Positions 1 to 64,000 of a stretch of DNA of 64,000 nt are shown here, one piece after another. Numbering within the stretch: the first letter of the stretch is position 1; every line of letters starts with the position of its first letter. This DNA comes from Roseivivax sediminis (GTDB lineage Bacteria > Pseudomonadota > Alphaproteobacteria > Rhodobacterales > Rhodobacteraceae). Made by a program: the position numbers and the translations under genes. The notes beneath the pieces were generated by a model, which saw nothing but the letters and a program-made list of their open reading frames with translations, was not told where the DNA came from and did no database searches. The DNA is taken from NCBI RefSeq assembly GCF_900112685.1, contig NZ_FOMS01000004.1, positions 139,025 to 203,024 on the forward strand, in the 5' to 3' direction.

Positions 1-38
1 GGACGGTGAGGTATTCAGGCTGGGTTATCTCGGTCATC
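1..38 (-). CDS. 5' end of a divergent gene leaving the window
   Basis: A minus-strand ATG at 36-38 opens a frame that runs off the left edge (MTEITQPEYLTV...). An AAGGA Shine-Dalgarno-like sequence lies about 6 nt upstream, on the minus strand at about 44-50. That spacing is the main reason to call it. Twelve residues are too few to assign a family. The gene would be divergent from trmO, sharing roughly 85 bp of intergenic DNA. Confidence 0.45.
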
Positions 39-122
39 GTGCGTCCTTATTGCACCGACAGGCGGGGGCGCGGCAAGCGATGCGCTCTTGCGAAATCACG
101 TCCGACCGGTCCAATTGACGCC

Positions 123-605
123 ATGAGCGATACCGATATCAGACCCGGCGAGCGCGCGGCGGATCTTCCCCCGGCCGCCGACGCGCAATTGCGCTTCATC
201 GGCCGGGCGCGCACACCCTTTGCCAGCCGCGCCGACTGCCCCCGGCAGGGGCGGCTCGACGGGCCGGACTGCGCGCTGGAGCTCGATCTGGTCTGGGCCG
301 ACGCGCTGGAGGGGCTGGAGCGGTTCGAACATGCCGACGTGCTCTACTGGCTCGACCGGTCGCGGCGCGACCTGGTGCTGCAGAGCCCGAAATCGGACGG
401 CACACTGCGCGGCACCTTCGCGCTGCGCTCGCCGGTGCGGCCCAACCCGATCGGGCTGTCGCGGGTGCGGATCGTCCGGCGCGAAGGCGCTCGGCTGATC
501 GTGCGCGGGCTCGACTGCATCGACGGCACGCCGCTGATCGACATCAAGCCGGAAGCCTGCGCCTACACGCCGGAGGCACCGGCGAAGGCGGCGGACGGGG
601 CGTGA
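123..605 (+). CDS. trmO: tRNA (N6-threonylcarbamoyladenosine-37-N6)-methyltransferase TrmO
   Basis: This 160-residue protein belongs to the TrmO (YaeB/VirR) family, which uses S-adenosylmethionine to N6-methylate t6A37 in tRNAs reading ACY codons. The sequence shows the family signatures RSPVRPNPIGLS at about 102-113 and GTPLIDIKP at about 135-143, within the compact beta-barrel domain. I chose the ATG at 123 because homology begins just after it; the same frame stays open upstream to position 6, but that part looks unlike TrmO. The protein is shorter than the E. coli enzyme and lacks its C-terminal extension, as is common for alphaproteobacterial versions. It precedes the urease cluster with a 160 bp gap, so it is probably a separate unit. 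Confidence 0.8.
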   Translation: MSDTDIRPGERAADLPPAADAQLRFIGRARTPFASRADCPRQGRLDGPDCALELDLVWADALEGLERFEHADVLYWLDRSRRDLVLQSPKSDGTLRGTFALRSPVRPNPIGLSRVRIVRREGARLIVRGLDCIDGTPLIDIKPEACAYTPEAPAKAADGA

Positions 606-765
606 TCGCGAATCGCCCGAAAATCGGGCGAACGCCATCAGAACCGCCCTCGAATTACGCATCGCCTCGCCATGTGCTCCGTCATGCGCGCCGTGATTTG
701 CCGTCGCGCCCGCTGTGGGTGCAAATGCCTGAAGAACAGGCGGGGGCGGGATCATTCCCTACGAC

Positions 766-1569
766 GTGGGCATAGAGGCGCAGCGCGCACGCGGCACCGC
801 GCGGTTGGGCGTGAAGCGCCGCGGGTCGGCGTCGGTGATCGACGATCTGGCCATGTCGGGCTCGCTCAAGCTCGTCTTTCCCGGCACCGCCGGGCCGCTC
901 CAGGCGGTCTGGCTCAACACCGCCGGCGGCGTCACCGGCGGCGACCGGTTCGAGACCGCCGTAAGCCTCGCGCCCGAGGCCGCTGCGGTGCTGACCTCCC
1001 AGGCCGCCGAACGTATATACCGTGCCCTCCCCGGAGAGACCGGGCGCATCGAGACCTCCCTGAGCGTCGGCGCTGGCGGCAGCCTGTCGTGGCTGCCGCA
1101 GGAGACGATCCTCTACGACGGCGCCGCGCTCGACCGGCGCCTGTCGGTGGACCTCGCATCCGGCGCCCGCTTCCTCGGCATCGAGACGCTGATCTTCGGC
1201 CGCGCGGCGATGGGCGAGCGGGTGCGCGACCTTCGCCTGACCGACCGGATCGACCTGCGCGTCGGCGGCAGCCTCGTGTGGGCGGACCGGCTGCGCCTCA
1301 CCGACGACGCCGATGCCGCACTCGCCCGGCCGTTCGTCGCGAATGGCGGCGGCACGGTCGCCACCCTCCTTTTCGCCGCGCCGGGCGCCGCGTCCCGGCT
1401 GGAGGCGGTGCGCGCGCTTCTGCCCGCGACCGCCGGCGCCTCTTCTCCCGCAGAGGACGTGATCGCCGCGCGCATCGTCGCCCCGGATGGGTTCGAGATG
1501 CGCCGCACGCTCTGCCCCCTGCTCGAACGCCTCTCGGAGGCGCCGCTTCCCCGACCCTGGATGATCTGA
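766..1569 (+). CDS. ureD: urease accessory protein UreD
   Basis: UreD (UreH) is the scaffold that binds the urease apoprotein and, with UreF and UreG, forms the complex delivering nickel and CO2 to the active site. The 267-residue product has the family hallmark NTAGGVTGGDR at about 51-61 and normal length. The start is GTG at 766: an in-frame TGA lies at 730-732 and no other usual start codon falls between. It is the first gene of the urease cluster, 3 nt before ureA, so translation is probably coupled. Confidence 0.93.
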   Translation: MGIEAQRARGTARLGVKRRGSASVIDDLAMSGSLKLVFPGTAGPLQAVWLNTAGGVTGGDRFETAVSLAPEAAAVLTSQAAERIYRALPGETGRIETSLSVGAGGSLSWLPQETILYDGAALDRRLSVDLASGARFLGIETLIFGRAAMGERVRDLRLTDRIDLRVGGSLVWADRLRLTDDADAALARPFVANGGGTVATLLFAAPGAASRLEAVRALLPATAGASSPAEDVIAARIVAPDGFEMRRTLCPLLERLSEAPLPRPWMI

Positions 1570-1572
1570 CAC

Positions 1573-1875
1573 ATGCAACTGACCCCCAGAGAGAAGGACA
1601 AGCTCCTTGTCGCCATGGCCGCCGAAGTGGCCCGCCGCCGCCTGTCGCGCGGCGTGAAGCTCAACCACCCCGAGGCCATCGCGCTCATCACCGACGCGGT
1701 GGTCGAAGGCGCGCGCGACGGCCGCTCCGTCGCCGAGATGATGCAGGCCGGGGCCGAGGTCATCACCGCCGAACAATGCATGGAGGGCGTGCCCGAGATG
1801 ATCCACGAGGTGCAGGTCGAGGCGACGTTCCCCGACGGCACCAAGCTCGTCACCGTGCACAACCCGATCCGCTGA
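1573..1875 (+). CDS. ureA: urease subunit gamma
   Basis: At 100 residues this is the standard bacterial UreA, the small structural subunit of the (alpha-beta-gamma)3 urease, which hydrolyses urea to ammonia and carbamate in the cytoplasm. Characteristic stretches are [12 protein letters not shown] at the N-terminus, [14 protein letters not shown] in the first third and [13 protein letters not shown] at the C-terminus. It starts 3 nt after ureD. UreA and UreB are separate polypeptides here, as usual in proteobacteria, and are split by the ureJ-like gene. Confidence 0.97.
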
Positions 1876-1894
1876 CCGCCAAGGAGGCATCCCC

Positions 1895-2464
1895 ATGACC
1901 CGCTTCGCCCTCGCCCTTGCCGCCGCCCTCGCCGCCGGCCCGGCCTTCGCCCATCTCGACCCCGGCGCGCACGGATCTTTCGCCGCCGGCGCCTCGCACC
2001 CGGTCTTCGGCACCGACCACGTGCTGGCGATGGTGGCGGTCGGCCTCTGGGCGGCGATGCTGGGCGGCCGCGCGCTCTGGGCGCTGCCGGCCGCCTTCGT
2101 CGGCGCAATGGTCTTCGGCTTCATCGTCGCGCTCGGCGGCCTGCCGCTGCCGGTGGTGGAGCCGATGATCGTCGCCTCGGTTCTGGTGCTGGGCCTCCTG
2201 ACGGCGGCGGCTTTGCGCCTGCCGCTCGGCGCGGCGGCCGGGATCGTCGGCCTGCTCGGCGTCTTTCACGGCCATGCCCACGGCGCGGAGATGGGCGGCG
2301 CGAGCGCACTGGCCTACCTTGCCGGCTTCGCGCTGGCCACGGCGGGTCTGCATGCGGCGGGCGTTGCGGCTGGAATGGTGCTGACGAAGCGCGCAGAGTT
2401 CGTGCTGCGCGGGCTTGGCGCGGGCGTCGCGCTCGCCGGCTCCGCGCTGCTCGTGGCAGGCTGA
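1895..2464 (+). CDS. ureJ: HupE/UreJ family membrane protein
   Basis: This 189-residue polytopic inner-membrane protein belongs to the HupE/UreJ family, members of which are thought to import nickel for hydrogenase or urease. The first 19 residues look like a cleavable signal (hydrophobic, ending AGPAFA). They are followed by the HxxPG-type segment HLDPG and the family motif GTDHVLAM. About six membrane segments follow, with His-containing loops such as FHGHAHG that could carry metal. An AAGGAG-type ribosome site precedes the ATG. Its place between ureA and ureB supports a urease-nickel role; that is inference from context and family. Confidence 0.88.
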
Positions 2465-2474
2465 GGGGGCCGAG

Positions 2475-2780
2475 ATGATTCCCGGAGAGATGTTCCCCGC
2501 CGACGGCGCCCTGACGCTCAACGAGGGCCGCGAGGCGATCACGCTGATGGTGGCCAATACCGGCGACCGGCCCGTGCAGGTCGGCTCGCACTACCATTTC
2601 GCCGAATCCAACCCGGCGCTCGACTTCGACCGTGCGGCGGCGCGGGGCTACCGGCTCGACATCGCCGCGGGGACCGCGGTGCGGTTCGAACCCGGCCAGC
2701 GACGCGAGGTCACCCTCGTGCCCTATGCCGGCGCGCGGCGTGTCTACGGCTTCAACCAGCAGGTCATGGGAGAGCTCTGA
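2475..2780 (+). CDS. ureB: urease subunit beta
   Basis: UreB is the second small structural subunit of urease. The 101-residue product starts [11 protein letters not shown], the usual N-terminus, and contains [17 protein letters not shown], a very conserved UreB stretch, and a C-terminal [10 protein letters not shown] motif. I chose the ATG at 2475 over an upstream in-frame start because homology begins there and GAGGGGGCCGAG gives a ribosome site. It follows ureJ by 10 nt and abuts the LprI-like gene (TGA then ATG). Confidence 0.96.
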
Positions 2781-3182
2781 ATGCGGCACCTCCAGGCAGC
2801 GGCGATCGGTCTGGCGGCGCTGACCGCCGGGCCGCTCACGGCGCAGGATCTCGATTGCAGCGATCCGGTGACGCAGGTCGAGATGACGGGTTGCGCGTCC
2901 CTCGACTACGACGCCGCCGACGCGGCGCTGAACGACGCCTACGGTCGGGCCGTGTCACGCGCCCGCAGCATGGACACGGGGCTGGACGCGGACGACGTGC
3001 CCTCCGAGACGGTCCTGCGCGAGGCGCAGCGCGCCTGGATCCCGTTCCGCGACCGCGCCTGCGAGGCCGAGAGCCTCGTCTATCGCGGCGGGTCGGCGCA
3101 GAACATGGTCTTCTACATGTGCCTGACTCGGCTGACCGAGGCACGCACCGAAGATCTGCATGCCTTCGGCGAGGGATACTGA
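2781..3182 (+). CDS. secreted LprI-like (DUF1311) protein
   Basis: The 133-residue product has an N-terminal signal peptide (about residues 1-21, ending PLTAQ), so it is periplasmic. The mature part matches the LprI/DUF1311 pattern: paired cysteines (C26, C38), a LDYDAADAALNDAY helix, and QRAWIPFRDRACEAE followed by a last cysteine in FYMCLTRLTE. LprI-type domains inhibit lysozyme in mycobacteria, but most members have no known function. It starts directly after the ureB stop codon, so it is co-transcribed with urease. Unknown small proteins in this position are seen in Rhodobacterales urease operons; the link to urease is not understood. Confidence 0.8.
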   Translation: MRHLQAAAIGLAALTAGPLTAQDLDCSDPVTQVEMTGCASLDYDAADAALNDAYGRAVSRARSMDTGLDADDVPSETVLREAQRAWIPFRDRACEAESLVYRGGSAQNMVFYMCLTRLTEARTEDLHAFGEGY

Positions 3183-3392
3183 TGCGACACGCGGGCTTGT
3201 GCTGCGCTGCGGCGGAGTGCATCCTGTGGATCGGGGCGCCGCCTGGCGCGTTCGGCTTCGGTTGGACGGTGCGAGCGACTCAAACGGCCCCAGGAGGGAC
3301 TGCGAGGTGACGGCGCGACCGGGATCCAGCCTTCGCAACGTGCCGAGCGGCGTCAGGACGACGCGCCCGGCCGGCAAGGAGACCTTACGTTG

Positions 3393-3701
3393 ATGCACCC
3401 GTATTTCGCCGCCTGTGCGGCGCTGACCACGCTCTCGATCGAGGCGCAGACCGTCTTCTGGACGCGTGTCGCCGGGCTGTCCGGCTATGCCACGCTGCCG
3501 CAGGGCGAAGCGCAGCGCATGGCCGCCGAAAAGCCGCGCGCCTTCGCCGAAAGCGGTGCGGCGCTCACCCGGGCGATCTGGCGCGGGGCACCGGCGGCGG
3601 CGCTGTTCGGGATCTGGGCGGCCCCCCTGACACGCACGGCGCGCGCCAACCGGCGGCGCCTGGGACGGCACCGCACCCGCCGGGCGCGGGCCACACACTG
3701 A
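3393..3701 (+). CDS. Ala-rich hypothetical protein of the urease cluster
   Basis: The 102-residue product starts at ATG 3393, preceded by GGCAAGGAG about 10 nt upstream. An earlier TTG at 3390 is less likely. It has no signal peptide. The middle carries EAQRMAAEKPRAFAESGAAL, an amphipathic helical pattern reminiscent of phasin-like or helical carrier proteins, then a short hydrophobic patch and a very Arg-rich tail. I do not recognise a named family. It lies between the LprI-like gene and the Lys/Ala-rich protein, in the same orientation and 20 bp from the latter, so the three probably form a subcluster inserted between ureB and ureC. Confidence 0.65.
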   Translation: MHPYFAACAALTTLSIEAQTVFWTRVAGLSGYATLPQGEAQRMAAEKPRAFAESGAALTRAIWRGAPAAALFGIWAAPLTRTARANRRRLGRHRTRRARATH

Positions 3702-3721
3702 CCGGACAAGGAAGGTTCGAG

Positions 3722-4681
3722 ATGTACCTGACGACACCGATGACAGCGGCGAGCGCGATGGCGGTCTGGAGCAGCCACGCCTGGAGTGCGCAGATGCGCA
3801 TGGCGCAGGTCTTCCTTGATGCCGCGATGACGCAATCGCGGATGATGTGGGGGCTGCCGGCGGCGCCGCAGGCGATGGGCCTCGCCGCCCCGGTGATGCT
3901 GTGCGGCACCGGCCCGAGCGCCGGTGCGCCGACGTCGAAGCCGGCCGCGCGCACGGCACCGGCGGCGCCGGCAGACACGACCAAGACCGCGGAAGCAGCT
4001 CCGGCCGCTTCGGACGCCGCCGCGAAGGCTCCGGCCAAGCAGACCGCGCCGAAGAGCGGCGGGACCACCGCGAAGCGCACCAGCTCCGGCCGTACGACAG
4101 CGCGCCGGACAACCAAGCGCTCTGGCTCCGCCGCATCCGCGAAGCCCGACACAACGTCATCGGCAGCGAAAACCGGCGACGCGGCAAGTGCGGGCGGGAA
4201 ATCCGGCACCGCGGCCGCGCCCGCGGCGCCGAAGGCCGAGACCTCCGCCAAGGGCACCGGCTCGACCTCCGCCAAAGGCACGGGCGCGTCCACCGCTGCC
4301 AAGGAGACGTCCTCCTCCTCCGCGGCAAAAGGCACGGAGCCGACCTCCGCTGCCAAGACCGACGCCCCGTCCGAAGCCAAGCCAACCCCGCCGAAGACCG
4401 ATGCGCCCGCGACCCAGTCGAAAGACACCGGCAAGAGCGGCTCCAAGACAGCCAAGAGCGGCAACAGCGACACCTCGTCGGGCGGCACCTCGGGCGGCAG
4501 CAAGCCCGCGCCGAAGGCGGCGGCAACCACCTCGAAGGATGCGCAGGTGAAGGCCGACCCGAAACCGGCCGCATCCGGCAGCGGGGCCGGCGCCAAGACG
4601 GACGACAAGCCCGCGCCGCGCCGCCGCGCGCGCAAGCAGCCCTCGACCCCGCCGGCGATGCCCGAGAAATCCGGCGACTGA
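3722..4681 (+). CDS. protein with Met/Ala-rich head and long low-complexity Ala/Lys/Ser/Thr/Pro tail
   Basis: The 319-residue product has two parts. Residues 1-65 are Met-, Ala- and Trp-rich with possible helices (SSHAWSAQMRMAQVFLDAAM) resembling the preceding gene's helical pattern. Residues 66-319 are almost entirely Ala, Lys, Ser, Thr, Pro, Gly, with many TSAAK/TSAKG-type units, and probably disordered and strongly basic, like histone H1-type or AlgP-type tails. It ends with RRRARKQPSTPP. No enzyme motif is visible. Such tails bind nucleic acid or polyanions in other proteins, so DNA, polyphosphate or PHA-granule association is possible but unproven. It is preceded by an AAGGAAG ribosome site. 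Confidence 0.65.
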   Translation: MYLTTPMTAASAMAVWSSHAWSAQMRMAQVFLDAAMTQSRMMWGLPAAPQAMGLAAPVMLCGTGPSAGAPTSKPAARTAPAAPADTTKTAEAAPAASDAAAKAPAKQTAPKSGGTTAKRTSSGRTTARRTTKRSGSAASAKPDTTSSAAKTGDAASAGGKSGTAAAPAAPKAETSAKGTGSTSAKGTGASTAAKETSSSSAAKGTEPTSAAKTDAPSEAKPTPPKTDAPATQSKDTGKSGSKTAKSGNSDTSSGGTSGGSKPAPKAAATTSKDAQVKADPKPAASGSGAGAKTDDKPAPRRRARKQPSTPPAMPEKSGD

Positions 4682-4774
4682 CCGAAGCGACCGGGCGCGC
4701 GCCACGCGCCCGGCCACCACCCCAAGGAGCGTGCCGCCCGTGCCGACCGCCCGACCACAGAAGCCGAGGCCGAT

Positions 4775-4948
4775 GTGAGCATCGCGCTTCACCCGGCCCG
4801 GCCCGGGCTCTTCGGTGATCCGGACGGCGTGCCGCGCAGCTTCGGCCCGCCGCCCGGCGCCGGGCCAGACGCGCCGCTCCTTTCCGCCGAACGTCCCGAA
4901 TGCCACCGGTCCGAGGCCTGGTGGCACGCCCCAGCACAGGAGCCGTAA
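4775..4948 (+). CDS. possible 57-residue ORF abutting ureC
   Basis: A GTG-started frame opens inside an ATGTGA context at 4775 and ends with TAA at 4946-4948, two bases before the ureC ATG. A GCCGAGGCCGAT stretch could serve as a ribosome site. Third codon positions are largely G or C. The product is Pro-rich with a Trp-Trp pair near the C-terminus and has no family I recognise. It could be a translational leader for ureC or simply chance in GC-rich DNA. Confidence 0.3.
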
Positions 4949-4950
4949 AC

Positions 4951-6663
4951 ATGCCTGCCACGATCTCTCGCGCCGATCATGCGGCGATGTTCGGCCCCAC
5001 GACGGGCGACCGCGTGCGCCTTGCCGATACCGACCTGGTGATCGAGGTCGAACGCGACCTCACCGGCCCTTACGGCGAGGAGGTGAAGTTCGGCGGCGGC
5101 AAGGTCATTCGCGACGGCATGGGCCAGTCTCAGACCACGCGGGCGGACGGCGCGGTCGACACGGTCATCACCAACGCGCTGATCCTCGACGCGACCGGCA
5201 TCTACAAGGCCGATGTCGGGCTGCGCGACGGGCGCATCGCGAAGATCGGCAAGGCCGGCAACCCCGACACCCAGCCCGGCGTCGACATCGTAATCGGTCC
5301 GGGGACCGAGGTGATCGCGGCCGAGGGCCGGATCCTCACCGCCGGCGGCTTCGATAGCCACATCCACTTCATCTGCCCCCAGCAGATCGAGGACGCGCTG
5401 CATTCCGGCATCACCACGATGCTCGGCGGCGGCACCGGACCTGCGCACGGCACGCTGGCGACGACCTGCACGCCGGGGCCGTGGCATATCGGGCGGATGC
5501 TTCAGGCGCTCGACGCCTTCCCGATGAATTTCGGGCTGTCGGGCAAGGGCAACGCCTCGCTTCCCGCGCCGCTCGAGGAACAGGTGCGCGCCGGCGCCTG
5601 CGCGCTGAAGCTGCACGAGGACTGGGGCACCACCCCCGGCAGCATCGACAATTGCCTCAGCGTCGCCGACGACATGGACGTGCAGGTGATGATCCATACC
5701 GACACGCTGAACGAAAGCGGCTTCGTCGAGAACACCGTCGCGGCGATGAAGGGCCGCACCATCCACGCCTTCCACACCGAGGGCGCGGGCGGCGGGCACG
5801 CGCCGGACATCATCAAGATCTGCGGCGAGGATCACGTCCTGCCGTCCTCGACCAACCCCACGCGCCCGTTCACCGTGAACACGCTGGAAGAACATCTCGA
5901 CATGCTCATGGTGTGCCACCACCTCGACAAGCGGGTGCCCGAGGACGTCGCCTTCGCCGAAAGCCGCATCCGGCGCGAGACCATCGCGGCCGAGGACATC
6001 CTGCACGACATGGGCGCGTTCTCGATCATCGCGTCGGACAGCCAGGCGATGGGCCGGATCGGAGAGGTCATCATCCGCACCTGGCAGACCGCCGACAAGA
6101 TGAAGAAGCAGCGCGGCCGGCTGAGTGAAGAGCAGGGCGACAACGACAACCTGCGCGCCCGCCGCTACGTGGCGAAATACACGATCAACCCCGCCATCGC
6201 GCACGGCATGAGCCAAGAGATCGGCTCCATCGAGGAAGGCAAGCGCGCGGACCTCGTGCTCTGGTCGCCGGCCTTCTTCGGGGTGAAGCCCGAGATGGTG
6301 CTGATCGGCGGGTCCATCGTCTGCGCGCAGATGGGCGATCCCAACGCCTCCATCCCGACGCCGCAGCCGGTCTACACGCGGCCGATGTTCGGCGCCTTCG
6401 GGCGCGCGGTGGAACGCTCCGCCGTGACCTTCGTGTCGGCCGCCGCCGCGGCGGACGGGATCGGCGCGTCGCTGGGTCTGGCCAAGGACGTCCTGCCGGT
6501 GCGCAACACCCGCGGCATCACTAAGGCCGACCTCGTGCTCAACGACTATTGCCCGGAGGTCGAGGTGAACCCCGAAACCTACGAGGTCCGCGCCGACGGC
6601 GAACTTCTGACCTGCGCGCCGGCTTCCGAGCTGCCGATGGCGCAGCGCTATTTCCTGTTCTGA
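4951..6663 (+). CDS. ureC: urease subunit alpha (catalytic)
   Basis: UreC carries the dinuclear nickel site that hydrolyses urea. The 570-residue product has standard length. All catalytic residues are visible: H137 and H139 (FDSHIHF), the carbamylated K220 in [10 protein letters not shown]222, H249 (MIHTDT), H275 ([10 protein letters not shown]), the mobile-flap C322-H323 (VCHHLDKRV) and D363 (ASDSQAMGR). The ATG at 4951 is chosen over an upstream in-frame start because it gives the usual N-terminus (…[14 protein letters not shown]) and has an AGGAG site. About 2.2 kb of extra genes separate it from ureB, so it may need its own translation signals. Confidence 0.98.
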
Positions 6664-6783
6664 GGGGACGAGCCATGCACATGTCGCATCGCGGGACTGC
6701 CCTATTGTCCGTTGGGTCGCGTTCGCAAACTGCCTACTTCGTGGGCACGGGAGGGGACGACACCGACACAACGGACGAAACTT

Positions 6784-7002
6784 ATGGCACAGAGTGCATT
6801 TGCAAACGACACCGCCGGCGCCGGCTTTCTGGCCCGGCTCGGGGATGGCCTGACCCGCGGGCTGACCTTTCTCGCGGAGAACAACCCGCGCTACGCGCGC
6901 ATCCAGCAGCTGAACCGCATCAGCGACGCAGAGCTGGAAGCGCAAGGCACGACCCGCGCCGAAGCCGTGCGTCACATGTTCCGGGATCAGTTCTACCTCT
7001 GA
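6784..7002 (+). CDS. DUF1127 family small protein
   Basis: The 72-residue product ends with the DUF1127-type pattern: YARIQQLNRISDAELEAQGT followed by TRAEAVRHMFRDQFYL. DUF1127 proteins are small Arg/Leu-rich alphaproteobacterial proteins; some affect RNA turnover or phosphate and C1 metabolism, most are uncharacterised. The ATG at 6784 follows 120 bp of non-coding DNA after ureC. Its insertion between ureC and ureE suggests co-expression with urease but does not show a role in it. Confidence 0.75.
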   Translation: MAQSAFANDTAGAGFLARLGDGLTRGLTFLAENNPRYARIQQLNRISDAELEAQGTTRAEAVRHMFRDQFYL

Positions 7003-7024
7003 TCCACCGGCCGGGGGGCGCGGC

Positions 7025-7507
7025 ATGAGCGCCCCCGACCTCACCTCCCGCGCATATCACGACCATGCGCACGCCACGCCTGCGGGCCGCGTGGTGCTCG
7101 ATTACGAATCGCGCTTCCTGCGCCGACGCGTGCTGACGCTTGAGGACGGCCGCCGCCTGCTGGTCGACCTCGCGCAGACCGTATCGCTCGATCACGGCTC
7201 GGTGCTGGTGACCGAGGACGGCGCAGAGATCGCCGTGGAGGCCGCGCCCGAGCCGCTTTACGCCGTGACCGGCGATATCGTCCGGCTCGCCTGGCATATC
7301 GGCAACCGCCACACCCCCTGCCAGATCGACGGCACCCGCCTGCTGATCCGGCGCGACCACGTCATGCGCGACATGCTCGCGCGGCTGGGCGCCGAGGTGG
7401 CGGAGGTCACCGCGCCCTTCGTGCCCGAGGGCGGCGCCTACGGGCATGGCCGCACCCACGGCCACGACCACTCCCATGCCCACGGGCCGGAGCCGCATGA
7501 GCACTGA
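7025..7507 (+). CDS. ureE: urease accessory protein UreE (nickel metallochaperone)
   Basis: UreE binds nickel and hands it to UreG in urease maturation. The 160-residue product has the expected N-terminal peptide-binding domain (VLDYESRFLRRRVLTLEDG), the nickel-site region WHIGNRHTPCQ and a DHVMRDMLARLGA segment. The C-terminus is His-rich ([19 protein letters not shown]), a nickel-storage tail. An N-terminal His cluster (YHDHAHA) is also present. It overlaps ureF by 11 nt. Confidence 0.95.
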   Translation: MSAPDLTSRAYHDHAHATPAGRVVLDYESRFLRRRVLTLEDGRRLLVDLAQTVSLDHGSVLVTEDGAEIAVEAAPEPLYAVTGDIVRLAWHIGNRHTPCQIDGTRLLIRRDHVMRDMLARLGAEVAEVTAPFVPEGGAYGHGRTHGHDHSHAHGPEPHEH

Positions 7508-8126
7508 CCTCACGCTGCACCAGCTCTTCTCTCCCGCCTTTCCGACCGGCGGTTTCGCCTATTCGCACGGGCTGGAAACACTGGTGGCGGAGGGGCAAGT
7601 GACCTCGGCCGAGGAACTGCGCGACTGGCTGGAGACCTGGCTGGCGCAAGGGACCGGCTGGTCGGACGCGGTGCTCTTCGCCTGCGCGGCGCGCGGGGAG
7701 GATCCGGGCGCGCTGTCCGACCTGGCGCTCGCCCTCGCCGGCACGGCGGAGCGGCGGCGCGAGACGGAATTGCAGGGCGCCGCCTTCGCCGCCACCTGCC
7801 GCGCGGTCTGGGCGCTCGATCTGCCGGAAATGGCCTACCCGGTGGCGGCGGGGCGGGCGGTCGCCCTCCTGGGCCTCGATGCAGAGGCGGCGCTGGGGAC
7901 GGCGCTCCTCAACACCGTGTCGGGCTATGTCGGCGCGGGCATCCGGCTTATCCCGATCGGGCAGAGCGCGGGCCAGGAGGTGCTGGCGGCGCTCGCCCCC
8001 GCCTGCGCAGAGGTGGCGGCGCGGGCGATGGCTGCCTCGCTCAACGATCTGGGCGGCTTCGCGCCGCTTATCGACGTGGCATCGGCCCGGCACGAAACAC
8101 TGGGCGTGCGGCTCTTCCGGTCCTGA
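7497..8126 (+). CDS. ureF: urease accessory protein UreF
   Basis: UreF is an all-helical protein that acts as a GTPase-activating-type checkpoint in the UreD-UreF-UreG complex. The 209-residue product begins [20 protein letters not shown] with the family signature [13 protein letters not shown] and ends normally. I chose the ATG at 7497, inside the end of ureE; an upstream in-frame start at 7446 would add 17 residues read out of the UreE His tail. The 11 nt overlap points to translational coupling. Confidence 0.94.
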
Positions 8127-8190
8127 CCCCTTTCACACCGTGCGCCGCTTCGCGATAGTCGCGCGACAACATGAAGAGAGGAACAAAGAC

Positions 8191-8826
8191 ATGGCGTCTC
8201 CCCACGGTCCCCTGCGCGTCGGCATCGGCGGCCCCGTCGGCGCCGGCAAGACGACGCTGACCGCTGCGCTCGCGCGCGCGCTGGCGCCGCACCTGTCGAT
8301 GGCGGTGGTCACCAACGACATCTACACGCAGGAGGACGCCGAGGCGCTGATGCGCCTGCAGGTCCTGCCGTCCGAGCGCATTCGCGGGGTCGAGACCGGC
8401 GGCTGCCCGCACACCGCGATCCGCGAGGACGCCTCGATCAACCTCGCCGCCATCGCGGAGCTGAATGCCGCGCTGCCGGACCTCGAACTGGTGCTGATCG
8501 AGAGCGGCGGCGACAACCTGTCGGCCACCTTCTCGCCCGAACTGGCGGACGTGACGATCTACGTGATCGACGTCGCCGCCGGAGAGGAGATCCCCCGCAA
8601 GGGCGGCCCGGCGATCACCCGCTCGGACCTCCTGGTCATCAACAAGACCGACCTCGCGCCCCATGTCGGGGCCTCGCTGGAGGTCATGGCCGAAGATTCC
8701 GCGCGCATGCGCCCGGGCCTGCCGACGATCTTCGCGGCGCTCCGGCGGGGCGAGGGCATCGACGAGATCGTCGCGAGCCTGGCCGGGATCGGCGGGCTCG
8801 ACCTCGCACGGCTGGCGGCGGAATGA
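8191..8826 (+). CDS. ureG: urease accessory GTPase UreG
   Basis: UreG is the SIMIBI-class GTPase that carries nickel to urease. The 211-residue product has the P-loop [10 protein letters not shown] (13-22), the nickel-binding Cys-Pro-His motif at 72-74 ([13 protein letters not shown]), the [15 protein letters not shown] switch and NKTDLAP. The start at 8191 gives the usual N-terminus and follows AAGAGAGGAA. It is the last gene of the urease operon. A repeat with a 9-bp hairpin follows at 8884. Confidence 0.97.
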
Positions 8827-8883
8827 GCGGGACCGGGCGGGACTGGTAGCCTCGGATTGCGCGCCCGGCGGCCCGCGGCGGCA

Positions 8884-8935
8884 GCGAGGGGCCAGCCCCT
8901 CGCGCGCCCCGGGATATTTGCGGGCAGATGAAACC
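8884..8935. repeat. dispersed hairpin repeat, ATATTT/CAGATGAA subtype
   Basis: A 9-bp stem (GCGAGGGGC/GCCCCTCGC, 8884-8903) is followed by CCCCGGGATATTTGCGGGC and AGATGAA. It sits between the convergent ureG and cyclo-ligase genes. The same architecture recurs at 44278 in reverse orientation, with a different stem sequence but the same box. It may be a bidirectional terminator; that is inferred from position. Confidence 0.7.
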
Positions 8936-8955
8936 AGGGGCGGCAGGGGCCCGGG

Positions 8956-9510
8956 TCAGCCGGGGGTGATGATCTCGCGCTCGGTGATGATAAGGTCGAG
9001 CGGCTGGTCGGTTGGCTCGGTCGGCAGGGCGTCGGCCTCCTGCGCGGCGAAGGCGAAGCCGATGGCGCGGGTGGGGCGGCGGGCGCGCAGGCGCGCCAGC
9101 GTGCGGTCGTAGAAGCCGCCGCCATAGCCGAGCCGGTCGCCGGCACGGGTGAAGGCAACCAGCGGAACGATCAGGATCTCGGGCTCGATCAGGTCGAGCG
9201 TGGCGGGGATCTCGGCGCCGAAGGGGCCGGTGGTCATCTCGGTGTCCGGGGCCCAGCGGGCGAAATCCAGGGGCTCCCCTTTCGCCCGGATCACCGGCAC
9301 GGCGACGGGGCCGTGGGCCGCGGCCTCGATCATCGCCGGGCGCGGGTCGATCTCAGTCCGGATCGGCATGTAGCCCGAGAGCGGCACGCCGCGGTGGCCG
9401 GAGAGATACTCGGACAGGCGGGCGGCAGGGTCGGCCGGGCGCGCCTCGTAGGCAGCGCGCCGGCGGTCGAACGCGGCGCGGCGGGCGGCGGCCTTGGGAT
9501 CGTCGGTCAT
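8956..9510 (-). CDS. 5-formyltetrahydrofolate cyclo-ligase
   Basis: This enzyme (5,10-methenyl-THF synthetase, FAU/YgfA family) uses ATP to convert 5-formyl-THF to methenyl-THF. The 184-residue product shows the N-terminal basic helix, YMPIRTEIDPRP and the signature GDRLGYGGGFYDRTL (about 125-138). Length is typical. It is transcribed toward ureG and lies 27 bp downstream of mgtE on the same strand. The 6S RNA gene, often next to this gene in other bacteria, was not seen here. Confidence 0.9.
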   Translation of the reverse strand: MTDDPKAAARRAAFDRRRAAYEARPADPAARLSEYLSGHRGVPLSGYMPIRTEIDPRPAMIEAAAHGPVAVPVIRAKGEPLDFARWAPDTEMTTGPFGAEIPATLDLIEPEILIVPLVAFTRAGDRLGYGGGFYDRTLARLRARRPTRAIGFAFAAQEADALPTEPTDQPLDLIITEREIITPG

Positions 9511-9537
9511 GGCGGTCTGGAGTCCTTCCGGTAGAAA

Positions 9538-10935
9538 TCAAAGAAGCACGATCACGGCGAGGCCGAGGAAGGCGAAGAAGCCCACGACATCGGTGACCGT
9601 GGTGACGAAGGCGCCGGAGGCGAGCGCAGGGTCGATGCCGACCTTCTCCAGCACGATGGGAATGCCGATCCCGGCAAGGCCCGCGACGACGAGGTTGATG
9701 ACCATCGCCGCGGCGATCACGAGGCCGAGTTCCGGCGAGCCGAACCACACAAGCCCGACGATCCCCATGATCACCGCGAAGGCGGCGCCGTTGACGAGGC
9801 CCACGGTGATCTCGCGCCGGATCACCCGCACCGCGTTCGACCCGGTAAGGTCGCGGGTGGCGAGCGCGCGCACCGCCACGGTCAGCGCCTGGGTGCCGGC
9901 ATTGCCGCCCATCGACGCGACGATCGGCATCAGCACGGCCAGCGCCGTGACCTGCGCGATGGCGCTTTCGAACTGCGCGATGACGAGAGAGGCAAGCACC
10001 GCCGTCACCAGGTTCACCGCGAGCCAGGGGAAGCGCTGGCGCGTCGTCTCCATCACGCTGTCCGAGAGCGAGCTTTCCTCGCCCACCCCGGCGAGGCGCA
10101 GGATGTCCTCCTCGTTCTCCTCGTCGAGGACGGCCATGGCGTCGTCGATTGTGATCACCCCGACGAGGCGGTCGTTCTCGTCCACCACCGGCGCGGAGAT
10201 CAGGTGATACTGATTGAACGCGTAGGCCACGTCGCCGTCGTAGCGGGTCACCGGGATGACGTGAAAGCTTTCATCGGTGATGTCGCGCAGCATGACCTCG
10301 CGCCGCGAGCCCATGAGTTTGCCGAGCGCGACCTTGCCCACCGGCTTCAGCCGCGGATCGACCAGGATCACGTGGTAGAATTGCTGCGACAACTCGTCCG
10401 AATTGCGCATGAAGTCGATGGCCTCGCCCACGTTCCAGTGTTCGGGGGCCATCACCACCTCGCGCTGCATCAGGCGGCCGGCGGAATATTCGGGGTAGGT
10501 CAGCGATTGCTCGACCGCGATCCGGTCGGGATCGTCGAGCACTTCGAGGATGGCGTCGCGCTGGGGATCCTGCAGATCCTCCAGGAGGTCGACCACGTCG
10601 TCGGAATCGAGCTCGCGCACCGCGCTGGCGAGAACGCGCGGATGCAGGATCCCGACCACTTCCTCGCGGATGCCCTCGTCGAGTTCCGTCAGGATGTCGC
10701 CGTCGAATTCCTCCCCGTAGAGGCGGATCAGCCGCATCCGGTCGAAGGCGTTCATCTGTTCGAGCATGTCGGCGATGTCGGCCGGGTGGAGCGGGTCCAG
10801 AAGCTCCACCAGCTTGCCGCGATCCTGGACCTCCACGGCGTAGAGGATCGCCGAGATGGTCTTGGGGTCGAGGGCGTAGGCGTCCTCGTCCCCGGCCTCG
10901 GGTTCGGGGGCGATGTCGGTCTGGTCGTCGGTCAT
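9538..10935 (-). CDS. mgtE: MgtE-type magnesium transporter
   Basis: MgtE is a homodimeric Mg2+ channel gated by cytoplasmic Mg2+. The 465-residue product has the three expected parts: an acidic MgtE-N superhelical domain (about 20-140), paired CBS domains (about 145-265; VDENDRLVGVITIDDAMAV), and five membrane helices (about 290-465) including the pore segment MPIVASMGGNAGTQ. I chose the ATG at 10935, giving MTDDQTDIAPE; the frame is open further upstream but reads as GC-rich noise. It is divergent from guanine deaminase across a 164 bp intergenic region. Confidence 0.95.
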   Translation of the reverse strand: MTDDQTDIAPEPEAGDEDAYALDPKTISAILYAVEVQDRGKLVELLDPLHPADIADMLEQMNAFDRMRLIRLYGEEFDGDILTELDEGIREEVVGILHPRVLASAVRELDSDDVVDLLEDLQDPQRDAILEVLDDPDRIAVEQSLTYPEYSAGRLMQREVVMAPEHWNVGEAIDFMRNSDELSQQFYHVILVDPRLKPVGKVALGKLMGSRREVMLRDITDESFHVIPVTRYDGDVAYAFNQYHLISAPVVDENDRLVGVITIDDAMAVLDEENEEDILRLAGVGEESSLSDSVMETTRQRFPWLAVNLVTAVLASLVIAQFESAIAQVTALAVLMPIVASMGGNAGTQALTVAVRALATRDLTGSNAVRVIRREITVGLVNGAAFAVIMGIVGLVWFGSPELGLVIAAAMVINLVVAGLAGIGIPIVLEKVGIDPALASGAFVTTVTDVVGFFAFLGLAVIVLL

Positions 10936-11099
10936 TCTGCCTGTCCCCCTGTGCTGACGGCGGCGAGTCTCGCGCGACCTTACGGGAGGGGCCGGGCAAG
11001 CGACAGGCCCGGCGCGGGCGCGATCACGGCGACGTTGGCGATTTACCTTGCTCGGGCACGGGGATAGGCTTTTTCCGCGCTGCGGCAAGGGGGCTGGAC

Positions 11100-12380
11100 A
11101 TGGATGACGCGGACCTTCTGCTCGGCCGGGTGCTGCGCTTCGACGGCGATCCGTTCGCGGGCGGCGCGGCGCGCGTCGATCCGGCCGGAGGAGTGCTTCT
11201 GGCGGGCGGCCGGATCGCCGCGGTCGGGGACGGCGCGGCGCTGGCGGCGGCACATCCGGGGGCGGCGCGGCACGATTACGGCGCCGGCCTGATCTGCCCC
11301 GGCTTCGTCGACGCGCACGCGCATTACCCGCAGACGGCGATCATCGCGAGCTGGGGCAAGCGCCTGATCGACTGGCTGAACACCTACACCTTCCCCGAAG
11401 AGATGCGCTTCGGCGATCCCGCCTATGCAAGCGCGGTGGCGGAGCGGTATCTGGACCTCACCACCGCCAACGGCACCACCACGGTGGCAAGCTACTGCAC
11501 CATCCACCCCGAGAGCGTCGAGGCGCTCTTCGCGGCGGCGGAGGCGCGCGGGCAACGGGTACTGGCCGGCAAGACCTGCATGGACCGCAACGCGCCCGAG
11601 GGGCTGCGGGACGATGCGCAATCGGCCTACGACCAGTCGAAGGCATTGCTGGAGCGGTGGCACGGGCGCGGGCGGCTGTCCTACGTGATCACGCCGCGCT
11701 TCTCGCCGACCTCCACGCCCGAGCAGCTCTCTGCGCTCGGCGCGCTCTGGGCGGAGCATCCGGAGTGCCTGATGCAGACGCACCTGTCCGAACAGGTGGA
11801 CGAGATCGCCTGGGTGCGGTCGCTCTACCCTGGGGCGCGCGACTACCTCGACACCTACGAGGCGCACGGGCTCCTGGGCGCGAACGGGGTCTACGGGCAC
11901 GCCATCCACCTCGAAGAGCGGGAGATCGACCGGCTGCGCGAGGTCGGCGCGGCGCTGGTGCATTGCCCGACCTCGAACACCTTCATCGGCTCGGGGCTGT
12001 TCGACATGGGGCTCGCGGCCTCGCTGCGCGTGGGTCTGGCGACGGATACCGGCGGGGGCTCGTCCTTCTCGATGCTTCGCACGATGGCGGCGGCCTACGA
12101 GATCGGACAGCTCCGCGGCACGCCGCTGCACCCCGGCACGCTGATGTGGCTGGCGACGGCCGGCTCGGCGGCAGCGCTGCGCATCGGGGACCGCGTCGGG
12201 CGGATCGAGGGCGGGATGGAAGCCGATCTCTGCGTTCTCGACCTGGCATCGACGCCGGCCATCGCGCAGCGCGCGGCGCGGGCGGAGGATGTCTGGGAAG
12301 AGGTCTTCGCGACGATCATGATGGGCGACGACCGGGCGGTGCGCGCGGTCTGGATCGGCGGGGGTCGCGTCGCGGCGTAG
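11100..12380 (+). CDS. guaD: guanine deaminase
   Basis: This 426-residue amidohydrolase converts guanine to xanthine and ammonia. Metal-site motifs are clear: FVDAHAHYPQ (H73, H75), a QTHLSEQVDEI helix, YGHAIHLEE, and the aspartate in LATDTGGGSSFSML. CSTI-type guanine-specific context is seen in NTYTFPEEMRF. Length is typical for bacterial GuaD. With urease nearby it fits purine-nitrogen salvage, although no xanthine-to-urea pathway genes are in view. A hairpin repeat follows 26 bp after the stop. Confidence 0.9.
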   Translation: MDDADLLLGRVLRFDGDPFAGGAARVDPAGGVLLAGGRIAAVGDGAALAAAHPGAARHDYGAGLICPGFVDAHAHYPQTAIIASWGKRLIDWLNTYTFPEEMRFGDPAYASAVAERYLDLTTANGTTTVASYCTIHPESVEALFAAAEARGQRVLAGKTCMDRNAPEGLRDDAQSAYDQSKALLERWHGRGRLSYVITPRFSPTSTPEQLSALGALWAEHPECLMQTHLSEQVDEIAWVRSLYPGARDYLDTYEAHGLLGANGVYGHAIHLEEREIDRLREVGAALVHCPTSNTFIGSGLFDMGLAASLRVGLATDTGGGSSFSMLRTMAAAYEIGQLRGTPLHPGTLMWLATAGSAAALRIGDRVGRIEGGMEADLCVLDLASTPAIAQRAARAEDVWEEVFATIMMGDDRAVRAVWIGGGRVAA

Positions 12381-12406
12381 GTCGGCGCGGGGCGAGGAGG
12401 ACGGGA

Positions 12407-12460
12407 GCGAGGGGCCTGCCCCTCGCGCTCCCCGGAGTATTTTTGAGCCCAAAGAAGCAG
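12407..12460. repeat. dispersed hairpin repeat, AGTATTT/AAAGAAGCAG subtype
   Basis: The stem GCGAGGGGC/GCCCCTCGC (12407-12426) is followed by CCCCGGAGTATTTTTGAG then CCCAAAGAAGCAG. The copies at 40600 (same orientation) and at 18615 and 48895 (reversed) share the box. It lies in the convergent gap between guanine deaminase and the BCCT gene. With its short T run it could terminate guaD. Confidence 0.72.
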
Positions 12461-12530
12461 AGCGCCGGAGATCCGTGATGGGCCAGCCTGCGCGGCTTCG
12501 GTCCGGACGGTGCGGAGGCGGAAATGCGAA

Positions 12531-12551
12531 CGCCCCGCCGTTGGCGGGGCG
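12531..12551 (-). terminator. hairpin terminator candidate of the BCCT gene
   Basis: A perfect 9-bp stem (CGCCCCGCC/GGCGGGGCG) with a 3-nt GTT loop lies 7 bp downstream of the BCCT stop codon. On the minus strand it is followed by GTTCGCATTTCC, a weak U-containing stretch. Position and stem strength support termination; the U tract is poor. Confidence 0.6.
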
Positions 12552-12558
12552 CTGCGTG

Positions 12559-14220
12559 TCACTCGGCGGGATTGGGCCGCGCGCCGGGGGGAGGCGTCGG
12601 GTCGGAGCCGTAAAGCTCGCCCGGCAACTCGTTCGGCATGGCGTGGTCCGCCTCGTCGTCGTTGCGGTACTTCTGGTTGTGCCGGTAGATCATCAGCGGA
12701 TCCCATGACAGCGCCTTGAAAAGGCCGATCAGGATCAGGAAGACGATGATGGCGAAGGGGAAGCCCGCGATCACAGCCGCCGCCTGTAGCGCCGAGAGGC
12801 CGCCGGCCAGCAGAAGCACCGAGGCGACGGCCCCTTCCGCGACCGCCCAGAAGATGCGCTGCACCTTCGGGGGATCGGGATCGCCCCCGGCAGTGAGCAT
12901 GTCGATCACGAAGGAGCCCGAGTCCGACGAGGTCACGAACCACAGCACGATCAGCACGATGGCGAAGCCGGACATCAGATCGGAGGCCGGGAAGAAGTCG
13001 AGCAGCGCGAACATCGCGTCGCCGTAGCTCTCCTTCGTCGCCTCCACCAGCGCCGGGTCACCGCCGAGCGAGATCTGCAGCGCCGTGCCGCCGAAGGCGC
13101 AGAACCAGAAGAACATGATCGAGGAGGGCAGCAGCATCACCCCGACGAGGAATTCGCGGATCGTTCGGCCGCGGCTGATGCGGGCGACGAAGACGCCGAC
13201 GAAGGGCGCCCAGCTGACCCACCAGGCCCAGTAGAAGATCGTCCAGGAGTTCTGCCAGGTGCCGCCATCGGCCCAGGCTTCGGCCCAGGTGCCCCATTGC
13301 ACGAGATCGCGCACATAGGCGCCGTAGCTCTGCACGTAGGTGTCGAAGATGAAAAGCGTCGGCCCGACGATCAGCATGAAGGCCAGGAACAGCATCGACA
13401 ACAGGATGTTGAGGTTAGACAGCCGCTTGATGCCGCCGTCGAGGCCCGCGACCACCGAGAGCGTGGCCAGCGCGGTGATCCCGGCGATCACCAGGATCTG
13501 CACCACCGGCGATTGCTCGATCCCGAAGACCTCTCCGAGCCCCGAATTGATCTGCATCGCCCCGAGACCGAGCGAGGTAACGATCCCGAACATCGTGCCG
13601 AAGACCGCCAGGATGTCGACCGCATCGCCCCAGAACCCGAAGATCCGGTCGCCGAGCAGCGGGTAGAGCGCCGAGCGAATGGTCAGCGGCAGGCCCTTGC
13701 GGAAGTGGAAATAGGCCAGGCTGAGCGCGACGATGGCGTAGATCGCCCAGGCGTGGAAGCCCCAGTGCAGGAAGGAGATCGTCATCGCCTGCCGGGCCGC
13801 TTCCTCGGTCTCCGCATCGCCGACGGGCGGGGCGAAGTAGTGGTAAAGCGGCTCCGCCACGCCCCAGTAGATCAGCCCGATGCCGATCCCCGCCGAGAAC
13901 AGCATCGCCGTCCAGGAAAAGAGGTCGTAGGCCGGCGTCTCGTTCATCCGGCCGAGCCGGATGTCACCGAACCGCCCGAAGGCGAGGTAGACCACCGCCA
14001 CCAGCAGGATGTTGACCAGCGCGATCAGCGCCCAGCCGAGATTGCCGGCCAACCAGCCCTGCATGGTCGAGAAGATGGCGCCCGCGGTTTCGCTGAATAG
14101 GGCGCCGAAGATGATGAAGCCCACGATCAGGATCGCCGAGGTGCCGAAGACCCGCCGGTTGACCTTGGGAAAGAAGAGCAGCGGTTCCTGCTGCATCTTG
14201 TCGTGCATGTTGTCGCTCAT
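12559..14220 (-). CDS. BCCT family (betaine/choline/carnitine) transporter
   Basis: This 553-residue inner-membrane carrier has 12 predicted membrane segments. It has the BCCT signature around FYWAWWVSWAPFVGVFVARI with the substrate-binding Trp cluster, followed by SRGRTIREF. Early segments include GIGIGLIYWGVAEPLYHY. Such carriers take up glycine betaine, choline, carnitine or DMSP with Na+ or H+. Substrate cannot be read from sequence. The N- and C-terminal tails are short to moderate, so strong osmosensing is uncertain. It starts at ATG 14220 and stands alone. Confidence 0.92.
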   Translation of the reverse strand: MSDNMHDKMQQEPLLFFPKVNRRVFGTSAILIVGFIIFGALFSETAGAIFSTMQGWLAGNLGWALIALVNILLVAVVYLAFGRFGDIRLGRMNETPAYDLFSWTAMLFSAGIGIGLIYWGVAEPLYHYFAPPVGDAETEEAARQAMTISFLHWGFHAWAIYAIVALSLAYFHFRKGLPLTIRSALYPLLGDRIFGFWGDAVDILAVFGTMFGIVTSLGLGAMQINSGLGEVFGIEQSPVVQILVIAGITALATLSVVAGLDGGIKRLSNLNILLSMLFLAFMLIVGPTLFIFDTYVQSYGAYVRDLVQWGTWAEAWADGGTWQNSWTIFYWAWWVSWAPFVGVFVARISRGRTIREFLVGVMLLPSSIMFFWFCAFGGTALQISLGGDPALVEATKESYGDAMFALLDFFPASDLMSGFAIVLIVLWFVTSSDSGSFVIDMLTAGGDPDPPKVQRIFWAVAEGAVASVLLLAGGLSALQAAAVIAGFPFAIIVFLILIGLFKALSWDPLMIYRHNQKYRNDDEADHAMPNELPGELYGSDPTPPPGARPNPAE

Positions 14221-14336
14221 CCGTCTCCCTGACTGCCCGTCCGCGCGGGCCGAAAGGACCGGACGTCGGGCTTATCCACCGCGGGTTCCACCCGCGTTAA
14301 CGACGAACGATAGCCCAAAAGACGGGCAATTGCCAA

Positions 14337-14801
14337 TCAAACTGGAAGAGCGGTGGTCGAAAACACGGTACGGAGGGCGAAACTGGACTGCATCTGGGTC
14401 ACATGCGGCAGCCGGGTTAGGTACTGGCGATGGATGCGGGCGAAGTCCTCCGTGTCCTCGGCGACGACTTTCAGCAGGTAATCGGCAGATCCCGCCATCA
14501 GGTGGCATTCCAGCACGTCCGGCACCCGTCGCACCGCCGTCTCGAAGGTGTCGAGCACCTCGTCGGACTGGCCTGAGAGCGTGATCTCGACGAAGACCGT
14601 GGTCGGCAGACGGAATTTCTTGTGATCCAGAAGCGCCACATAGCCCGCGATGAAGCCATCTGCCTCGAGCCGCGCGACCCGCCGGTGACAGGCCGAGGCC
14701 GACAGGTGCGCCGCCTCCGCCAGCTCGGCGTTGGAGATCCGCCCACGCGTCTGAAGGACCCGGAGGATCCTCAGGTCGGTGTCGTCCAGTGGGCCTGCCA
14801 C
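14337..14801 (-). CDS. Lrp/AsnC family regulator (AldR-like)
   Basis: The 154-residue product has the Lrp layout: an N-terminal winged HTH (DDTDLRILRVLQTRGRISN, then LAEAAHLSASACHRRVARLE) and a C-terminal RAM ligand-binding domain (GSADYLLKVVAEDTEDF). The start is GTG at 14801. It is divergent from alanine dehydrogenase with 132 bp between. That arrangement and family make it the likely alanine-responsive activator of ald, as AldR/Lrp is elsewhere; this is inference. A 14-bp palindrome in the gap could be its operator. Confidence 0.9.
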   Translation of the reverse strand: MAGPLDDTDLRILRVLQTRGRISNAELAEAAHLSASACHRRVARLEADGFIAGYVALLDHKKFRLPTTVFVEITLSGQSDEVLDTFETAVRRVPDVLECHLMAGSADYLLKVVAEDTEDFARIHRQYLTRLPHVTQMQSSFALRTVFSTTALPV

Positions 14802-14837
14802 GCCAGATACTCCCGGATTTTAGCGCTTAGGTCGACG

Positions 14838-14851
14838 AAACTTCGAAGTTT
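14838..14851. promoter_or_regulatory. perfect 14-bp palindrome, candidate Lrp/AldR operator
   Basis: AAACTTCGAAGTTT is a perfect inverted repeat in the divergent region between the Lrp-type regulator (36 bp from its start) and ald (82 bp from its start). Lrp/AsnC dimers bind such palindromes, often in several weaker phased copies. Assignment is from position and symmetry only. Confidence 0.5.
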
Positions 14852-14933
14852 TTCGCTAACACCGCACCACCTTTGCAGAGAAATTGCAAGCCGTCGCACC
14901 CAGTGTGCATGGTAGAGGAAAAGGAGGAGCCGC

Positions 14934-16055
14934 ATGAAGATCGGATGCCCGACAGAGATCAAGCCGCAGGAATTCCGTGTCGGCGTGACACCCGCCGCGG
15001 CCGCCGAGGCGGTGGCGCATGGCCACGAGGTGCTGATCCAGTCCGGCGCCGGCACAGGGGCCGGTTTCGACGATGCCGATTACGAGGCCGCCGGCGCGCG
15101 CATCGCCGCCGATGCCGAAGAGGTCTTCGCCGCCGCCGACATGATCGTGAAGGTGAAGGAGCCGCAGGCGGGCGAGCGCAAGATGCTGCGCGAGGGGCAA
15201 ATCCTCTTCACCTACCTCCACCTCGCCCCCGATCCCGAACAGACCCACGACCTCATCGCCTCTGGCGCGACCTGCATCGCCTACGAGACGGTGACCGACG
15301 ATCGCGGCGGCCTGCCGCTGCTGGCGCCGATGTCCGAGGTGGCCGGCAAGCTCGCCCCGCAGATGGGCGCCTGGACGCTGCAGAAGGCCAATGGCGGGCG
15401 CGGCGTGCTGATGGGCGGCGTGCCCGGCGTGACGCCGGCGCGCGTCTGCGTCGTCGGCGGTGGCGTCGTCGGCACCCATGCGGCGCGCATCGCCTCCGGC
15501 ATGGGCGCGGACGTGACCGTGCTCGACCGCTCCCTGCCCCGCCTCAAGCAGCTCGACGACATGTTCCGGGGCGAATTCAAGACGCTCTATTCCTCCAAGG
15601 CCAACACGGGCGAGCAGGTGCGCAGCGCCGACATGGTGATCGGCGCGGTGCTGATCCCCGGCGCAGCGGCGCCGAAGCTGGTCAGCCGCGCGGACCTGTC
15701 CGACATGAAGCCGGGCGCGGCGCTCGTCGACGTGGCGATCGACCAGGGCGGCTGCTTCGAGACGTCGAAGGCGACGACGCATCAGGATCCGATCTACGAG
15801 GTCGACGGGATCATGCATTACTGCGTCGCCAACATGCCCGGCGCGGTGGCGCGGACCTCGACGCTGGCGCTCGGCAACGCCACCCTGCCCTTCATGCTGG
15901 CGCTCGCCGACAAGGGCTGGCAGCAGGCCTGCCTCGACGATCCGAACCTCCTCAACGGTCTCAACGTCCATGCCGGCAAGCTGACCTACTACGCTGTCGG
16001 CCGCGCCCTCGGGATCAACGTGACCTCGCCACAGATCGCGGTGAAGGCGGCTTGA
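14934..16055 (+). CDS. ald: alanine dehydrogenase
   Basis: This enzyme reversibly converts L-alanine and NAD to pyruvate, ammonia and NADH. The 373-residue product has the N-terminal MKIGCPTEIKPQEFRVG, the catalytic region VKVKEPQAGE with the conserved lysine, TYLHLAPDPE with the catalytic His, and the Rossmann motif VVGGGVVGTHAARIASGMGA. Length matches the hexameric bacterial enzyme. An AAGGAGG-type site precedes the ATG. It is divergent from an Lrp/AsnC gene, as in many alphaproteobacteria. Confidence 0.97.
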   Translation: MKIGCPTEIKPQEFRVGVTPAAAAEAVAHGHEVLIQSGAGTGAGFDDADYEAAGARIAADAEEVFAAADMIVKVKEPQAGERKMLREGQILFTYLHLAPDPEQTHDLIASGATCIAYETVTDDRGGLPLLAPMSEVAGKLAPQMGAWTLQKANGGRGVLMGGVPGVTPARVCVVGGGVVGTHAARIASGMGADVTVLDRSLPRLKQLDDMFRGEFKTLYSSKANTGEQVRSADMVIGAVLIPGAAAPKLVSRADLSDMKPGAALVDVAIDQGGCFETSKATTHQDPIYEVDGIMHYCVANMPGAVARTSTLALGNATLPFMLALADKGWQQACLDDPNLLNGLNVHAGKLTYYAVGRALGINVTSPQIAVKAA

Positions 16056-16066
16056 CCTTCGCCCCC

Positions 16067-16089
16067 GGCCGGGGCACCCCGCCCCGGCC
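16067..16089 (+). terminator. 9-bp hairpin between ald and the IMPACT gene
   Basis: GGCCGGGGC and GCCCCGGCC form a perfect 9-bp stem around a 5-nt loop (ACCCC). The right arm ends exactly before the ATG at 16090. There is no U tract after it, so simple termination is doubtful. It may attenuate readthrough from ald, protect the ald mRNA end or block ribosome access to the next gene. Confidence 0.5.
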
Positions 16090-16446
16090 ATGAGTTTGAT
16101 CGTCCTAGACAACGTGCTCTCGGATCGCGGATCGAAATACGCGGTCGCCGGCGGGCCCGCCGCGACCCGCGAAGAGGCCGACGCGCTTCTGAAAGAGCTC
16201 AAGCGTCGCAAGAAGTTCGCCAAGGCCACGCACAACACCTGGGCGGCGCTCTTGCCGGACGGCCCGGTCAAGGACGACGATGGCGAGGCCGGCGCCGGCA
16301 TGGTCATCCTGCGCATGCTCGAACGCGAGGGGCTGGAGGGGCACGTGGTGATCGTGACCCGATGGTTCGGCGGCAAGCACCTCGGCGGCGACCGCTTCCG
16401 GCACATCCAGAACTGCGTGCGCGCCTATCTCGACGAGATCGCCTGA
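16090..16446 (+). CDS. IMPACT/YigZ-family (UPF0029) short protein
   Basis: The 118-residue product consists of the UPF0029/IMPACT N-terminal domain only: SKYAVAGGPAATREEA, FAKATHNTWAAL, DDDGEAGAGMVILRML and VIVTRWFGGKHLGGDRF. The last two are the family signature. The second YigZ domain is absent, giving a short form. IMPACT proteins influence translation control in eukaryotes; the bacterial role is unknown. No normal ribosome site is free upstream of the ATG, because a strong hairpin abuts it. Confidence 0.82.
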   Translation: MSLIVLDNVLSDRGSKYAVAGGPAATREEADALLKELKRRKKFAKATHNTWAALLPDGPVKDDDGEAGAGMVILRMLEREGLEGHVVIVTRWFGGKHLGGDRFRHIQNCVRAYLDEIA

Positions 16447-16450
16447 AGCC

Positions 16451-17338
16451 TCAGATCGTCAGCGCGCCGCTGTCATGCGCCTTGTGCTCGGGCTCCACGT
16501 GGATGGTGACCTGAGCGCCCGGGATCTCGCGCCGGATCGCCGTCTCGATCCGGTCGCAGATGACATGTGCTGTCTCCACGCTCATCTCGCCCGGCACGAC
16601 AAGGTGGAAGTCGACGAAGCGCGCCGGACCGGCGTGCCGCGTGCGGATGTCGTGCGCTTCCACCGCGCCGGCGCCGCTTTCGGTGATGATCCGGTGAAGC
16701 GCGTCCTGCTCCTCGCTCGGGACGCTTTCGTCCAGGAGGCCGGAAACGGAGGCGCGAATCATCCGCCAGCCGGACACAAGGATGTAGACCGCGACCGCAC
16801 CGGCCAGCGCCGGGTCGATCCAGGCCCAGCCTGTCAGCGCCGCCGCCGCGACGCCCGTCCCCACCCCGGCCGAGGTCGCCACGTCGGCCGCCAGATGCCG
16901 CCCGTCCGCCACCAGCGCCGGCGAATGCAGCCGTCGCCCCTGCCGCATCAGCACCAGCGCCCAGCCGCCATTCGCCGCGCTCGCCACCGCGATCAGCGCG
17001 ATCCCGAGACCGGGCGCACCCAGCCCGGCCGGATCGCCGATCCCGGTCCAGACCTCCTCCAGGATGAAGAGCGCGGCGAGCACCACCATCACCCCCTCGG
17101 CCACCGCCGAGAGAATCTCGGCCTTGTGGTGGCCGTAGGGATGTTCGGCGTCGGGTGGCCGTGCCGCCACCCGCACCGCCCACAGCGCAATGCAAGCGGT
17201 ACCGATATTGACGATGCTCTCCAGCGCGTCCGACAGGATCGCGAGCGATCCCGTGATGCGCCAGGCGGCGAGCTTCAGGCCAAACACGCCGACCCCCACC
17301 CCGAGGGAGGCCAGTGCCAGCCACGTCCTGGTATCCAA
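16451..17338 (-). CDS. cation diffusion facilitator (CDF) family metal transporter
   Basis: This 295-residue inner-membrane protein exports divalent metals such as Zn, Fe or Mn in exchange for protons. It has about six membrane helices, the SDALES metal-site motif in helix 2, AEHPYGHHKAEILSA, DGRHLAADV in helix 5, and a C-terminal cytoplasmic domain with DIRTRHAGPARFVDFHL and HVEPEHKAHD. The start is TTG at 17338 with AAGGGGCAAGG upstream. I see no better start before the mscL stop codon 12 bp away. Metal preference cannot be read from sequence. Confidence 0.92.
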   Translation of the reverse strand: MDTRTWLALASLGVGVGVFGLKLAAWRITGSLAILSDALESIVNIGTACIALWAVRVAARPPDAEHPYGHHKAEILSAVAEGVMVVLAALFILEEVWTGIGDPAGLGAPGLGIALIAVASAANGGWALVLMRQGRRLHSPALVADGRHLAADVATSAGVGTGVAAAALTGWAWIDPALAGAVAVYILVSGWRMIRASVSGLLDESVPSEEQDALHRIITESGAGAVEAHDIRTRHAGPARFVDFHLVVPGEMSVETAHVICDRIETAIRREIPGAQVTIHVEPEHKAHDSGALTI

Positions 17339-17349
17339 GTCCTTGCCCC

Positions 17350-17781
17350 TTACTTCCTCAGCGCGTCGCGGATCTCGATCAGCACGTCGAGCTCGGACGG
17401 CCCGGTCTTGACCTCGGGCTCCACGTCGTCGGGTCGCTCCGCCGCCGCCTTGATCCGGTTGACCGTCCTCACCAGCATGAACACGACGCCGGCGACGATG
17501 AAGAAGTTGATGACGGCCATCAGGAAATTGCCGATGGCAAACACCGCGGCGCCCGCCTCCTGCGCCGCGGCGACGCTGGGATAGCCGCCCTCCGGCGCCG
17601 TGCCCAGCACGTAGAACCAGCCGGAAAAATCGATGCCGCCGGTGAAGATCCCGATCACCGGGTTGATGAGGTCGCTCACCAGCGACGTGACGATCGCGGT
17701 GAAGGCCGCGCCGACGATGATGCCCACGGCCATGTCCATGACATTGCCCTTGGCGATGAAGTCCCTGAATTCGCGGATCAT
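17350..17781 (-). CDS. mscL: large-conductance mechanosensitive channel
   Basis: MscL is a pentameric inner-membrane channel that opens under membrane tension to release osmolytes. The 143-residue product starts [20 protein letters not shown], the classic MscL N-terminus, with TM1 around [17 protein letters not shown] and TM2 around [21 protein letters not shown] periplasmic loop and a charged C-terminal helix complete the layout. I chose the ATG at 17781, which follows GGAGGAAAC; the frame upstream lacks homology. It lies 11 bp upstream of the CDF gene on the same strand. Confidence 0.95.
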
Positions 17782-17897
17782 GTTTCCTCCTTCCGCAAGC
17801 GGACCCTGCGGCGCACGGCGCCTGTGCGCGCCCGCCCGTGGCCGGGCGCGTGCCGCCGCATTACGTCGCCCCGCAGCATCACGCAACGGAGCATTCC

Positions 17898-18599
17898 ATG
17901 GCAGATCTTTCCGCCTTTCCGATCACCCGCCGCTGGGCACCGGAACATCCCGACCGCATCCAGCTCTACGCCTTCCCGACGCCGAACGGGGTGAAGATCT
18001 CCATCGCGCTCGAGGAAATGCACCTGCCCTACGAGGCGCACCGCGTCACACTCGGCGACGAGGACGTGCGCAGCCCCGAATTCCTGTCGCTCAGCCCCAA
18101 CAACAAGATCCCCGCGATCATCGACCCGGAGGGTCCTGACGGCGCGCCCATCGGCCTTTTCGAATCCGGCGCGATCCTGATCTACCTCGGGGAGAAGACC
18201 GGCCGCTTCCTCGGCACCAATCCGGCCGAGCGGGCCGAGATCCTGCAATGGCTGATGTGGCAGATGGGCGGCGTCGGCCCGATGTTCGGGCAGATGGGCT
18301 TCTTCGTGAAGCTCGGCGGCAAGGACATCGAGGATCCTCGCCCGCGCGAGCGTTACATCGGCGAGGCCAGGCGCCTGCTGTCGGTGCTCGACCGCCAGCT
18401 CGAAGGCCGGGACTGGATCGCCGGCGAGTATTCCATCGCCGACATGGCCGTCGCCCCGTGGCTCAATGCGCTCGACTTCTACGAAGCGCGCGGACTCGTG
18501 GGCTTTCATGATTACAGGAACGTGCCGGCCTATCTCGAACGGTTCCTGTCCCGCCCGGCGGTGCAGATCGGCCTCAAGACACCCCCGCGCGAGGGCTGA
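17898..18599 (+). CDS. glutathione S-transferase, YghU/Nu-class-like
   Basis: The 233-residue product has a thioredoxin-fold N-terminal domain ([32 protein letters not shown] and [17 protein letters not shown]) and an all-helical C-terminal domain ([19 protein letters not shown]). The TPNGxKxxI pattern is typical of the Nu/YghU-like GST group, which binds two glutathiones and can have disulfide-bond reductase activity. The true substrate is unknown. The ATG at 17898 is chosen for its homology start. It is divergent from mscL. Confidence 0.88.
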
Positions 18600-18614
18600 C
18601 CGATCCCCATGCCC

Positions 18615-18666
18615 CTGCTTCTTTGGGCCTGAAAATACTCCGGGGGTGCGGGGGCAGCGCCCCCGC
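18615..18666. repeat. dispersed hairpin repeat, AGTATTT/AAAGAAGCAG subtype (reversed)
   Basis: Reading forward, CTGCTTCTTTGGGC, then AAAATACTCCGGGGG, then a stem GCGGGGGC/GCCCCCGC (18648-18666). It is the reverse-orientation match of the copy at 12407, with a different stem that keeps pairing. It lies in the convergent gap between the GST gene and ytoQ. Confidence 0.72.
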
Positions 18667-18710
18667 GAACCTCACCGGCCTCGTGGCGCGCACGAACGGC
18701 GCGCCGAAGC

Positions 18711-19160
18711 TCAGCCCGGCAGCGTCCCGGTCAGCACGTAGCGCAGGATGTTCACCACCTCCTCGGGCTCGCGCGCCACGGCGAGCGCGGCGGCATCGAC
18801 CTCCTTCAGCGCGTGGTCATGCTCCTCGGGCTGCAGGATCACCAGCGACTTGCCGAGGGCCGAGGCGACGCCCGCGTCGAAGGCCGCGTTCCACTGCTTG
18901 TACTGCGTGCCGAAGCGCACGACGACGATGTCGGCGTCCTCGATCCCCTTGCGGGTGCGGATCGCGTTCATCATCGCGCCCTTGTGGTCGTGCCAGTATT
19001 TCGACGTCTCCGCGCCGAGGATCGTCACGCCGCAATCGTCCGAGGCGCCGTGATCGGTCACCGGCCCCGAGAAGGTGACGTCGAGCCCCTGCGCCCCGTC
19101 GATGATCCGCTCGCGCCAGTCGGTGTGAATCTCGCCCGAAAGATAGACGTTGAGGCCCAT
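18711..19160 (-). CDS. ytoQ: YtoQ family protein
   Basis: The 149-residue product matches the YtoQ family: MGLNVYLSGEIHTDWRE at the N-terminus, DHGASDDCG, TSKYWHDHKGAMMNAIRTRK and DADIVVVRFGTQYKQWNAAFD. The fold is related to nucleoside 2-deoxyribosyltransferases, but no activity is established for YtoQ, so I give no reaction. It stands alone, 78 bp downstream of the pheT-like gene's stop and convergent to the GST gene. Confidence 0.85.
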   Translation of the reverse strand: MGLNVYLSGEIHTDWRERIIDGAQGLDVTFSGPVTDHGASDDCGVTILGAETSKYWHDHKGAMMNAIRTRKGIEDADIVVVRFGTQYKQWNAAFDAGVASALGKSLVILQPEEHDHALKEVDAAALAVAREPEEVVNILRYVLTGTLPG

Positions 19161-19238
19161 GAGAATCCCTTTCCTGCCCTGACAAGTCGCCCTTGAGGTA
19201 TCGCGCGCCGCAGGCCGGGCACAAGCCCGTGTCGGGGC

Positions 19239-21563
19239 TCAGCCCCGAAGCTGCCCGCCAGTCGCCTTCTGCACCTTCTCCACGATCCTTGCCGCAGCGG
19301 CCTCGATCTGTACCTCCGACAATGCCGCGTCGCGCGGGCGCAGCCGCACCGACACCGCGATCGACTTACGGCCCTCACCCAGCGGCCCGCCCTCGAAGGC
19401 GTCGAAGACCTGCACGCTTTCGATCAGCGCCTTGTCGGCGCCGGCGGCGGCGTTGACGAGGTCCTGCGCGGCGACGCCCGCGTCGACGACGAAGGCGAAG
19501 TCGCGCTCGACCACCGGATGCGCCGGCAGGTCGAGCGGCGGGCGCTCCGTGCGCACCCGTTTCGGCTGCGGCACTTCGGCCGGCCAGAGAGTGAAGGCGA
19601 CGGCGGGGCCGGTCAGCCCCAGCGCCTGCAGCACGCGGGGATGGATATCTCCGAAGACGCCGAGGATCTTCTTGGGACCGAGGCCGATCATGCCGTGCCG
19701 CCCGGGGTGCCACCACGGCCCCGCCCCGCGCAGGATTTGCGCGCGGGCAGGCGCGCCGATGGCGGCAAGCACCGCCTCGAGGTCGGCCTTGGCGTCGAAG
19801 ACGTCCACCGGCCGGGCGGAGCCGTGCACGTCGCGCCCCGTGCTGGCACCGAGACGCAGGCCGCTCATGCCCGCCGCGGGTGTGTCTCCAAGCGCGAAGA
19901 GCGCGAGGTTCGCCGCGCCGCGCGTCTGGTTGGCTGCTGCGGCGCGCAGGAGACCGGGCAGCAGGGCCGCGTCGCCCGCCTCTGTCGGGAAGAGGGTCGC
20001 ATCATCGGCATGGGCGTCGCCCGCGAAGAGGCATTCGTCGTAGCCGAGCGCGGCCGCCGTGCGACGGGCGATGCGGGTGCGCCTGCGGAGCGGTGACAGC
20101 GCAGGACCGGGCACGCCGGCGGGCCGCGGAAGTGGGGCGCTCTCGACCCCGCCGAGGGAGGCGATGCGGGCGATCTCGTGCACAAGGTCGGCCGGCGCGA
20201 CGGGGCCGGGCCGCCAGCTCGGCGGGTGCACCGTGGCGCCCTCCACCCGGAAGCCCAGAGCTGCCAGCGTCTTGCGCTGCGCCTCTTCGGCAATCTCCAG
20301 CCCCGTCAGCTCGTCGCAGAGGCCGAAATCGAAGGCGATCTCGGGGGCTGAATCGGGCGCCGCGCCCGCCTCGACCACATGGCTCGGCATGCCGCCGGCA
20401 TGGTCGACGATCATGCGGGTCGCAAGTTCGATACCGTCGCGGGCAGAGGCCGGGTCGACACCGTGGATGAAGCGGTGTGCGGCGTCCGAGGCAATGCCGA
20501 GCGCCCCGGCCGTCGCTTCCGTCGTGGCGGGATCGAACCAGGCCGCTTCGAGGAAGACGTCGACCGTTCCCTCCGTCACGCCGGTCCCCTCACCGCCCAT
20601 GATGCCGCCGAGGCTGACCGGGCCTGATCCATCCGAAATCGCCACCATGCCGGGGGCGAGCGTGTAGGTCCGCTCGTCCAGAGCTGCGAGGGTTTCGCCC
20701 CCGGCCGCCCTGTGGACACGCAGGGAGCCGGAAAACTTGCCCGCATCAAAGACATGCAGCGGACGGTTGATGTCGTGCGTGAAGAAATTCGTCACGTCGA
20801 CAAGGAAGGAGATCGGCCGCAGCCCTATCGCCTTCAGTGCGTCCCGCAACCACTTGGGACTCGGGCCGTTCTGGACGCCGCGGATGAGGCGCCCGCAGAA
20901 GACCGGGCAGGCATCGGCGGTGTCCGCGTCGATGGCCACGGCCACGGGGCTGTCGAACTGGCCGGGGACCGGCGCGGCCTCTTTCGGGCGGAGCGTTCCG
21001 AGGCCGCGGGCGGCCAGATCGCGGGCGATGCCGCGAATGCCGAGCGCGTCGGGCCGATCCGCCGGAACCGAGATTTCCACGACCGGGTCGACCTTTGCGG
21101 GGTCGTGTTCACCCAACCAGTCGGCAAAGGTCCGGCCGACCTCGCCCGAAGACAGCTCGATGATGCCGTCGTGATCCTCGCCGAGTTGCATCTCGCGCAT
21201 CGAGCACATCATGCCGTGGCTCTCCACGCCGCGGATCTTGCCGACCTGGATCGTCGTGTCGATCCCGGGGACATAGGTTCCGGGCTTGGCCACGACGACG
21301 GTGATCCCGGCACGCGCGTTGGGGGCGCCGCAGATGATCTGCGACTCGCCGGTGTCGGTCTCCACCCGGCAGACCTTCAGCTTGTCGGCGTCGGGATGCT
21401 TCTCGGCCGCGACCACCTTGCCGATGGTGAAGGTCGACAGCATGTCCGAAGGGTCATCGATGCCCTGCACGACAAGGCCCGTGTCGGTGAGCGCCGCCGC
21501 GATCTCCTCGACCGGGGCCGTCGTCTCCAGGTGATGCTTGAGCCAGGAGAGGGGGAATTTCAT
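19239..21563 (-). CDS. pheT: phenylalanyl-tRNA synthetase beta subunit-like, divergent
   Basis: The 774-residue product has the PheT architecture: N-terminal MKFPLSWLKHHL, an EMAP-type tRNA-binding domain (about 40-150), the B3/B4 editing region, B5 and a C-terminal anticodon-binding FDX-ACB domain (from about 680). Several invariant stretches are altered. The usual TPNRPD is VPADRPD at 166-171. SDARYRFERGVDP is SDAAHRFIHGVDP at 359-371. B5 SWRPD is SWRPG at 449-453. The segment that normally carries the ENPIS/RxxLLPGLL core (about 508-539) is rewritten and shortened. The frame is otherwise intact. It pairs with the equally divergent PheS-like protein upstream. It may be a paralogue that no longer aminoacylates, or an unusual true enzyme. 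Confidence 0.85.
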   Translation of the reverse strand: MKFPLSWLKHHLETTAPVEEIAAALTDTGLVVQGIDDPSDMLSTFTIGKVVAAEKHPDADKLKVCRVETDTGESQIICGAPNARAGITVVVAKPGTYVPGIDTTIQVGKIRGVESHGMMCSMREMQLGEDHDGIIELSSGEVGRTFADWLGEHDPAKVDPVVEISVPADRPDALGIRGIARDLAARGLGTLRPKEAAPVPGQFDSPVAVAIDADTADACPVFCGRLIRGVQNGPSPKWLRDALKAIGLRPISFLVDVTNFFTHDINRPLHVFDAGKFSGSLRVHRAAGGETLAALDERTYTLAPGMVAISDGSGPVSLGGIMGGEGTGVTEGTVDVFLEAAWFDPATTEATAGALGIASDAAHRFIHGVDPASARDGIELATRMIVDHAGGMPSHVVEAGAAPDSAPEIAFDFGLCDELTGLEIAEEAQRKTLAALGFRVEGATVHPPSWRPGPVAPADLVHEIARIASLGGVESAPLPRPAGVPGPALSPLRRRTRIARRTAAALGYDECLFAGDAHADDATLFPTEAGDAALLPGLLRAAAANQTRGAANLALFALGDTPAAGMSGLRLGASTGRDVHGSARPVDVFDAKADLEAVLAAIGAPARAQILRGAGPWWHPGRHGMIGLGPKKILGVFGDIHPRVLQALGLTGPAVAFTLWPAEVPQPKRVRTERPPLDLPAHPVVERDFAFVVDAGVAAQDLVNAAAGADKALIESVQVFDAFEGGPLGEGRKSIAVSVRLRPRDAALSEVQIEAAAARIVEKVQKATGGQLRG

Positions 21564-21699
21564 CGCGGCACCTCGGGCAATCCTCGTCGCCCGCGCTCCT
21601 AGCCGATCGGTCCGGCGACGGAAAGGGCGTACGGAGCGTGCCGACCGCGAGGCATTCCGTGTGCCCCTATTCCGAGATCGGCCGCGATTCCGTACCGGA

Positions 21700-21987
21700 T
21701 CAGTCGAGGGTCTCGGCATCGGCCAGCGTCTCGGTGTCGCCGGCGCGGAAGAGGTGGATTTCCCGCGTCAGCCGCAGGGTCGGCTTCACGCAGAAGAACA
21801 GCGAGCCGAACACGAACATCCACGTCGCGGTGAACTGGGTCTCGTCCCAGAAGAACAGGACGGAGCCGACCAGGAACAGCACCGCCGCGGCGAAATCCAC
21901 GATCGTGTGAGCAAGCTCGTAGCGGGCGTAGAGCCTGCGCGTGCGGGCGGTGCTCTGGCGGGTTTCGTGCCGGAAAAGCTTTGTCAT
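21700..21987 (-). CDS. YrhK-like small membrane protein
   Basis: The 95-residue product has two hydrophobic helices (VDFAAAVLFLVGSVLFF and WMFVFGSLFFCVKPTL) flanked by charged ends, matching the YrhK domain, whose function is unknown. It lies between the PheS-like and PheT-like genes on the same strand. YrhK-type genes occur between pheS and pheT in Rhodobacterales, so this position is inherited and not a new insertion. The ATG at 21987 is the start of homology. Confidence 0.75.
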   Translation of the reverse strand: MTKLFRHETRQSTARTRRLYARYELAHTIVDFAAAVLFLVGSVLFFWDETQFTATWMFVFGSLFFCVKPTLRLTREIHLFRAGDTETLADAETLD

Positions 21988-22062
21988 GGCGGCCTCGCGG
22001 ATGGTGACGTGCCGGGCAGGACATGCGGCGGCGCTGCGCCGAGTCGAGGAGACGCCCTCGCC

Positions 22063-22992
22063 CTACCGCGACAGGCCGGCAGCCAGCGTCGGCACGTCGA
22101 GCGGATCGAAACCGTAGTGCCGCAGCCAGTGGATGTCGGCGGCATAGAGGCCGGCCGCGTCGGGGATACCGTATTTCAGCATCGCCAGGCGATCGAGATC
22201 GAGCGCGAAGGCGATGGCCTGTCCGGAGCCGAGACCGGCGGCTTCGTGGTGCACCGGGTGCAGGAGGCCGCCTGTCACGGCCGCCGTCCACGTGCCGTCC
22301 GCGCCGCGGAGCTCGAACGCCGCCGAGGGTGCGGTGTGGGAGGCCGAGGCCGCGCGGAGCCGGATTTCGAGATCGCCGCGTTCGAGGAAGGCCGACAGGA
22401 TCTTCTCGACCAGCCATTTTAGCTGCGGAAGGCCCGGCGCGGAGACAGTGGCGACGCCGTACAGCACATGCGCGGGATGCGGAGCGCCCGATGCCCGCAC
22501 CCGGCCCGTCGCGGCGACGCGCCCCACCCCGCCGCGGGACGCCAGCGCACGCAGCACCGGGCCGGTCACATGCGCGTCGGGCAGTGCGCCCGGCCCGGCA
22601 TCCGGCGCATCGCTCTCGGTCAGGGCGAAGCCCTGGTCGGCGAGCAGGGCGGTCACCTCCTCGATCACCTGGGACAACGGGTGGACGGTGCCGCGCGCGA
22701 GCGGGCGCGCGGGCAGCGTGACATCGATCCGTTCCGCCGCCATCCGCACCTCGAGCGCCTCGTCCGCCAGGACCTGTCGGCGCGCCGCGAGCGCGGCGTT
22801 GATCTCGTCTTTCAGGGCGTTGAGGCGGGGACCTTCGACCTTGCGCTCCTCGGGCGTCATGCGGCCGAGTTCGCGCATCTTCAGGCTCACCGAGCCCTGC
22901 TTGCCGAGCGCCTCGGCGCGCAGCGCGTCGAGCGCCGCCTCGTCCGCGGCCGCGGCAATGCGGGGAAGTAGGGTGTCGCGCAGATCGTCCAT
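22063..22992 (-). CDS. pheS: phenylalanyl-tRNA synthetase alpha subunit-like, divergent and shortened
   Basis: At 309 residues this is about 40-50 shorter than normal PheS. The N-terminal coiled-coil arm (1-90) and motif 1 entry (RGTVHPLSQVIEEVTALL, 100-117) are normal, and the C-terminus (AMLKYGIPD, HYGFDPLDVPTLAAGLS) is normal. The middle is not. The HPAR...DTF and TS-x-Q-x-R segments are gone. Motif 2 GRVYRxDxxxTHTPMFHQxEG is GRVRASGAPHPAHVLYG (163-179). The Phe-pocket FTEPSA is SHTAPSA (218-224), and LGCGMVHP is VTGGLLHP (239-246). The reading frame is intact and GC-rich. ATP and Phe binding should be impaired, so a non-canonical or lost function is likely unless a second pheST exists. 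Confidence 0.85.
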   Translation of the reverse strand: MDDLRDTLLPRIAAAADEAALDALRAEALGKQGSVSLKMRELGRMTPEERKVEGPRLNALKDEINAALAARRQVLADEALEVRMAAERIDVTLPARPLARGTVHPLSQVIEEVTALLADQGFALTESDAPDAGPGALPDAHVTGPVLRALASRGGVGRVAATGRVRASGAPHPAHVLYGVATVSAPGLPQLKWLVEKILSAFLERGDLEIRLRAASASHTAPSAAFELRGADGTWTAAVTGGLLHPVHHEAAGLGSGQAIAFALDLDRLAMLKYGIPDAAGLYAADIHWLRHYGFDPLDVPTLAAGLSR

Positions 22993-23062
22993 AGGGGCCT
23001 CCGGGCAGCGTCGGCGCCTAGCTAGACGCCGCGCCGGCGGCGCGCAAGCCGGCGGCGCGGGA

Positions 23063-24376
23063 TCAGTCCTTCGCTTCGGCCGCTTCGCGCAGGCGGCGGA
23101 TCAGGAACCAGACGGCGAAGATGACCGGCGGCGTCACCGCCGCGGTCAGCAGGCCCTTGGAGACGCCGAGCGGCTCCGCCGCCGGGTAGAGCAGGTAGGA
23201 GGCAAGCGAGACCGCGTAATAGCTGATGGCGACGGTGGAGAGGCCCTCCACCGTCCTTTGCAGGCGTAGCTGCATCTCGGCCCGCTTGTTCATGCCCTCA
23301 AGCAGTTGCTGGTTCTGGGCGGCGCGCTCCACCTCCACCCGCGTGCGCAGAAGCTGCGAGGTACGCATGGCGCGTTCGGACATGGTGCCGATACGGCGTT
23401 CGGTGGATTTCACCGTGCGCATGGCCGGGTCGTAGCGGCGCATCATGAACTCCGCGAAGGTCTGCCGGCCCTGCCAGCGTTCCTCGCGCAGGACGGAGAT
23501 GCGCTGGCCCACGATCGCCTCGTAGGCGTCGGTCGCGCCAAGGCGGAAGGACGTCCGGGCCGAGAGCGATTCAAGCTCGGCCGATGTCGCGAGGAGCGAT
23601 TTCAGCGTGTCCTCGGCCGACCCTGTGCCCTGGGTCATCGCCTCCATCAGGTGCGACAGCTCGGTGTCGATCTGGCCCAGCTTGGGCGAGATCTCCTTCA
23701 CGCGGGAGAAGCCGAGCATCGACATTGTCTTGTAGGTCTCGATCTCGGTCAGGCGCTGGACGATGCGACCGACGCGGCGCTGGCCGATGCCGGGGCGGGT
23801 GAAGACGGCAAAGCGCTGGTGCCCGGCCGGGTCGATGCGAAAATCGCCGGCAATCACGGCGTCGTCGCCGATGACCGCGCTCGCGGCGATGGAATCGGAG
23901 ACGAACCAGTCCTCGATCAGCGCGCCGGTGCGGTCCTCGTCCTCGGGCCGCTCGCAGATGCGCACGAGCGCCGAGGTCATTCGCACCCCCGGCGCCTCGG
24001 TGAGCCAGTCTGGCGGGAAGACCTCGAAATCCGCGGGATCGAAGGGGCGGTCGGTGAGCCCATCGAGGAATACCGTGTAGGTGACGAATTCCGTGTGCTG
24101 TTCCCATTTCAGCATGTGCTGGCCGATGACGCTAGAATAATGCGTGGCGCCGGGCTGCGGGTGCTGGGCGCCATAGCGGTCGAGCAGGTCGGTCAGGTGG
24201 GCCAGGTCGAGGGACTTGTCGCGCGAGGCCGCATGCTGCGGCTTCTTGATCGCCAGGTACACCGCGCGGCAGGGCGCGGTGAGCGACGGGAACGGGCGCG
24301 CGTGCAGCTCGTTGGCGAGCTTGTAGCGCAGCGGGTGGTCCTGGATCGGCGGCATATCTGGCCCCGGAATTGGCAT
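23063..24376 (-). CDS. DUF3422 family protein
   Basis: The 437-residue product belongs to DUF3422, large proteins of unknown function in alpha- and betaproteobacteria. The conserved N-terminus is seen in HPLRYKLANELHARPFP, followed by a WEQHTEF motif and a central coiled-coil region. Two hydrophobic segments near the end (AISYYAVSLASYLLYPAA and LLTAAVTPPVIFAVWFLI) make it a likely membrane-anchored protein. The ATG at 24376 is used; a second in-frame Met seven codons on is also possible. It lies 70 bp upstream of the PheS-like gene on the same strand. Confidence 0.85.
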   Translation of the reverse strand: MPIPGPDMPPIQDHPLRYKLANELHARPFPSLTAPCRAVYLAIKKPQHAASRDKSLDLAHLTDLLDRYGAQHPQPGATHYSSVIGQHMLKWEQHTEFVTYTVFLDGLTDRPFDPADFEVFPPDWLTEAPGVRMTSALVRICERPEDEDRTGALIEDWFVSDSIAASAVIGDDAVIAGDFRIDPAGHQRFAVFTRPGIGQRRVGRIVQRLTEIETYKTMSMLGFSRVKEISPKLGQIDTELSHLMEAMTQGTGSAEDTLKSLLATSAELESLSARTSFRLGATDAYEAIVGQRISVLREERWQGRQTFAEFMMRRYDPAMRTVKSTERRIGTMSERAMRTSQLLRTRVEVERAAQNQQLLEGMNKRAEMQLRLQRTVEGLSTVAISYYAVSLASYLLYPAAEPLGVSKGLLTAAVTPPVIFAVWFLIRRLREAAEAKD

Positions 24377-24507
24377 CGGGGCCGACTAGATACCGGTGGC
24401 GACCTCGGCGTAAAGAGACCTCTCGTCGAAAATTCAGGGGCTTGCCGGGATGCCGCGGTATGCGGAACGGCCTCTTCGGTGCGATATCAGGCGGTTGTAC
24501 CCGCCGG

Positions 24508-24735
24508 TCAGCGGTGGCGGTGGTGCTTGTCGCTCAGGCTGCGGTCGCGTTGGGAAGGGCGGTCGAGCATGATCGCGAGCAGGACCGCCCGCAGCAGCAG
24601 CAACGCCGCGATGCCGGCCAGCAGCACCGACCACGATCCGATCGCGGGGGCGGAGAGCATGGCGATCCCCACCAAGAGCAGCCCCATCGTCGCCATCGCG
24701 AAGATCCGCATGGAGCGGGTTTCCTGGGATATCAT
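24508..24735 (-). CDS. small two-helix membrane protein
   Basis: The 75-residue product has two hydrophobic segments (FAMATMGLLLVGIAMLSA and SVLLAGIAALLLLRAVLLAI) and a basic His-rich tail (SDKHHRHR). I chose the ATG at 24735, preceded by GATAGGTGACACG; the frame stays open upstream but reads as GC-rich noise. No named family is recognised. It is 130 bp from DUF3422 and on the same strand. Confidence 0.6.
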   Translation of the reverse strand: MISQETRSMRIFAMATMGLLLVGIAMLSAPAIGSWSVLLAGIAALLLLRAVLLAIMLDRPSQRDRSLSDKHHRHR

Positions 24736-25355
24736 CGTGTCACCTATCGAACGCTTCGGGTGCCCCTTGTCATCCCCGGGGGCGCCTTGTGGCAGACATA
24801 GCATCGAAACGGGTGCAGCCCGAGTGTGGCGCGGACGGCTCGGCAGAGTATGGCCGGGGCCTGCGCGAGGATCAGCCGGCCGGGCGCGACACTGCGGCAT
24901 TTTTGTCGGAACATGCGGCAGAGCCGCAACAGGGCAGTGGTGGATCCGGGCAGGAGCGGCGTGGGGCAGAAAGGAATTTGCGTTTTACGGTAGGGCGTTG
25001 AGGGGCGTCTGTGGCCGCCAACCGATTTACCCGGGCGCCTTGCCCGGACCTGACGGGTGCGCCCGCGCGGAACAATGGCCGAGGGCCGCCGCGCATCGCC
25101 GGACCGGCGATCTGCCTACGCTCGCGCGGCTCTTGGAGGTCTCCCGGAAGTGGCTGCCACAAAGCGCTCCTGCTCTCAGGCCGGGATCGCCGGACCGCCG
25201 CCCGGCGATACCCGGCTTGCGCTTAGTCGGGGCGGCATGGGGGGGGCGGTGCAGCGGGTCGCCAACTGCGCACGTCGCGCGAGACCTATACCGCACCGCG
25301 TGGTTCCGGAGTGTCGCGGCGCCGCCTCTTGGGGCGGCGCCGGCCTTTCGTCGGA
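24736..25355. other. 620-bp gap with no supported gene
   Basis: Several frames are open on both strands here, but none has a good start, codon pattern or recognisable domain. The stretch contains minor inverted repeats (for example CCGGGC/GCCCGG at 25031-25047) and a strong hairpin at 25318-25341 next to pntB. A gcgttttacgg patch near 24980 is less GC-rich than its surroundings. A small RNA cannot be excluded; I see no signature for one. Confidence 0.5.
25318..25341. terminator. hairpin downstream of pntB
   Basis: GGCGCCGCC/GGCGGCGCC form a perfect 9-bp stem with a 6-nt loop, 14 bp after the pntB stop codon on the minus strand. There is no T run on either side, so intrinsic termination is uncertain, but position fits the end of the pntAB transcript. 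Confidence 0.5.
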
Positions 25356-26852
25356 TCAGGAGATCTTCTGCAGAAGATCGTCGAGGGACTTCTTCGCATC
25401 GCCGTAGAACATCCGCGTGTTGTCCTTGAAGAACAGCGGGTTCTCGATGCCGGAATAACCCGTCCCCTGCCCGCGCTTGGACACGAAGACGTTCTTGGCC
25501 TTCCACACCTCGAGCACCGGCATGCCGGCGATGGGCGAGTTGGGATCGTCCTGCGCCGCCGGGTTCACGATGTCGTTGGAGCCGATGATGATGACCACGT
25601 CGGTATCGGGGAAATCGTCGTTGATCTCCTCCATCTCCAGCACGATGTCGTAGGGCACCTTGGCCTCGGCCAGGAGCACGTTCATGTGCCCCGGCAGACG
25701 GCCCGCGACGGGGTGGATCGCGAAACGCACCTCCTTGCCCTGCGCGCGCAGGCGCTTGGTCAGCTCGGCGACGTTGTTCTGCGCCTGCGCCACCGCCATG
25801 CCGTAGCCGGGCACGATGACAACGCTGTCGGCCTCTTCGAGGGCCTGCGCCACGCCGTCGGCGTCGATGGCCACCTGCTCGCCCTCGACCGCCTGCTGCT
25901 CACCCTGCGCGCCGCCGAAGCCGCCGAGGATGACCGACACGAAGGAGCGGTTCATCGCCTTGCACATGATGTAGCTCAGGATCGCACCGGAGGAGCCTAC
26001 GAGCGCGCCCACCGTGATCAGCAGGTCGTTGGACAGCGAGAAGCCGATCGCCGCGGCCGCCCAGCCCGAGTAGGAGTTCAGCATCGACACAACCACCGGC
26101 ATGTCGGCGCCGCCGATGCCCATGATCAGGTGATAGCCGATGAAGAGCGCGCAGAGCGTCATCAGGAAGAGCGGGAAGAAGCCGCCGGTGCCGAAGTACC
26201 AGAACAGGCAGATCAGCGACACGCCCGCCGCGGCGGCGTTGAGCATGTGCCCGCCCGGCAGCTTGGTCGCGGCGGAGGTCACCTTGCCCGACAGCTTGCC
26301 GTAGGCGATCACTGAACCGGTGAAGGTGATGGCGCCGATGAACACGCCAAGGAAGAGCTCCAGCCGCAGCACGTTGATCTCGGCCTGCGACTTGTGGGCC
26401 ACGAGCGCCGCGAAGCCGCGGAACTGCTCGGACACCGCCTCGGCCGAGGCGAGCGCCTCTGCGGCGAGACCGTCCTGAAGCGGGAACGGCACCCCGGCCT
26501 CGGCAAAGAGAGACGCGACGCGGCCGATCTCGATATGGGCGTTGTAGCCCACGAACACGGCGGCAAGACCGACGAGCGAGTGCATTGCCGCGACGAGCTG
26601 CGGCATCTCTGTCATCTGCACCCGCTTGGCGACGACGACACCGATGGCCGCGCCGGCGGCGATCAGCAGGATCGACAGCCACCACAGACCCGCGCCGGGG
26701 CCGAAGAGGGTGGCGAGCACCGCCAGCGCCATGCCGACGACGCCGTACCAGATCGCGCGCTTGGCGCTTTCCTGCCCCGAGAGTCCCCCGAGCGACAGGA
26801 TGAACAGAACTGCTGCGACCACGTAGGCCGCGGTGGTGAAGGGAAATTCCAT
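25356..26852 (-). CDS. pntB: NAD(P) transhydrogenase subunit beta
   Basis: PntB forms most of the proton channel and the NADP(H)-binding domain of the proton-translocating transhydrogenase, which makes NADPH from NADH at the expense of the proton gradient. The 498-residue product has nine or so N-terminal membrane helices and a C-terminal dIII domain with [32 protein letters not shown] and [16 protein letters not shown]. Length is normal. It lies 16 bp downstream of pntA. Confidence 0.97.
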
Positions 26853-26868
26853 GTCTCCGCTCCTACGC

Positions 26869-28443
26869 TCAGGATTTCTGGAACATGGCGAGCATGCGCC
26901 GTGTCACGAGGAAGCCGCCGAAGATGTTGATCGCGGCCATGAAGACCGACAGCGCGGCCAGGAGGATGACCAGGAAGGACCCGGACCCGATCTGCATCAG
27001 CGCCCCGAGGATGATGATCGACGAGATCGCGTTGGTCACCGCCATCAGCGGGGTGTGCAGGCTGTGCGCGACGTTCCAGATCACCTGGAAGCCGACGAAG
27101 ACGGCGAGCACGAAGACGATGAAGTGCTGCAGGAAGGACGGCGGCGCCACCAGACCGACGGCGAGCATCGCGATGCCGCCCACGCCAAGCAGCGTGACCT
27201 GGCTGCGGGTCTGCGCCTTGAAGGCGGCCATTTCCTCGGCACGCTTTTCCTCTGGCGTCTTTTCCTTTTCCTTCGGCTTGGGCTTCTGCGCCGCGATCGC
27301 CTGGGTCTTCGGCGCCGGCGGCGGGAAGGTCACCTCGCCCTTGTGGGCGATGGTAGCGCCGCGGATGACGTCGTCTTCCATGTCGTGATTGACGGCGCCG
27401 TCCTTTTCGGGCGTCAGGTCCGTCATCAGGTGGCGCACGTTCGTCGCGTAGAGCGTCGAGGACTGCGTCGCCATGCGGCTGGGGAAGTCGGTGTAACCTA
27501 TGATGACAACGCCGTTGTCGGTCACGACGCGCTCGTCCTTGACCGTCATCTTGCAGTTGCCGCCGCGCTCGGCGGCGAGGTCGACGATGACCGAACCGGG
27601 CTTCATGGCCTTCACCATGTCCTCGGTCCACAGCTCGGGCGCCTCGCGGTTGGGGATCAGCGCCGTGGTGATGACGATGTCCATGTCCGGTGCGAGCTCA
27701 CGGAACTTGGCGAGCTGCGCCTCCTGGAATTCCGGCGAGGACGGCTTGGCGTAGCCACCCGATTCGGAGCCGTCGGCCTGTTCTTCCTCGAAATCGAGGT
27801 AGACGAACTCGGCGCCCATCGACTCGACCTGCTCGGCCACTTCCGGGCGCACGTCGAAGGCGTAGGTGATCGCGCCGAGCGACGTGGACGTGCCGATCGC
27901 CGCAAGGCCGGCGACGCCGGCGCCGACGACCAGAACCTTGGCCGGGGGCACCTTGCCCGCCGCCGTCACCTGGCCGGTGAAGAAGCGGCCGAAATTGTTG
28001 CCCGCCTCGATCACCGCGCGGTAGCCGGCGATGTTGGCCATGGACGACAGCGCGTCCATCTTCTGCGCCCGGCTGATGCGCGGGATCATGTCCATCGCGA
28101 TGACCGACGCGCCCTTGGAGGCGGCGAGCTTCATCAACTCTTCGTTCGATCCCGGGTAGAAATGCGAGATCAGCGTCTTGGTCTCGTCGAGCCGGTTCAC
28201 TTGCTCTTCCGAGGGCGGGCGGACCATGGCGATGATCTCGGCCTCGGACCAGAGCGCGTCCGGCCCGTCGACGACCGTCACCCCCGCGTCGCGGTAGGCG
28301 TCGTCGAGAAAGCCGGCCTTCTCCCCTGCCCCGGCCTCGATCAGACAGTCGTGGCCGAGCTTCTGAAGCATCTTGGCCGAGTCCGGGGTCATCGCGACCC
28401 TGTTCTCGCCCGGGGCGGTTTCCTTTGGCGTGCCTATCTTCAC
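26869..28443 (-). CDS. pntA: NAD(P) transhydrogenase subunit alpha
   Basis: PntA carries the NAD(H)-binding domain and, in this long form, the C-terminal membrane segment. The 524-residue product begins [20 protein letters not shown] and includes the RQD-loop-type helix region and the Rossmann motif [19 protein letters not shown] charged linker ([18 protein letters not shown]) precedes four membrane helices at the end. The start is GTG at 28443 with GAGAGGG upstream. The upstream continuation of the frame to 28581 lacks homology. pntA and pntB form a two-gene operon. Confidence 0.96.
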
Positions 28444-28647
28444 AGGTGGTCCCTCTCCGTTTCCCGATCCGGGGCCCATGGCCCTCGGCTGGTTATCCCG
28501 TTGCGGGCTTAGAGCATAGACACCGCCCGGGTGAAAGCCATCCATTCGTTTGTTGCGCGCAAGTGTCGAGCGCGGCAACAAACGAAGCTGTTTTACCCAG
28601 CGGAAGAGCGCGGGACACGGCGTTCCTGCGACCGAGCGCCGCAGAAC

Positions 28648-31600
28648 TCAGCTCGCTGCCGGGCGCGTCCTGCGACCGAGCGCGAGCCACATGGCCGCGG
28701 CGAGGTAGGCCAGAAGCGACAGCGCCGCGACCCCGCCGGCAAAGAGCGCGAAGGCCGCCGGCAGCGTCTCTGCCCCCGGCAAGACGCCGGAGAGGGGCGC
28801 CGGCAGCGCGCCGGTCACCCCCGCCCAAACGAGCGTGACGCCGAGCCACACGACGACGAGCGCGAGGCCGCCAGCGTAGGCGATCCGCGCCGGCCGCAGG
28901 CGGTGGCGCAGGCCGCGTCCGAAAGCGGCACGGGCGCGAGCGAAATCCTCCCCCACCGCAAGAAGGGCGGGCACCACCAGCAGCACCAGCACCATCCCGA
29001 AGCCGAGCCCGTAGCACAGGGTGATGACCGTGGGCTTGAGGAACTGCGCCTGGCTGGAGCTTTCGTAAAGCAGCGGGCCGAGGCCGAGGACGGTGGTCAG
29101 CGTGGTCAGCAGGACGGGGCGCAGGCGGTCGGCGGCGCCGTCGATGATCGCCGGGACGATGCCTCGGTCGCTTGCGTAATCGTCGATCGTGGTCACCAGA
29201 ACGATGGAATCGTTGATAATGATTCCGGTCATGCCCAGGAGGCCGACGACCGTGAACATGGATGTCGGCACGTCCCACACGTTATGGCCCCAGATCGTGC
29301 CCACGAGGCCGAAGGGGATGATCGCCATGACCACCAGCGGCCGCGTCCAGCTTGCGAAGACCCAGGCGAGGATGAGGTAGATCCCGAGCAGCACCAGCAC
29401 GAGCCCGGTTGCGGCATCGGACAGGAACTCGTCCTCGTCCTCCGAGAGGCCCGACAGCGTGTAGTCCACCTGCCGTTCGGAGGCGATGCGCGGCAGGATC
29501 TCCTCTTGCAGTGCCTCGATGACGTTGGCGGCGCTCTGGGGGTCGTCCTCGGCGATGTCGCCGGTGACGGAGATGAGCCGCACGCCGTTCTCGCGCCGGA
29601 CGGTCGAGAACCCGGTGCGCCGGTCGACCTGCACGATGTCGGCGAGCGCGACATATCCGCCTTCGGGCAGGCGGAGCTGCGTGCGTTCGAGGAAATCGGC
29701 GGTCAGCTCGTCCTCGGGCAGTTCCACCCGGATCTCGGCGGAGCGCGGGCCGAGCGGATAGGTCGCCGCCTCGATCCCGCCGAGCCGGGCGCGCAGGGTC
29801 CGCCCCAGGCTGTCGATGTCGAATCCGAGCGCGGCGCCCTGCGGGGTCAATTCCAGGATCAGCTCCTCCTGGTCGTAGGGCAGATCGTCCTCGACAGCGG
29901 AGACCTCGGGGAAGCGGGCGAGCGCCTCTTTGAGGTCCTCGGACGCGGCCTTGAGGATGCCGGCCTCCGCGCCCGAGAACTGAACGTCCAGCGCGTCGCC
30001 CCCGGGTCCGGAGCGCCAGCCGCGGAAGCTGACGGTCTCGGCGAGCGGGTGGTTCTGCACTTCTTCCTGCAGGTCGGCGACGAAGGCGAAAGAGGAATAG
30101 GGCCGGAAATCCGGTTCGATCAGCTCGATCGAGATGGCGCCGAGAAGGTCGGGATCCTTGCTTTCTGTGCCCGACAGGCCGCGCCCGGTATTGCCGCCGA
30201 TCTCGGTCATCACGAAGGCGACGGGATTGCGCCCGTGCTCGGCCTCGTAGGCCGCGCCGACAGCGGCGGTGGCGCGCTGCATCTCGCGCATCATCGCGAG
30301 GCTGTCCTCGCGCGTGGCGCCAGGCGCCATGGCGAAGTTGCCCGAGATGGAAGGCTGTTCCGGCGCGTTGAAAAAGCGCCACGGCACGTCGCCACGGATC
30401 ATCAGCGCGGCCTGTGAGGCCAGAAGCGCCACCGCTCCGGCGAGGACCACGTAACGCCCGGCGATCACGCCCGCCACAAGCGGGCGGAAGAGCCGTTCTC
30501 GCACCCAGAGAAAGCCGCGGTTCACCACCCGCGAGGGCAGATCGTACCAGTGATCCTTGCCCGAATGCCGGAGCGCGTGCGCCATGTGGTTGGGCAGGAT
30601 CAGGAAACACTCGACCAGCGAGGCGATCAGCACCACGATCACGGTGAAGGGGATGTCCTTGATCATCTCGCCGAAGCGCCCGCCGATTGCGGTCAGGCCG
30701 AAGAAGGCGATGATCGTCGTCAGTGTGGCGCAAAAGACCGGCATGGCCATGCGCGCGGCGGCGCGTTCGGCGGCCTCGGCCGGCGGCAGGCCGCGCCGGG
30801 CGAGCGCGTCGGAATGTTCCCCCACCACGATGGCGTCGTCGACGACGATGCCGAGCGTGATGATCAGCGCGAAGATGGAGATCATGTTGAAGGTGATGCC
30901 GCTCGCGTACATCAGCGCGACGGCGGCGAACATCGCTGTGGGGATGCCGGCGGCCACCCAGAACGCCACGCGGGCGTTGAGGAAGAGAAACAGCAGCGCC
31001 ACGACCAGACCGAGCCCCATGAGCCCGTTGTCGATCAGGATGTCGAGCCGCTGGGAGATCTCGTCGGCGCGGGTGCGGATCAGCTCGATCCTCGTGCCGG
31101 CGGGCAACTCGGCGCTCATCTCGGCGGCGATCTCCTCCACCCGGCGCTGGATGGCGATGGCGTCGCCGCGGGCGGAGCGGTCGACGCGGATGGAAATGGC
31201 CGAATTCTCGCCCACGAAATAGCTGCGCGCGCGGTCGACGCCTTCGACCCTGACATTCGCCACATCCCCCACGGTCAGGCTCGTGCCATTGGGGTTGGAG
31301 CGCAGGGCGATGGCGGCGATCTGGTCGGCGGCGCGCTTTTCCACCCCGGTGCGCACGCGGGCATTGGCGCCGGTGACCTCCCCGGCGGGGTCGGCGTCGA
31401 CCTCCGCCGCGATGGCGGCGGCGATCTCCTCCAGCGTGACGTCGTAGGCCAGAAGGTTGGCCGACGGCACCTCGATCACCGTGCGCGGCGCGGAAATACC
31501 GCGGATCGTGGTGGAGGTGATGCCTTCCTCGAACATCCGCTGCACGAAGGCGTCGGCGATGCCGGCAAGCTGCTGCGGATCGAGCGGACCGGAGACGACG

Positions 31601-32043
31601 ACGTCGGTCACCCGGTCGAACCAGTTGTTGCGCGTGACCTCGGGGTCCTCGGCCTCTTCCGGCAGTTCGGTGACGGAATCGACCGCCTGCTGGATGTCGT
31701 TGGCGGCGCGGGCCATGTCCCAGCCCGGCTCGAATTCCACCTCCAGGCGGGCTCGGCCCTCCTGGCTCTCGGCCTCTGTTCCCTCCACGCCTTCGACGGC
31801 AAGGAGCGCGGGTTCGAGAAGCTGGACGATGCCGGCGTCGATATCCTCCGCGCCCGCACCCTCCCAGCGCACGTCGACGTCGATCTCGTCGATGACGACG
31901 TCGGGGAAGAATTGCGCGCGCATGTTGGGGATCGCCAGTGCGCCGGCGGCCAGCATCAGGACCAGCAGGAGGTTGGCGATGGTGCGGTGGCGGGTGAAGT
32001 AGCTGAAGAGTCCGTGGGCCCTGTCCGGGGTCGGCCGCGCCAT
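28648..32043 (-). CDS. RND family efflux transporter permease
   Basis: The 1131-residue inner-membrane pump has the RND layout: TM1, a large periplasmic loop, TM2-7, a second loop and TM8-12. Motifs include RAQFFPDVVIDEIDVDV after TM1, the TM4 aspartates in GIVVDDAIVVGEHSDALA, and the second-half counterpart MTGIIINDSIVLVTTIDDYA. It would use the proton gradient to export substrates to an outer-membrane channel not found here. It is longer than typical AcrB because of a C-terminal hydrophobic extension of about 90 residues. It lies 3 bp downstream of the adaptor gene. Confidence 0.93.
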   Translation of the reverse strand: MARPTPDRAHGLFSYFTRHRTIANLLLVLMLAAGALAIPNMRAQFFPDVVIDEIDVDVRWEGAGAEDIDAGIVQLLEPALLAVEGVEGTEAESQEGRARLEVEFEPGWDMARAANDIQQAVDSVTELPEEAEDPEVTRNNWFDRVTDVVVSGPLDPQQLAGIADAFVQRMFEEGITSTTIRGISAPRTVIEVPSANLLAYDVTLEEIAAAIAAEVDADPAGEVTGANARVRTGVEKRAADQIAAIALRSNPNGTSLTVGDVANVRVEGVDRARSYFVGENSAISIRVDRSARGDAIAIQRRVEEIAAEMSAELPAGTRIELIRTRADEISQRLDILIDNGLMGLGLVVALLFLFLNARVAFWVAAGIPTAMFAAVALMYASGITFNMISIFALIITLGIVVDDAIVVGEHSDALARRGLPPAEAAERAAARMAMPVFCATLTTIIAFFGLTAIGGRFGEMIKDIPFTVIVVLIASLVECFLILPNHMAHALRHSGKDHWYDLPSRVVNRGFLWVRERLFRPLVAGVIAGRYVVLAGAVALLASQAALMIRGDVPWRFFNAPEQPSISGNFAMAPGATREDSLAMMREMQRATAAVGAAYEAEHGRNPVAFVMTEIGGNTGRGLSGTESKDPDLLGAISIELIEPDFRPYSSFAFVADLQEEVQNHPLAETVSFRGWRSGPGGDALDVQFSGAEAGILKAASEDLKEALARFPEVSAVEDDLPYDQEELILELTPQGAALGFDIDSLGRTLRARLGGIEAATYPLGPRSAEIRVELPEDELTADFLERTQLRLPEGGYVALADIVQVDRRTGFSTVRRENGVRLISVTGDIAEDDPQSAANVIEALQEEILPRIASERQVDYTLSGLSEDEDEFLSDAATGLVLVLLGIYLILAWVFASWTRPLVVMAIIPFGLVGTIWGHNVWDVPTSMFTVVGLLGMTGIIINDSIVLVTTIDDYASDRGIVPAIIDGAADRLRPVLLTTLTTVLGLGPLLYESSSQAQFLKPTVITLCYGLGFGMVLVLLVVPALLAVGEDFARARAAFGRGLRHRLRPARIAYAGGLALVVVWLGVTLVWAGVTGALPAPLSGVLPGAETLPAAFALFAGGVAALSLLAYLAAAMWLALGRRTRPAAS

Positions 32044-32046
32044 GCC

Positions 32047-33516
32047 CTAGCCCCCGATCCGCGATTCGATGCGCTCGACCACGGAAGCCGGGACGCGCTG
32101 ACCGGAAAGCTGCGCGAGGATGCGTTCCTTGGCGGCGTCGGGCATCGCCGCACTGCCCTCCACGTAGGCGACGAGGCGCTGGCGGCGTTCGTCGCTGAGT
32201 TCCATGAGCGCGTCGGCGGTTTCTTCCTCGTCCGGCAGGTCCACCCCGAGCGTGCGGACCTTTATGCCGGGACCGAGGAGCGGCGTGCGCTGCGCCACCA
32301 CGAGACGGCCGTCCACCGGGCCGGCGTCGACGAGGATGTCGTCGCCCTGCCGGCGCTGCAGGGTCACCGGCACGACCTCCAGCCGATCTTCGGCGCCGAC
32401 GACGAGCACGGTGCCGGCGGCGTCGAGCGCGGTGGCCGGCAGGCGGGCGAGGTTCTCCATTGGCGCTTCCTCGACCTCCACGGTCACGAAGTCGCCGGGG
32501 CGGAAACCGGGGGCGCGGTCCAGCCGGGCGAAGATGATGCGCCCGGTCTCGCCCTCCGCCACCGATCCGGCGGAACGTTCGATACGGCCCGAGGCGACGA
32601 TATCGGTGCCATGCACGTCGAGCCGCACGGTCACGTCCTGGTGCCCGAGTTCCCCGTCCGGGCCGAGCAGCCGGATGTAGCCCTGGGTGGAGACGCGGAA
32701 GGCAACCTCGAGCGCGTCGGGGTCGATCAGTCGGGCGATCTGTTCGCTTTCGGACACCAGCCGGCCCTCGACCACGCTGACCTCGGACAGGGTGCCGGTG
32801 AAGCCGGCGCGAATCTCGGTATCGGTCAGCGCGCGCTCGGCCTCCGCGATGGCGAGGCGGGCGCGGCGGATGGCGGTCTCGGTCGCGTTGAGCCGCGCCT
32901 CGGCCTCGGCCACGGCCTGCCGGCGCTGGATCACCGCGCCGCGCCCCGTGGAAAGCTGCAGTTCGGCCTCCTCCACCGCCGCGGCGGAGCCGACGCCGCG
33001 GTCAGCGAGGTCGCGCTGACGGGCGAGCGCGCGCTCGTAGAGCGCGGTCTGCCCCTCGGCGGCAGCGAGGTTCTCCTGCGCCAGTTCCACGGCGCGGGCG
33101 GCGTCGGTTTCCTCGGCCTCGGCGTCCTGCAGGTCGGCCTCGGCGCGGTCGAGCGCGGCCTCGGCGTCGGCGGGGTCGATCCGGGCGAGAAGCTGGCCCT
33201 GCGAGACGCGCCCGCCCTCGTCCATCTCTTCGGCCAGTTCGACGATGCGGCCCGAGGCACCGGCGCGGATCTCCAGCTCGCGTCGGGAGCGGACCTCGCC
33301 ATAGGCGGTAAGGATCGGGCGCAGGGTCTCGGCCTCGGCCGCCACCACGTTGACGGAGAACACCCGCTCCTCGCGCTGGGGCATCCGCGGTTCCTCGGAG
33401 AGGCGGGCGGTCACGGCGCCTTGCACCAGCGCCGCGGCATAGACCAGAAGGCCCAGCGTCATCGCCGTCAGGAACAGGCCCAGAAGGCTTCGGCGCAGAA
33501 ATCGCATCGTCGTCAC
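32047..33516 (-). CDS. RND efflux periplasmic adaptor (membrane fusion protein)
   Basis: The 489-residue product has one N-terminal membrane segment (LLGLFLTAMTLGLLVYAAAL), a biotinyl-lipoyl-like domain, a long Glu/Ala-rich coiled-coil hairpin (about 110-240) and beta-barrel and membrane-proximal domains. It links the RND pump to an outer-membrane channel. The start may be GTG at 33516 (used) or the ATG nine bases on. An unusual acidic C-terminal tail (about 60 residues, EEETADALMELSDERR onward) extends beyond the usual end. No outer-membrane channel or regulator is adjacent. Confidence 0.92.
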   Translation of the reverse strand: MTTMRFLRRSLLGLFLTAMTLGLLVYAAALVQGAVTARLSEEPRMPQREERVFSVNVVAAEAETLRPILTAYGEVRSRRELEIRAGASGRIVELAEEMDEGGRVSQGQLLARIDPADAEAALDRAEADLQDAEAEETDAARAVELAQENLAAAEGQTALYERALARQRDLADRGVGSAAAVEEAELQLSTGRGAVIQRRQAVAEAEARLNATETAIRRARLAIAEAERALTDTEIRAGFTGTLSEVSVVEGRLVSESEQIARLIDPDALEVAFRVSTQGYIRLLGPDGELGHQDVTVRLDVHGTDIVASGRIERSAGSVAEGETGRIIFARLDRAPGFRPGDFVTVEVEEAPMENLARLPATALDAAGTVLVVGAEDRLEVVPVTLQRRQGDDILVDAGPVDGRLVVAQRTPLLGPGIKVRTLGVDLPDEEETADALMELSDERRQRLVAYVEGSAAMPDAAKERILAQLSGQRVPASVVERIESRIGG

Positions 33517-33639
33517 GGTCCCTCGGGGCGCGGCGGGCGGGCCGTCGGGGCCACGTCGCGACGCGCTGATAATAGGTACAAGTGTTGCGCCGCATGGGCC
33601 GGCCCAGACGCGCTCACGACCCTTTTACGGGCGCGGCGG

Positions 33640-34173
33640 TCATTTCCGCCGCTGATGTTCCGATAATCTTGGGAAAATTTCCACGAAATTGCACGGACGG
33701 TGCCGGTAATCGAGCTGCGGCGCGAGGATCTCGTCCCAGGCGTCGCGGCAGGCCGAGGGCGAGCCCGGCAGCGCGAAGAGGTAGGTGCCCTCCGCCACGC
33801 CGGCGGTTGCGCGGGACTGCACGGCGGACGTGCCGATCTTGTTCATCGACACGATGGTGAAGACCGTGCCGAAGGCGTCGATCTCCTTTTCGTAGACGTC
33901 GCGGTGCGCCTCCACGGTCACGTCACGTCCCGTAAGGCCCGTGCCCCCGGTTGAGATCGCCACGTCGATGTCCGGGTTGGCGCACCACTCGCGCAATTTT
34001 GCGGCGATGGCGGCCCGCTCGTCGCGGACGATGGCGCGCGCGGCCAGGGTGTGGCCGGCGCCCTCCAACCGCTCGACCAGCGTGTTGCCGGAGCGGTCGT
34101 CCTCGGGCGTGCGGGTGTCCGACACGGTCAGCACGGCGATGCGGACAGGCAGAAAGTCGCGGGCGGCGCTCAT
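33640..34173 (-). CDS. moaB: molybdenum cofactor biosynthesis protein MoaB/MogA family
   Basis: The 177-residue product matches MoaB: IAVLTVSDTRTPEDDRSGNT, the pterin-binding DVAISTGGTGLTGRDVT, and LFALPGSPSACRDAWDEILAP. It is thought to adenylylate molybdopterin before Mo insertion. The start is ATG at 34173, overlapping the uracil-DNA glycosylase stop by 4 nt (ATGA). The C-terminal segment HRPCNFVEIFPRLSEH is typical of alphaproteobacterial forms. Confidence 0.93.
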   Translation of the reverse strand: MSAARDFLPVRIAVLTVSDTRTPEDDRSGNTLVERLEGAGHTLAARAIVRDERAAIAAKLREWCANPDIDVAISTGGTGLTGRDVTVEAHRDVYEKEIDAFGTVFTIVSMNKIGTSAVQSRATAGVAEGTYLFALPGSPSACRDAWDEILAPQLDYRHRPCNFVEIFPRLSEHQRRK

Positions 34174-34955
34174 GGGCTGGTCCTTTCGGAACTGGCGGTG
34201 AGCCGCGCGGAGAGGTCGAGCAAGTCGGCCCAGGCCTCGCGCTTGGCCGCCGGGTTGCGCAGAAGGTAGGCGGGGTGGAGCATCGGCAGCGCCGGGCGGC
34301 CGAGCGCCTCGGTCCAGCGGCCGCGCAGGCGGGTGATGCCGCGCTTGCCGAGCACCGCGCCGGCCGAGACGTTGCCCATGATCACCAGAAGGTCGGGATC
34401 GGCGAGCGCGACGTGGCGTCTGAGGAACGGCAGCATCATCGCCACCTCGTCGGCGCGCGGGTCGCGGTTCTGCGGCGGCCGCCAGGGCAGCACGTTGGTG
34501 ATGTAGACGCCGGCATCGCCGGTGTCGGTGCGCGCCAGCCCGATGGCGGCGAGCATCCGGTCGAGGAGCCGGCCGGCGCGGCCGACGAAGGGTTTGCCGG
34601 CGAGATCCTCCTCGCGTCCCGGCGCCTCGCCGACGATCATCACCCGGGCCGAGGGGGCGCCGTCGCAGAAGACGAGGCTGCGGGCGCCGCGGCGCAGGTC
34701 GCAATGGGGATAGGCGTCGATGGCAGCGCGCAGGGCGCCCAGGTCGCGCGCGCCGGCGGCGGCGCGCTCGGCCTCGGCGACGGGGTCTTCCCCGGCGGCG
34801 GGCGCCGGGGCCGGAGCGCTCGGGGCGGCCTCTTTCGGCTGGGCAGCGGCGGCGAAACGGTCGACGGGCGCGTCCGAGATCGTCTCGGTCACGCCCATGT
34901 CGAGCTGCCATTCCAGCGCCGCGCGGGCGGCGTGCCAATCGAGTGCCGAATCCAT
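34170..34955 (-). CDS. uracil-DNA glycosylase (family 4/5-like)
   Basis: The 261-residue product has UDG motifs [20 protein letters not shown] followed by [10 protein letters not shown] (motif A) and [18 protein letters not shown] (motif B). It removes uracil from DNA in base-excision repair. Only two cysteines precede the core (HCDL, FCDG) and none follow, so the four-Cys iron-sulfur site of thermophilic family 4 enzymes is absent. An Ala/Pro-rich linker (about 48-70) precedes the catalytic domain. I chose the ATG at 34955; an in-frame start nine codons earlier is possible. It overlaps moaB by 4 nt. Confidence 0.87.
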
Positions 34956-35274
34956 GGCCGCGAGCATAGCCGCGCGGGCCACGGGGGAAAGGGGCGCCGG
35001 GCGCGCGGCGGACCGGGGGCTGGCGCTGCAACGCCCGAGGTCTGCGCTTTATCCCGGCCACACACCTCAGCAATCCGAACGGCGCGCGCGGGTCACATCG
35101 CGCCAGACCGTCGGGCCGGTCCGGCGCGCGCCCGGCACCTTCGGTACTCTTCGGGCGATCGCCGCTTTGTCCGGGCGTTTTTCGGGGACGGCGAGACGCA
35201 CCTTCCCCTACCCTTGCCGGTGCCGCGCCCCGCAGCTACAACGCCCGCGACCAAGAGGCCGGAGCCAAAGCCCG

Positions 35275-36225
35275 ATGCGTTTCGATCACCGCCACCTGCT
35301 GGGCATCGAGGCCCTGCGCCCCGACGAGATCGTCACGCTGCTCGACCTCGCGGACCGTTACGTCGCGCTCGGCCGGCAGCAGGAAAAGCACGCCAGCCTG
35401 CTGACGGGCCGCACCCAGATCAACATGTTCTTCGAGACCTCGACCCGCACCCAGGCCAGCTTCGAGCTCGCCGGCAAGCGCATGGGCGCGGACGTGATGT
35501 CGATGGCGATGCAGGCGTCCTCGATCAAGAAGGGCGAGACGCTGATCGACACCGCGCTGACGCTGAACGCGATGCATCCCGACCTCCTGATCGTGCGTCA
35601 CCCGCATTCCGGCGCCGTCGCGCTGCTCGCGCAGAAGGTCAACTGCGCGGTGATCAACGCCGGCGACGGGCGGCACGAACACCCCACGCAGGCACTGCTC
35701 GACGCGCTGACGATCCGCCGGCGCAAGGGGCGGCTGCACCGGCTGACCGTGGCGATCTGCGGCGACATCGCGCACAGCCGCGTCGCCCGCTCCAACATCC
35801 TGCTGCTGCACAAGCTGGAGAACCGCGTCCGCCTCGTCGGACCGCCGACGCTGCTGCCCTCGGGGATCGAGGATTTCGGCGTGGAGGTCACCCACGACAT
35901 GCGCGAGGGGCTGGCCGATGCCGACGTGGTGATGATGCTGCGGCTCCAGAAGGAACGCATGGACGGCGGTTTCATCCCCTCGGAGCGCGAGTATTACCAC
36001 CGCTACGGGCTCGACGCCGAGAAGCTCGCCCATGCCAAGGAGGACGCCATCGTCATGCATCCCGGCCCGATGAACCGCGGGGTGGAGATCGACGGCACGC
36101 TGGCCGACGACATCAACCGCTCGGTGATCCAGGAGCAGGTGGAGATGGGCGTCGCGGTGCGCATGGCGGCGATGGACCTTCTCGCCCGCAACCTGCGCGC
36201 CCGGCCGACCGAGGTGATGGCATGA
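35275..36225 (+). CDS. pyrB: aspartate carbamoyltransferase catalytic chain
   Basis: PyrB joins carbamoyl phosphate and aspartate in de novo pyrimidine synthesis. The 316-residue product has the carbamoyl-phosphate loop [32 protein letters not shown], the KERMDGG region and [13 protein letters not shown] chose the ATG at 35275, because the frame open from 34720 overlaps the glycosylase gene. It is the first gene of pyrB-(tail-anchored unknown)-pDHO-plsY and overlaps the next gene by ATGA. Confidence 0.96.
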
Positions 36226-36776
36226 GCGACCTTGAGGTCCGCGCCGCGGAGACCGGGATCGTCCGGGTCTTCCACCTCGACCTGCCGGCCGACGCGGTGG
36301 AGCGTTTCACCGGCGAGGCGGGAACCGGCGAATGGCCGGTGAAATACGCCCTCGGCGCCACCGCGCTGCGCCGCGACTTCGTGGAGATCGTGGCGATCCG
36401 CGACCTCGGGGCGATGACGCTGCCGGGATATCTCGAAGAGGCCTACGACATCGCCGGCAAGGATCTCGAGGCCGACCGCGCGGAGCTCGAGGCGCTGACG
36501 GGGCACGTGCTGGTGCTGCCCTCACAGGCATTCGAGCGCACGGCCCAGACGCTGGACGTGCGTCCCCCGCTGCGCTTCGTCGGCGCCTACCGCGAACCGG
36601 GCGCCTCCGCGCCGGCGGCGCCGCTGCACAGCGCGGCCTCGGGAGGCGCGGGCACCGGCGGCAGCGCCCCGAACACGGCGCCCGGCCGCCGCTCACCGCT
36701 GTTGCAGGCGATGGCCTACGTGATCATGGCGCTCTTTGCCGCCGTCGTCGTCTACCTGCTGGTGGCCGCGCTGTGA
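36222..36776 (+). CDS. tail-anchored hypothetical protein between pyrB and pDHO
   Basis: The 184-residue product starts inside the pyrB stop (ATGA). Residues 1-120 are mixed ([39 protein letters not shown]) with no recognised catalytic motif. A Gly/Ala/Ser/Pro-rich linker then leads to a single C-terminal membrane helix ([20 protein letters not shown]), so it is probably anchored with its N-domain in the cytoplasm. Genes like it sit between pyrB and the pyrC-like gene in Rhodobacterales. It might tether ATCase to the membrane; that is speculation. Confidence 0.7.
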
Positions 36777-36849
36777 ACCGGGCGGACTTACCTGCCCCGC
36801 GCGGCGCCGCGTTCTGCGCCGCCGCCGCCGATCCGGCAAGGAGCCCTGC

Positions 36850-38148
36850 ATGACACCCGTGCTGATCGCCAATGCGCGCCTGATCGACCCCGAGGCCGGC
36901 GAGGTCCGCGAGGGCGCGGTACTGATCGAGGATGGCCGCATCGCCGAGGTCTTCGACACCCCTGCCCCGGACGTGTCGGAGGACCGCGTGCCCGCAAAGG
37001 CGCGGCGCGACGCGCGCGGCAAGTGCCTCGCGCCCGGGATCGTGGATATCGGCGTGAAGGTCTGCGAGCCCGGCGAGCGGCACAAGGAAAGCTACAAGAC
37101 CGCCGGGGACGCCGCGGCGGCCGGCGGCGTGACCACGATGGTCACCCGGCCCGACACCGACCCCGCGATCGACACGCCCGAGACGCTGGAATTCATCCGC
37201 CGCCGCGCGGTGGAGGCATCGCTCGTTCATGTCCTGCCGATGGCGGCTCTGACCAAGGGCCGCCAGGGCCGCGAGATGACCGAGATCGGTTTCCTGATGG
37301 ATGCCGGAGCCGTCGCCTTCAGCGATTGCGACCACGTGGTGCGCGATACCAAGGTACTGACCCGCGCGATGACCTATGCGGCGGGCCTCGGCGCGCTGAT
37401 CGTCGGCCACCCGCAGGAGCCGATCCTGAGCGACGGCGGCGCGGCGACCTCGGGCAAGTTCGCCTCGCTGCGCGGGCTGCCGACGGTGTCGCCAATGGCC
37501 GAACGCATGGGCCTCGACCGCGACATCGCGCTCGTGGAGATGACCGGCGCGCGCTACCACGCCGACCAGGTGACCGCCGCGCGCGCCCTGCCCCCGCTGG
37601 AACGTGCCAAGCGCAACGGTTTCGACGTCACCGCTGCCACCTCCATGCACCACCTGACGCTGAACGAGATGGACCTCGCGGATTACCGGACGTTCTTCAA
37701 GGTCAAGCCGCCGCTCCGCTCCGAGGACGACCGGCAGGCGGTGATCGAGGCGGTGAAGACCGGGCTCATCGACATCGTCTCGTCGATGCACACGCCGCAG
37801 GACGAGGAATCCAAGCGCCTGCCCTTCGAGGAGGCCGCCTCTGGCGCGGTGGGGCTGGAGACGATGCTGCCGGTGCTGCTGCGCCTCTACCATTCCGGCG
37901 ATCTGCCGCTGCCGGTGCTGTTCCGGGCGCTGTCGCTCAACCCCGCGCGGCGGCTGGGGCTGGAGGCGGGGCGCATCGCCAGGGGCGCGCCGGCGGACCT
38001 GGTGCTGTTCGACCCAGACAAGCCCTTCGTCCTCGACCGGTTCAAGCTGCGCTCGAAATCGAAGAACACGCCGTTTGACGGCGCCCGACTGCAGGGTAAG
38101 GTGATAGCGACATTCGTTGCCGGATCCGCTGTCTACGAGGCCGACTGA
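36850..38148 (+). CDS. pyrC: non-catalytic dihydroorotase homologue (pDHO, PyrC-like)
   Basis: The 432-residue product is a class I dihydroorotase by length and fold motifs (MHHLTLNEMDLAD, FEEAASGAVGLETMLPVLL). The zinc-binding D-x-H-x-H-x-R-E-P is replaced by DIGVKVCEP (about 66-74), and the usual HAED and DHAPH sites read HPQEP and MHTPQD. It therefore cannot bind metal normally. In Pseudomonas and others an inactive homologue next to pyrB is needed for ATCase assembly, and this gene fits that role. A separate active dihydroorotase should exist elsewhere. It overlaps plsY by 1 nt. Confidence 0.9.
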   Translation: MTPVLIANARLIDPEAGEVREGAVLIEDGRIAEVFDTPAPDVSEDRVPAKARRDARGKCLAPGIVDIGVKVCEPGERHKESYKTAGDAAAAGGVTTMVTRPDTDPAIDTPETLEFIRRRAVEASLVHVLPMAALTKGRQGREMTEIGFLMDAGAVAFSDCDHVVRDTKVLTRAMTYAAGLGALIVGHPQEPILSDGGAATSGKFASLRGLPTVSPMAERMGLDRDIALVEMTGARYHADQVTAARALPPLERAKRNGFDVTAATSMHHLTLNEMDLADYRTFFKVKPPLRSEDDRQAVIEAVKTGLIDIVSSMHTPQDEESKRLPFEEAASGAVGLETMLPVLLRLYHSGDLPLPVLFRALSLNPARRLGLEAGRIARGAPADLVLFDPDKPFVLDRFKLRSKSKNTPFDGARLQGKVIATFVAGSAVYEAD

Positions 38149-38756
38149 TGCCCGCGCTCGACTCCGCGCCCCTGGTGCTGATCCTCTGGGCCGTTCTGGG
38201 CTATCTCTGCGGGTCGGTGCCCTTCGGGCTGGTGATCACGCGCACCATGGGGCTTGCCGATCCGCGCACAATCGGGTCGGGCAATATCGGCGCGACAAAC
38301 GTCCTGCGCACCGGCTCGAAGGCGGCGGGGGCGGCGACGCTGATCCTGGACGCGGCGAAGGGCGCGGTGGCGGTGGTGGCCGCGCGGCTCTTTTCGGCGG
38401 AGGACGCGGTGCAGGTGGCAGCTCTGGCCGCCTTCGTCGGGCATTGCTACCCGGTCTGGCTGCGCTTCGTCGGCGGCAAGGGAGTGGCGACGTTTCTCGG
38501 CGTCCTTCTTGGGCTGATCTGGCCGGTGGGCCTGCTGACCTGCGCGACGTGGCTTGCGGCAGTGGCGCTGACCCGGGTGTCGAGCGTCGGCGCCCTGATC
38601 GCGGCGGTGCTGTCCTCGGGCTGGATGCTGCTATTGGGGCGGCCGGACGTACTGGTCGTGGGCGTGCTGATGACGCTTCTGATGATCTGGCGGCACCGGC
38701 AGAACATCGCCCGTCTGCGCGCAGGCACCGAGCCCCGGCTGGGCGAACGGCCGTAG
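38148..38756 (+). CDS. plsY: glycerol-3-phosphate acyltransferase PlsY
   Basis: PlsY transfers acyl groups from acyl-phosphate to glycerol-3-phosphate, the first step of phospholipid synthesis. The 202-residue membrane protein has the three conserved cytoplasmic motifs: GSVPFGL, GSGNIGATNVLR and GHCYPVWLRFVGGKGVATFLG. Length and five membrane segments are normal. Its ATG shares a base with the pDHO stop (TGATG). Confidence 0.96.
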   Translation: MPALDSAPLVLILWAVLGYLCGSVPFGLVITRTMGLADPRTIGSGNIGATNVLRTGSKAAGAATLILDAAKGAVAVVAARLFSAEDAVQVAALAAFVGHCYPVWLRFVGGKGVATFLGVLLGLIWPVGLLTCATWLAAVALTRVSSVGALIAAVLSSGWMLLLGRPDVLVVGVLMTLLMIWRHRQNIARLRAGTEPRLGERP

Positions 38757-38804
38757 GCTGCGGCCGCCGCGCCAAGTGGTCTGAACATCCGTGACTGGCC
38801 CGAA

Positions 38805-38998
38805 GGCGCCGGGTCAGCGCCGGCCCGTGGGTTGGCGCTTCCAGACCTCCGGGGTCTTTGATTTATGCCAGCCACGCCCCTCCGAAATTCAAACGTTGCG
38901 CCAGAATGACAAAGCGCCGACCCGCGGGGACGGGTCATGCCGGAGGCATGCTTCCAGCATGACGCTGGCCCGGCGCCTTCGGCTTGACTCCGGGCCGA
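38805..38998. repeat. two-part dispersed repeat, forward copy
   Basis: A GC-rich 23-bp part (38805-38827) and a 70-bp part (38929-38998, GACGGGTCATGCCGGAGGCA to GCTTGACTCCGGGCC) match, in reverse orientation, the element at 53135-53233. The two parts are about 100 bp apart here and 4 bp apart there. The second part contains two short CATG-centred inverted repeats. The rest of the 272-bp gap between plsY and yciB has no gene that I can support. Confidence 0.75.
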
Positions 38999-39028
38999 GT
39001 TGCGCGGGGTTCGAGCTACCTTGCCGCC

Positions 39029-39625
39029 CTATTCTTCCCCGGTGCCGTAGCGGCGGAAGAGACCACCCTGCGCCATGAAGAAGGCAAACAGCGCCGCCGT
39101 CAGCCCGAAGGTCTTGAAGTAGACCCAGGTCTCGGTCGACATGCTGCGCCAGACGACCTCGTTCGCCAGCGCCAGCGCGAAGAAGAACGCCGTCACCCGC
39201 TTCGTCAGGATCATCCAGCCCTCGTCCTGCAGCGGCACCAGCCCCTCCATCACGTAACGCAGGTAGCTCTGGCCGCGCAGCAGCCCCACCGCCAGTACGC
39301 CGCCGAAGATCAGGTAGATCAGCGTCGGCTTCATCTTGAAGAAGCGCTCGTCGTTGAGCCACACCGACAGCCCACCGAACACCACGATCAGCACCACCGT
39401 CACCACCTGCATCCGGCTGAGATGTCCGGTCAGCCACCACAGAAGGCCGGTCGAGGCCACCATCACCGGCACGAAGCCGGCGGTGACCACGATGAAGCCG
39501 TCATAGGCGGTGCCGCCGATGTCGAAGCTCCGGTCCTTCAGGATGAGGTAGGCCACGAAGAAGGCCAGCACCGGGCCAAGCTCCAGCGCGGTCTTCAGAC
39601 CCTGGGATATTTCGCGATTGGACAT
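39029..39625 (-). CDS. yciB: YciB/IspZ family inner-membrane protein (septation protein A)
   Basis: The 198-residue product has five to six membrane helices and the family motifs ELGPVLAFFVAYL, FGGLSVWLNDERFFKMKPT and LANEVVWRS. YciB proteins are linked to cell-envelope synthesis and division in E. coli and to septation in Shigella. I chose the ATG at 39625 (MSNREISQGLKTALE), ten codons into the open frame, because homology begins there. It lies 30 bp downstream of the EamA gene. Confidence 0.92.
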   Translation of the reverse strand: MSNREISQGLKTALELGPVLAFFVAYLILKDRSFDIGGTAYDGFIVVTAGFVPVMVASTGLLWWLTGHLSRMQVVTVVLIVVFGGLSVWLNDERFFKMKPTLIYLIFGGVLAVGLLRGQSYLRYVMEGLVPLQDEGWMILTKRVTAFFFALALANEVVWRSMSTETWVYFKTFGLTAALFAFFMAQGGLFRRYGTGEE

Positions 39626-39655
39626 CTGCCACCTCCGGGGGGCGATATGGGCCAT

Positions 39656-40558
39656 TCAGCCGCCGAACTCAACGATCACCGCACCGAGCGCGATGAGGGC
39701 CATCAGAGCGATGCGGCGCGGGCCGACGGTTTCCTTCAGCACCAGCCAGCCGATCAGCGCAGCGAAGACGGTAGAGGTCTCGCGCAGGACCGCCGCCTCG
39801 CCGACCTTGTCGAGCCGGGTGGCCAGCATGATCGAGCCGAAACTGGCGAAGGCGACGAGCCCGCCGGTGACCCCCCGCAAAGCCAGTGGGCCGGGGGGCG
39901 GCGGGGCCTCCATGCGCGCGTAGCGCCAGACGGCATAGAGCGGCATGGCCGCACCGTCTATCATGAAGAACCAGGCGAGGAAGGTGAACGGGTCGGCGGC
40001 GCTGCGGATGCCGTAGGCGTCGTAGGTGGTGTAGAGCGCCACGAAGAGCCCGGTAGCGACCGCGAAGCCGAGCGCGGGGCCGAGCGTCGCGCGGGCGTCG
40101 TGAAGGTAGAGGTAGTTGTAAAGCGCGAGCCCGAAGATCCCCGCCATCAGCACCGCGATGCCGAGCCATTGCAGCGGCGCGAAGACCTCTCCGAAGATGA
40201 GGTAGGCACCGATCACCGCGAAGAACGGGCCGGTCCCGCGCACCACCGGGTAAACGACGGTGTAGGCACCGCGGGTATAGGCCAGCGCCTGCAGCACCTT
40301 GTAGACGAGGTGGATGGCGAAGGCGCCGGCGAAGATCGTCCACATGTGCGGCGCGGGCCAGGGCACGACGAAGAGCGCGAAGGGGGCGGCCATCAGCCCG
40401 TAGGACGCGTCGATCGCGCCGCGCGACAGCCACGGGTCGTGCCGGCCCTTCTGCAGCGCGCCGAAGACCGCGTGCAGGAGCGCGGCGAGCAGCGCCAGCG
40501 CCATGGCCAGCGTGCGCCCGGCCTCGGTGCCCTCGAGCGAGATCAGCCAGTCGCTCAC
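39656..40558 (-). CDS. EamA (DMT superfamily) transporter
   Basis: The 300-residue product has ten membrane helices in two EamA repeats: AVFGALQKG, then AYTVVYPVVRGTGPFF in the first and VLRETSTVFAALIGWLVLKE in the second. Substrate is unknown; members export amino acids, nucleotides or osmolytes. The start is GTG at 40558. It lies upstream of yciB on the same strand, so both are probably one unit. Confidence 0.88.
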   Translation of the reverse strand: MSDWLISLEGTEAGRTLAMALALLAALLHAVFGALQKGRHDPWLSRGAIDASYGLMAAPFALFVVPWPAPHMWTIFAGAFAIHLVYKVLQALAYTRGAYTVVYPVVRGTGPFFAVIGAYLIFGEVFAPLQWLGIAVLMAGIFGLALYNYLYLHDARATLGPALGFAVATGLFVALYTTYDAYGIRSAADPFTFLAWFFMIDGAAMPLYAVWRYARMEAPPPPGPLALRGVTGGLVAFASFGSIMLATRLDKVGEAAVLRETSTVFAALIGWLVLKETVGPRRIALMALIALGAVIVEFGG

Positions 40559-40867
40559 GGCGCGTCCCTTTGTCGGCGACGCCGGGCGGAGAGGCCGGAG
40601 GGGGCGCTGCCCCCGCGCCTGCGGCGCCCCCCGGAGTATTTGGAGCCCAAAGAAGCCGGGAGAGGCGGGATCTGGCGGCCGGGGGACGAGGTGGCGGCGA
40701 CGCAGCGGAAGCGGCCTCCGCATGCCCGGCGGCGCGGGGCGGGTGCCGGCTGGCGGCCTGCTGGGGGGCGGGGACGCGCAGGTGGCGCGCCGACGAACCG
40801 AACGTGCCGCAGAGGCGTTATGGCCGGGACGGACACCGCGACCCGGTCTCCGAGGGGAGGACATGCC
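40559..40867. other. 309-bp divergent gap with repeat copy at 40600-40657
   Basis: The gap between the EamA gene and mgtC holds the dispersed hairpin repeat at 40600-40657, with stem GGGGGC/GCCCCC, CCGGAGTATTTGGAG and CCCAAAGAAGCC. Promoters for both genes should lie here; I cannot place them. No coding frame is convincing. Confidence 0.65.
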
Positions 40868-41356
40868 ATGATCGACCTCGTCCGAGACGAGCTTCTGACC
40901 ACGTTCGGCGCGACGCCGCTGCCGGTGGCGATCCTGCGGCTGGTCTGTGCCGCGATCCTCGGAGCGATTCTGGGCTGGGAGCGCGAATCGCACGACAAGC
41001 CGGCGGGGCTGCGCACCCATATCCTCATCGCCATCGCGTCCTGCCTGTTCACGCTGATCGCCTTCGATCTCATCGCCATGGGCGAAGAGGCCGGGGATGC
41101 CCTGCGGGTCGATCCGATCCGCGTGATCGAGGCGGTGACCGCCGGGGTGGCGTTCCTCGCCGCCGGGTCGATCATAACCCAGGGCGCGCGGGTGCGGGGG
41201 CTCACGACCGGGGCCGGGATGTGGATGGCCGGCGCGGTCGGCCTGTCCTGCGGGACCGGCAACGTGCCGCTTGCCGCGCTCGCCACGGTGCTGGCCCTCT
41301 TGGTGATGTGGGTGCTGCGCAAGCTGGCCGGCCGCCGCCAGGGCAAATACCGTTGA
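40868..41356 (+). CDS. MgtC/SapB family membrane protein
   Basis: The 162-residue product matches MgtC/SapB: five N-terminal membrane helices including AAILGAILGWERE and the motif KPAGLRTHILIAIASCLFTL, and VGLSCGTGNVPLAAL. It lacks the C-terminal cytoplasmic domain of Salmonella MgtC. Such proteins affect Mg2+ limitation and ATP synthase control in some bacteria; here the role is unknown. The ATG at 40868 has GGGGAGGACATGCC upstream. Confidence 0.88.
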   Translation: MIDLVRDELLTTFGATPLPVAILRLVCAAILGAILGWERESHDKPAGLRTHILIAIASCLFTLIAFDLIAMGEEAGDALRVDPIRVIEAVTAGVAFLAAGSIITQGARVRGLTTGAGMWMAGAVGLSCGTGNVPLAALATVLALLVMWVLRKLAGRRQGKYR

Positions 41357-41519
41357 GGCGGCGGGGCGGCGGCAACGCTCCGAGACGGCGCCTGTTCACT
41401 ATGAAGAACCTCACTACACGCGCCGGGGGCCCTCGCGGCGGCATGGCACGGTGTCGTGCCCGGGCACCGTGCGGAATCGTCACCGGTGGCGGCATCGCGC
41501 GCCCCGCCCCGGGACGCGA

Positions 41520-41915
41520 TCATGGCAGGATCCGCTCCATGCCCGTGCGGATCTCGAACCCGAATCGCTTGTAGAGCGCGGCGCTGCCCGGCGGTGCGAT
41601 CAGGACGATCCCGCAGGTGGCGGGCAGCTCGGCCTCCGCCCAGGCGATCAGGCGTTCCACGATGCCGGTGCCGAGGCCCTGCCCGCGCATCTCCGGATCG
41701 ACCGCGACGTCGACGATCTGCGCCACCGTCCCGCCGTCTCCCACAAGCCGGCCGAGTCCGACAAGGCGGCCCCGCCGCCGCGCCGCGACGACGTGGAGCG
41801 AGCCCTCGAGCCCCTTGGCCGCCGCGGCCGGGGCGCGGCGCCCCTCGCCCGCGAGCCGCATGAGTTCGAGGTATTCGCCCACCGCGGGCGCGCCGTCCTG
41901 CCAGGTCAGGCTCAC
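41520..41915 (-). CDS. GNAT family N-acetyltransferase
   Basis: The 131-residue product has the acetyl-CoA-binding VAVDPEMRGQGLGTGIVERL motif and the terminal IAPPGSAALYKRFGFE pattern of GNAT enzymes. Substrate is unknown. It starts at GTG 41915, overlapping the ftsY stop by 4 nt (GTGA), so it is co-translated with ftsY. Confidence 0.9.
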   Translation of the reverse strand: MSLTWQDGAPAVGEYLELMRLAGEGRRAPAAAAKGLEGSLHVVAARRRGRLVGLGRLVGDGGTVAQIVDVAVDPEMRGQGLGTGIVERLIAWAEAELPATCGIVLIAPPGSAALYKRFGFEIRTGMERILP

Positions 41916-43267
41916 CTGTCGAGCCCCGAGAGCGCGGCGGCGAATTCCTCGGGGTCGAACGGCGCGAGATCGTCGATCTGCTCGCCCACGCCGATGGCGT
42001 GGATCGGCAGGCCGAAGCGGTCGGCGAGCGCCACCAGGACGCCGCCCTTCGCAGTGCCGTCCAACTTCGTCATCACCAGGCCGGACACGTCGGCGAGCTT
42101 CTGGAAGGTCTCCACCTGGTTGAGCGCGTTCTGCCCGGTGGTCGCGTCGAGCACCAGGAGCGTGTTGTGCGGCGCCTCGGGGTCCTTCTTGCGCAACACG
42201 CGGACGATCTTGGCCAGCTCCTCCATCAGATCGGCGCGGTTCTGCAGCCGCCCGGCGGTGTCAATCAGCAAAAGATCGGCGCCGTCGTTCTGCGCCTTGG
42301 TCAGCGCGTCGAAGGCGAGGCTTGCCGGGTCCGAGCCCTCGGGCGCGGTCATCACCGGCACGCCGGCGCGCTCGCCCCAGACCTGCAACTGCTCGACAGC
42401 GGCGGCGCGGAAGGTGTCGCCGGCGGCGATCACCACCGACTTGCCGGCCTCGCGGAACTGGCTGGCGAGCTTGCCGATGGTCGTCGTCTTGCCCGACCCG
42501 TTGACGCCGACCACCAGCACCACCTGCGGCTTCGTGCGGTAGAGCGGCAGCGGCTTGGCCACCGGCTCCATGATCCGGGCGATCTCGGCCGCCAGGAGCT
42601 CCTTGATCTCCTGGGTGGAGACGCGGCGACCGTAGCGGCCTTCGGCCATGTTGCCGGCGACGCGCAAGGCGGTGTCGACGCCCATGTCGGCCGATATCAG
42701 CAATTCCTCGAGGCTCTCGACCATCTCGTCGTCGAGCACCCGGCGCATGACCGGCGCCTCGGTGGTGCCGCGCCCGAAGAGACGGCCGAAAAGGCCGGTA
42801 TTGCGCGTCTCGGGCGTGCCGTCGCCGGGGATCTCGGGCGGAGGCTCCGGGCTGTCCGGCACCTCCTTCTGCGGGATCTCCAGCGGGGTGAGCGGCACGC
42901 TCTCGGAGGGGCGTCCGGGCTCCGGATCGTCGGGGACCGGGGCGTCCGGTCCGGGGTCGTCGGGCACCTCCGCCGGGGCGGCGGGGTCTTCGGGCACCGG
43001 CGCCTCGTCCGGAACCACCGGGGGCACTTCCTCCGGCGGCGCGGGCGCCGGATCGGCCGGCGGCGTGACGTCCGGGGCCTCGGGCGCCGGGTCGGCCGGC
43101 GTCGCCGGCCGCTCGGGCGTATCCGGCGCCGGCGGGGCGCCGGAGCTCTCCGGATCGGTGCTGCCGCCCTCCTCGACGATGGCGTCGAGCCCCTCTTCGA
43201 GCTTCGAGGAGGAGCGCAGCAGGCGGCTTTTCAGTTTTCCGAAAAAGGACAAGACGGCCTCCGTCAC
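41912..43267 (-). CDS. ftsY: signal recognition particle receptor FtsY
   Basis: FtsY docks SRP-ribosome complexes at the inner membrane. The 451-residue product has a C-terminal NG GTPase domain: G1 GVNGSGKTTTIGKLA, DTFRAAAVEQL, G3 DTAGRLQNRADLMEEL and G4 TKLDGTAKGG. An N-terminal A region (about 25-150) is long, acidic and Pro-rich, as in alphaproteobacterial FtsY. The start is GTG at 43267 (MTEAVLSFFGKLKSRLL). A downstream gene for an acetyltransferase overlaps it by 4 nt. Confidence 0.96.
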   Translation of the reverse strand: MTEAVLSFFGKLKSRLLRSSSKLEEGLDAIVEEGGSTDPESSGAPPAPDTPERPATPADPAPEAPDVTPPADPAPAPPEEVPPVVPDEAPVPEDPAAPAEVPDDPGPDAPVPDDPEPGRPSESVPLTPLEIPQKEVPDSPEPPPEIPGDGTPETRNTGLFGRLFGRGTTEAPVMRRVLDDEMVESLEELLISADMGVDTALRVAGNMAEGRYGRRVSTQEIKELLAAEIARIMEPVAKPLPLYRTKPQVVLVVGVNGSGKTTTIGKLASQFREAGKSVVIAAGDTFRAAAVEQLQVWGERAGVPVMTAPEGSDPASLAFDALTKAQNDGADLLLIDTAGRLQNRADLMEELAKIVRVLRKKDPEAPHNTLLVLDATTGQNALNQVETFQKLADVSGLVMTKLDGTAKGGVLVALADRFGLPIHAIGVGEQIDDLAPFDPEEFAAALSGLDR

Positions 43268-43348
43268 GATCCCTCCTCACGTAGACGCGATGGCGGGCAA
43301 GGAAAAGGGCCGTTGACGGCACCGGGCGCCGGCGCCCAAATCCGCGCC

Positions 43349-44233
43349 ATGTGGCGATGGATGCTCCTGGCCCTGACGCTCGCCCTCCCCGCGCCGGCCG
43401 CGGCGGAGCCGGGCACGCTGTGCTCGGCCGGAAAATGGAACCGGGTGATGTGCATCCGCCCGTCGCATTTCGTCTTCGATACCTGCCAGGCGATCGAGTA
43501 TTTCGCACGGGAGAACGGGCTCGACCCGGGCTTCTTCGCGCGGCTCCTCTGGCAGGAGAGCCGGTTCGACCCCAACGCGGTGTCGCACGCCGATGCGCGC
43601 GGCATCGCGCAGTTCATCGATTCGACCGCCTACCTGCGGGGCCTCTCCGACAGCCACAACCCAGCGCTCGCGCTCGAGCATTCCGCCCATTACCTCGGGG
43701 AGATGACGCGGGAGTACGGCAACCAGGGGCTCGCGGCGGTGGGCTACAACGGCGGCGAAGGGCGCGCCGAGGGGCTGATCGCGAAGACCGGCGGGCTGGC
43801 GAGCGAAACGGTGGATTACGTGCGCATCATCACCGGGCTGCGCGCCGAGACCTGGCGCGACGACCCGCCCGAGGACCACGATTTCCGCCTGCAGGGCGAC
43901 ATGCCGTTCCAGGAGGCGTGCCATGACCTCGCCCGCAACCGCCGCCTGACGAAATATCCGCCGGTGGAGCCGCCGGTCTCGCCCTTCGGCGTGCAGATGG
44001 CCTTCGCCCGCACCGAGGCCGGCGCGCGGGACGCGTTCGAGACGCGCAGCCGCGCCTGCCGCGGCCGGGTCGAGGACGTGCCGCTCGACATCGTCTTCGT
44101 GCGCAACCGCGTCTCCGGCCGGCAGGGCTACTACATGGCGCGGCTCGGCCAGGAGACGGCGCGCAGCGCGCACACCCTTTGCGCCGCGCTGCGCCGGCAG
44201 GGCTGCATCTGCGCCGTCTACAAGAACGACTGA
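43349..44233 (+). CDS. lytic transglycosylase SLT domain protein
   Basis: The 294-residue product has a signal peptide (MWRWMLLALTLALPAPAAAE), so it is periplasmic. The SLT domain shows the catalytic glutamate E70 in LLWQESRFDPNAVS, ARGIAQFIDSTA and VGYNGGEGRAE. It cleaves peptidoglycan with formation of 1,6-anhydroMurNAc. The C-terminal 60 residues (RQGYYMARLGQETARSAHTL to CICAVYKND) resemble a SPOR-like fold, but I see no firm match. It is divergent from ftsY. Confidence 0.9.
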   Translation: MWRWMLLALTLALPAPAAAEPGTLCSAGKWNRVMCIRPSHFVFDTCQAIEYFARENGLDPGFFARLLWQESRFDPNAVSHADARGIAQFIDSTAYLRGLSDSHNPALALEHSAHYLGEMTREYGNQGLAAVGYNGGEGRAEGLIAKTGGLASETVDYVRIITGLRAETWRDDPPEDHDFRLQGDMPFQEACHDLARNRRLTKYPPVEPPVSPFGVQMAFARTEAGARDAFETRSRACRGRVEDVPLDIVFVRNRVSGRQGYYMARLGQETARSAHTLCAALRRQGCICAVYKND

Positions 44234-44549
44234 CCGCGCGCCGCCGGGCCCAATTGCCAGGCCGAGGCCCTCGCCGGGCCCGGGGCGCTGTCCCCGGGCT
44301 TCATCTGCCCGGAAATATCCCCGCCGGAGGCTCCCGCACGGCCCACGCGCGCTGCGCCGGGACGCCGGGCGACCCGGTGTTCAACGACCCGGTGTCCAGC
44401 GTGCGCCCGGCCGCCCGGCCATGCTCCCGTGGCGAGGATGGAAGTTCCGGCGGGGCCCATACCGCCAGATGAAGACGGGGGTGCCGCGACGGACCGCAAG
44501 TGGGACGCTCGTTGGCGGACGGAGGCGGGCCGGGCGCGCGGCGTCGCGG
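44234..44549. other. 316-bp convergent gap with repeat copy at 44278-44322
   Basis: The stem GCCCGGGG/CCCCGGGC at 44278-44299, followed by TTCATCTGCCCGGAAATATC and CCC, is the reversed counterpart of the copy at 8884. The rest is GC-rich without a convincing gene. The element lies between the convergent lytic transglycosylase and aminotransferase genes, as expected for a bidirectional terminator. Confidence 0.65.
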
Positions 44550-45797
44550 TCAGAGGATTCCGCGCACCGCGTCGAGGAAGGCGCGCACTTCGCCCAGGGT
44601 GTTGTAATGGCAGAGCGAGACACGCACGCAGCCGGTCTGGCCGAGCGGTTCGAGGATGTTGCCCGAGTAGTGGTCGGCCTTGCGCAGGTGGGTGCGGATG
44701 CCTGCCTCGTTCAGGCGGTCGACGATCTCGGACGCCGGAACCGCCTCGGCCCAGAACGACACCAGCCCTTCGCGCGCGGGGTTGTCCGCGCCGCCGATCA
44801 CGGTCACGCCCGGCAGCGACGCGAGGCCCGGCAGGTTGTCGGTGCCGAAGAGCATGGCGTCCGTCAGAGCGCTCTCATGGGCGTGGATCGCCGCGCCCGC
44901 CGCCTCGATCCGCTGGCGCGGGTCCGAGGCGCCGGAGACCTCCGCCCCCAGCCAGTCGAAATAGGCGACGACGTCCGACAGCGTCGCATAGGCGCCGGTG
45001 TCGCGGGTGCCGAGTTCCCACGCGCCGACCGGGCCGCCGGTCAGGCTGTCATGGCCGAGCGCGGTCAACCGGTCCGAGGCCCAGGCGACCCCGAAGCCGT
45101 GGCGCGAAAACATCTTGTAGGGCGAGATCGCGTAGCCGTCGATGTCCGCGCCGGCGATGTCGATGCGCCCGTGGCAGGCGTGCTGGATCCCGTCGACGAC
45201 GATCAGCGCCTCGGGCGCCTCGGCGCGAATTGCCGCCGCGATGGCGGGCACGTCCATCGCCATGCCGGTGACCGGCGAGGTGTGAAGGATCGTCGCCACG
45301 CGCACCTCGGGCGTGACCGCGGCCGCGTAGGCCTCGGGCGTGACCTGCCCGGTCGCATCGTCGTGCTTGACCCAGACGTGTTCGCGCCCCGTGACCTCCG
45401 CCCAGCGGGCGGCGGCGGAGCGCGAGGCGGGATGTTCGACCGTGGAGCCCAGCACCACGCCGCCCTCAGGCGCGCCGAGGCAGGCATCCCGGATCATCCG
45501 GAACAGCAGCTCCGTGCCGCTTTCGCCGACGAAGATCGCCCCCTCCGGCGCGTTCAGCAGCACCCGCATGTCCGCCTTCGCCCGGTCGATCGCCGCCATC
45601 AGCGCCCGGCTGGCACCGTTCGCGCGGCCCTGGTTGTCGGGGATAGCGGCATAGCGGGCGGAGGTCTCCACCACCGCGTTCAGCGTCAGCGCGCCGCCGG
45701 CATTCTCGAAGAAGATCCGCTCGCCTTCGAAGGGGCAGGTCTCGACATGGGCGAAGCGGGCGCGGATCGCCGTCATCAGCTCGGGTGCGAAGGTCAA
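44550..45797 (-). CDS. class V aminotransferase (cysteine desulfurase-like)
   Basis: The 415-residue PLP enzyme has FFENAGGALTLNAVVE at the N-terminus, the cofactor-binding VVDGIQHACHGRIDI (Asp and His) and the lysine in ISPYKMFSRHGFG. The nearest relatives are cysteine desulfurase/selenocysteine lyase-type and isopenicillin epimerase-like enzymes. The substrate is not clear. I chose TTG at 45797, which shares TTGA with the yacG stop and has GGAGAG upstream; an ATG seven codons later is the alternative. Confidence 0.82.
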   Translation of the reverse strand: MTFAPELMTAIRARFAHVETCPFEGERIFFENAGGALTLNAVVETSARYAAIPDNQGRANGASRALMAAIDRAKADMRVLLNAPEGAIFVGESGTELLFRMIRDACLGAPEGGVVLGSTVEHPASRSAAARWAEVTGREHVWVKHDDATGQVTPEAYAAAVTPEVRVATILHTSPVTGMAMDVPAIAAAIRAEAPEALIVVDGIQHACHGRIDIAGADIDGYAISPYKMFSRHGFGVAWASDRLTALGHDSLTGGPVGAWELGTRDTGAYATLSDVVAYFDWLGAEVSGASDPRQRIEAAGAAIHAHESALTDAMLFGTDNLPGLASLPGVTVIGGADNPAREGLVSFWAEAVPASEIVDRLNEAGIRTHLRKADHYSGNILEPLGQTGCVRVSLCHYNTLGEVRAFLDAVRGIL

Positions 45798-45991
45798 TGT
45801 CGGCTCTCCGGATCGGTGGCATCGGCGGCGCGGGCGGCCTGGTCGAGCGCCTCCTCGGTGTCCTCGGGGTCGGTCGAGGGCACCGCATAGGACCCGTTCA
45901 GCCATTTCGCGAGGTCGAGATCGGCGCAGCGCTTCGAACAGAACGGCCGGACCTCGGGATCGGTGGGCTTGCTGCAGATCGGACAGCTCAT
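45794..45991 (-). CDS. yacG: DNA gyrase inhibitor YacG (zinc protein)
   Basis: The 65-residue product has the YacG zinc site CPIC...RPFCSKRC and DLAKWLNGSYAVPS. YacG inhibits DNA gyrase in E. coli. The ATG at 45991 overlaps the end of the ribonuclease gene by 4 nt (ATGA), and its own stop overlaps the next start. Confidence 0.93.
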   Translation of the reverse strand: MSCPICSKPTDPEVRPFCSKRCADLDLAKWLNGSYAVPSTDPEDTEEALDQAARAADATDPESRH

Positions 45992-47019
45992 GGGGCCTCC
46001 TGCCTGAGGATGTCGGCGAGCGCCGGGCGGTCGCGCTTGCGCTGCAGCTCGATATTGCCCATCGGCGTCCAGCCGGCAAAGATCGTCTCCACGCTGTCGG
46101 CCTTGAGCGCGGCGCGCAAGGCGCCTTCGATCTGCCGCCGCTCCTTCTTCGGGATCGGCGCGGGGTCGATCGTGACGAGCCCGCCGAGCCCGCGCAGCCG
46201 CAACTGGCGCGGCAGCGCCCGCAACGCGGCCAGCGTCGCCTTCACCCCCGCCGCCGGGGACGTGTCGCCGCCGGTGTTCACGTCGACGGCGACGAGCGCA
46301 CGGGTGACCTCCACCGCCATCGAGGCACCGCCGCCCAGCGGCACGTGCGGCCCGCGCAGCGCCTCGATCTCGTCGAGCACGCCGTGACGGTCGAAGGCGC
46401 CGGCCTCGCGGTCGACCTCCGCCGGGAGCGCCCATTCGCGCCAGGCGCGGGCATGGGCGCCGTCGCCCTCCACCAGCACCTCGGCCGGGCCGGCCGTGTC
46501 GGCCATGACGGCAGCGGCAAGCGCGCTCATCTCGCGGATGTCCTCGGCGATGGCATCGGGATCGGCGCCGTCGCAGGAGGAGCGCAGGATGAGGCCGTCG
46601 GCGCCGCCGTATTCCTCGTGCGCAATCTCGAGGATCGCATCACGCGCGTCGGAATCGCGGATCGCGCGGCTGACATTGATGCCGGGCGCGCCGGGCGTGA
46701 CGATGCCATAACGGCTCTTGAAGAGGACGCGGTCGGTGACCGGGATCGCCTTGCCCGGTTCCGGGAACCCCGTGACCTGCAGGATGCGCGCCTCGCCCGG
46801 CGAGATCCCCTTGATCTGGCGCAGGTAGGCAGGGCCGTCCGGCGTGTCGAAAAAGATGCCCCCCTGCCCCTTCATCGGCCGCCCGGCGATGCCGCGATAG
46901 ATCGTGCCCGGCAGTGCCCCGGCGCCGTCGATGAAAAGATCGTCGAGCCGCCCGTCCACGATCAGCGCCGCGGCCTCCCGGCCGCCGAGCTCACCGAGCG
47001 CGATCGTCGCCCCCTTCAT
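45988..47019 (-). CDS. ribonuclease E/G family protein (short RNase G-like)
   Basis: The 343-residue product matches the RNase E/G catalytic core in compact form: [53 protein letters not shown] (catalytic Asp and Asn) and [19 protein letters not shown]. It lacks the Zn-link and C-terminal scaffold regions of RNase E. A role in rRNA or mRNA processing is likely. I chose ATG 47019 ([10 protein letters not shown]); it overlaps maf by 4 nt. Confidence 0.88.
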
Positions 47020-47591
47020 GCCCGCCCCCAGACCGGCCAGCCGGCGGCGGCCAGAAGCTGCGCGGTCTCGGCCAGCGGCAGCCCAACGACGGCGGTGAAG
47101 GACCCCGAGATCCACGGCACCAGCGCCCCCGCCGGACCCTGGATACCGTAGCCGCCGGCCTTGCCCTGCCAGTCGCCGGTGGCGAGGTAGCCCCGGATCT
47201 CGTCATCGCTCAGCGGTTTCATCTTCACCTTGGTCACAACGTCACGGGCCCAGACCCGCGGACCCCGGCGGACCGCGAGCGCTGTCACCACCTGGTGGCG
47301 CCGGCCCGACATCGCCCGCAGGAACGCCGCCGCCTCGCCTTCGTCCTCGGGCTTGCCGAGGATGCGCCGGCCGAGCGCGACGGTGGTGTCCGCCGACAGC
47401 ACGATGTCGTCCTCATCCGCGACAACCGCCACCGCCTTCTCGCGCGCCATGCGCTGGCAATAGGGGCGCGGCAACTCCCCCCGCACCGGCGTCTCGTCGA
47501 TATCGGGCGGACGGATGTCGTCGGCGACGATGCCGAGCTGGGACAGAAGCTCGCGCCGCCGCGGCGAGCCGGAGCCGAGAATGAGCTTCAT
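47016..47591 (-). CDS. maf: Maf family nucleotide pyrophosphatase
   Basis: The 191-residue product starts [20 protein letters not shown], the family signature. It also has [19 protein letters not shown] and [13 protein letters not shown]. Maf proteins hydrolyse modified or non-canonical nucleoside triphosphates (dTTP/UTP or m7GTP class). A preceding in-frame Met (47606) is less likely. It lies between infA and the RNase G-like gene, the usual Rhodobacterales order. Confidence 0.94.
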
Positions 47592-47652
47592 CGTCGCTCT
47601 CCACACATGCGAACGGGGCCCGAAGGCCCCGCGCCATCGGCCCTGTCGGGCC

Positions 47653-47871
47653 TCACTTGAAGCGGTAGTTGATACGGCCCTTGGTCAGATCGTAGGGCGT
47701 CATCTCCACCTGCACCTTGTCGCCAGCCAGAACCCGGATGCGGTTCTTGCGCATCTTGCCTGCCGTGTGCGCGATGATCTCATGGCCATTCTCTAGCTCG
47801 ACCCGGAACGTCGCGTTGGGCAGGAGTTCCTTCACGACACCGGGAAATTCGAGCGTATCTTCCTTGGCCAT
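47653..47871 (-). CDS. infA: translation initiation factor IF-1
   Basis: IF-1 occupies the ribosomal A site during initiation. The 72-residue product is a single OB fold: [39 protein letters not shown] and [13 protein letters not shown]. Length is exact for the family. I chose ATG 47871, which has a CAGGAGAGACC site upstream. Confidence 0.98.
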
Positions 47872-47973
47872 GGTCTCTCCTGAATTGCGTAGAGGGGCGG
47901 CGCTGCGCACCACCCGCTCGATGCGCCCGTAATTGGCCTATTCGGCGGATTTTTCAAGCCCAAAACGCGAGCC

Positions 47974-48861
47974 TCAGCGCAAGGACACGATTTCAGGCGC
48001 GCCGGCGCGCGGTACCTGCTCGTCCCAATGCGCGCGGTTGAGCACGACGCCGTCGGCGCGCACCGCAGCGATCCGCGCGAGATCCACCTCGGCATAAGTC
48101 CAGCCCGGCGCGTCCAGCACACCTTCGGCAAGAACGCCGGTCGGCGGAAAACCGGTGTCGGGCGGGCCGAACACGCCGCCGGTGCCGCAATTGGTGTCCA
48201 CCGCCTCGGACCACTCGGCCGCGCCGACAGTGGAGGACATGACGCTCACGCATTGCGCCTCGAGCGCGCGCGCCATCGCGCCGATGCGCACCCGCCAGTA
48301 GCCGGCCAGCGCCTCGGTGCAGGACGGCACCAGCAGCAGATCGCAGTCCGCCAGCGCGCGGCCCAACAGCGGATATTCCGAATCGTAGCAGATCAGCACG
48401 CCGATCCGGCCCAGCGCGGTATCGAAGACCCGCAGCGGTCCGCCCGGCACAACGCCCCAATCCTCGCGCTCGAACCGCGTCATGATCTGCTTGTCCTGCA
48501 CGCCGACCGCGCCGGACGGCGCGAACAGCCGCGCCCGGTTCACCGGACGGGCCCCGAGCGCCGGATCGAGGACCGGCGCCGATGCCGCCAGCACATGCAC
48601 CCCGTGCCGCGCCGCGAGCTCGGCATGCAGCGCGTCGGCCGCCGGCACGCGGTCCGACACCGCTCGCAGCGACGCCTCGAGATCCCCGGCCACCTCGAGC
48701 CCGTCCAGCGTCGCCAGTTCCATGCTGCCATACTCGGGAAAGACCAGCAGCTCCGCGCCCGCCTCCGCGGCCTCCGCCACCCAGGCCCCGATCTTGGCCG
48801 CATAGGCGTCCCAGCTCTCCAGCACATCCAGCGGATAGGCCGCCGCCGCCACCTTCACCAT
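47974..48861 (-). CDS. carbon-nitrogen hydrolase (nitrilase superfamily)
   Basis: The 295-residue product has the catalytic Glu-Lys-Cys triad: E43 (FPEYGSM), K124 (VQDKQIMTRFE) and C158 (LICYDSEYP). It is likely an amidase acting on a small amide or N-carbamoyl compound; substrate is unknown. The ATG at 48861 is used. Its neighbours are infA downstream and a repeat copy upstream, so it is probably monocistronic. Confidence 0.88.
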   Translation of the reverse strand: MVKVAAAAYPLDVLESWDAYAAKIGAWVAEAAEAGAELLVFPEYGSMELATLDGLEVAGDLEASLRAVSDRVPAADALHAELAARHGVHVLAASAPVLDPALGARPVNRARLFAPSGAVGVQDKQIMTRFEREDWGVVPGGPLRVFDTALGRIGVLICYDSEYPLLGRALADCDLLLVPSCTEALAGYWRVRIGAMARALEAQCVSVMSSTVGAAEWSEAVDTNCGTGGVFGPPDTGFPPTGVLAEGVLDAPGWTYAEVDLARIAAVRADGVVLNRAHWDEQVPRAGAPEIVSLR

Positions 48862-48894
48862 GTCACGCCTCCCTCGCCACTCTTGCCTGCACCC

Positions 48895-48946
48895 CTGCTT
48901 CTTTGGGCCGACAAATACTCCGGGAGCGCGAGGGCAGCGCCCTCGC
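48895..48946. repeat. dispersed hairpin repeat, AGTATTT/AAAGAAGCAG subtype (reversed)
   Basis: CTGCTTCTTTGGGC, then ACAAATACTCCGGGAGC, then stem GCGAGGGC/GCCCTCGC (48928-48946). It matches the copies at 12407, 18615 and 40600. Here it lies between two genes on the same strand, the GNAT gene and the amidase, downstream of the former. Confidence 0.72.
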
Positions 48947-49014
48947 CCGGGGGGTTTGGGGGTCCACCCCCAAACATGGTGCGCGCGCGCCAGCGCGCTC
49001 CGCGGGATCCGCCC

Positions 49015-49596
49015 TCACAGCTCGCGCAACCAGAACTGCAAATGATGGTCGGTCTCGGCCGCCTCGTCGATGTCCTTCCAGCGGAAACTGGCGACCACCC
49101 CCGGTAGCGGCGCGTAGCCGCGCTTGCGCCAGAACCCGTTCAGCGGCACGTAGCCCTCGGGCCGCAGCGGATGGTCCTCGGGGCGCTGCACGCTGCAGAA
49201 GGCGGCGTGGCTGCGCCCCAGGCGCCGCGCGTGGTCCTCGCGCGCGTCGAAGAAGGCATGGCCGAGACCCCGCCCCCGATACTCCGGCAGCAGCACCGAT
49301 TCGGCGCAATAGAAGATCGTCTCGAGGTCGAGCCCGGTGGGCGCGAAGGCGGCGGCGAAATCGCCGGCATGGTCCTCCATCGGCGTGCCGGTGGCCGCCC
49401 CGACGAGGGTATCGCCGTCGAATGCGCCGACGACGATCGCGCCCGCGCTCTCGCGGTAGGCCTGCAGGTAGCCGCGCTCGTACTCCACCGAGCCGTCGTA
49501 GAGGTAGGGCCAGGCCCGGAACACCTCGATCCGCAGCCGCGCGACGTCGTCGAGCGCGGCCGCCAGCGCGTCTCCGGTGAGCGTCTCGACCTTCAC
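49015..49596 (-). CDS. GNAT family N-acetyltransferase
   Basis: The 193-residue product has the acetyl-CoA motif VLLPEYRGRGLGHAFFDARE and a C-terminal LNGFWRKRGYAP segment typical of GNAT enzymes. RLRIEVFRAWPYLYDG near the N-terminus is a feature of a conserved but uncharacterised subgroup. It starts at GTG 49596, overlapping the upstream NTF2-like gene by 4 nt. Confidence 0.85.
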   Translation of the reverse strand: MKVETLTGDALAAALDDVARLRIEVFRAWPYLYDGSVEYERGYLQAYRESAGAIVVGAFDGDTLVGAATGTPMEDHAGDFAAAFAPTGLDLETIFYCAESVLLPEYRGRGLGHAFFDAREDHARRLGRSHAAFCSVQRPEDHPLRPEGYVPLNGFWRKRGYAPLPGVVASFRWKDIDEAAETDHHLQFWLREL

Positions 49597-49991
49597 GAGG
49601 AAACCTGCCGGATCCAGTCGGCGAGGTTGTAATAGGTCACAACGCGGCTGATCTTCCCGCCCTCCAGCGAAAAGAACGACCCCGCCGGCAGCTTGTAGGT
49701 CTGGCCCGCCGCCTCCGGCAGGCCCTCGTCGGTCTGAAGGTAGCTGCCGTTGACGATGTATTCCGCCGCGCCGCGGGTGCCGCCCTCGGCCGAGAACAGC
49801 ACGATGTCGGTCAGGTGCTCGTCGTAGCAGCGCGCCATGTGCTGGCAGAAGGCGCGGAACTTCTCGCGGCCGACGCGCACCTCGCCCTCGTTGACGTGGT
49901 GGGCTACGTCGTCCGACAGGCACTCGAGCATGCCCTCGATGTCGTGGCGGTTGAACGCGTCGAAATAGCGGGCAAGCGTGTCGGTGCTCAT
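49593..49991 (-). CDS. NTF2/SnoaL-like (ketosteroid-isomerase-type) protein
   Basis: The 132-residue product has the SnoaL/NTF2-like cone fold pattern: ARYFDAFNRHDIEGMLECLS, DVAHHVNEG, GAAEYIVNGSYL and GGKISRVVTYYNLADW. Such domains bind small hydrophobic ligands or act as isomerases; function here is unknown. The ATG at 49991 overlaps the phosphatase gene by 4 nt and its own stop overlaps the GNAT start. Confidence 0.82.
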   Translation of the reverse strand: MSTDTLARYFDAFNRHDIEGMLECLSDDVAHHVNEGEVRVGREKFRAFCQHMARCYDEHLTDIVLFSAEGGTRGAAEYIVNGSYLQTDEGLPEAAGQTYKLPAGSFFSLEGGKISRVVTYYNLADWIRQVSS

Positions 49992-50440
49992 CGCGGTCCC
50001 CATTTTCCCTTCAGCTGATCGTGGATCTGGTCGCGGGTCTGGCGGTAGGCGTTGAGCTTGGTTTCGCGGTCCTCGCCGATCCCGGTCGGATCCATAACCG
50101 GCCAGTATTCCACCGACAAATGGAAAAGCCGCGTCAGGTCGAGCGCGTGCCGCCGGGCCGCCGGCGACATGGTCACGATCAGGTCGAACCCCGACAGCGC
50201 CTCGCCCAGCGCCTCCAGTTCCTCGAAGCTGCGGGCGCGGTGGCGCGACAGCTCCACCCCGATCTCGGCGCAGGCGGCGATGGCGAAGCCGTCGATGTCG
50301 AGATCGCCCAGCACGCCCACCGATTGCACGTAGACCGACGTGCCGTAGAGCTTCTTGGTGATCCCCTCGGCCATGGGCGAGCGGACGGCGTTGTGATCGC
50401 AGGCGAAGAGCACCGATTGCGGCAGGGGCGTCGCCGGCAC
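49988..50440 (-). CDS. low-molecular-weight protein tyrosine phosphatase-like
   Basis: The 150-residue product has the P-loop VLFACDHNAVRSPMAEG (C-x5-R-S) and a terminal acidic segment WPVMDPTGIGE. This P-loop also occurs in arsenate reductases and in DUF-type phosphatases of Rhodobacterales. Substrate is uncertain. The start is GTG at 50440, 4 bp after the UPF0262 stop. Confidence 0.85.
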   Translation of the reverse strand: MPATPLPQSVLFACDHNAVRSPMAEGITKKLYGTSVYVQSVGVLGDLDIDGFAIAACAEIGVELSRHRARSFEELEALGEALSGFDLIVTMSPAARRHALDLTRLFHLSVEYWPVMDPTGIGEDRETKLNAYRQTRDQIHDQLKGKWGPR

Positions 50441-50443
50441 CAG

Positions 50444-50923
50444 TCAGCCCCCGAAATGCAGCACGCAGACCAGCGTGAAGAGCCGCCGCGCGGTGTCCTG
50501 GTCGATCTCGGCCTTGCCGTCCAGCCGCTCGCGCAGGATCCGCGCGCCTTCGTCGTGGATGCCCTTGCGGGCCATGTCGATGGTCTCGATCTGGCTCGGC
50601 GGCAGGGTCTTCACCGCGTCGTAGTAGCTCTTGCAAATGGAGAAGTAGTCCTTGACCACCTGCCGGAAGGGCGACAGCGACAGGTGGAACTCGGCCGCCT
50701 GCTCGCCGCCCTCGGTGGCGACGTCGAAGACCAGCCGCTTCTCGCGGATGCCGAGCGACAGCGTGTAAGGTCCGTCCGGCATGGCATGGCCGTTGCGCGC
50801 CGGCAGCGCAAAGACGTTGCGTTCCATCAGATCGAACATCGCCACGCGCCGCTCCTGCTCGATCTCGGGCGTGGGCGGCGGCAGGGCGGCATCGTCCAGG
50901 TCGATATGCGCGATATGGCTCAT
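50444..50923 (-). CDS. UPF0262 family protein
   Basis: The 159-residue product matches UPF0262, a protein family of unknown function in alphaproteobacteria: EIEQERRVAMFDLMERNVFA, GPYTLSLGIREKRLVFDV and FRQVVKDYFSICKSYYDA. Its position near hisD and upstream of a phosphatase is conserved in the group. The ATG at 50923 is used. Confidence 0.92.
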   Translation of the reverse strand: MSHIAHIDLDDAALPPPTPEIEQERRVAMFDLMERNVFALPARNGHAMPDGPYTLSLGIREKRLVFDVATEGGEQAAEFHLSLSPFRQVVKDYFSICKSYYDAVKTLPPSQIETIDMARKGIHDEGARILRERLDGKAEIDQDTARRLFTLVCVLHFGG

Positions 50924-51037
50924 GGCGCCATCCTTCCGGCGTTTTGCCGGTCAGCCTAGTCCGCGCGGCGCGCGGCGGCAATGCCGCAGCGCAGCATAAA
51001 TTGTTTCAGGTCCGTCACGATCCGGGCGCCCTGCGCC

Positions 51038-51670
51038 TCAGCGAACCATGTAGGCCGCCGCGATCGTCGCGAACAGCAATGCGGCGCCGCAGAGCTTGGC
51101 CGTCATCGGGTGCAGCGCCAAGGGCACCGATCTATGCGCCGTGTAAGTCGCACCGATCCCCAGGAGCAGCACAGGCTGGAAATAAAGGTAGCCCGGCCAG
51201 CCGCCCTCCGGCGGATAGGCCAGCACGCCCGCGAGCAGCAGCGCGACAAGGGCCGGCCAGCCCAGCCAGGCGCGCGGGATCGGCCGATCCGTGTCGTAGC
51301 GCGCGGCAGCCCTCGCCAGCCGCCCCGTCGGCACCGGCCAGACCCAGCTGCCGAACGCGGCGCCGACGCCCCCAGCGGCGGCCGCCACCGGGGCCGATGC
51401 GCCGAGGACCAGCACGATGGCGGTGGCTGTGGACACCCCGACATGCAAGGCGCTCGCCATCCGCTCAGGGGACCAAACGCCCCTGCCCCGTGCCGTCAGC
51501 TGGTAGCTCTCGACCACGTCGAACGACCACAGCGGCAAGGTCGCGGCGGCGAAGATCCGCACCGCGACCGCCTCGTCCGCCGAGATCCAGACGAGCAAGA
51601 CCAGGCCGGCAGCAGCGAGGAAGGCCAGCGGCACCGCGTAACCGAATGCTGTCAGGTCAGCTCGGGTCAT
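51038..51670 (-). CDS. hypothetical multi-pass membrane protein
   Basis: The 210-residue product has about six hydrophobic segments (VPLAFLAAAGLVLLVWIS, ATAIVLVLGASAPVAAAAGG, PALVALLLAGVLAYPP). I recognise no family. The ATG at 51670 overlaps the hisD stop by 4 nt, so it is co-translated with hisD. The membrane segments have less Leu/Ile and more Ala/Gly than usual, as in GC-rich genomes. Confidence 0.65.
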   Translation of the reverse strand: MTRADLTAFGYAVPLAFLAAAGLVLLVWISADEAVAVRIFAAATLPLWSFDVVESYQLTARGRGVWSPERMASALHVGVSTATAIVLVLGASAPVAAAAGGVGAAFGSWVWPVPTGRLARAAARYDTDRPIPRAWLGWPALVALLLAGVLAYPPEGGWPGYLYFQPVLLLGIGATYTAHRSVPLALHPMTAKLCGAALLFATIAAAYMVR

Positions 51671-52977
51671 TGCCCCGATTTGTTGAGCCTTTCGCGCCGC
51701 GCAGCAACCGACAATCCGTGCGCCTCCAGGCTTTCGGCGGAGGCCAGCCGTTCGGCAGAGGGGCCGATGGCGGCGAGCGCCTCGGGCGTCATCTCGGCCA
51801 GGGTCGTGCGCTTGAGGAAGTCGAGCACCGACAGCCCCGAGGAGAATCGCGCCGAGCGCGCCGTCGGCAGCACGTGATTCGGCCCACCGACGTAGTCGCC
51901 GATGGCCTCGGGCGTCCAGTGGCCGAGGAAGATCGCACCGGCATGCCGGATCTGGCGCGACAGGCTGCGCGGATCTTCCACGCAAAGCTCCAGGTGTTCG
52001 GGCGCGATCCGGTCCGACAGGTGCGCGGCCTCCGAAAGATCCGCGACGGTGATCACGGCGCCGAAGTCGCGCCAGCTCGCCCCGGCGATGGCGCGGCGCT
52101 CGAGCGTCTGGAGGCGCGCCTCCACCGCGTCGGCGACCTGCCGGCCGAAGGCGGCGTCGGTGGTGATCAGGATCGACTGGGCGCTCTCGTCGTGTTCGGC
52201 CTGACTCATCAGGTCGAGCGCGATCCAGTCGGGGTCCGAGGTGCCGTCGGCGATCACCAGGATCTCGGAGGGCCCGGCGATCATGTCGATGCCGACGCGG
52301 CCGAAGACCCGGCGCTTGGCGGCGGCGACATAGGCGTTGCCCGGCCCGGTGATCTTGTCGACGGGCGCAATGCTCTCGGTGCCGTAGGCAAGCGCGGCGA
52401 TCGCCTGCGCGCCGCCGATGCGGTAGATCTCGTCGACCCCGGCGGTGCGCGCGGCGTACATCACGAGCGGGTTGATCACGCCGTCCGGCGTGGGCACGCA
52501 GATCGCCAGCCGCTCCACCCCCGCGACCTTGGCGGGAATCGCGTTCATCAGCACCGACGAGGGATAGGAGGCGAGCCCCCCCGGCACGTAGAGCCCCGCC
52601 GCCTCCACCGGTGTCCACCGCCAGCCGAGCGTCGCGCCCTCTGGGTCGGTCCAGCTCGCGTCCGTCGGCATCTGGCGCACGTGGTAGGCGCGGATGCGCT
52701 CGGCCGCGTGGTCGAGCGCCGCGCGATCTGCGGGCGGCACGCGGGCGATCTCGGCATCGACCTCGGCGGCGGTGATGGCCAGCCCGCCGGGCTTGAGCGC
52801 GAGGCGGTCGAAGCGTTCGGTCAGCCCGATCAGCGCGGTGTCGCCCCGGGCGCGGACGTCCGAGATTATCGCGGCGACGGCGTCGTCGACATCGGGGCTG
52901 TCCTCGCGCTTGGCGGTCAGCAGCGCCTCGAAGCGCGACGCGAAGTCGGGCTCGGCGGTGTCGAGAAAGACGGGCAT
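51667..52977 (-). CDS. hisD: histidinol dehydrogenase
   Basis: HisD oxidises histidinol to histidine in two NAD-dependent steps. The 436-residue product has the zinc ligands in DLMSQAEHDESAQ, GDYVGGPNHVLPT and LEAHGLSVAARRERL, plus the catalytic RIAPEHLEL. The NAD region GPGNAYVAAAKRRVFG is normal. It is followed by a membrane-protein gene with a 4 nt overlap. The usual Rhodobacterales neighbours murA and DUF2948 lie upstream. Confidence 0.97.
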   Translation of the reverse strand: MPVFLDTAEPDFASRFEALLTAKREDSPDVDDAVAAIISDVRARGDTALIGLTERFDRLALKPGGLAITAAEVDAEIARVPPADRAALDHAAERIRAYHVRQMPTDASWTDPEGATLGWRWTPVEAAGLYVPGGLASYPSSVLMNAIPAKVAGVERLAICVPTPDGVINPLVMYAARTAGVDEIYRIGGAQAIAALAYGTESIAPVDKITGPGNAYVAAAKRRVFGRVGIDMIAGPSEILVIADGTSDPDWIALDLMSQAEHDESAQSILITTDAAFGRQVADAVEARLQTLERRAIAGASWRDFGAVITVADLSEAAHLSDRIAPEHLELCVEDPRSLSRQIRHAGAIFLGHWTPEAIGDYVGGPNHVLPTARSARFSSGLSVLDFLKRTTLAEMTPEALAAIGPSAERLASAESLEAHGLSVAARRERLNKSGQ

Positions 52978-53134
52978 GGCGGTCTCCGTGCGTCGGGCGT
53001 GGCGGCGGTTATATCGCGCATGCGCGTGGTGTCGAGTTGGGGTGGTATATGCGGCCGATGCGCGGCGCGAGACGGACCGGGCAAGCCGTGCCGCGTGTCG
53101 TCGCCGGGCTTTCGTCCGCGGAGCTCTGAGCCGA

Positions 53135-53233
53135 CCGGCCCGGAATCAAGCCGAAGGCGCCGGGCCAGCGTCATGCGTGCGTCGCATGCCTGCGGCATGA
53201 CCCGTCACGGCGGGCCGGCGCTGGCCCGGCGCC
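53135..53233. repeat. two-part dispersed repeat, reversed copy
   Basis: The 70-bp part (53135-53206) and the 23-bp part (53211-53233) are the reverse complement of the parts at 38929-38998 and 38805-38827. Here they are nearly adjacent. The copy lies in the 287-bp gap between DUF2948 and hisD; I see no gene in that gap. Confidence 0.75.
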
Positions 53234-53264
53234 TGCTCGTCGGTGGCGACCCTGGCGACGTTCC

Positions 53265-53731
53265 CTATTCCGGATGCTCCGGCGTCTTGCGGGAGGGCGC
53301 GAGATACGGGCGCGTGACGTCGCGCAGCATCACCTCCAGCGCCTCGACCTCGGCGCGGACCACGCCGTCGCCGGCGAAGACGACCTCGACCGCGCCAGCC
53401 GCGTCGGCGCCGGGCTCGAAGCCCACAGAAAGGATCTGAAGCACCGTGTCGGGATCGCCGCGGGTGACGCCCTGGCTCCGCACCCCGGTCACGTGGTCGA
53501 CCACCAGCACCGATTGCACGCGCTCCACCCCGCCGCGGGCGAGGTCCTCTTCGCGGCGCAGGCGGTTCACGAGGAAGGCGAGCCGCCGCTCGTCCGGCAG
53601 ATACCGCATTTCGGACGAGGGCAGCACCGCGTCCTGGACCAGCGCCGACAGCACCGACAGATCGTCGGGATCCATGGCCCCAAGATAGAGCGGCTTGCCG
53701 CCGGCATCCTCGAAGCGGGCATCCTCGGTCA

Positions 53732-53732
<1 letters not shown>
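53265..53732 (-). CDS. DUF2948 family protein
   Basis: The 155-residue product matches DUF2948: PLYLGAMDPDDLSVLSALVQ, RRLAFLVNRLRRE and QSVLVVDHVTGVRSQG. Function is unknown; the gene is conserved next to murA and hisD in Rhodobacterales. The ATG at 53732 shares a base with the murA stop (TGATG). Confidence 0.9.
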
Positions 53733-55000
<1,268 letters not shown>

Positions 55001-55001
55001 C

Positions 55002-55157
55002 TCAGCTGTCTTCCTTGTCCTGCTCGTCCCCGTCCGACTTGGCCTCTCGCGCCTTCGCCTGCGCCTTGCGCCGGGCGAGGTTGGCCTTCAGCGCCGCCCG
55101 GAGGCGGTCCTCGCGGTCGTTGTCGCGTGACGTTGGGGTGCCTCGTTTCCGCTCCAT
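55002..55157 (-). CDS. small charged protein upstream of murA
   Basis: The 51-residue product is very charged ([20 protein letters not shown] then many Lys/Arg/Ala and a [10 protein letters not shown] tail), probably helical and soluble. It is 1 nt upstream of murA on the same strand. Small charged ORFs in this place occur in Rhodobacterales. Function is unknown. Confidence 0.65.
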
Positions 55158-55257
55158 GCACCGGTCCTTACAGGAGGTGGCAAAAAGCGTCCAGATTGCG
55201 CTTGCACGCCATGGCGCTTCTGGGTAGAGAGCCGCCCACGCCGCCACGGCGCCGGGC

Positions 55258-55332
<75 letters not shown>

Positions 55333-55342
55333 TCCTATCCCC

Positions 55343-56190
55343 TTGATCGCGAAGAAACGCCTTGCTTTCAAAGGTGTTTTCACACTCCGCTGTTACAAAC
55401 CTTGTTACAGAACGGGTGCAGCGACGGCTGGGAAACCACATTACCTACTGAACCGTGAGGGCCGCTACTTCGCGCGGAGCGTGGTGCCGACAGAGCTGCG
55501 GCCCTACCTCGAGAACAAGTCGGAGCTGCCCACGCCGCTCGGCGCTATGGTAGCACCCCATCGCCGTCGCCGAGTTGATGCAGAAGATCGCGCTGGCAGA
55601 GCGCCGCGCAGCCGAGGAGAAGGGCCTCCCGCAGGTGCCGGGCCCTTTTTCACTCACCGAAGCACAGATCGCTGTGCACAGCTACAACGTCCGACTCGTG
55701 CACACCGGCGCGCGGATTACCGAGATCATGCAGCTCCGAAAGGCGGACCTCCGTCAGGAGGACGAGCTCTACGTGATCCGGCTGTCTCCCGACGCAGGCA
55801 CGATCAAGACGGGGCATTATCGCGACGTGCCCCTGCACCACCAGCTCGTCGAGCTGGGCTTTCCTGAGTTCGTCGCTGCAGTTCCCGAAGGCCCCCTCTT
55901 CTACAGCGGCAAGGCCGACGAGGTCCGGCTCGACAAGGCCGAGCATCAAGGCAACCGCACCGCCGCGTGGCTGCGCGCGGCCAAGCTGGTGCCGACGGGC
56001 GTTCAGCCGAACCACGCGTGGCGGCATCAGCTCAAGACCGTCGCCCGCGAGATCGGTATCTCTGACCGCGTGGCAGATGCCATCTGCGGCCACGCCGGCA
56101 GGACAGCAGATGACAATTATGGCGACGTGACCGTAAAGGCGCGCGCTCGGGCCTACGTGCTGACCGCGGCACCGGTGTCTGACGCCGATT
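55343..56190 (+). pseudogene. decayed tyrosine recombinase (integrase)
   Basis: The N-terminal part (KPHYLLNREGRYFARSVVPT, then ELRPYLENKSELPTPLGA) resembles the N-terminal domain of alphaproteobacterial integrases. The frame then shifts near 55550, and a second frame continues (AVAELMQKIALAERRAAE). The core-binding domain is mostly deleted. The catalytic domain follows with box I HTGARITEI (Arg) and box II HAWRHQLKT plus GHAGRTADDNYG (His-x-x-Arg, Gly-His, Tyr). The gene cannot make a full recombinase. It sits directly after tRNA-Thr, which places an old integration event there. Confidence 0.85.
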
Positions 56191-56249
56191 TGGCGGCCGT
56201 GTCCAACGCGCTGGTGGGCAGTTCACTGCCCGCTTGGACCGAACAGTGC

Positions 56250-56912
56250 AACGCCGTGAAGCGGAGTCGAACAGTATCTCGTGGGTCTGCAGTATATAGG
56301 CATGCGCCAAAAAGGCGCGGCTGTGCGAGAGCTTCGCATGTGCGACCTGCGGCTTGGTCCGTTCGCCGCCGGTGATGGCAAAGTCTTCGCTACAGTCGAA
56401 CTGGAAGGCTTCGCCGGGCCGGAACGCCAGATGCACAAAGGTGCCGCGCCCCGTCGCGTTCTGCTCGCGCTGCCGCGCCGTCCGCCACTCCCGCGCGAAG
56501 GCTGCGACCCGGTTGTAGGAGCCGGTGTAGCCAATCGCCACGAGGTCGGCATGCAGATGCGTCAGGAGCCGGCGTTGCTAGCGCGACTTCGCGGCGTCGG
56601 TCTTTAGCCAGCCGGCGAGCTTGTCAGCAAAGGGACCGAACTTGCTCGGTCGCTCGGGCCGAGAACTTCGGCTGGATCGTGCCTGCTCCCAGATACTTCT
56701 TGATGGTGTCCCGCGAGAGCCCGGTTCGTCGCGCGATCTCTCGGATCGGCAACGTGTGAGGAAGCGCCAAGCGGCGAATGACGTTCAAAAGTCCCGTGTG
56801 GATCACTCCATTACCCTCGTCGCTCGCAGCGATCGGGAGAAGGCTCACATGGGTCAAATCTCAGTGGAAATCAGGCGCTAAGCCGGATCAGTTCCGCTCG
56901 GAAATCAACACC
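56250..56912 (-). mobile_element. truncated IS21-family element with istA remnant
   Basis: On the minus strand, LPIREIARRTGLSRDTIKKY (the IstA helix-turn-helix) begins near 56750. A frameshift and an in-frame TAG follow, then HLHADLVAIGYTGSYNRVAA and FQFDCSEDF of the transposase core, ending after YILQTHEILFD near 56265. The rest of istA and all of istB are missing. The left end at 56865-56912 carries the tandem GATTTCC-type terminal repeats of IS21 relatives. The element is therefore dead and cut at its inner edge. Confidence 0.8.
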
Positions 56913-56917
56913 TTGTG

Positions 56918-57055
56918 TTACCGTCGGTTACTAGCGAGCCCCAGAACAATGGCAATACCGATTCCGATGGCGGCGCCCACGGCCCAGGTTCCGGTCGCGA
57001 CGGCGGTTCCGGCTCCCACGGCGACAGCGACAGCGATGGCAGGTGCCTTGGACAT
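56918..57055 (-). CDS. 45-residue glycine-zipper-like hydrophobic peptide
   Basis: The product (MSKAPAIAVAVAVGAGTAVA through GAAIGIGIAIVLGLASNRR) is almost all Ala, Val, Gly and Ile with G-x-x-x-G spacing, and ends in a charged SNRR. It would form one or two membrane helices. The ATG at 57055 has a strong AGGAAGGAG site 6 nt upstream. It lies just beyond the IS21 left end, inside the accessory region. It could be a small membrane protein or a bacteriocin-like peptide; no family is recognised. It is too short for most gene callers. Confidence 0.55.
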   Translation of the reverse strand: MSKAPAIAVAVAVGAGTAVATGTWAVGAAIGIGIAIVLGLASNRR

Positions 57056-57373
57056 AACGGCGGCTCCTTCCTCTTGCCTTGCTTCGGCGGAGGCTCCGGC
57101 ACAATCATATCGCGAACCGGAAGCACTCGACAACCGCGCGCGTGATGGATCGATCCGACGCGCCCAGTCCTATCTATCTCCCGTGCAAGGCCACTAAGAG
57201 TCTGTCACTCAAAAGTTTTGTGAAACTCACAATCCCGCGATTCTTTGCCGGTCTTGGCAGCGCAACGGCAGGGTTCTGCGAAATTTCCACTTGAGCATAC
57301 AACTTAGGGTTTTACCCAGCGGCAGTCGGTTCCTACGCTCGCCTCAGATTCGCGGAGGGAGTTCATACCAGTG
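57056..57373. other. 318-bp intergenic region upstream of the GntR gene
   Basis: The stretch lies between the 45-residue gene and the divergently transcribed GntR regulator, and must hold both promoters. It is AT-richer than the window average (for example around 57180-57320). No coding frame of merit is seen. I cannot place a promoter with confidence. Confidence 0.5.
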
Positions 57374-58072
57374 ATGCATATCCGTCGCACGTCATGTTCC
57401 TACAGCACCGCCTATCTCGGATTGCGTGATCAGATCATACGAGGCGACTACAAGCCGGGCTCACGCCTTGGCATATCACTGCTCGCCAACGAGTTTCGTA
57501 TGAGCCCGACGCCGGTGCGCGAGGCACTGTCGCGCCTGGCCCAGGAAGACATAATCGAGACGCGTCAGCAGCGCGGATTCTTCATCAAGGAATTCAATCC
57601 GGACGAGATCGCTGAGCTTTACGCGCTCATTCATCTGAACGTCGCGTTTCTGATGCGACGCACCGCGTCGAACGGCGCGCTGCCCACGGTGGCCGACGAG
57701 ATCTCAGACATCTTCGCGGCCGAGACGGCGACCGCTGCGTCGAGGCACGTCTTTCGGTTTCGCGATCGGCTTGCCGACCACGCCGGGTCACCGAACGCGG
57801 CGCAGACTCTGCACAACCTTTTCCTCCGGACGCACTTCATCCGGGTAGTGGAGTTCAGCAACCGCCAGCGGCACGCAAAAATGAAAAGCATCGCTGTCAG
57901 TATCGCGAGAGCGGCCCGTCGCGATGATCGGCAGAACTGTTTCAGGGCCCTCGACAGACTGTTCCTGCAGCGGGCGGAGTGGTTCCCGACGGTTACAAAT
58001 CAAGCCTCCAACCTAGCGGCACAGATCGGCAAAGATGGCAGCGTCGAGCGGGAACTGAAAGTCGCTGAATAG
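57374..58072 (+). CDS. GntR family transcriptional regulator
   Basis: The 232-residue product has an N-terminal GntR winged helix (YLGLRDQIIRGDYKPGSRL, LLANEFRMSPTPVREALSRL, then IIETRQQRGFFIKEFNP) and a C-terminal helical domain of the FCD type (AELYALIHLNVAFLMRR). The ligand is unknown; the usual FCD metal-binding histidines are not obvious. The start is ATG 57374 (a GTG lies one codon before). Codon use is slightly less GC-rich than the core genes. It stands 318 bp upstream of the peptide precursor and is the only regulator in view. Confidence 0.88.
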   Translation: MHIRRTSCSYSTAYLGLRDQIIRGDYKPGSRLGISLLANEFRMSPTPVREALSRLAQEDIIETRQQRGFFIKEFNPDEIAELYALIHLNVAFLMRRTASNGALPTVADEISDIFAAETATAASRHVFRFRDRLADHAGSPNAAQTLHNLFLRTHFIRVVEFSNRQRHAKMKSIAVSIARAARRDDRQNCFRALDRLFLQRAEWFPTVTNQASNLAAQIGKDGSVERELKVAE

Positions 58073-58390
58073 GGCGCCGGAAGCGCTATTCGCCATCATC
58101 ACACGCCCAATTACCCCTTCCTCAGAGGCGCTCATTTCGGTGCCTAAATTGGACGCTTTGGCGAACGCCACCTGATACATCGGGTGCGAATTTTTCATTT
58201 ATAGTCAAATATCTGTCCACCTTCCCGGGCGAAACACGAGGTCCCGTCTCCGAATAATATATTTCTCACCATTTCGTTGCCTGAACGTAAGGCGGCTTGC
58301 TATCGATATACGTGTCGCGAACGGCTGAAACCCGGGAATGAGTTCGGAGATCAGAATCGCGGCGCAACACTGAAATCGGAGTAAGCAGAG
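58073..58390 (+). promoter_or_regulatory. AT-rich leader region of the peptide precursor
   Basis: This 318-bp region between the GntR stop and the precursor ATG has a low-GC core (about 58180-58330). A possible sigma70-like promoter is TTGCCT (58277-58282), an 18-bp spacer and TATCGA (58301-58306). GGAG about 8 nt before the ATG is the ribosome site. No other gene is convincing here; a minus-strand 61-codon frame overlaps the GntR end and lacks a ribosome site. The promoter call is weak. Confidence 0.35.
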
Positions 58391-58585
58391 ATGAGCATCA
58401 AAGCATCTGCTCTCGACACGCACGTGTTCGACCTTCACGCCGACGACGACCTGGACCTGTTCGCAGAAGAACTGCCCGAGCAGGTTCAGCTCGTGTCCGA
58501 CTGCGCCAGCTCGGCCAGCTCGGCCAGCTGCTGCACCTGCACGGGCAGCTTCGGCAGCATGGGTTCTGTCGTCAGCTGCGGCTGA
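58391..58585 (+). CDS. RiPP precursor peptide, thiopeptide/azole type
   Basis: The 64-residue product has two parts. Residues 1-37 form an acidic leader (DDDLDLFAEELPEQVQLVSD), with FDL and LDLF hydrophobic patches usable by a recognition element. Residues 38-64 form the core: Cys at 38, 47, 48, 50 and 63, nine Ser, two Thr, several Gly, including SASCCTCTGSFG and ending VVSCG. This composition fits YcaO-dependent heterocyclisation and dehydration, and resembles thiazolylpeptide and linear azole precursors. The ATG at 58391 has a GGAG site. It is the first gene of the cluster that ends in SpaB_C and YcaO genes. The exact leader cleavage site is unknown. Confidence 0.85.
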   Translation: MSIKASALDTHVFDLHADDDLDLFAEELPEQVQLVSDCASSASSASCCTCTGSFGSMGSVVSCG

Positions 58586-58594
58586 TACGGAATT

Positions 58595-58664
58595 TGTCCA
58601 GCGCCGGAGGCAGGCCCGCCTTCTGTGTCTGGACAGGTCGGCAGGCGTGGCGCGCCTGCCGACC
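58595..58664 (+). terminator. double hairpin after the precursor gene
   Basis: The first stem pairs TGTCCAG (58595-58601) with CTGGACA (58629-58635) over a 27-nt loop. The second, immediately after, pairs GGTCGGCAGGCG (58636-58647) with CGCCTGCCGACC (58653-58664), a perfect 12-bp stem with a 5-nt loop. No U run follows. The likely effect is partial termination or mRNA protection, so that precursor exceeds enzyme transcripts. That is common in RiPP operons and is inference here. Confidence 0.6.
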
Positions 58665-58836
58665 ATCCCCCGACAGACTTGGCGATCCATCGGTTCTCTT
58701 ACTTCACCCTTCAAGATAATCGATCGGACCGGTCCCGACAATCCCCGAGCGGCGCAAATCCACTTCGCGCCGGTTGGTTCCCTGTTGCCGTCGCCCCCCT
58801 TCGGACGCGGCACAAACAGATCTGGGAGATCGCGAC

Positions 58837-59115
58837 ATGACCATCGTCATCGAACTGCCCGCGACGCTGCGCCCCTATGCGTCCGGTGAATCGCGGGTCG
58901 CGCTCGACGGAGAGGACTCCTTCGGCGGCGCGCTCGATGCGCTCGTCACGCGGCATCCGCGCCTCAGAAAGCGGCTGCTCACATCGTCGGGCGCGATCTA
59001 CGATTTCGTCGGCGTTTTCGTGAACGATCGCCGGCTCGACCGCGACGACATGCCCGATCGCGCCCTCTCGGACGGCGACGTGGTGAGCTTCGTTCCGGCG
59101 ATGGCGGGGGGCTGA
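58837..59115 (+). CDS. ThiS/MoaD/CysO-like sulfur-carrier protein
   Basis: The 92-residue product has the ubiquitin-like sulfur-carrier fold pattern (MTIVIELPATLRPYASGES, VGVFVNDRRLDRDD, LSDGDVVSFVPAMAGG) and ends in Gly-Gly, the site of adenylylation and thiocarboxylation. Length and a MTIVIELPATLRPY-type start resemble the CysO/MoaD2 subgroup more than ThiS. The ATG at 58837 has GGGAG upstream. It is 3 nt upstream of a matching E1-rhodanese gene, inside the peptide cluster. Confidence 0.85.
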   Translation: MTIVIELPATLRPYASGESRVALDGEDSFGGALDALVTRHPRLRKRLLTSSGAIYDFVGVFVNDRRLDRDDMPDRALSDGDVVSFVPAMAGG

Positions 59116-59118
59116 GCC

Positions 59119-60288
59119 ATGGCCATGGACGGATCCGCACCGCCGACCATGCCGGAGTTGACGCAGGACGAAACGCGCCGCTACGGCCGGCAGCTCGTCC
59201 TGTCCCAGATCGGGCCGGACGGACAGCGCCGCCTCAAGGGGGCGCGCGTGCTCGTCGTCGGCAGCGGCGGGCTCGGTTCGCCCGTGCTGCTCTACCTTGC
59301 CGCGGCGGGGATCGGACATCTCGGCATCGTCGATTTCGACATCGTCGACATGAGCAACCTGCACCGGCAGGTCCTGTTCACCGACGCCGACGTCGACCGC
59401 TCCAAGACAGAGAGCGCGGCCGAACGCCTGCGGGCGCAGAACCCGCACCTGTCCTTTGCGGTGCACGAGGCCCGCATCGACGCGGACAACGCGGCCGGGC
59501 TCGTCTCCGGCCACGATGTCGTCGTGGACGGCACCGACAATTTCGCTGCGCGTTACGTCATCAACGATGCCTGCGTCCGTGCGGGCGTGCCCAACGTCTC
59601 GGCATCCATCCTGCGGTTCGAGGCGCAGGTCTCGGTCTTCGACCCGGCGCGCGGGGGGCCGTGCTATCGGTGCGTATTCCCCGCCCCGCCGCCGGCGGGT
59701 CTTGCCCCGTCCTGCGCCGAGGCCGGCGTGGTGGGCGTCCTTCCGGGCATCGCCGGGACGCTCCAGGCGAACGAGGTCATCAAGCTGGTCTGCGGCATCG
59801 GCACGCCGCTCGCGGGGCGGCTTCTGACCTTCGACGCGCTCGACGCCCGGTTCCGCACCTTCGAGGTGGCGCGCGACCGCGGCTGCGTCGCCTGCGGCGA
59901 TGCTGCGGATCCCGCCCGCCCCCTCGGCCTCAACCCCGAGGCGGCGCCGGCCACCTGCCACGCCGCTGCGATCCCGGAAATGACGGTCGAGGCGCTGAGC
60001 CGCAGTCTCGCCGAAGGGACCGCCCCCCTGCTCGTCGATGTGCGGGGCGAGGCGGAGCGCGGGATCGCCGCTATTCCGGGCTGCACGGCCATGCCGCTCG
60101 ACACGATCGAGATCGCGGCGGACGCGCTGCCCACGGGCCGGACGATCCTGTGCATCTGCCACAAGGGCGGCCGCTCCATCACCGCGGCGCGCACCCTGCG
60201 CGAACTTGGCTTCGACGATGTCGCGAGCCTTGCCGGCGGCGTCGACGCCTGGGCGGCCCGCATCGACCCCAGCGTCGCCCGCTACTGA
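59119..60288 (+). CDS. MoeZ-like E1 adenylyltransferase with rhodanese domain
   Basis: The 389-residue product is a MoeB/ThiF-type E1 enzyme: ATP site GSGGLGSP (48-55), HRQVLF, DGTDNFAARYVIND, and zinc cysteines C182, C185, C256 and C259. A C-terminal rhodanese domain (about 280-389) carries the active-site loop C347-H-K-G-G-R-S. It would adenylylate the sulfur carrier's Gly-Gly and charge it with sulfur, like MoeZ with CysO or Uba4 with Urm1. It lacks the leader-binding domain of azoline-forming E1 partners, so a sulfur-donor role is more likely. It lies 69 bp upstream of the ABC genes. Confidence 0.88.
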   Translation: MAMDGSAPPTMPELTQDETRRYGRQLVLSQIGPDGQRRLKGARVLVVGSGGLGSPVLLYLAAAGIGHLGIVDFDIVDMSNLHRQVLFTDADVDRSKTESAAERLRAQNPHLSFAVHEARIDADNAAGLVSGHDVVVDGTDNFAARYVINDACVRAGVPNVSASILRFEAQVSVFDPARGGPCYRCVFPAPPPAGLAPSCAEAGVVGVLPGIAGTLQANEVIKLVCGIGTPLAGRLLTFDALDARFRTFEVARDRGCVACGDAADPARPLGLNPEAAPATCHAAAIPEMTVEALSRSLAEGTAPLLVDVRGEAERGIAAIPGCTAMPLDTIEIAADALPTGRTILCICHKGGRSITAARTLRELGFDDVASLAGGVDAWAARIDPSVARY

Positions 60289-60357
60289 ACCCCGAGGCCG
60301 CGCCGCCGCGGCCCCTGTCACCGATTGGCCCCGAGGGCCGAGATCCGAGGTTACGCC

Positions 60358-61386
60358 ATGCCTGTCTTCTCCAAGCACCGCCTTCCGCGCGACGCGGGCG
60401 ACAGCCGCCGCGGCGCCGCGCTCGATCCAGCGCAGTCGCGGCCCCTGACGGACCTTCGGGTCGCGGCCACCGGGGTCCGCAAGACCTACAAGAGCGGCGA
60501 TCGCGAGATCCGCGCCCTGAAAGGTATCGATCTGCACGTCGCCAAGGGAGAGTTCCTGGGTGTTCTCGGCCCCAACGGCGCCGGCAAGACGACGCTGATC
60601 GAATGCCTGGAGGGCATCCGCAGCCCCGACGACGGCGACGTGCGCATCCTCGGCGCCGACGCCGCGGACGCGCGCGAGATGAAGGCGGTGCGCGGCCGCA
60701 TGGGGATCGCGCTCCAGCACTCCACCCTGCCGCCGCGCCTGACGGCGCGCGAGCTTCTGGGGTTGCAGGCGCGCCTCTATGCCAGCGACGTGAGGGTCGA
60801 CCGGATGATCGACCTCGTCGGGATCGGCGACAAGGCCGACCAGAGGATCGAGCACCTCTCGGGCGGCCAGCAACAGCGGGTCGCCGTGGCCATGGCGCTG
60901 ATGGGCGATCCGGAGCTTCTGTTCCTCGACGAGCCGACCTCGCAGCTCGACCCGCACGCGCGGCTGGCCCTGTGGGAGGTGCTCTATGCCCAGCGGGACC
61001 GGCGCGAGGCATCGGTGATCATCACGACCCACCAGATGGAAGAGGCGCAGCGCATCTGCGACCGGGTGGTGATCGTCGATCAGGGTCGCATCATCGCCGA
61101 GGGGCGCCCCAAGGACCTGCTGCGCCAGCATTTCACCGCGCGGCGCATGACCTTTCTCTTGCCGATGGCCGCCACGCTCGATCTGCGCGCGCTGAACGCG
61201 CGTTCCGCGCCGGCCGGAAACGGCCTCAAGCGCATCACGCTCAGGACCGAACGGCCGAGCGCGACGCTGGTCGAACTGGGCCAGACCTTCGGCGACCAGC
61301 TTTCGGATCTCAGCGTCGAGGAACCGACGCTCGAGGAGCTTTTCGTGAAACTCACCGGGACCCCGCTTGAAGGAGAGGCCGCATGA
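60358..61386 (+). CDS. ABC transporter ATP-binding protein
   Basis: The 342-residue product has Walker A GPNGAGKTT (71-79), signature LSGGQQQR, Walker B LLFLDEP and the switch His in TTHQMEEA. The C-terminal 100 residues form an accessory domain typical of DrrA/NodI-type exporters. The N-terminal 35 residues are extra and basic. I chose ATG 60358. It overlaps the permease gene by 4 nt, so the two form one exporter, probably for the modified peptide or immunity. Confidence 0.92.
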   Translation: MPVFSKHRLPRDAGDSRRGAALDPAQSRPLTDLRVAATGVRKTYKSGDREIRALKGIDLHVAKGEFLGVLGPNGAGKTTLIECLEGIRSPDDGDVRILGADAADAREMKAVRGRMGIALQHSTLPPRLTARELLGLQARLYASDVRVDRMIDLVGIGDKADQRIEHLSGGQQQRVAVAMALMGDPELLFLDEPTSQLDPHARLALWEVLYAQRDRREASVIITTHQMEEAQRICDRVVIVDQGRIIAEGRPKDLLRQHFTARRMTFLLPMAATLDLRALNARSAPAGNGLKRITLRTERPSATLVELGQTFGDQLSDLSVEEPTLEELFVKLTGTPLEGEAA

Positions 61387-62459
61387 CCCTGGAACCTATC
61401 AGAGCGCTGTTCTCGATCCAGCTGGCGGAGACCCGGCGCGATTTCGGCGCGGTGTTCCTGAGCCTTATATTTCCGCTGTTCTTCGTCCTGCTGCTGAGCG
61501 GCTCGGTCCTGCTGTCGCCGGACTTCACGGTCGAGTTCGGAGTCGTCAACGGCGACACCAACGCGGAATCGCGCGCGTTTGCCGATGCTCTCGCTTCCCA
61601 GAACGTCGCATTGCGCACCCTCGGCGCCGACGAGGCCGCCGCCGGGCTCGACAGCGGGGAGCTGTCGGCCGTCGTCACCTTCCCCGAGGGCTGGCGCCCC
61701 GGCGGCGCGGAGCCGCTGCGGCTCGACAGCGGAGAGACTTTCTCGGGCTTCGCGCAGACGGCGGTGGACGCGGCGCGGGCGCGCGTCGGCCTCGCCGACG
61801 ACGGCAGCATCGACGCCCGCGTCGTCACCCAGGCCCGGAACGCCGAGTTCAACTTCATCTACCCGGGCATGTTGGCGCTCGCGCTGGTGCAACTCGGCCT
61901 CTTCATGACCGCGACGCCGATCCTCAAGGCGCGGGACCGCGGCACGCTGCGCTACCTGCTGCTCACTCCGCTTACCAAGACCGAGATGGTGTTCAGCCAG
62001 ATCGCCTTCCGCCTGGCCGTGGCCATCGTGCAGATCGGCATTCTGCTGGGCGTGGGCAGCTTCATCGTCGACCTGACGCTTCTGCAATGGGTCCAGACCG
62101 CCGGCCTCGCGCTCATGGGCGTGGTGATGCTGATCGCCGTTGGCTACGCGCTCTCGGGCCTCGCCAGCAGCACCGAATCCGGCATGGCCCTGATCATGAT
62201 CGCGAACTTCACGCTCATGTTCGGCGGCAACATCTTCTGGGATCCCGAGGGCTCCACCGTGCTGATGGCGATCGCCCATGTGCTGCCGGTCAGCTACCTC
62301 GCCGACGCCTTCCGGCAGGTCATCACGCATACCGACGGGCTGTGGCCGCTCTGGGTCGATCTCGTCGCCATCGTCGGCTGGACCGCTGCGATCCTCATGC
62401 TCGCGACCCGCACGTTCTCGTTCGACATGCGCAGCGGAGACACCGCCCAACGCGCCTGA
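61383..62459 (+). CDS. ABC-2 type transporter permease
   Basis: The 358-residue product has an N-terminal membrane helix (LSLIFPLFFVLLLSGSVLL), a periplasmic domain of about 110 residues with NGDTNAESRAFADALASQN, and five or so C-terminal helices (for example TAGLALMGVVMLIAVGYALS). This is the ABC-2 exporter permease layout. The overlap with the ATPase (ATGA) points to coupled translation. Role: export of, or self-protection against, the cluster's product. Confidence 0.9.
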   Translation: MTLEPIRALFSIQLAETRRDFGAVFLSLIFPLFFVLLLSGSVLLSPDFTVEFGVVNGDTNAESRAFADALASQNVALRTLGADEAAAGLDSGELSAVVTFPEGWRPGGAEPLRLDSGETFSGFAQTAVDAARARVGLADDGSIDARVVTQARNAEFNFIYPGMLALALVQLGLFMTATPILKARDRGTLRYLLLTPLTKTEMVFSQIAFRLAVAIVQIGILLGVGSFIVDLTLLQWVQTAGLALMGVVMLIAVGYALSGLASSTESGMALIMIANFTLMFGGNIFWDPEGSTVLMAIAHVLPVSYLADAFRQVITHTDGLWPLWVDLVAIVGWTAAILMLATRTFSFDMRSGDTAQRA

Positions 62460-62517
62460 CATGCCGCGCCGTGCCAGGTGCGCGGCGCACGACCCCGACG
62501 ACCCGAGGAGATGGCCC

Positions 62518-63447
62518 ATGACCGACGCCCCCGTGACCACCGACCCCAACTGGATCTTCCTCAAGATCTATCTCGGCGAAGCGGTCGACCGCATGGACTG
62601 GATGATCGCCGAGGTCGCCCGGCTCACCGCCCGCCGCGACGATCTGCGGAAATGGTTCTTCCTGCGCTATATCGACGAGGACGGCATCCATGTCCGCCTG
62701 CGCGTGCTGCCCGCCGACGAGGCAAGCGCCGACAAGATCCGGGCGGACCTGATCGACTCCACCGCCGACCGCCTCAGCCGCATCCACGCCCAGCCGCCCG
62801 GCGATTACGCGCCGATGGTGTCGCTGCCCGGTTTCGAGGAGCAGATCGAGCAGGTCACCGCCGCCCACAACGACGTGCGCGTGGTCGAGGCCGCCTACGA
62901 GCCCGAGTACGACAAGTTCGGCGGCGCCGCCGGCATGCCCATCGCCGAGACGCTGTTCTTCCGCAGCTCCGAGATCGCCGCACGGCTGATCGAGCTCGAC
63001 ACCGACGGCGCGCTGTCGCGCAAGAGCCTGATCCCGCGCCTCATGCACGAGACCTTCGAGGCGTTCCGCCCCGGCACCGACCCCGCCACCTTCTGGCGCG
63101 AATATTCCTATTACTGGCTCGGGGCGCGGACACCCGCGGCCGAGGATTGGCGCGACCGTTTCGCCGAGAAGGCCGCCGACCTCGCCGCCGACGGGATCTC
63201 GCCGCTGGCGCCGCACGGCACCGCGCAGGGCAAGTTCGATGCGCTGGTCTCGGACTGGCGCACGGCGCTGGACGCCGCCGCCGCGGATTACGCCGCGCTC
63301 GGCGGACAGGCCGGGATCAACGCCGAGGTGCTCGCCTTCACCTTCGCGCACCTGATGAACAACCGCCTCGGCATCGCCAGCCTCGAAGAGGCATACATGG
63401 CCGCGCTGGTCGAGCAAGCGGCCGAGCCCGGGAAGGAAGCGGCATGA
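62518..63447 (+). CDS. SpaB_C domain, thiopeptide-type bacteriocin biosynthesis protein
   Basis: The 309-residue product matches the SpaB_C/Lant_dehydr_C family, found in lanthipeptide and thiopeptide synthesis: WFFLRYIDEDG (46-56), HVRLRVL, YEPEYDKFGG (127-136), AETLFFRSSEIA (143-154) and a terminal HLMNNRLGI. Stand-alone members act as the elimination half of a split LanB dehydratase or as pyridine synthases forming the thiopeptide macrocycle. Which of these it is cannot be told from sequence. The ATG at 62518 has GAGGAG upstream. It overlaps the YcaO gene by 4 nt. Confidence 0.88.
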   Translation: MTDAPVTTDPNWIFLKIYLGEAVDRMDWMIAEVARLTARRDDLRKWFFLRYIDEDGIHVRLRVLPADEASADKIRADLIDSTADRLSRIHAQPPGDYAPMVSLPGFEEQIEQVTAAHNDVRVVEAAYEPEYDKFGGAAGMPIAETLFFRSSEIAARLIELDTDGALSRKSLIPRLMHETFEAFRPGTDPATFWREYSYYWLGARTPAAEDWRDRFAEKAADLAADGISPLAPHGTAQGKFDALVSDWRTALDAAAADYAALGGQAGINAEVLAFTFAHLMNNRLGIASLEEAYMAALVEQAAEPGKEAA

Positions 63448-64000
63448 ACCCGGTTCTCGACCTCGACATGGATCATCTGCGGGCGCGCTACCCCTTCCAG
63501 CGCCTGCTGATGCCGCAGGGCGGGCTTCTGTCGGGTGCCAGCAAGATGGCGCCCGACCGCGGATCGCCCGACCTGCACGTCGCCGTCACCGACATCGGCA
63601 ACATGACCAAGGTCTTCCCGCATGTCATCAAGCCCGACGGCAACGACGTCGTGGACGAGCCGATGGGCGGCGCCGGCGCCGATCTCGACGAGGAGATGGC
63701 CTGGCTGCGCGCGGTCATGGAAGGCGCGGAACGCTACGCCAACATGGCCTATGAGAGCGAGGACGATTTCGTCGTCGCCAGCGGCAACGAGGTGGGTGAG
63801 CTGGGCATCGACCTCGACACCATCGCCCGCTGCTCGGACGCCGAATACGCCGACCCGGCCTGCCCGTTCAATCCGCCCGACAAGTCCCTGCCGATCCGCT
63901 GGACGCGTGGCTGGTCGCTCACCCACGAACGCGAGCGTTGGGTGCCGACGGTGATGACGCATCTCTACGCGCGCCCCTCGCGGAACGAACGGTTCTGGCA
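63444..64000 (+). CDS. YcaO family protein, 5' part (window ends inside gene)
   Basis: The frame starts at ATG 63444 (ATGA overlap with the SpaB_C stop) and is open to the window end, giving 185 residues. It has the YcaO ATP-site pattern GGAGADLDEEMAWLRAVMEG followed by AERYANMAY (about 75-102), corresponding to the conserved G-x-G...E-x-x-ER segment, and later PIRWTRGWSLTHE. YcaO enzymes phosphorylate backbone amides to form azolines, thioamides or amidines. There is no TfuA partner or E1 fusion within the visible part. The gene continues beyond position 64000. Confidence 0.88.
   Translation, partial: MNPVLDLDMDHLRARYPFQRLLMPQGGLLSGASKMAPDRGSPDLHVAVTDIGNMTKVFPHVIKPDGNDVVDEPMGGAGADLDEEMAWLRAVMEGAERYANMAYESEDDFVVASGNEVGELGIDLDTIARCSDAEYADPACPFNPPDKSLPIRWTRGWSLTHERERWVPTVMTHLYARPSRNERFW

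What the first reader, a model, noticed from the sequence alone, without database searches (positions are those of the whole stretch)
58391..64000. Unusual RiPP cluster: Ser/Cys-rich precursor, sulfur carrier, E1-rhodanese, exporter, SpaB_C and YcaO
Seven same-strand genes with short gaps or overlaps form a modified-peptide cluster in an alphaproteobacterial accessory region. Known: YcaO makes azolines or thioamides, and SpaB_C proteins make dehydroamino acids or pyridine rings. Less usual is a CysO/MoeZ-like pair set between precursor and exporter. No canonical E1-type azoline partner, flavin dehydrogenase or LanB glutamylation enzyme is in view, though they may lie past 64000. Novelty cannot be judged here.
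Basis: partly seen in the sequence, partly recalled or inferred. Interest (0 to 1): 0.95.

Follow-up and report, generated by a model that had tools for sequence, protein, structure and literature searches.

The report
Sulfur-swapped azole peptide gene cluster
A mobile 21-kb gene set in a bacterium appears to make a small peptide carrying azole rings, dehydrated serines and backbone sulfur atoms, and it seems to bring its own protein pair for supplying that sulfur.

Summary
Confirmed and enlarged. The seven genes at 58391-64000 are real, and the contig continues them into one 18-gene, same-strand cluster (window coordinates 58391-79141). Four other records carry the same cluster; the precursor is 77-100% identical to ours in the three where it could be read.

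Best reading: a goadsporin-like peptide (azoles plus dehydroamino acids, one probable elimination-type SpaB_C) that also receives backbone thioamide(s). The ThiS-like carrier and MoeZ-like E1-rhodanese would be the cluster's own sulfur relay to TfuA. The same pair lies near TfuA/YcaO in unrelated Rhizobium, Sinorhizobium, Mycetohabitans and other loci, in two E1-rhodanese layouts, but only 2 of 40 sampled TfuA loci have both genes. A homologous Anoxybacillus core lacks both TfuA and the relay.

Thioamide RiPPs, and ThiS/MoeB genes near TfuA, are already in print; I did not find the triple combination or the relay reading for such a cluster in my searches. New variant of a known kind; no product or biochemistry seen.

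The parts
55258..55332 (+). tRNA-Thr (GGT), left edge of the island
55575..56375 (+). phage-type integrase, probably a remnant (27.9 bits, cut-off 27.1)
58391..58585 (+). precursor peptide, 64 aa, leader with LFAEELPEQ, C-terminal part ...CASSASSASCCTCTGSFGSMGSVVSCG
   Evidence: (RiPP_thiocil 23.8 bits, cut-off 25)
58595..58664 (+). two adjacent predicted hairpins between precursor and ThiS gene; two also follow the precursor in P. onubensis and P. aminophilus
58837..59115 (+). ThiS/MoaD-like sulfur carrier ending in Gly-Gly
59119..60288 (+). E1 adenylyltransferase with C-terminal rhodanese domain (MoeZ layout); GSGGLG at 48, Cys199, rhodanese Cys347
60358..61386 (+). ABC transporter ATPase (DrrA-like)
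61383..62459 (+). ABC-2 type permease
62518..63447 (+). SpaB_C / Lant_dehydr_C protein, probably glutamate-elimination subunit
63444..64000 (+). YcaO1, SagD-type cyclodehydratase with PxPxP C-terminus; cut by the window end, whole gene runs to 64790 (G000:C4:202468-203814). Eleven further cluster genes follow beyond the window; they are listed with coordinates in the full report

Best explanation
This is a horizontally moved RiPP gene cluster for a peptide with three kinds of change. YcaO1, with two leader-binding proteins and the flavin dehydrogenase, turns Cys (and perhaps Ser/Thr) of the core into azoles. The LanB-type protein glutamylates Ser/Thr and the SpaB_C protein eliminates the glutamate to give dehydroalanine, as in goadsporin. 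YcaO2 with TfuA replaces backbone amide oxygen by sulfur at one or more sites. The sulfur comes from the cluster's own relay: the rhodanese domain of the E1 protein carries persulfide, the E1 part adenylates the C-terminal Gly-Gly of the ThiS-like carrier and loads it as thiocarboxylate, and TfuA releases the sulfide to YcaO2. The PqqD-M50 protease removes the leader and the ABC/HlyD systems export the product. Shown: gene set, order, conservation, family membership, retained key residues. Inferred: every chemical step, the number and site of thioamides, a linear (not macrocyclic) product.
For: All 18 genes recur in P. aminophilus pAMI4, R. halodurans and one P. onubensis genome; a second P. 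onubensis has 17, its contig starting after the precursor. YcaO2: NCBIfam McrA-glycine thioamidation YcaO 222 bits (below that model's cut-off of 365), nearest solved chain MJ1094. TfuA: PF07812 150 bits; McrA-thioamidation TfuA 200 bits (cut-off 235); solved TfuA 6xp8 E 3.5e-55. YcaO1: SagD 282 bits, PxPxP end; YcaO2 lacks it. LanB: chain 9jhq 'Goadsporin biosynthetic protein' E 8.6e-31, 6ec7 E 1.1e-17. Gly-Gly end in 9 of 9 TfuA-linked carriers; E1 Cys and rhodanese C-x4-R in 11 of 11 E1 proteins compared. The ThiS-E1 pair recurs within about 4 kb of TfuA/YcaO in L014, L015, L071, L075, L076. 0 of 20 TfuA-less SagD loci have either gene. The homologous Anoxybacillus core has no TfuA on its whole plasmid and no ThiS or E1 in the part read. 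The genome has two other ThiS-family genes and three more strong E1-family matches, so the cluster pair is extra. PMC13063428 (discussion passage) says thioamide YcaOs outside sulfide-rich habitats tend to use a thiocarboxylated ThiS homologue and TfuA hydrolase.
Against: No product, expression or biochemistry. Most TfuA loci lack a nearby carrier: of 40 sampled besides our own, ThiS in 2 and E1 in 4, so a local relay is not required. Chance gives 0.34 ThiS within 10 kb (P 0.047) and 0.07 within 4 kb on one strand (P 0.002; the 4 kb limit was chosen after seeing the loci; rounded genome sizes). In Burkholderia multivorans (L073) a ThiS gene and an E1 gene are neighbours with no TfuA or YcaO relative within 12 kb, so the pair is not confined to thioamide clusters. 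The fold model of SpaB_C is weak (mean pLDDT 57.6) and matches full dehydratases and [4+2] cyclases about equally.
Confidence: 0.7

Rival explanations
1. A thiopeptide: the SpaB_C protein is a [4+2] cyclase that makes a pyridine macrocycle, and dehydration is finished by another protein; the thioamide is added as in thiopeptin or saalfelduracin.
For: Precursor lies at the edge of NCBI's thiocillin family (23.8 bits own, 21.7 P. aminophilus, 25.5 P. onubensis; cut-off 25). SpaB_C fits TIGR03891 thiopep_ocin. Fold search also lists 8ejz, PbtD and TbtD. Thioamide thiopeptides are known (PMC8120280, section 13).
Against: Thiopeptide clusters carry an elimination subunit and a cyclase; only one PF14028 protein was found among the 17 cluster proteins scanned. 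Sequence search finds MadB, MibB and NisB, no cyclase. In the Anoxybacillus relative LanB is followed by one SpaB_C and no second SpaB_C relative is found in the stretches read.
Confidence: 0.2
2. The ThiS/E1 pair serves something other than the thioamide: spare molybdopterin or thiamine sulfur supply, a thiocarboxylate on the product, or leader modification.
For: The carrier's best NCBIfam scores are SAMP1 and MoaD models, below their cut-offs; 38 of 40 sampled TfuA loci lack a nearby ThiS; L073 has the two genes together without TfuA.
Against: The genome has its own ThiS and E1 genes elsewhere; the pair accompanies TfuA in different RiPP cluster types and neither gene is near any of 20 SagD loci without TfuA.
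Confidence: 0.12
3. The cluster is a silent relic.
For: It lies in an island beside an integrase remnant and a resolvase-type helix-turn-helix fragment.
Against: All 18 frames are free of stops here and in P. aminophilus, whose proteins are 40-77% identical; precursor changes are mostly silent.
Confidence: 0.05

Closest known systems
Same cluster in Paracoccus aminophilus pAMI4, two P. onubensis, Roseivivax halodurans (no paper on it found: none; the Roseivivax search was too broad to tell)
   Same: gene content and precursor core
   Different: none in gene content where read; one P. onubensis contig starts after the precursor
Goadsporin (Streptomyces; PMC4603692 passages)
   Same: cyclodehydratase, dehydrogenase, split LanB; our LanB is nearest to the goadsporin chain 9jhq
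   Different: here TfuA/YcaO2 and ThiS/E1 are added; Gram-negative host; cyclodehydratase not fused; PqqD-M50 protease
Thioamide thiopeptides (saalfelduracin, thiopeptin, Sch 18640; named in PMC8120280)
   Same: azoles, dehydroamino acids and a YcaO-TfuA pair
   Different: no second SpaB_C as cyclase here; carrier/E1 pair in the cluster; I did not compare with their clusters
Archaeal McrA thioamidation (YcaO, TfuA, ThiS-COSH)
   Same: YcaO2 and TfuA score best with those models; same sulfur chemistry proposed
   Different: both score below those equivalog cut-offs; substrate is a RiPP; carrier and E1 are in the cluster
Anoxybacillus amylolyticus pDSM15939_1 'thiocillin family' cluster
   Same: homologous core enzymes and leader motif LFAEELPEQ / LYAEEMPEQ
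   Different: no TfuA on the plasmid; no ThiS, E1 or second YcaO relative in 6.7-45 kb of it
Rhizobium / Sinorhizobium / Mycetohabitans TfuA-LanM clusters with MoaD and MoeB
   Same: TfuA, YcaO and ThiS-E1 pair together
   Different: LanM machinery, Nif11-like precursor in the two annotated ones, rhodanese at the N-terminus of E1

Membership tests
Thioamidated RiPP (YcaO-TfuA) | adjacent YcaO and TfuA genes | tested here: met
   YcaO2 and TfuA overlap by 4 bases
Thioamidated RiPP (YcaO-TfuA) | thioamide in the product | not testable with these tools
   needs mass spectrometry
Azole-containing RiPP (LAP/TOMM) | SagD-type YcaO with PxPxP end, leader-binding partner and flavin dehydrogenase | tested here: met
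   SagB model itself 63 bits, below its cut-off of 78
Thiopeptide | separate [4+2] cyclase besides the elimination subunit | tested here: not met
   one PF14028 protein among 17 cluster proteins scanned; whether that one eliminates or cyclises is not settled by fold
Thiopeptide | precursor of a thiopeptide family | tested here: inconclusive
   RiPP_thiocil 23.8 bits against cut-off 25; P. onubensis copy 25.5
Goadsporin-type | split LanB: glutamylation protein plus single elimination protein | tested here: met
   9jhq E 8.6e-31; SpaB_C matches the C-terminal parts of class I dehydratases by sequence
Goadsporin-type | acetyltransferase and SRP54 immunity genes (recalled) | tested here: not met
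   no such Pfam match among 17 of the 18 proteins; the HlyD gene is named by its counterpart only
Goadsporin-type | linear product | not testable with these tools
   needs the compound
Thiocarboxylate sulfur carrier system | carrier with C-terminal Gly-Gly, E1 with nucleotide motif and Cys, rhodanese Cys | tested here: met
Thiocarboxylate sulfur carrier system | thiocarboxylate formed and used by TfuA | not testable with these tools
   needs biochemistry

The most novel reading that the evidence does not exclude
The ThiS-E1(rhodanese) pair is a separately recruited, mobile sulfur-supply module of bacterial RiPP thioamidation, taken up at least twice (two E1-rhodanese layouts), and in this Paracoccus/Roseivivax family it was joined with YcaO2-TfuA to an azole-dehydro core that exists without either in Bacillota, giving a Gram-negative linear peptide with azoles, dehydroamino acids and thioamides.
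Probability: 0.5. Interest if true: 0.72.

Novelty: new variant of a known kind. Interest (0 to 1): 0.62.

Why it matters
Whether TfuA of bacterial RiPP pathways uses a thiocarboxylated ThiS as archaeal TfuA does is named as a thing still to be determined in the conclusion of PMC8153245 (passage read). A cluster that brings carrier, loading enzyme, TfuA and YcaO together makes that question directly testable in one operon. It also predicts a triple-modified peptide in Gram-negative bacteria and suggests how thioamide formation can be moved between pathways.

Tried and rejected
Precursor tblastn against plasmids found nothing although P. aminophilus carries it, so absence by that search means little. 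Literature searches with no paper holding all terms: thioamid + sulfur carrier protein + RiPP + rhodanese, Paracoccus aminophilus + thiopeptide. MoaD + TfuA gave only the archaeal eLife paper; the Roseivivax search was too broad to tell anything. PMC8084935 (Liu 2021, the TfuA biochemistry) is not held; its content comes from passages citing it and from recall. Dropped: mapping the TfuA catalytic Ser-Lys pair (recalled; Ser80 of SMGALR is shared with 6xp8, but the Lys I first had in mind is Arg there); deciding elimination against cyclase by fold; filing the cluster as a thiopeptide. My notebook calls the debris at 56032-56857 IS fragments; Pfam found no family in two of the three frames there and a resolvase-type helix-turn-helix in the third, so I withdraw that name.
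Full report
Observation. Domain searches agree with every call: ThiS, ThiF plus rhodanese, ABC ATPase, ABC-2 permease, Lant_dehydr_C (SpaB_C) and YcaO.

What lies beyond the window. The window is G000:C4:139025-203024, so the contig could be read on. The cluster continues without a strand change: the rest of YcaO1; a small TIGR03882 leader-binding protein; a 775-aa protein whose first part resembles the PbtF chain 8t19 (E 1.2e-4) and whose second part is a SagB/nitroreductase dehydrogenase; a PqqD-M50 protease; an 849-aa protein without any Pfam hit that a four-sequence profile links to 9jhq, 'Goadsporin biosynthetic protein' (E 8.6e-31; GodF by recall), and to 6ec7 (E 1.1e-17; TbtB by recall); a MacB-type ABC system with two permeases; a second YcaO; TfuA; a HlyD-type adaptor; and an alpha/beta hydrolase.

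Genes beyond the window, in window coordinates carried on past 64000 (all + strand; add 139024 for G000:C4): YcaO1 63444-64790; small leader-binding protein 64787-65425; RRE-like part fused to SagB dehydrogenase 65422-67749; PqqD-M50 protease 67742-68791; LanB glutamylation protein 68815-71364; ABC ATPase 71379-72101; FtsX permease 72117-73280; MacB/FtsX permease 73280-74449; YcaO2 74462-75676; TfuA 75673-77028; HlyD-type adaptor 77000-78196 (named by its P. aminophilus counterpart only); alpha/beta hydrolase 78242-79141.

Two different YcaO proteins. YcaO1 fits SagD (282 bits, cut-off 219) and ends in NPLPQPFA, the PxPxP end of azoline-forming YcaOs (the meaning of that motif is recalled). 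YcaO2 scores highest with the McrA-glycine thioamidation YcaO model (222 bits, below its cut-off of 365), lacks PxPxP, and its nearest solved chain is MJ1094. TfuA matches PF07812 (150 bits) and the solved TfuA 6xp8 (E 3.5e-55) over its first 215 residues or so; its C-terminal half is unexplained.

Conservation. The same 18 genes in the same order lie on plasmid pAMI4 of Paracoccus aminophilus. Identities run from 40 to 69% for the other proteins, but 77% (48 of 62) for the precursor. A pattern-based scan of genome contigs from 84,980 species with YcaO1 found three more records: two P. onubensis and Roseivivax halodurans. R. halodurans and the first P. onubensis carry all 18 genes; the second P. 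onubensis lacks only the precursor, its contig starting just after that place, and its hydrolase is cut by the end of the stretch fetched. The R. halodurans precursor is identical in DNA; the P. onubensis one differs by 5 residues. Between own and P. aminophilus precursor, 21 codon differences are silent and 14 are not, of 63. In a sample of 394 genomes of the same family only the window's own genome had the SpaB_C gene at E 1e-8; a same-genus genome lacked it. After the precursor two hairpins are predicted before the carrier gene in own, P. onubensis and P. aminophilus (z of the folded spacer -3.3, -5.1, -3.4; for own the first 175 bases of it), a common way to make more precursor than enzyme (inference).

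Mobility. A tRNA-Thr and a weak integrase match mark the left edge. The stretch 56524-79240 is 97% identical in DNA to R. halodurans, while the region at 51667-55000 (hisD- and murA-like by eye) is 79-83% identical there in its two matching pieces: recent horizontal exchange.

The sulfur pair. The carrier ends in Gly-Gly; the E1 keeps GSGGLG, the PSCAEAG Cys (199) and the rhodanese Cys (347). The genome has two other ThiS-family genes (C9, C5) and three more strong ThiF-family matches (C4:81352, C5:252608, C17:47947), so this pair is additional. To ask what the pair does I looked at other TfuA loci. Among 385 genomes drawn from the class 21 had TfuA, and among 398 from the phylum 14 had it; both draws include our own and share two more TfuA genomes. 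I read about 10 kb on both sides, less at contig ends, of all 40 TfuA loci other than our own. ThiS and E1 both occur in 2 of 40 (L071, L076) and E1 alone in 2 more (L077, L091), all on the TfuA strand and, except L091, directly adjoining the TfuA-YcaO pair. L076 also has a second YcaO, a dehydrogenase and a HlyD/MacB exporter; four neighbours of L071 gave no telling Pfam match, so its cluster type is open. Chance, from 63 ThiS-family genes in those 31 genomes, predicts 0.34 loci within 10 kb (P 0.047) and 0.07 within 4 kb on one strand (P 0.002, limit chosen afterwards). As control, 0 of 20 SagD-type YcaO loci in genomes without TfuA had ThiS or E1 nearby; these were the best 20 of 27 such places listed, 15 of them pass the SagD cut-off, and several contigs are short. 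By numbers alone 2 or 4 of 40 against 0 of 20 is weak.

Plasmid hits found by the carrier itself are not a random sample: 26 records matched and I looked at seven. Four have TfuA nearby: P. aminophilus, and Mycetohabitans rhizoxinica, Rhizobium leguminosarum and Sinorhizobium medicae in LanM-type clusters. Three do not: Tsukamurella and Nonomuraea (ThiS only) and Burkholderia multivorans, which has E1 and ThiS together. The TfuA-linked E1 comes with the rhodanese domain behind (own, Paracoccus, Roseivivax, L076, L077, L091) or in front (Rhizobium, Sinorhizobium, Mycetohabitans, L071), which suggests at least two recruitments (no tree was made). All 9 carriers end in Gly-Gly and all 11 E1 proteins keep both Cys residues.

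The core without the module. Anoxybacillus amylolyticus pDSM15939_1 has relatives of SpaB_C (30%), YcaO1 (37% over the part read), the small leader-binding protein, dehydrogenase, PqqD-M50, LanB and exporter, and precursors with the same leader motif (LFAEELPEQ and LYAEEMPEQ against LFAEELPEQ). Its whole plasmid has no TfuA, and profiles find no ThiS, E1, second YcaO or second SpaB_C relative in 6.7-45 kb. The alphaproteobacterial cluster thus looks like that core plus a thioamide-and-sulfur module. This is one comparison, and the direction of change is not shown.

Linear or macrocyclic. Only one PF14028 protein was found among 17 cluster proteins. Its profile finds MadB (9g04), MibB and NisB, matching their C-terminal parts, which are elimination domains (recalled), and no cyclase. 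The AlphaFold model is poor (mean pLDDT 57.6) and Foldseek lists MadB first but also the cyclases 8ejz, PbtD and TbtD at similar scores. I therefore prefer a goadsporin-like product and give the thiopeptide reading 0.2.

What is in print. PMC8120280 (sections 11-13 and passages read) reports over a thousand proteobacterial TfuA clusters, thiopeptide-like and goadsporin-like ones among the clusters it mined, and its legends list ThiS and MoeB genes; its main text holds no Paracoccus, rhodanese or sulfur carrier. Its supplements were not open to me, so this very family may be drawn there. PMC6511847 (passages) notes ThiS-like proteins tied to a set of actinobacterial TfuA proteins. PMC5589413 (passages) notes moaD and moeB near methanogen tfuA. 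PMC10676384 (passages) mentions a dehydrazole cluster with TfuA. PMC13063428 (passages) states that thioamide YcaOs away from sulfide-rich habitats tend to use the ThiS-TfuA route. PMC8153245 (passages) leaves its validity for bacterial RiPPs to be determined. PMC4603692 (passages) knew two goadsporin clusters in 2015. Hence: known kinds of parts, known general idea, new combination as far as these searches show; novelty is 'new variant'.

Noticed in passing
window 57371-58072: GntR-family regulator (62 bits) just upstream of the precursor; inside the DNA shared with R. halodurans, outside the P. onubensis DNA match, which starts at 58333
   Followed up: partly
window 58505-58529: 9-bp tandem repeat (2.8 copies) encoding Ala-Ser-Ser repeats in the precursor
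   Followed up: no
L004:18340-19053 (TfuA residues 215-451): TfuA has a C-terminal half absent from the solved TfuA; Rhizobium and Mycetohabitans TfuA are also long; function unknown, weak TIGR04500 hit (26.6 bits, cut-off 180)
   Followed up: partly
L076 (G788, other class): Separate cluster: YcaO, nitroreductase, ABC ATPase, ThiS, E1-rhodanese, YcaO, TfuA, Yip1 protein, HlyD, MacB; looks like a further azole-plus-thioamide RiPP cluster
   Followed up: partly
the 40 sampled TfuA loci: 39 of 40 show no second YcaO and 40 of 40 no SpaB_C or LanB relative nearby; many may be stand-alone YcaO-TfuA pairs of unknown substrate
   Followed up: no
L073 (Burkholderia multivorans plasmid record): ThiS and E1 genes adjoining with no TfuA or YcaO relative within 12 kb
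   Followed up: no
L005:1394-4607: Iron/cobalamin-type ABC uptake genes on the - strand right after the cluster (by eye)
   Followed up: no
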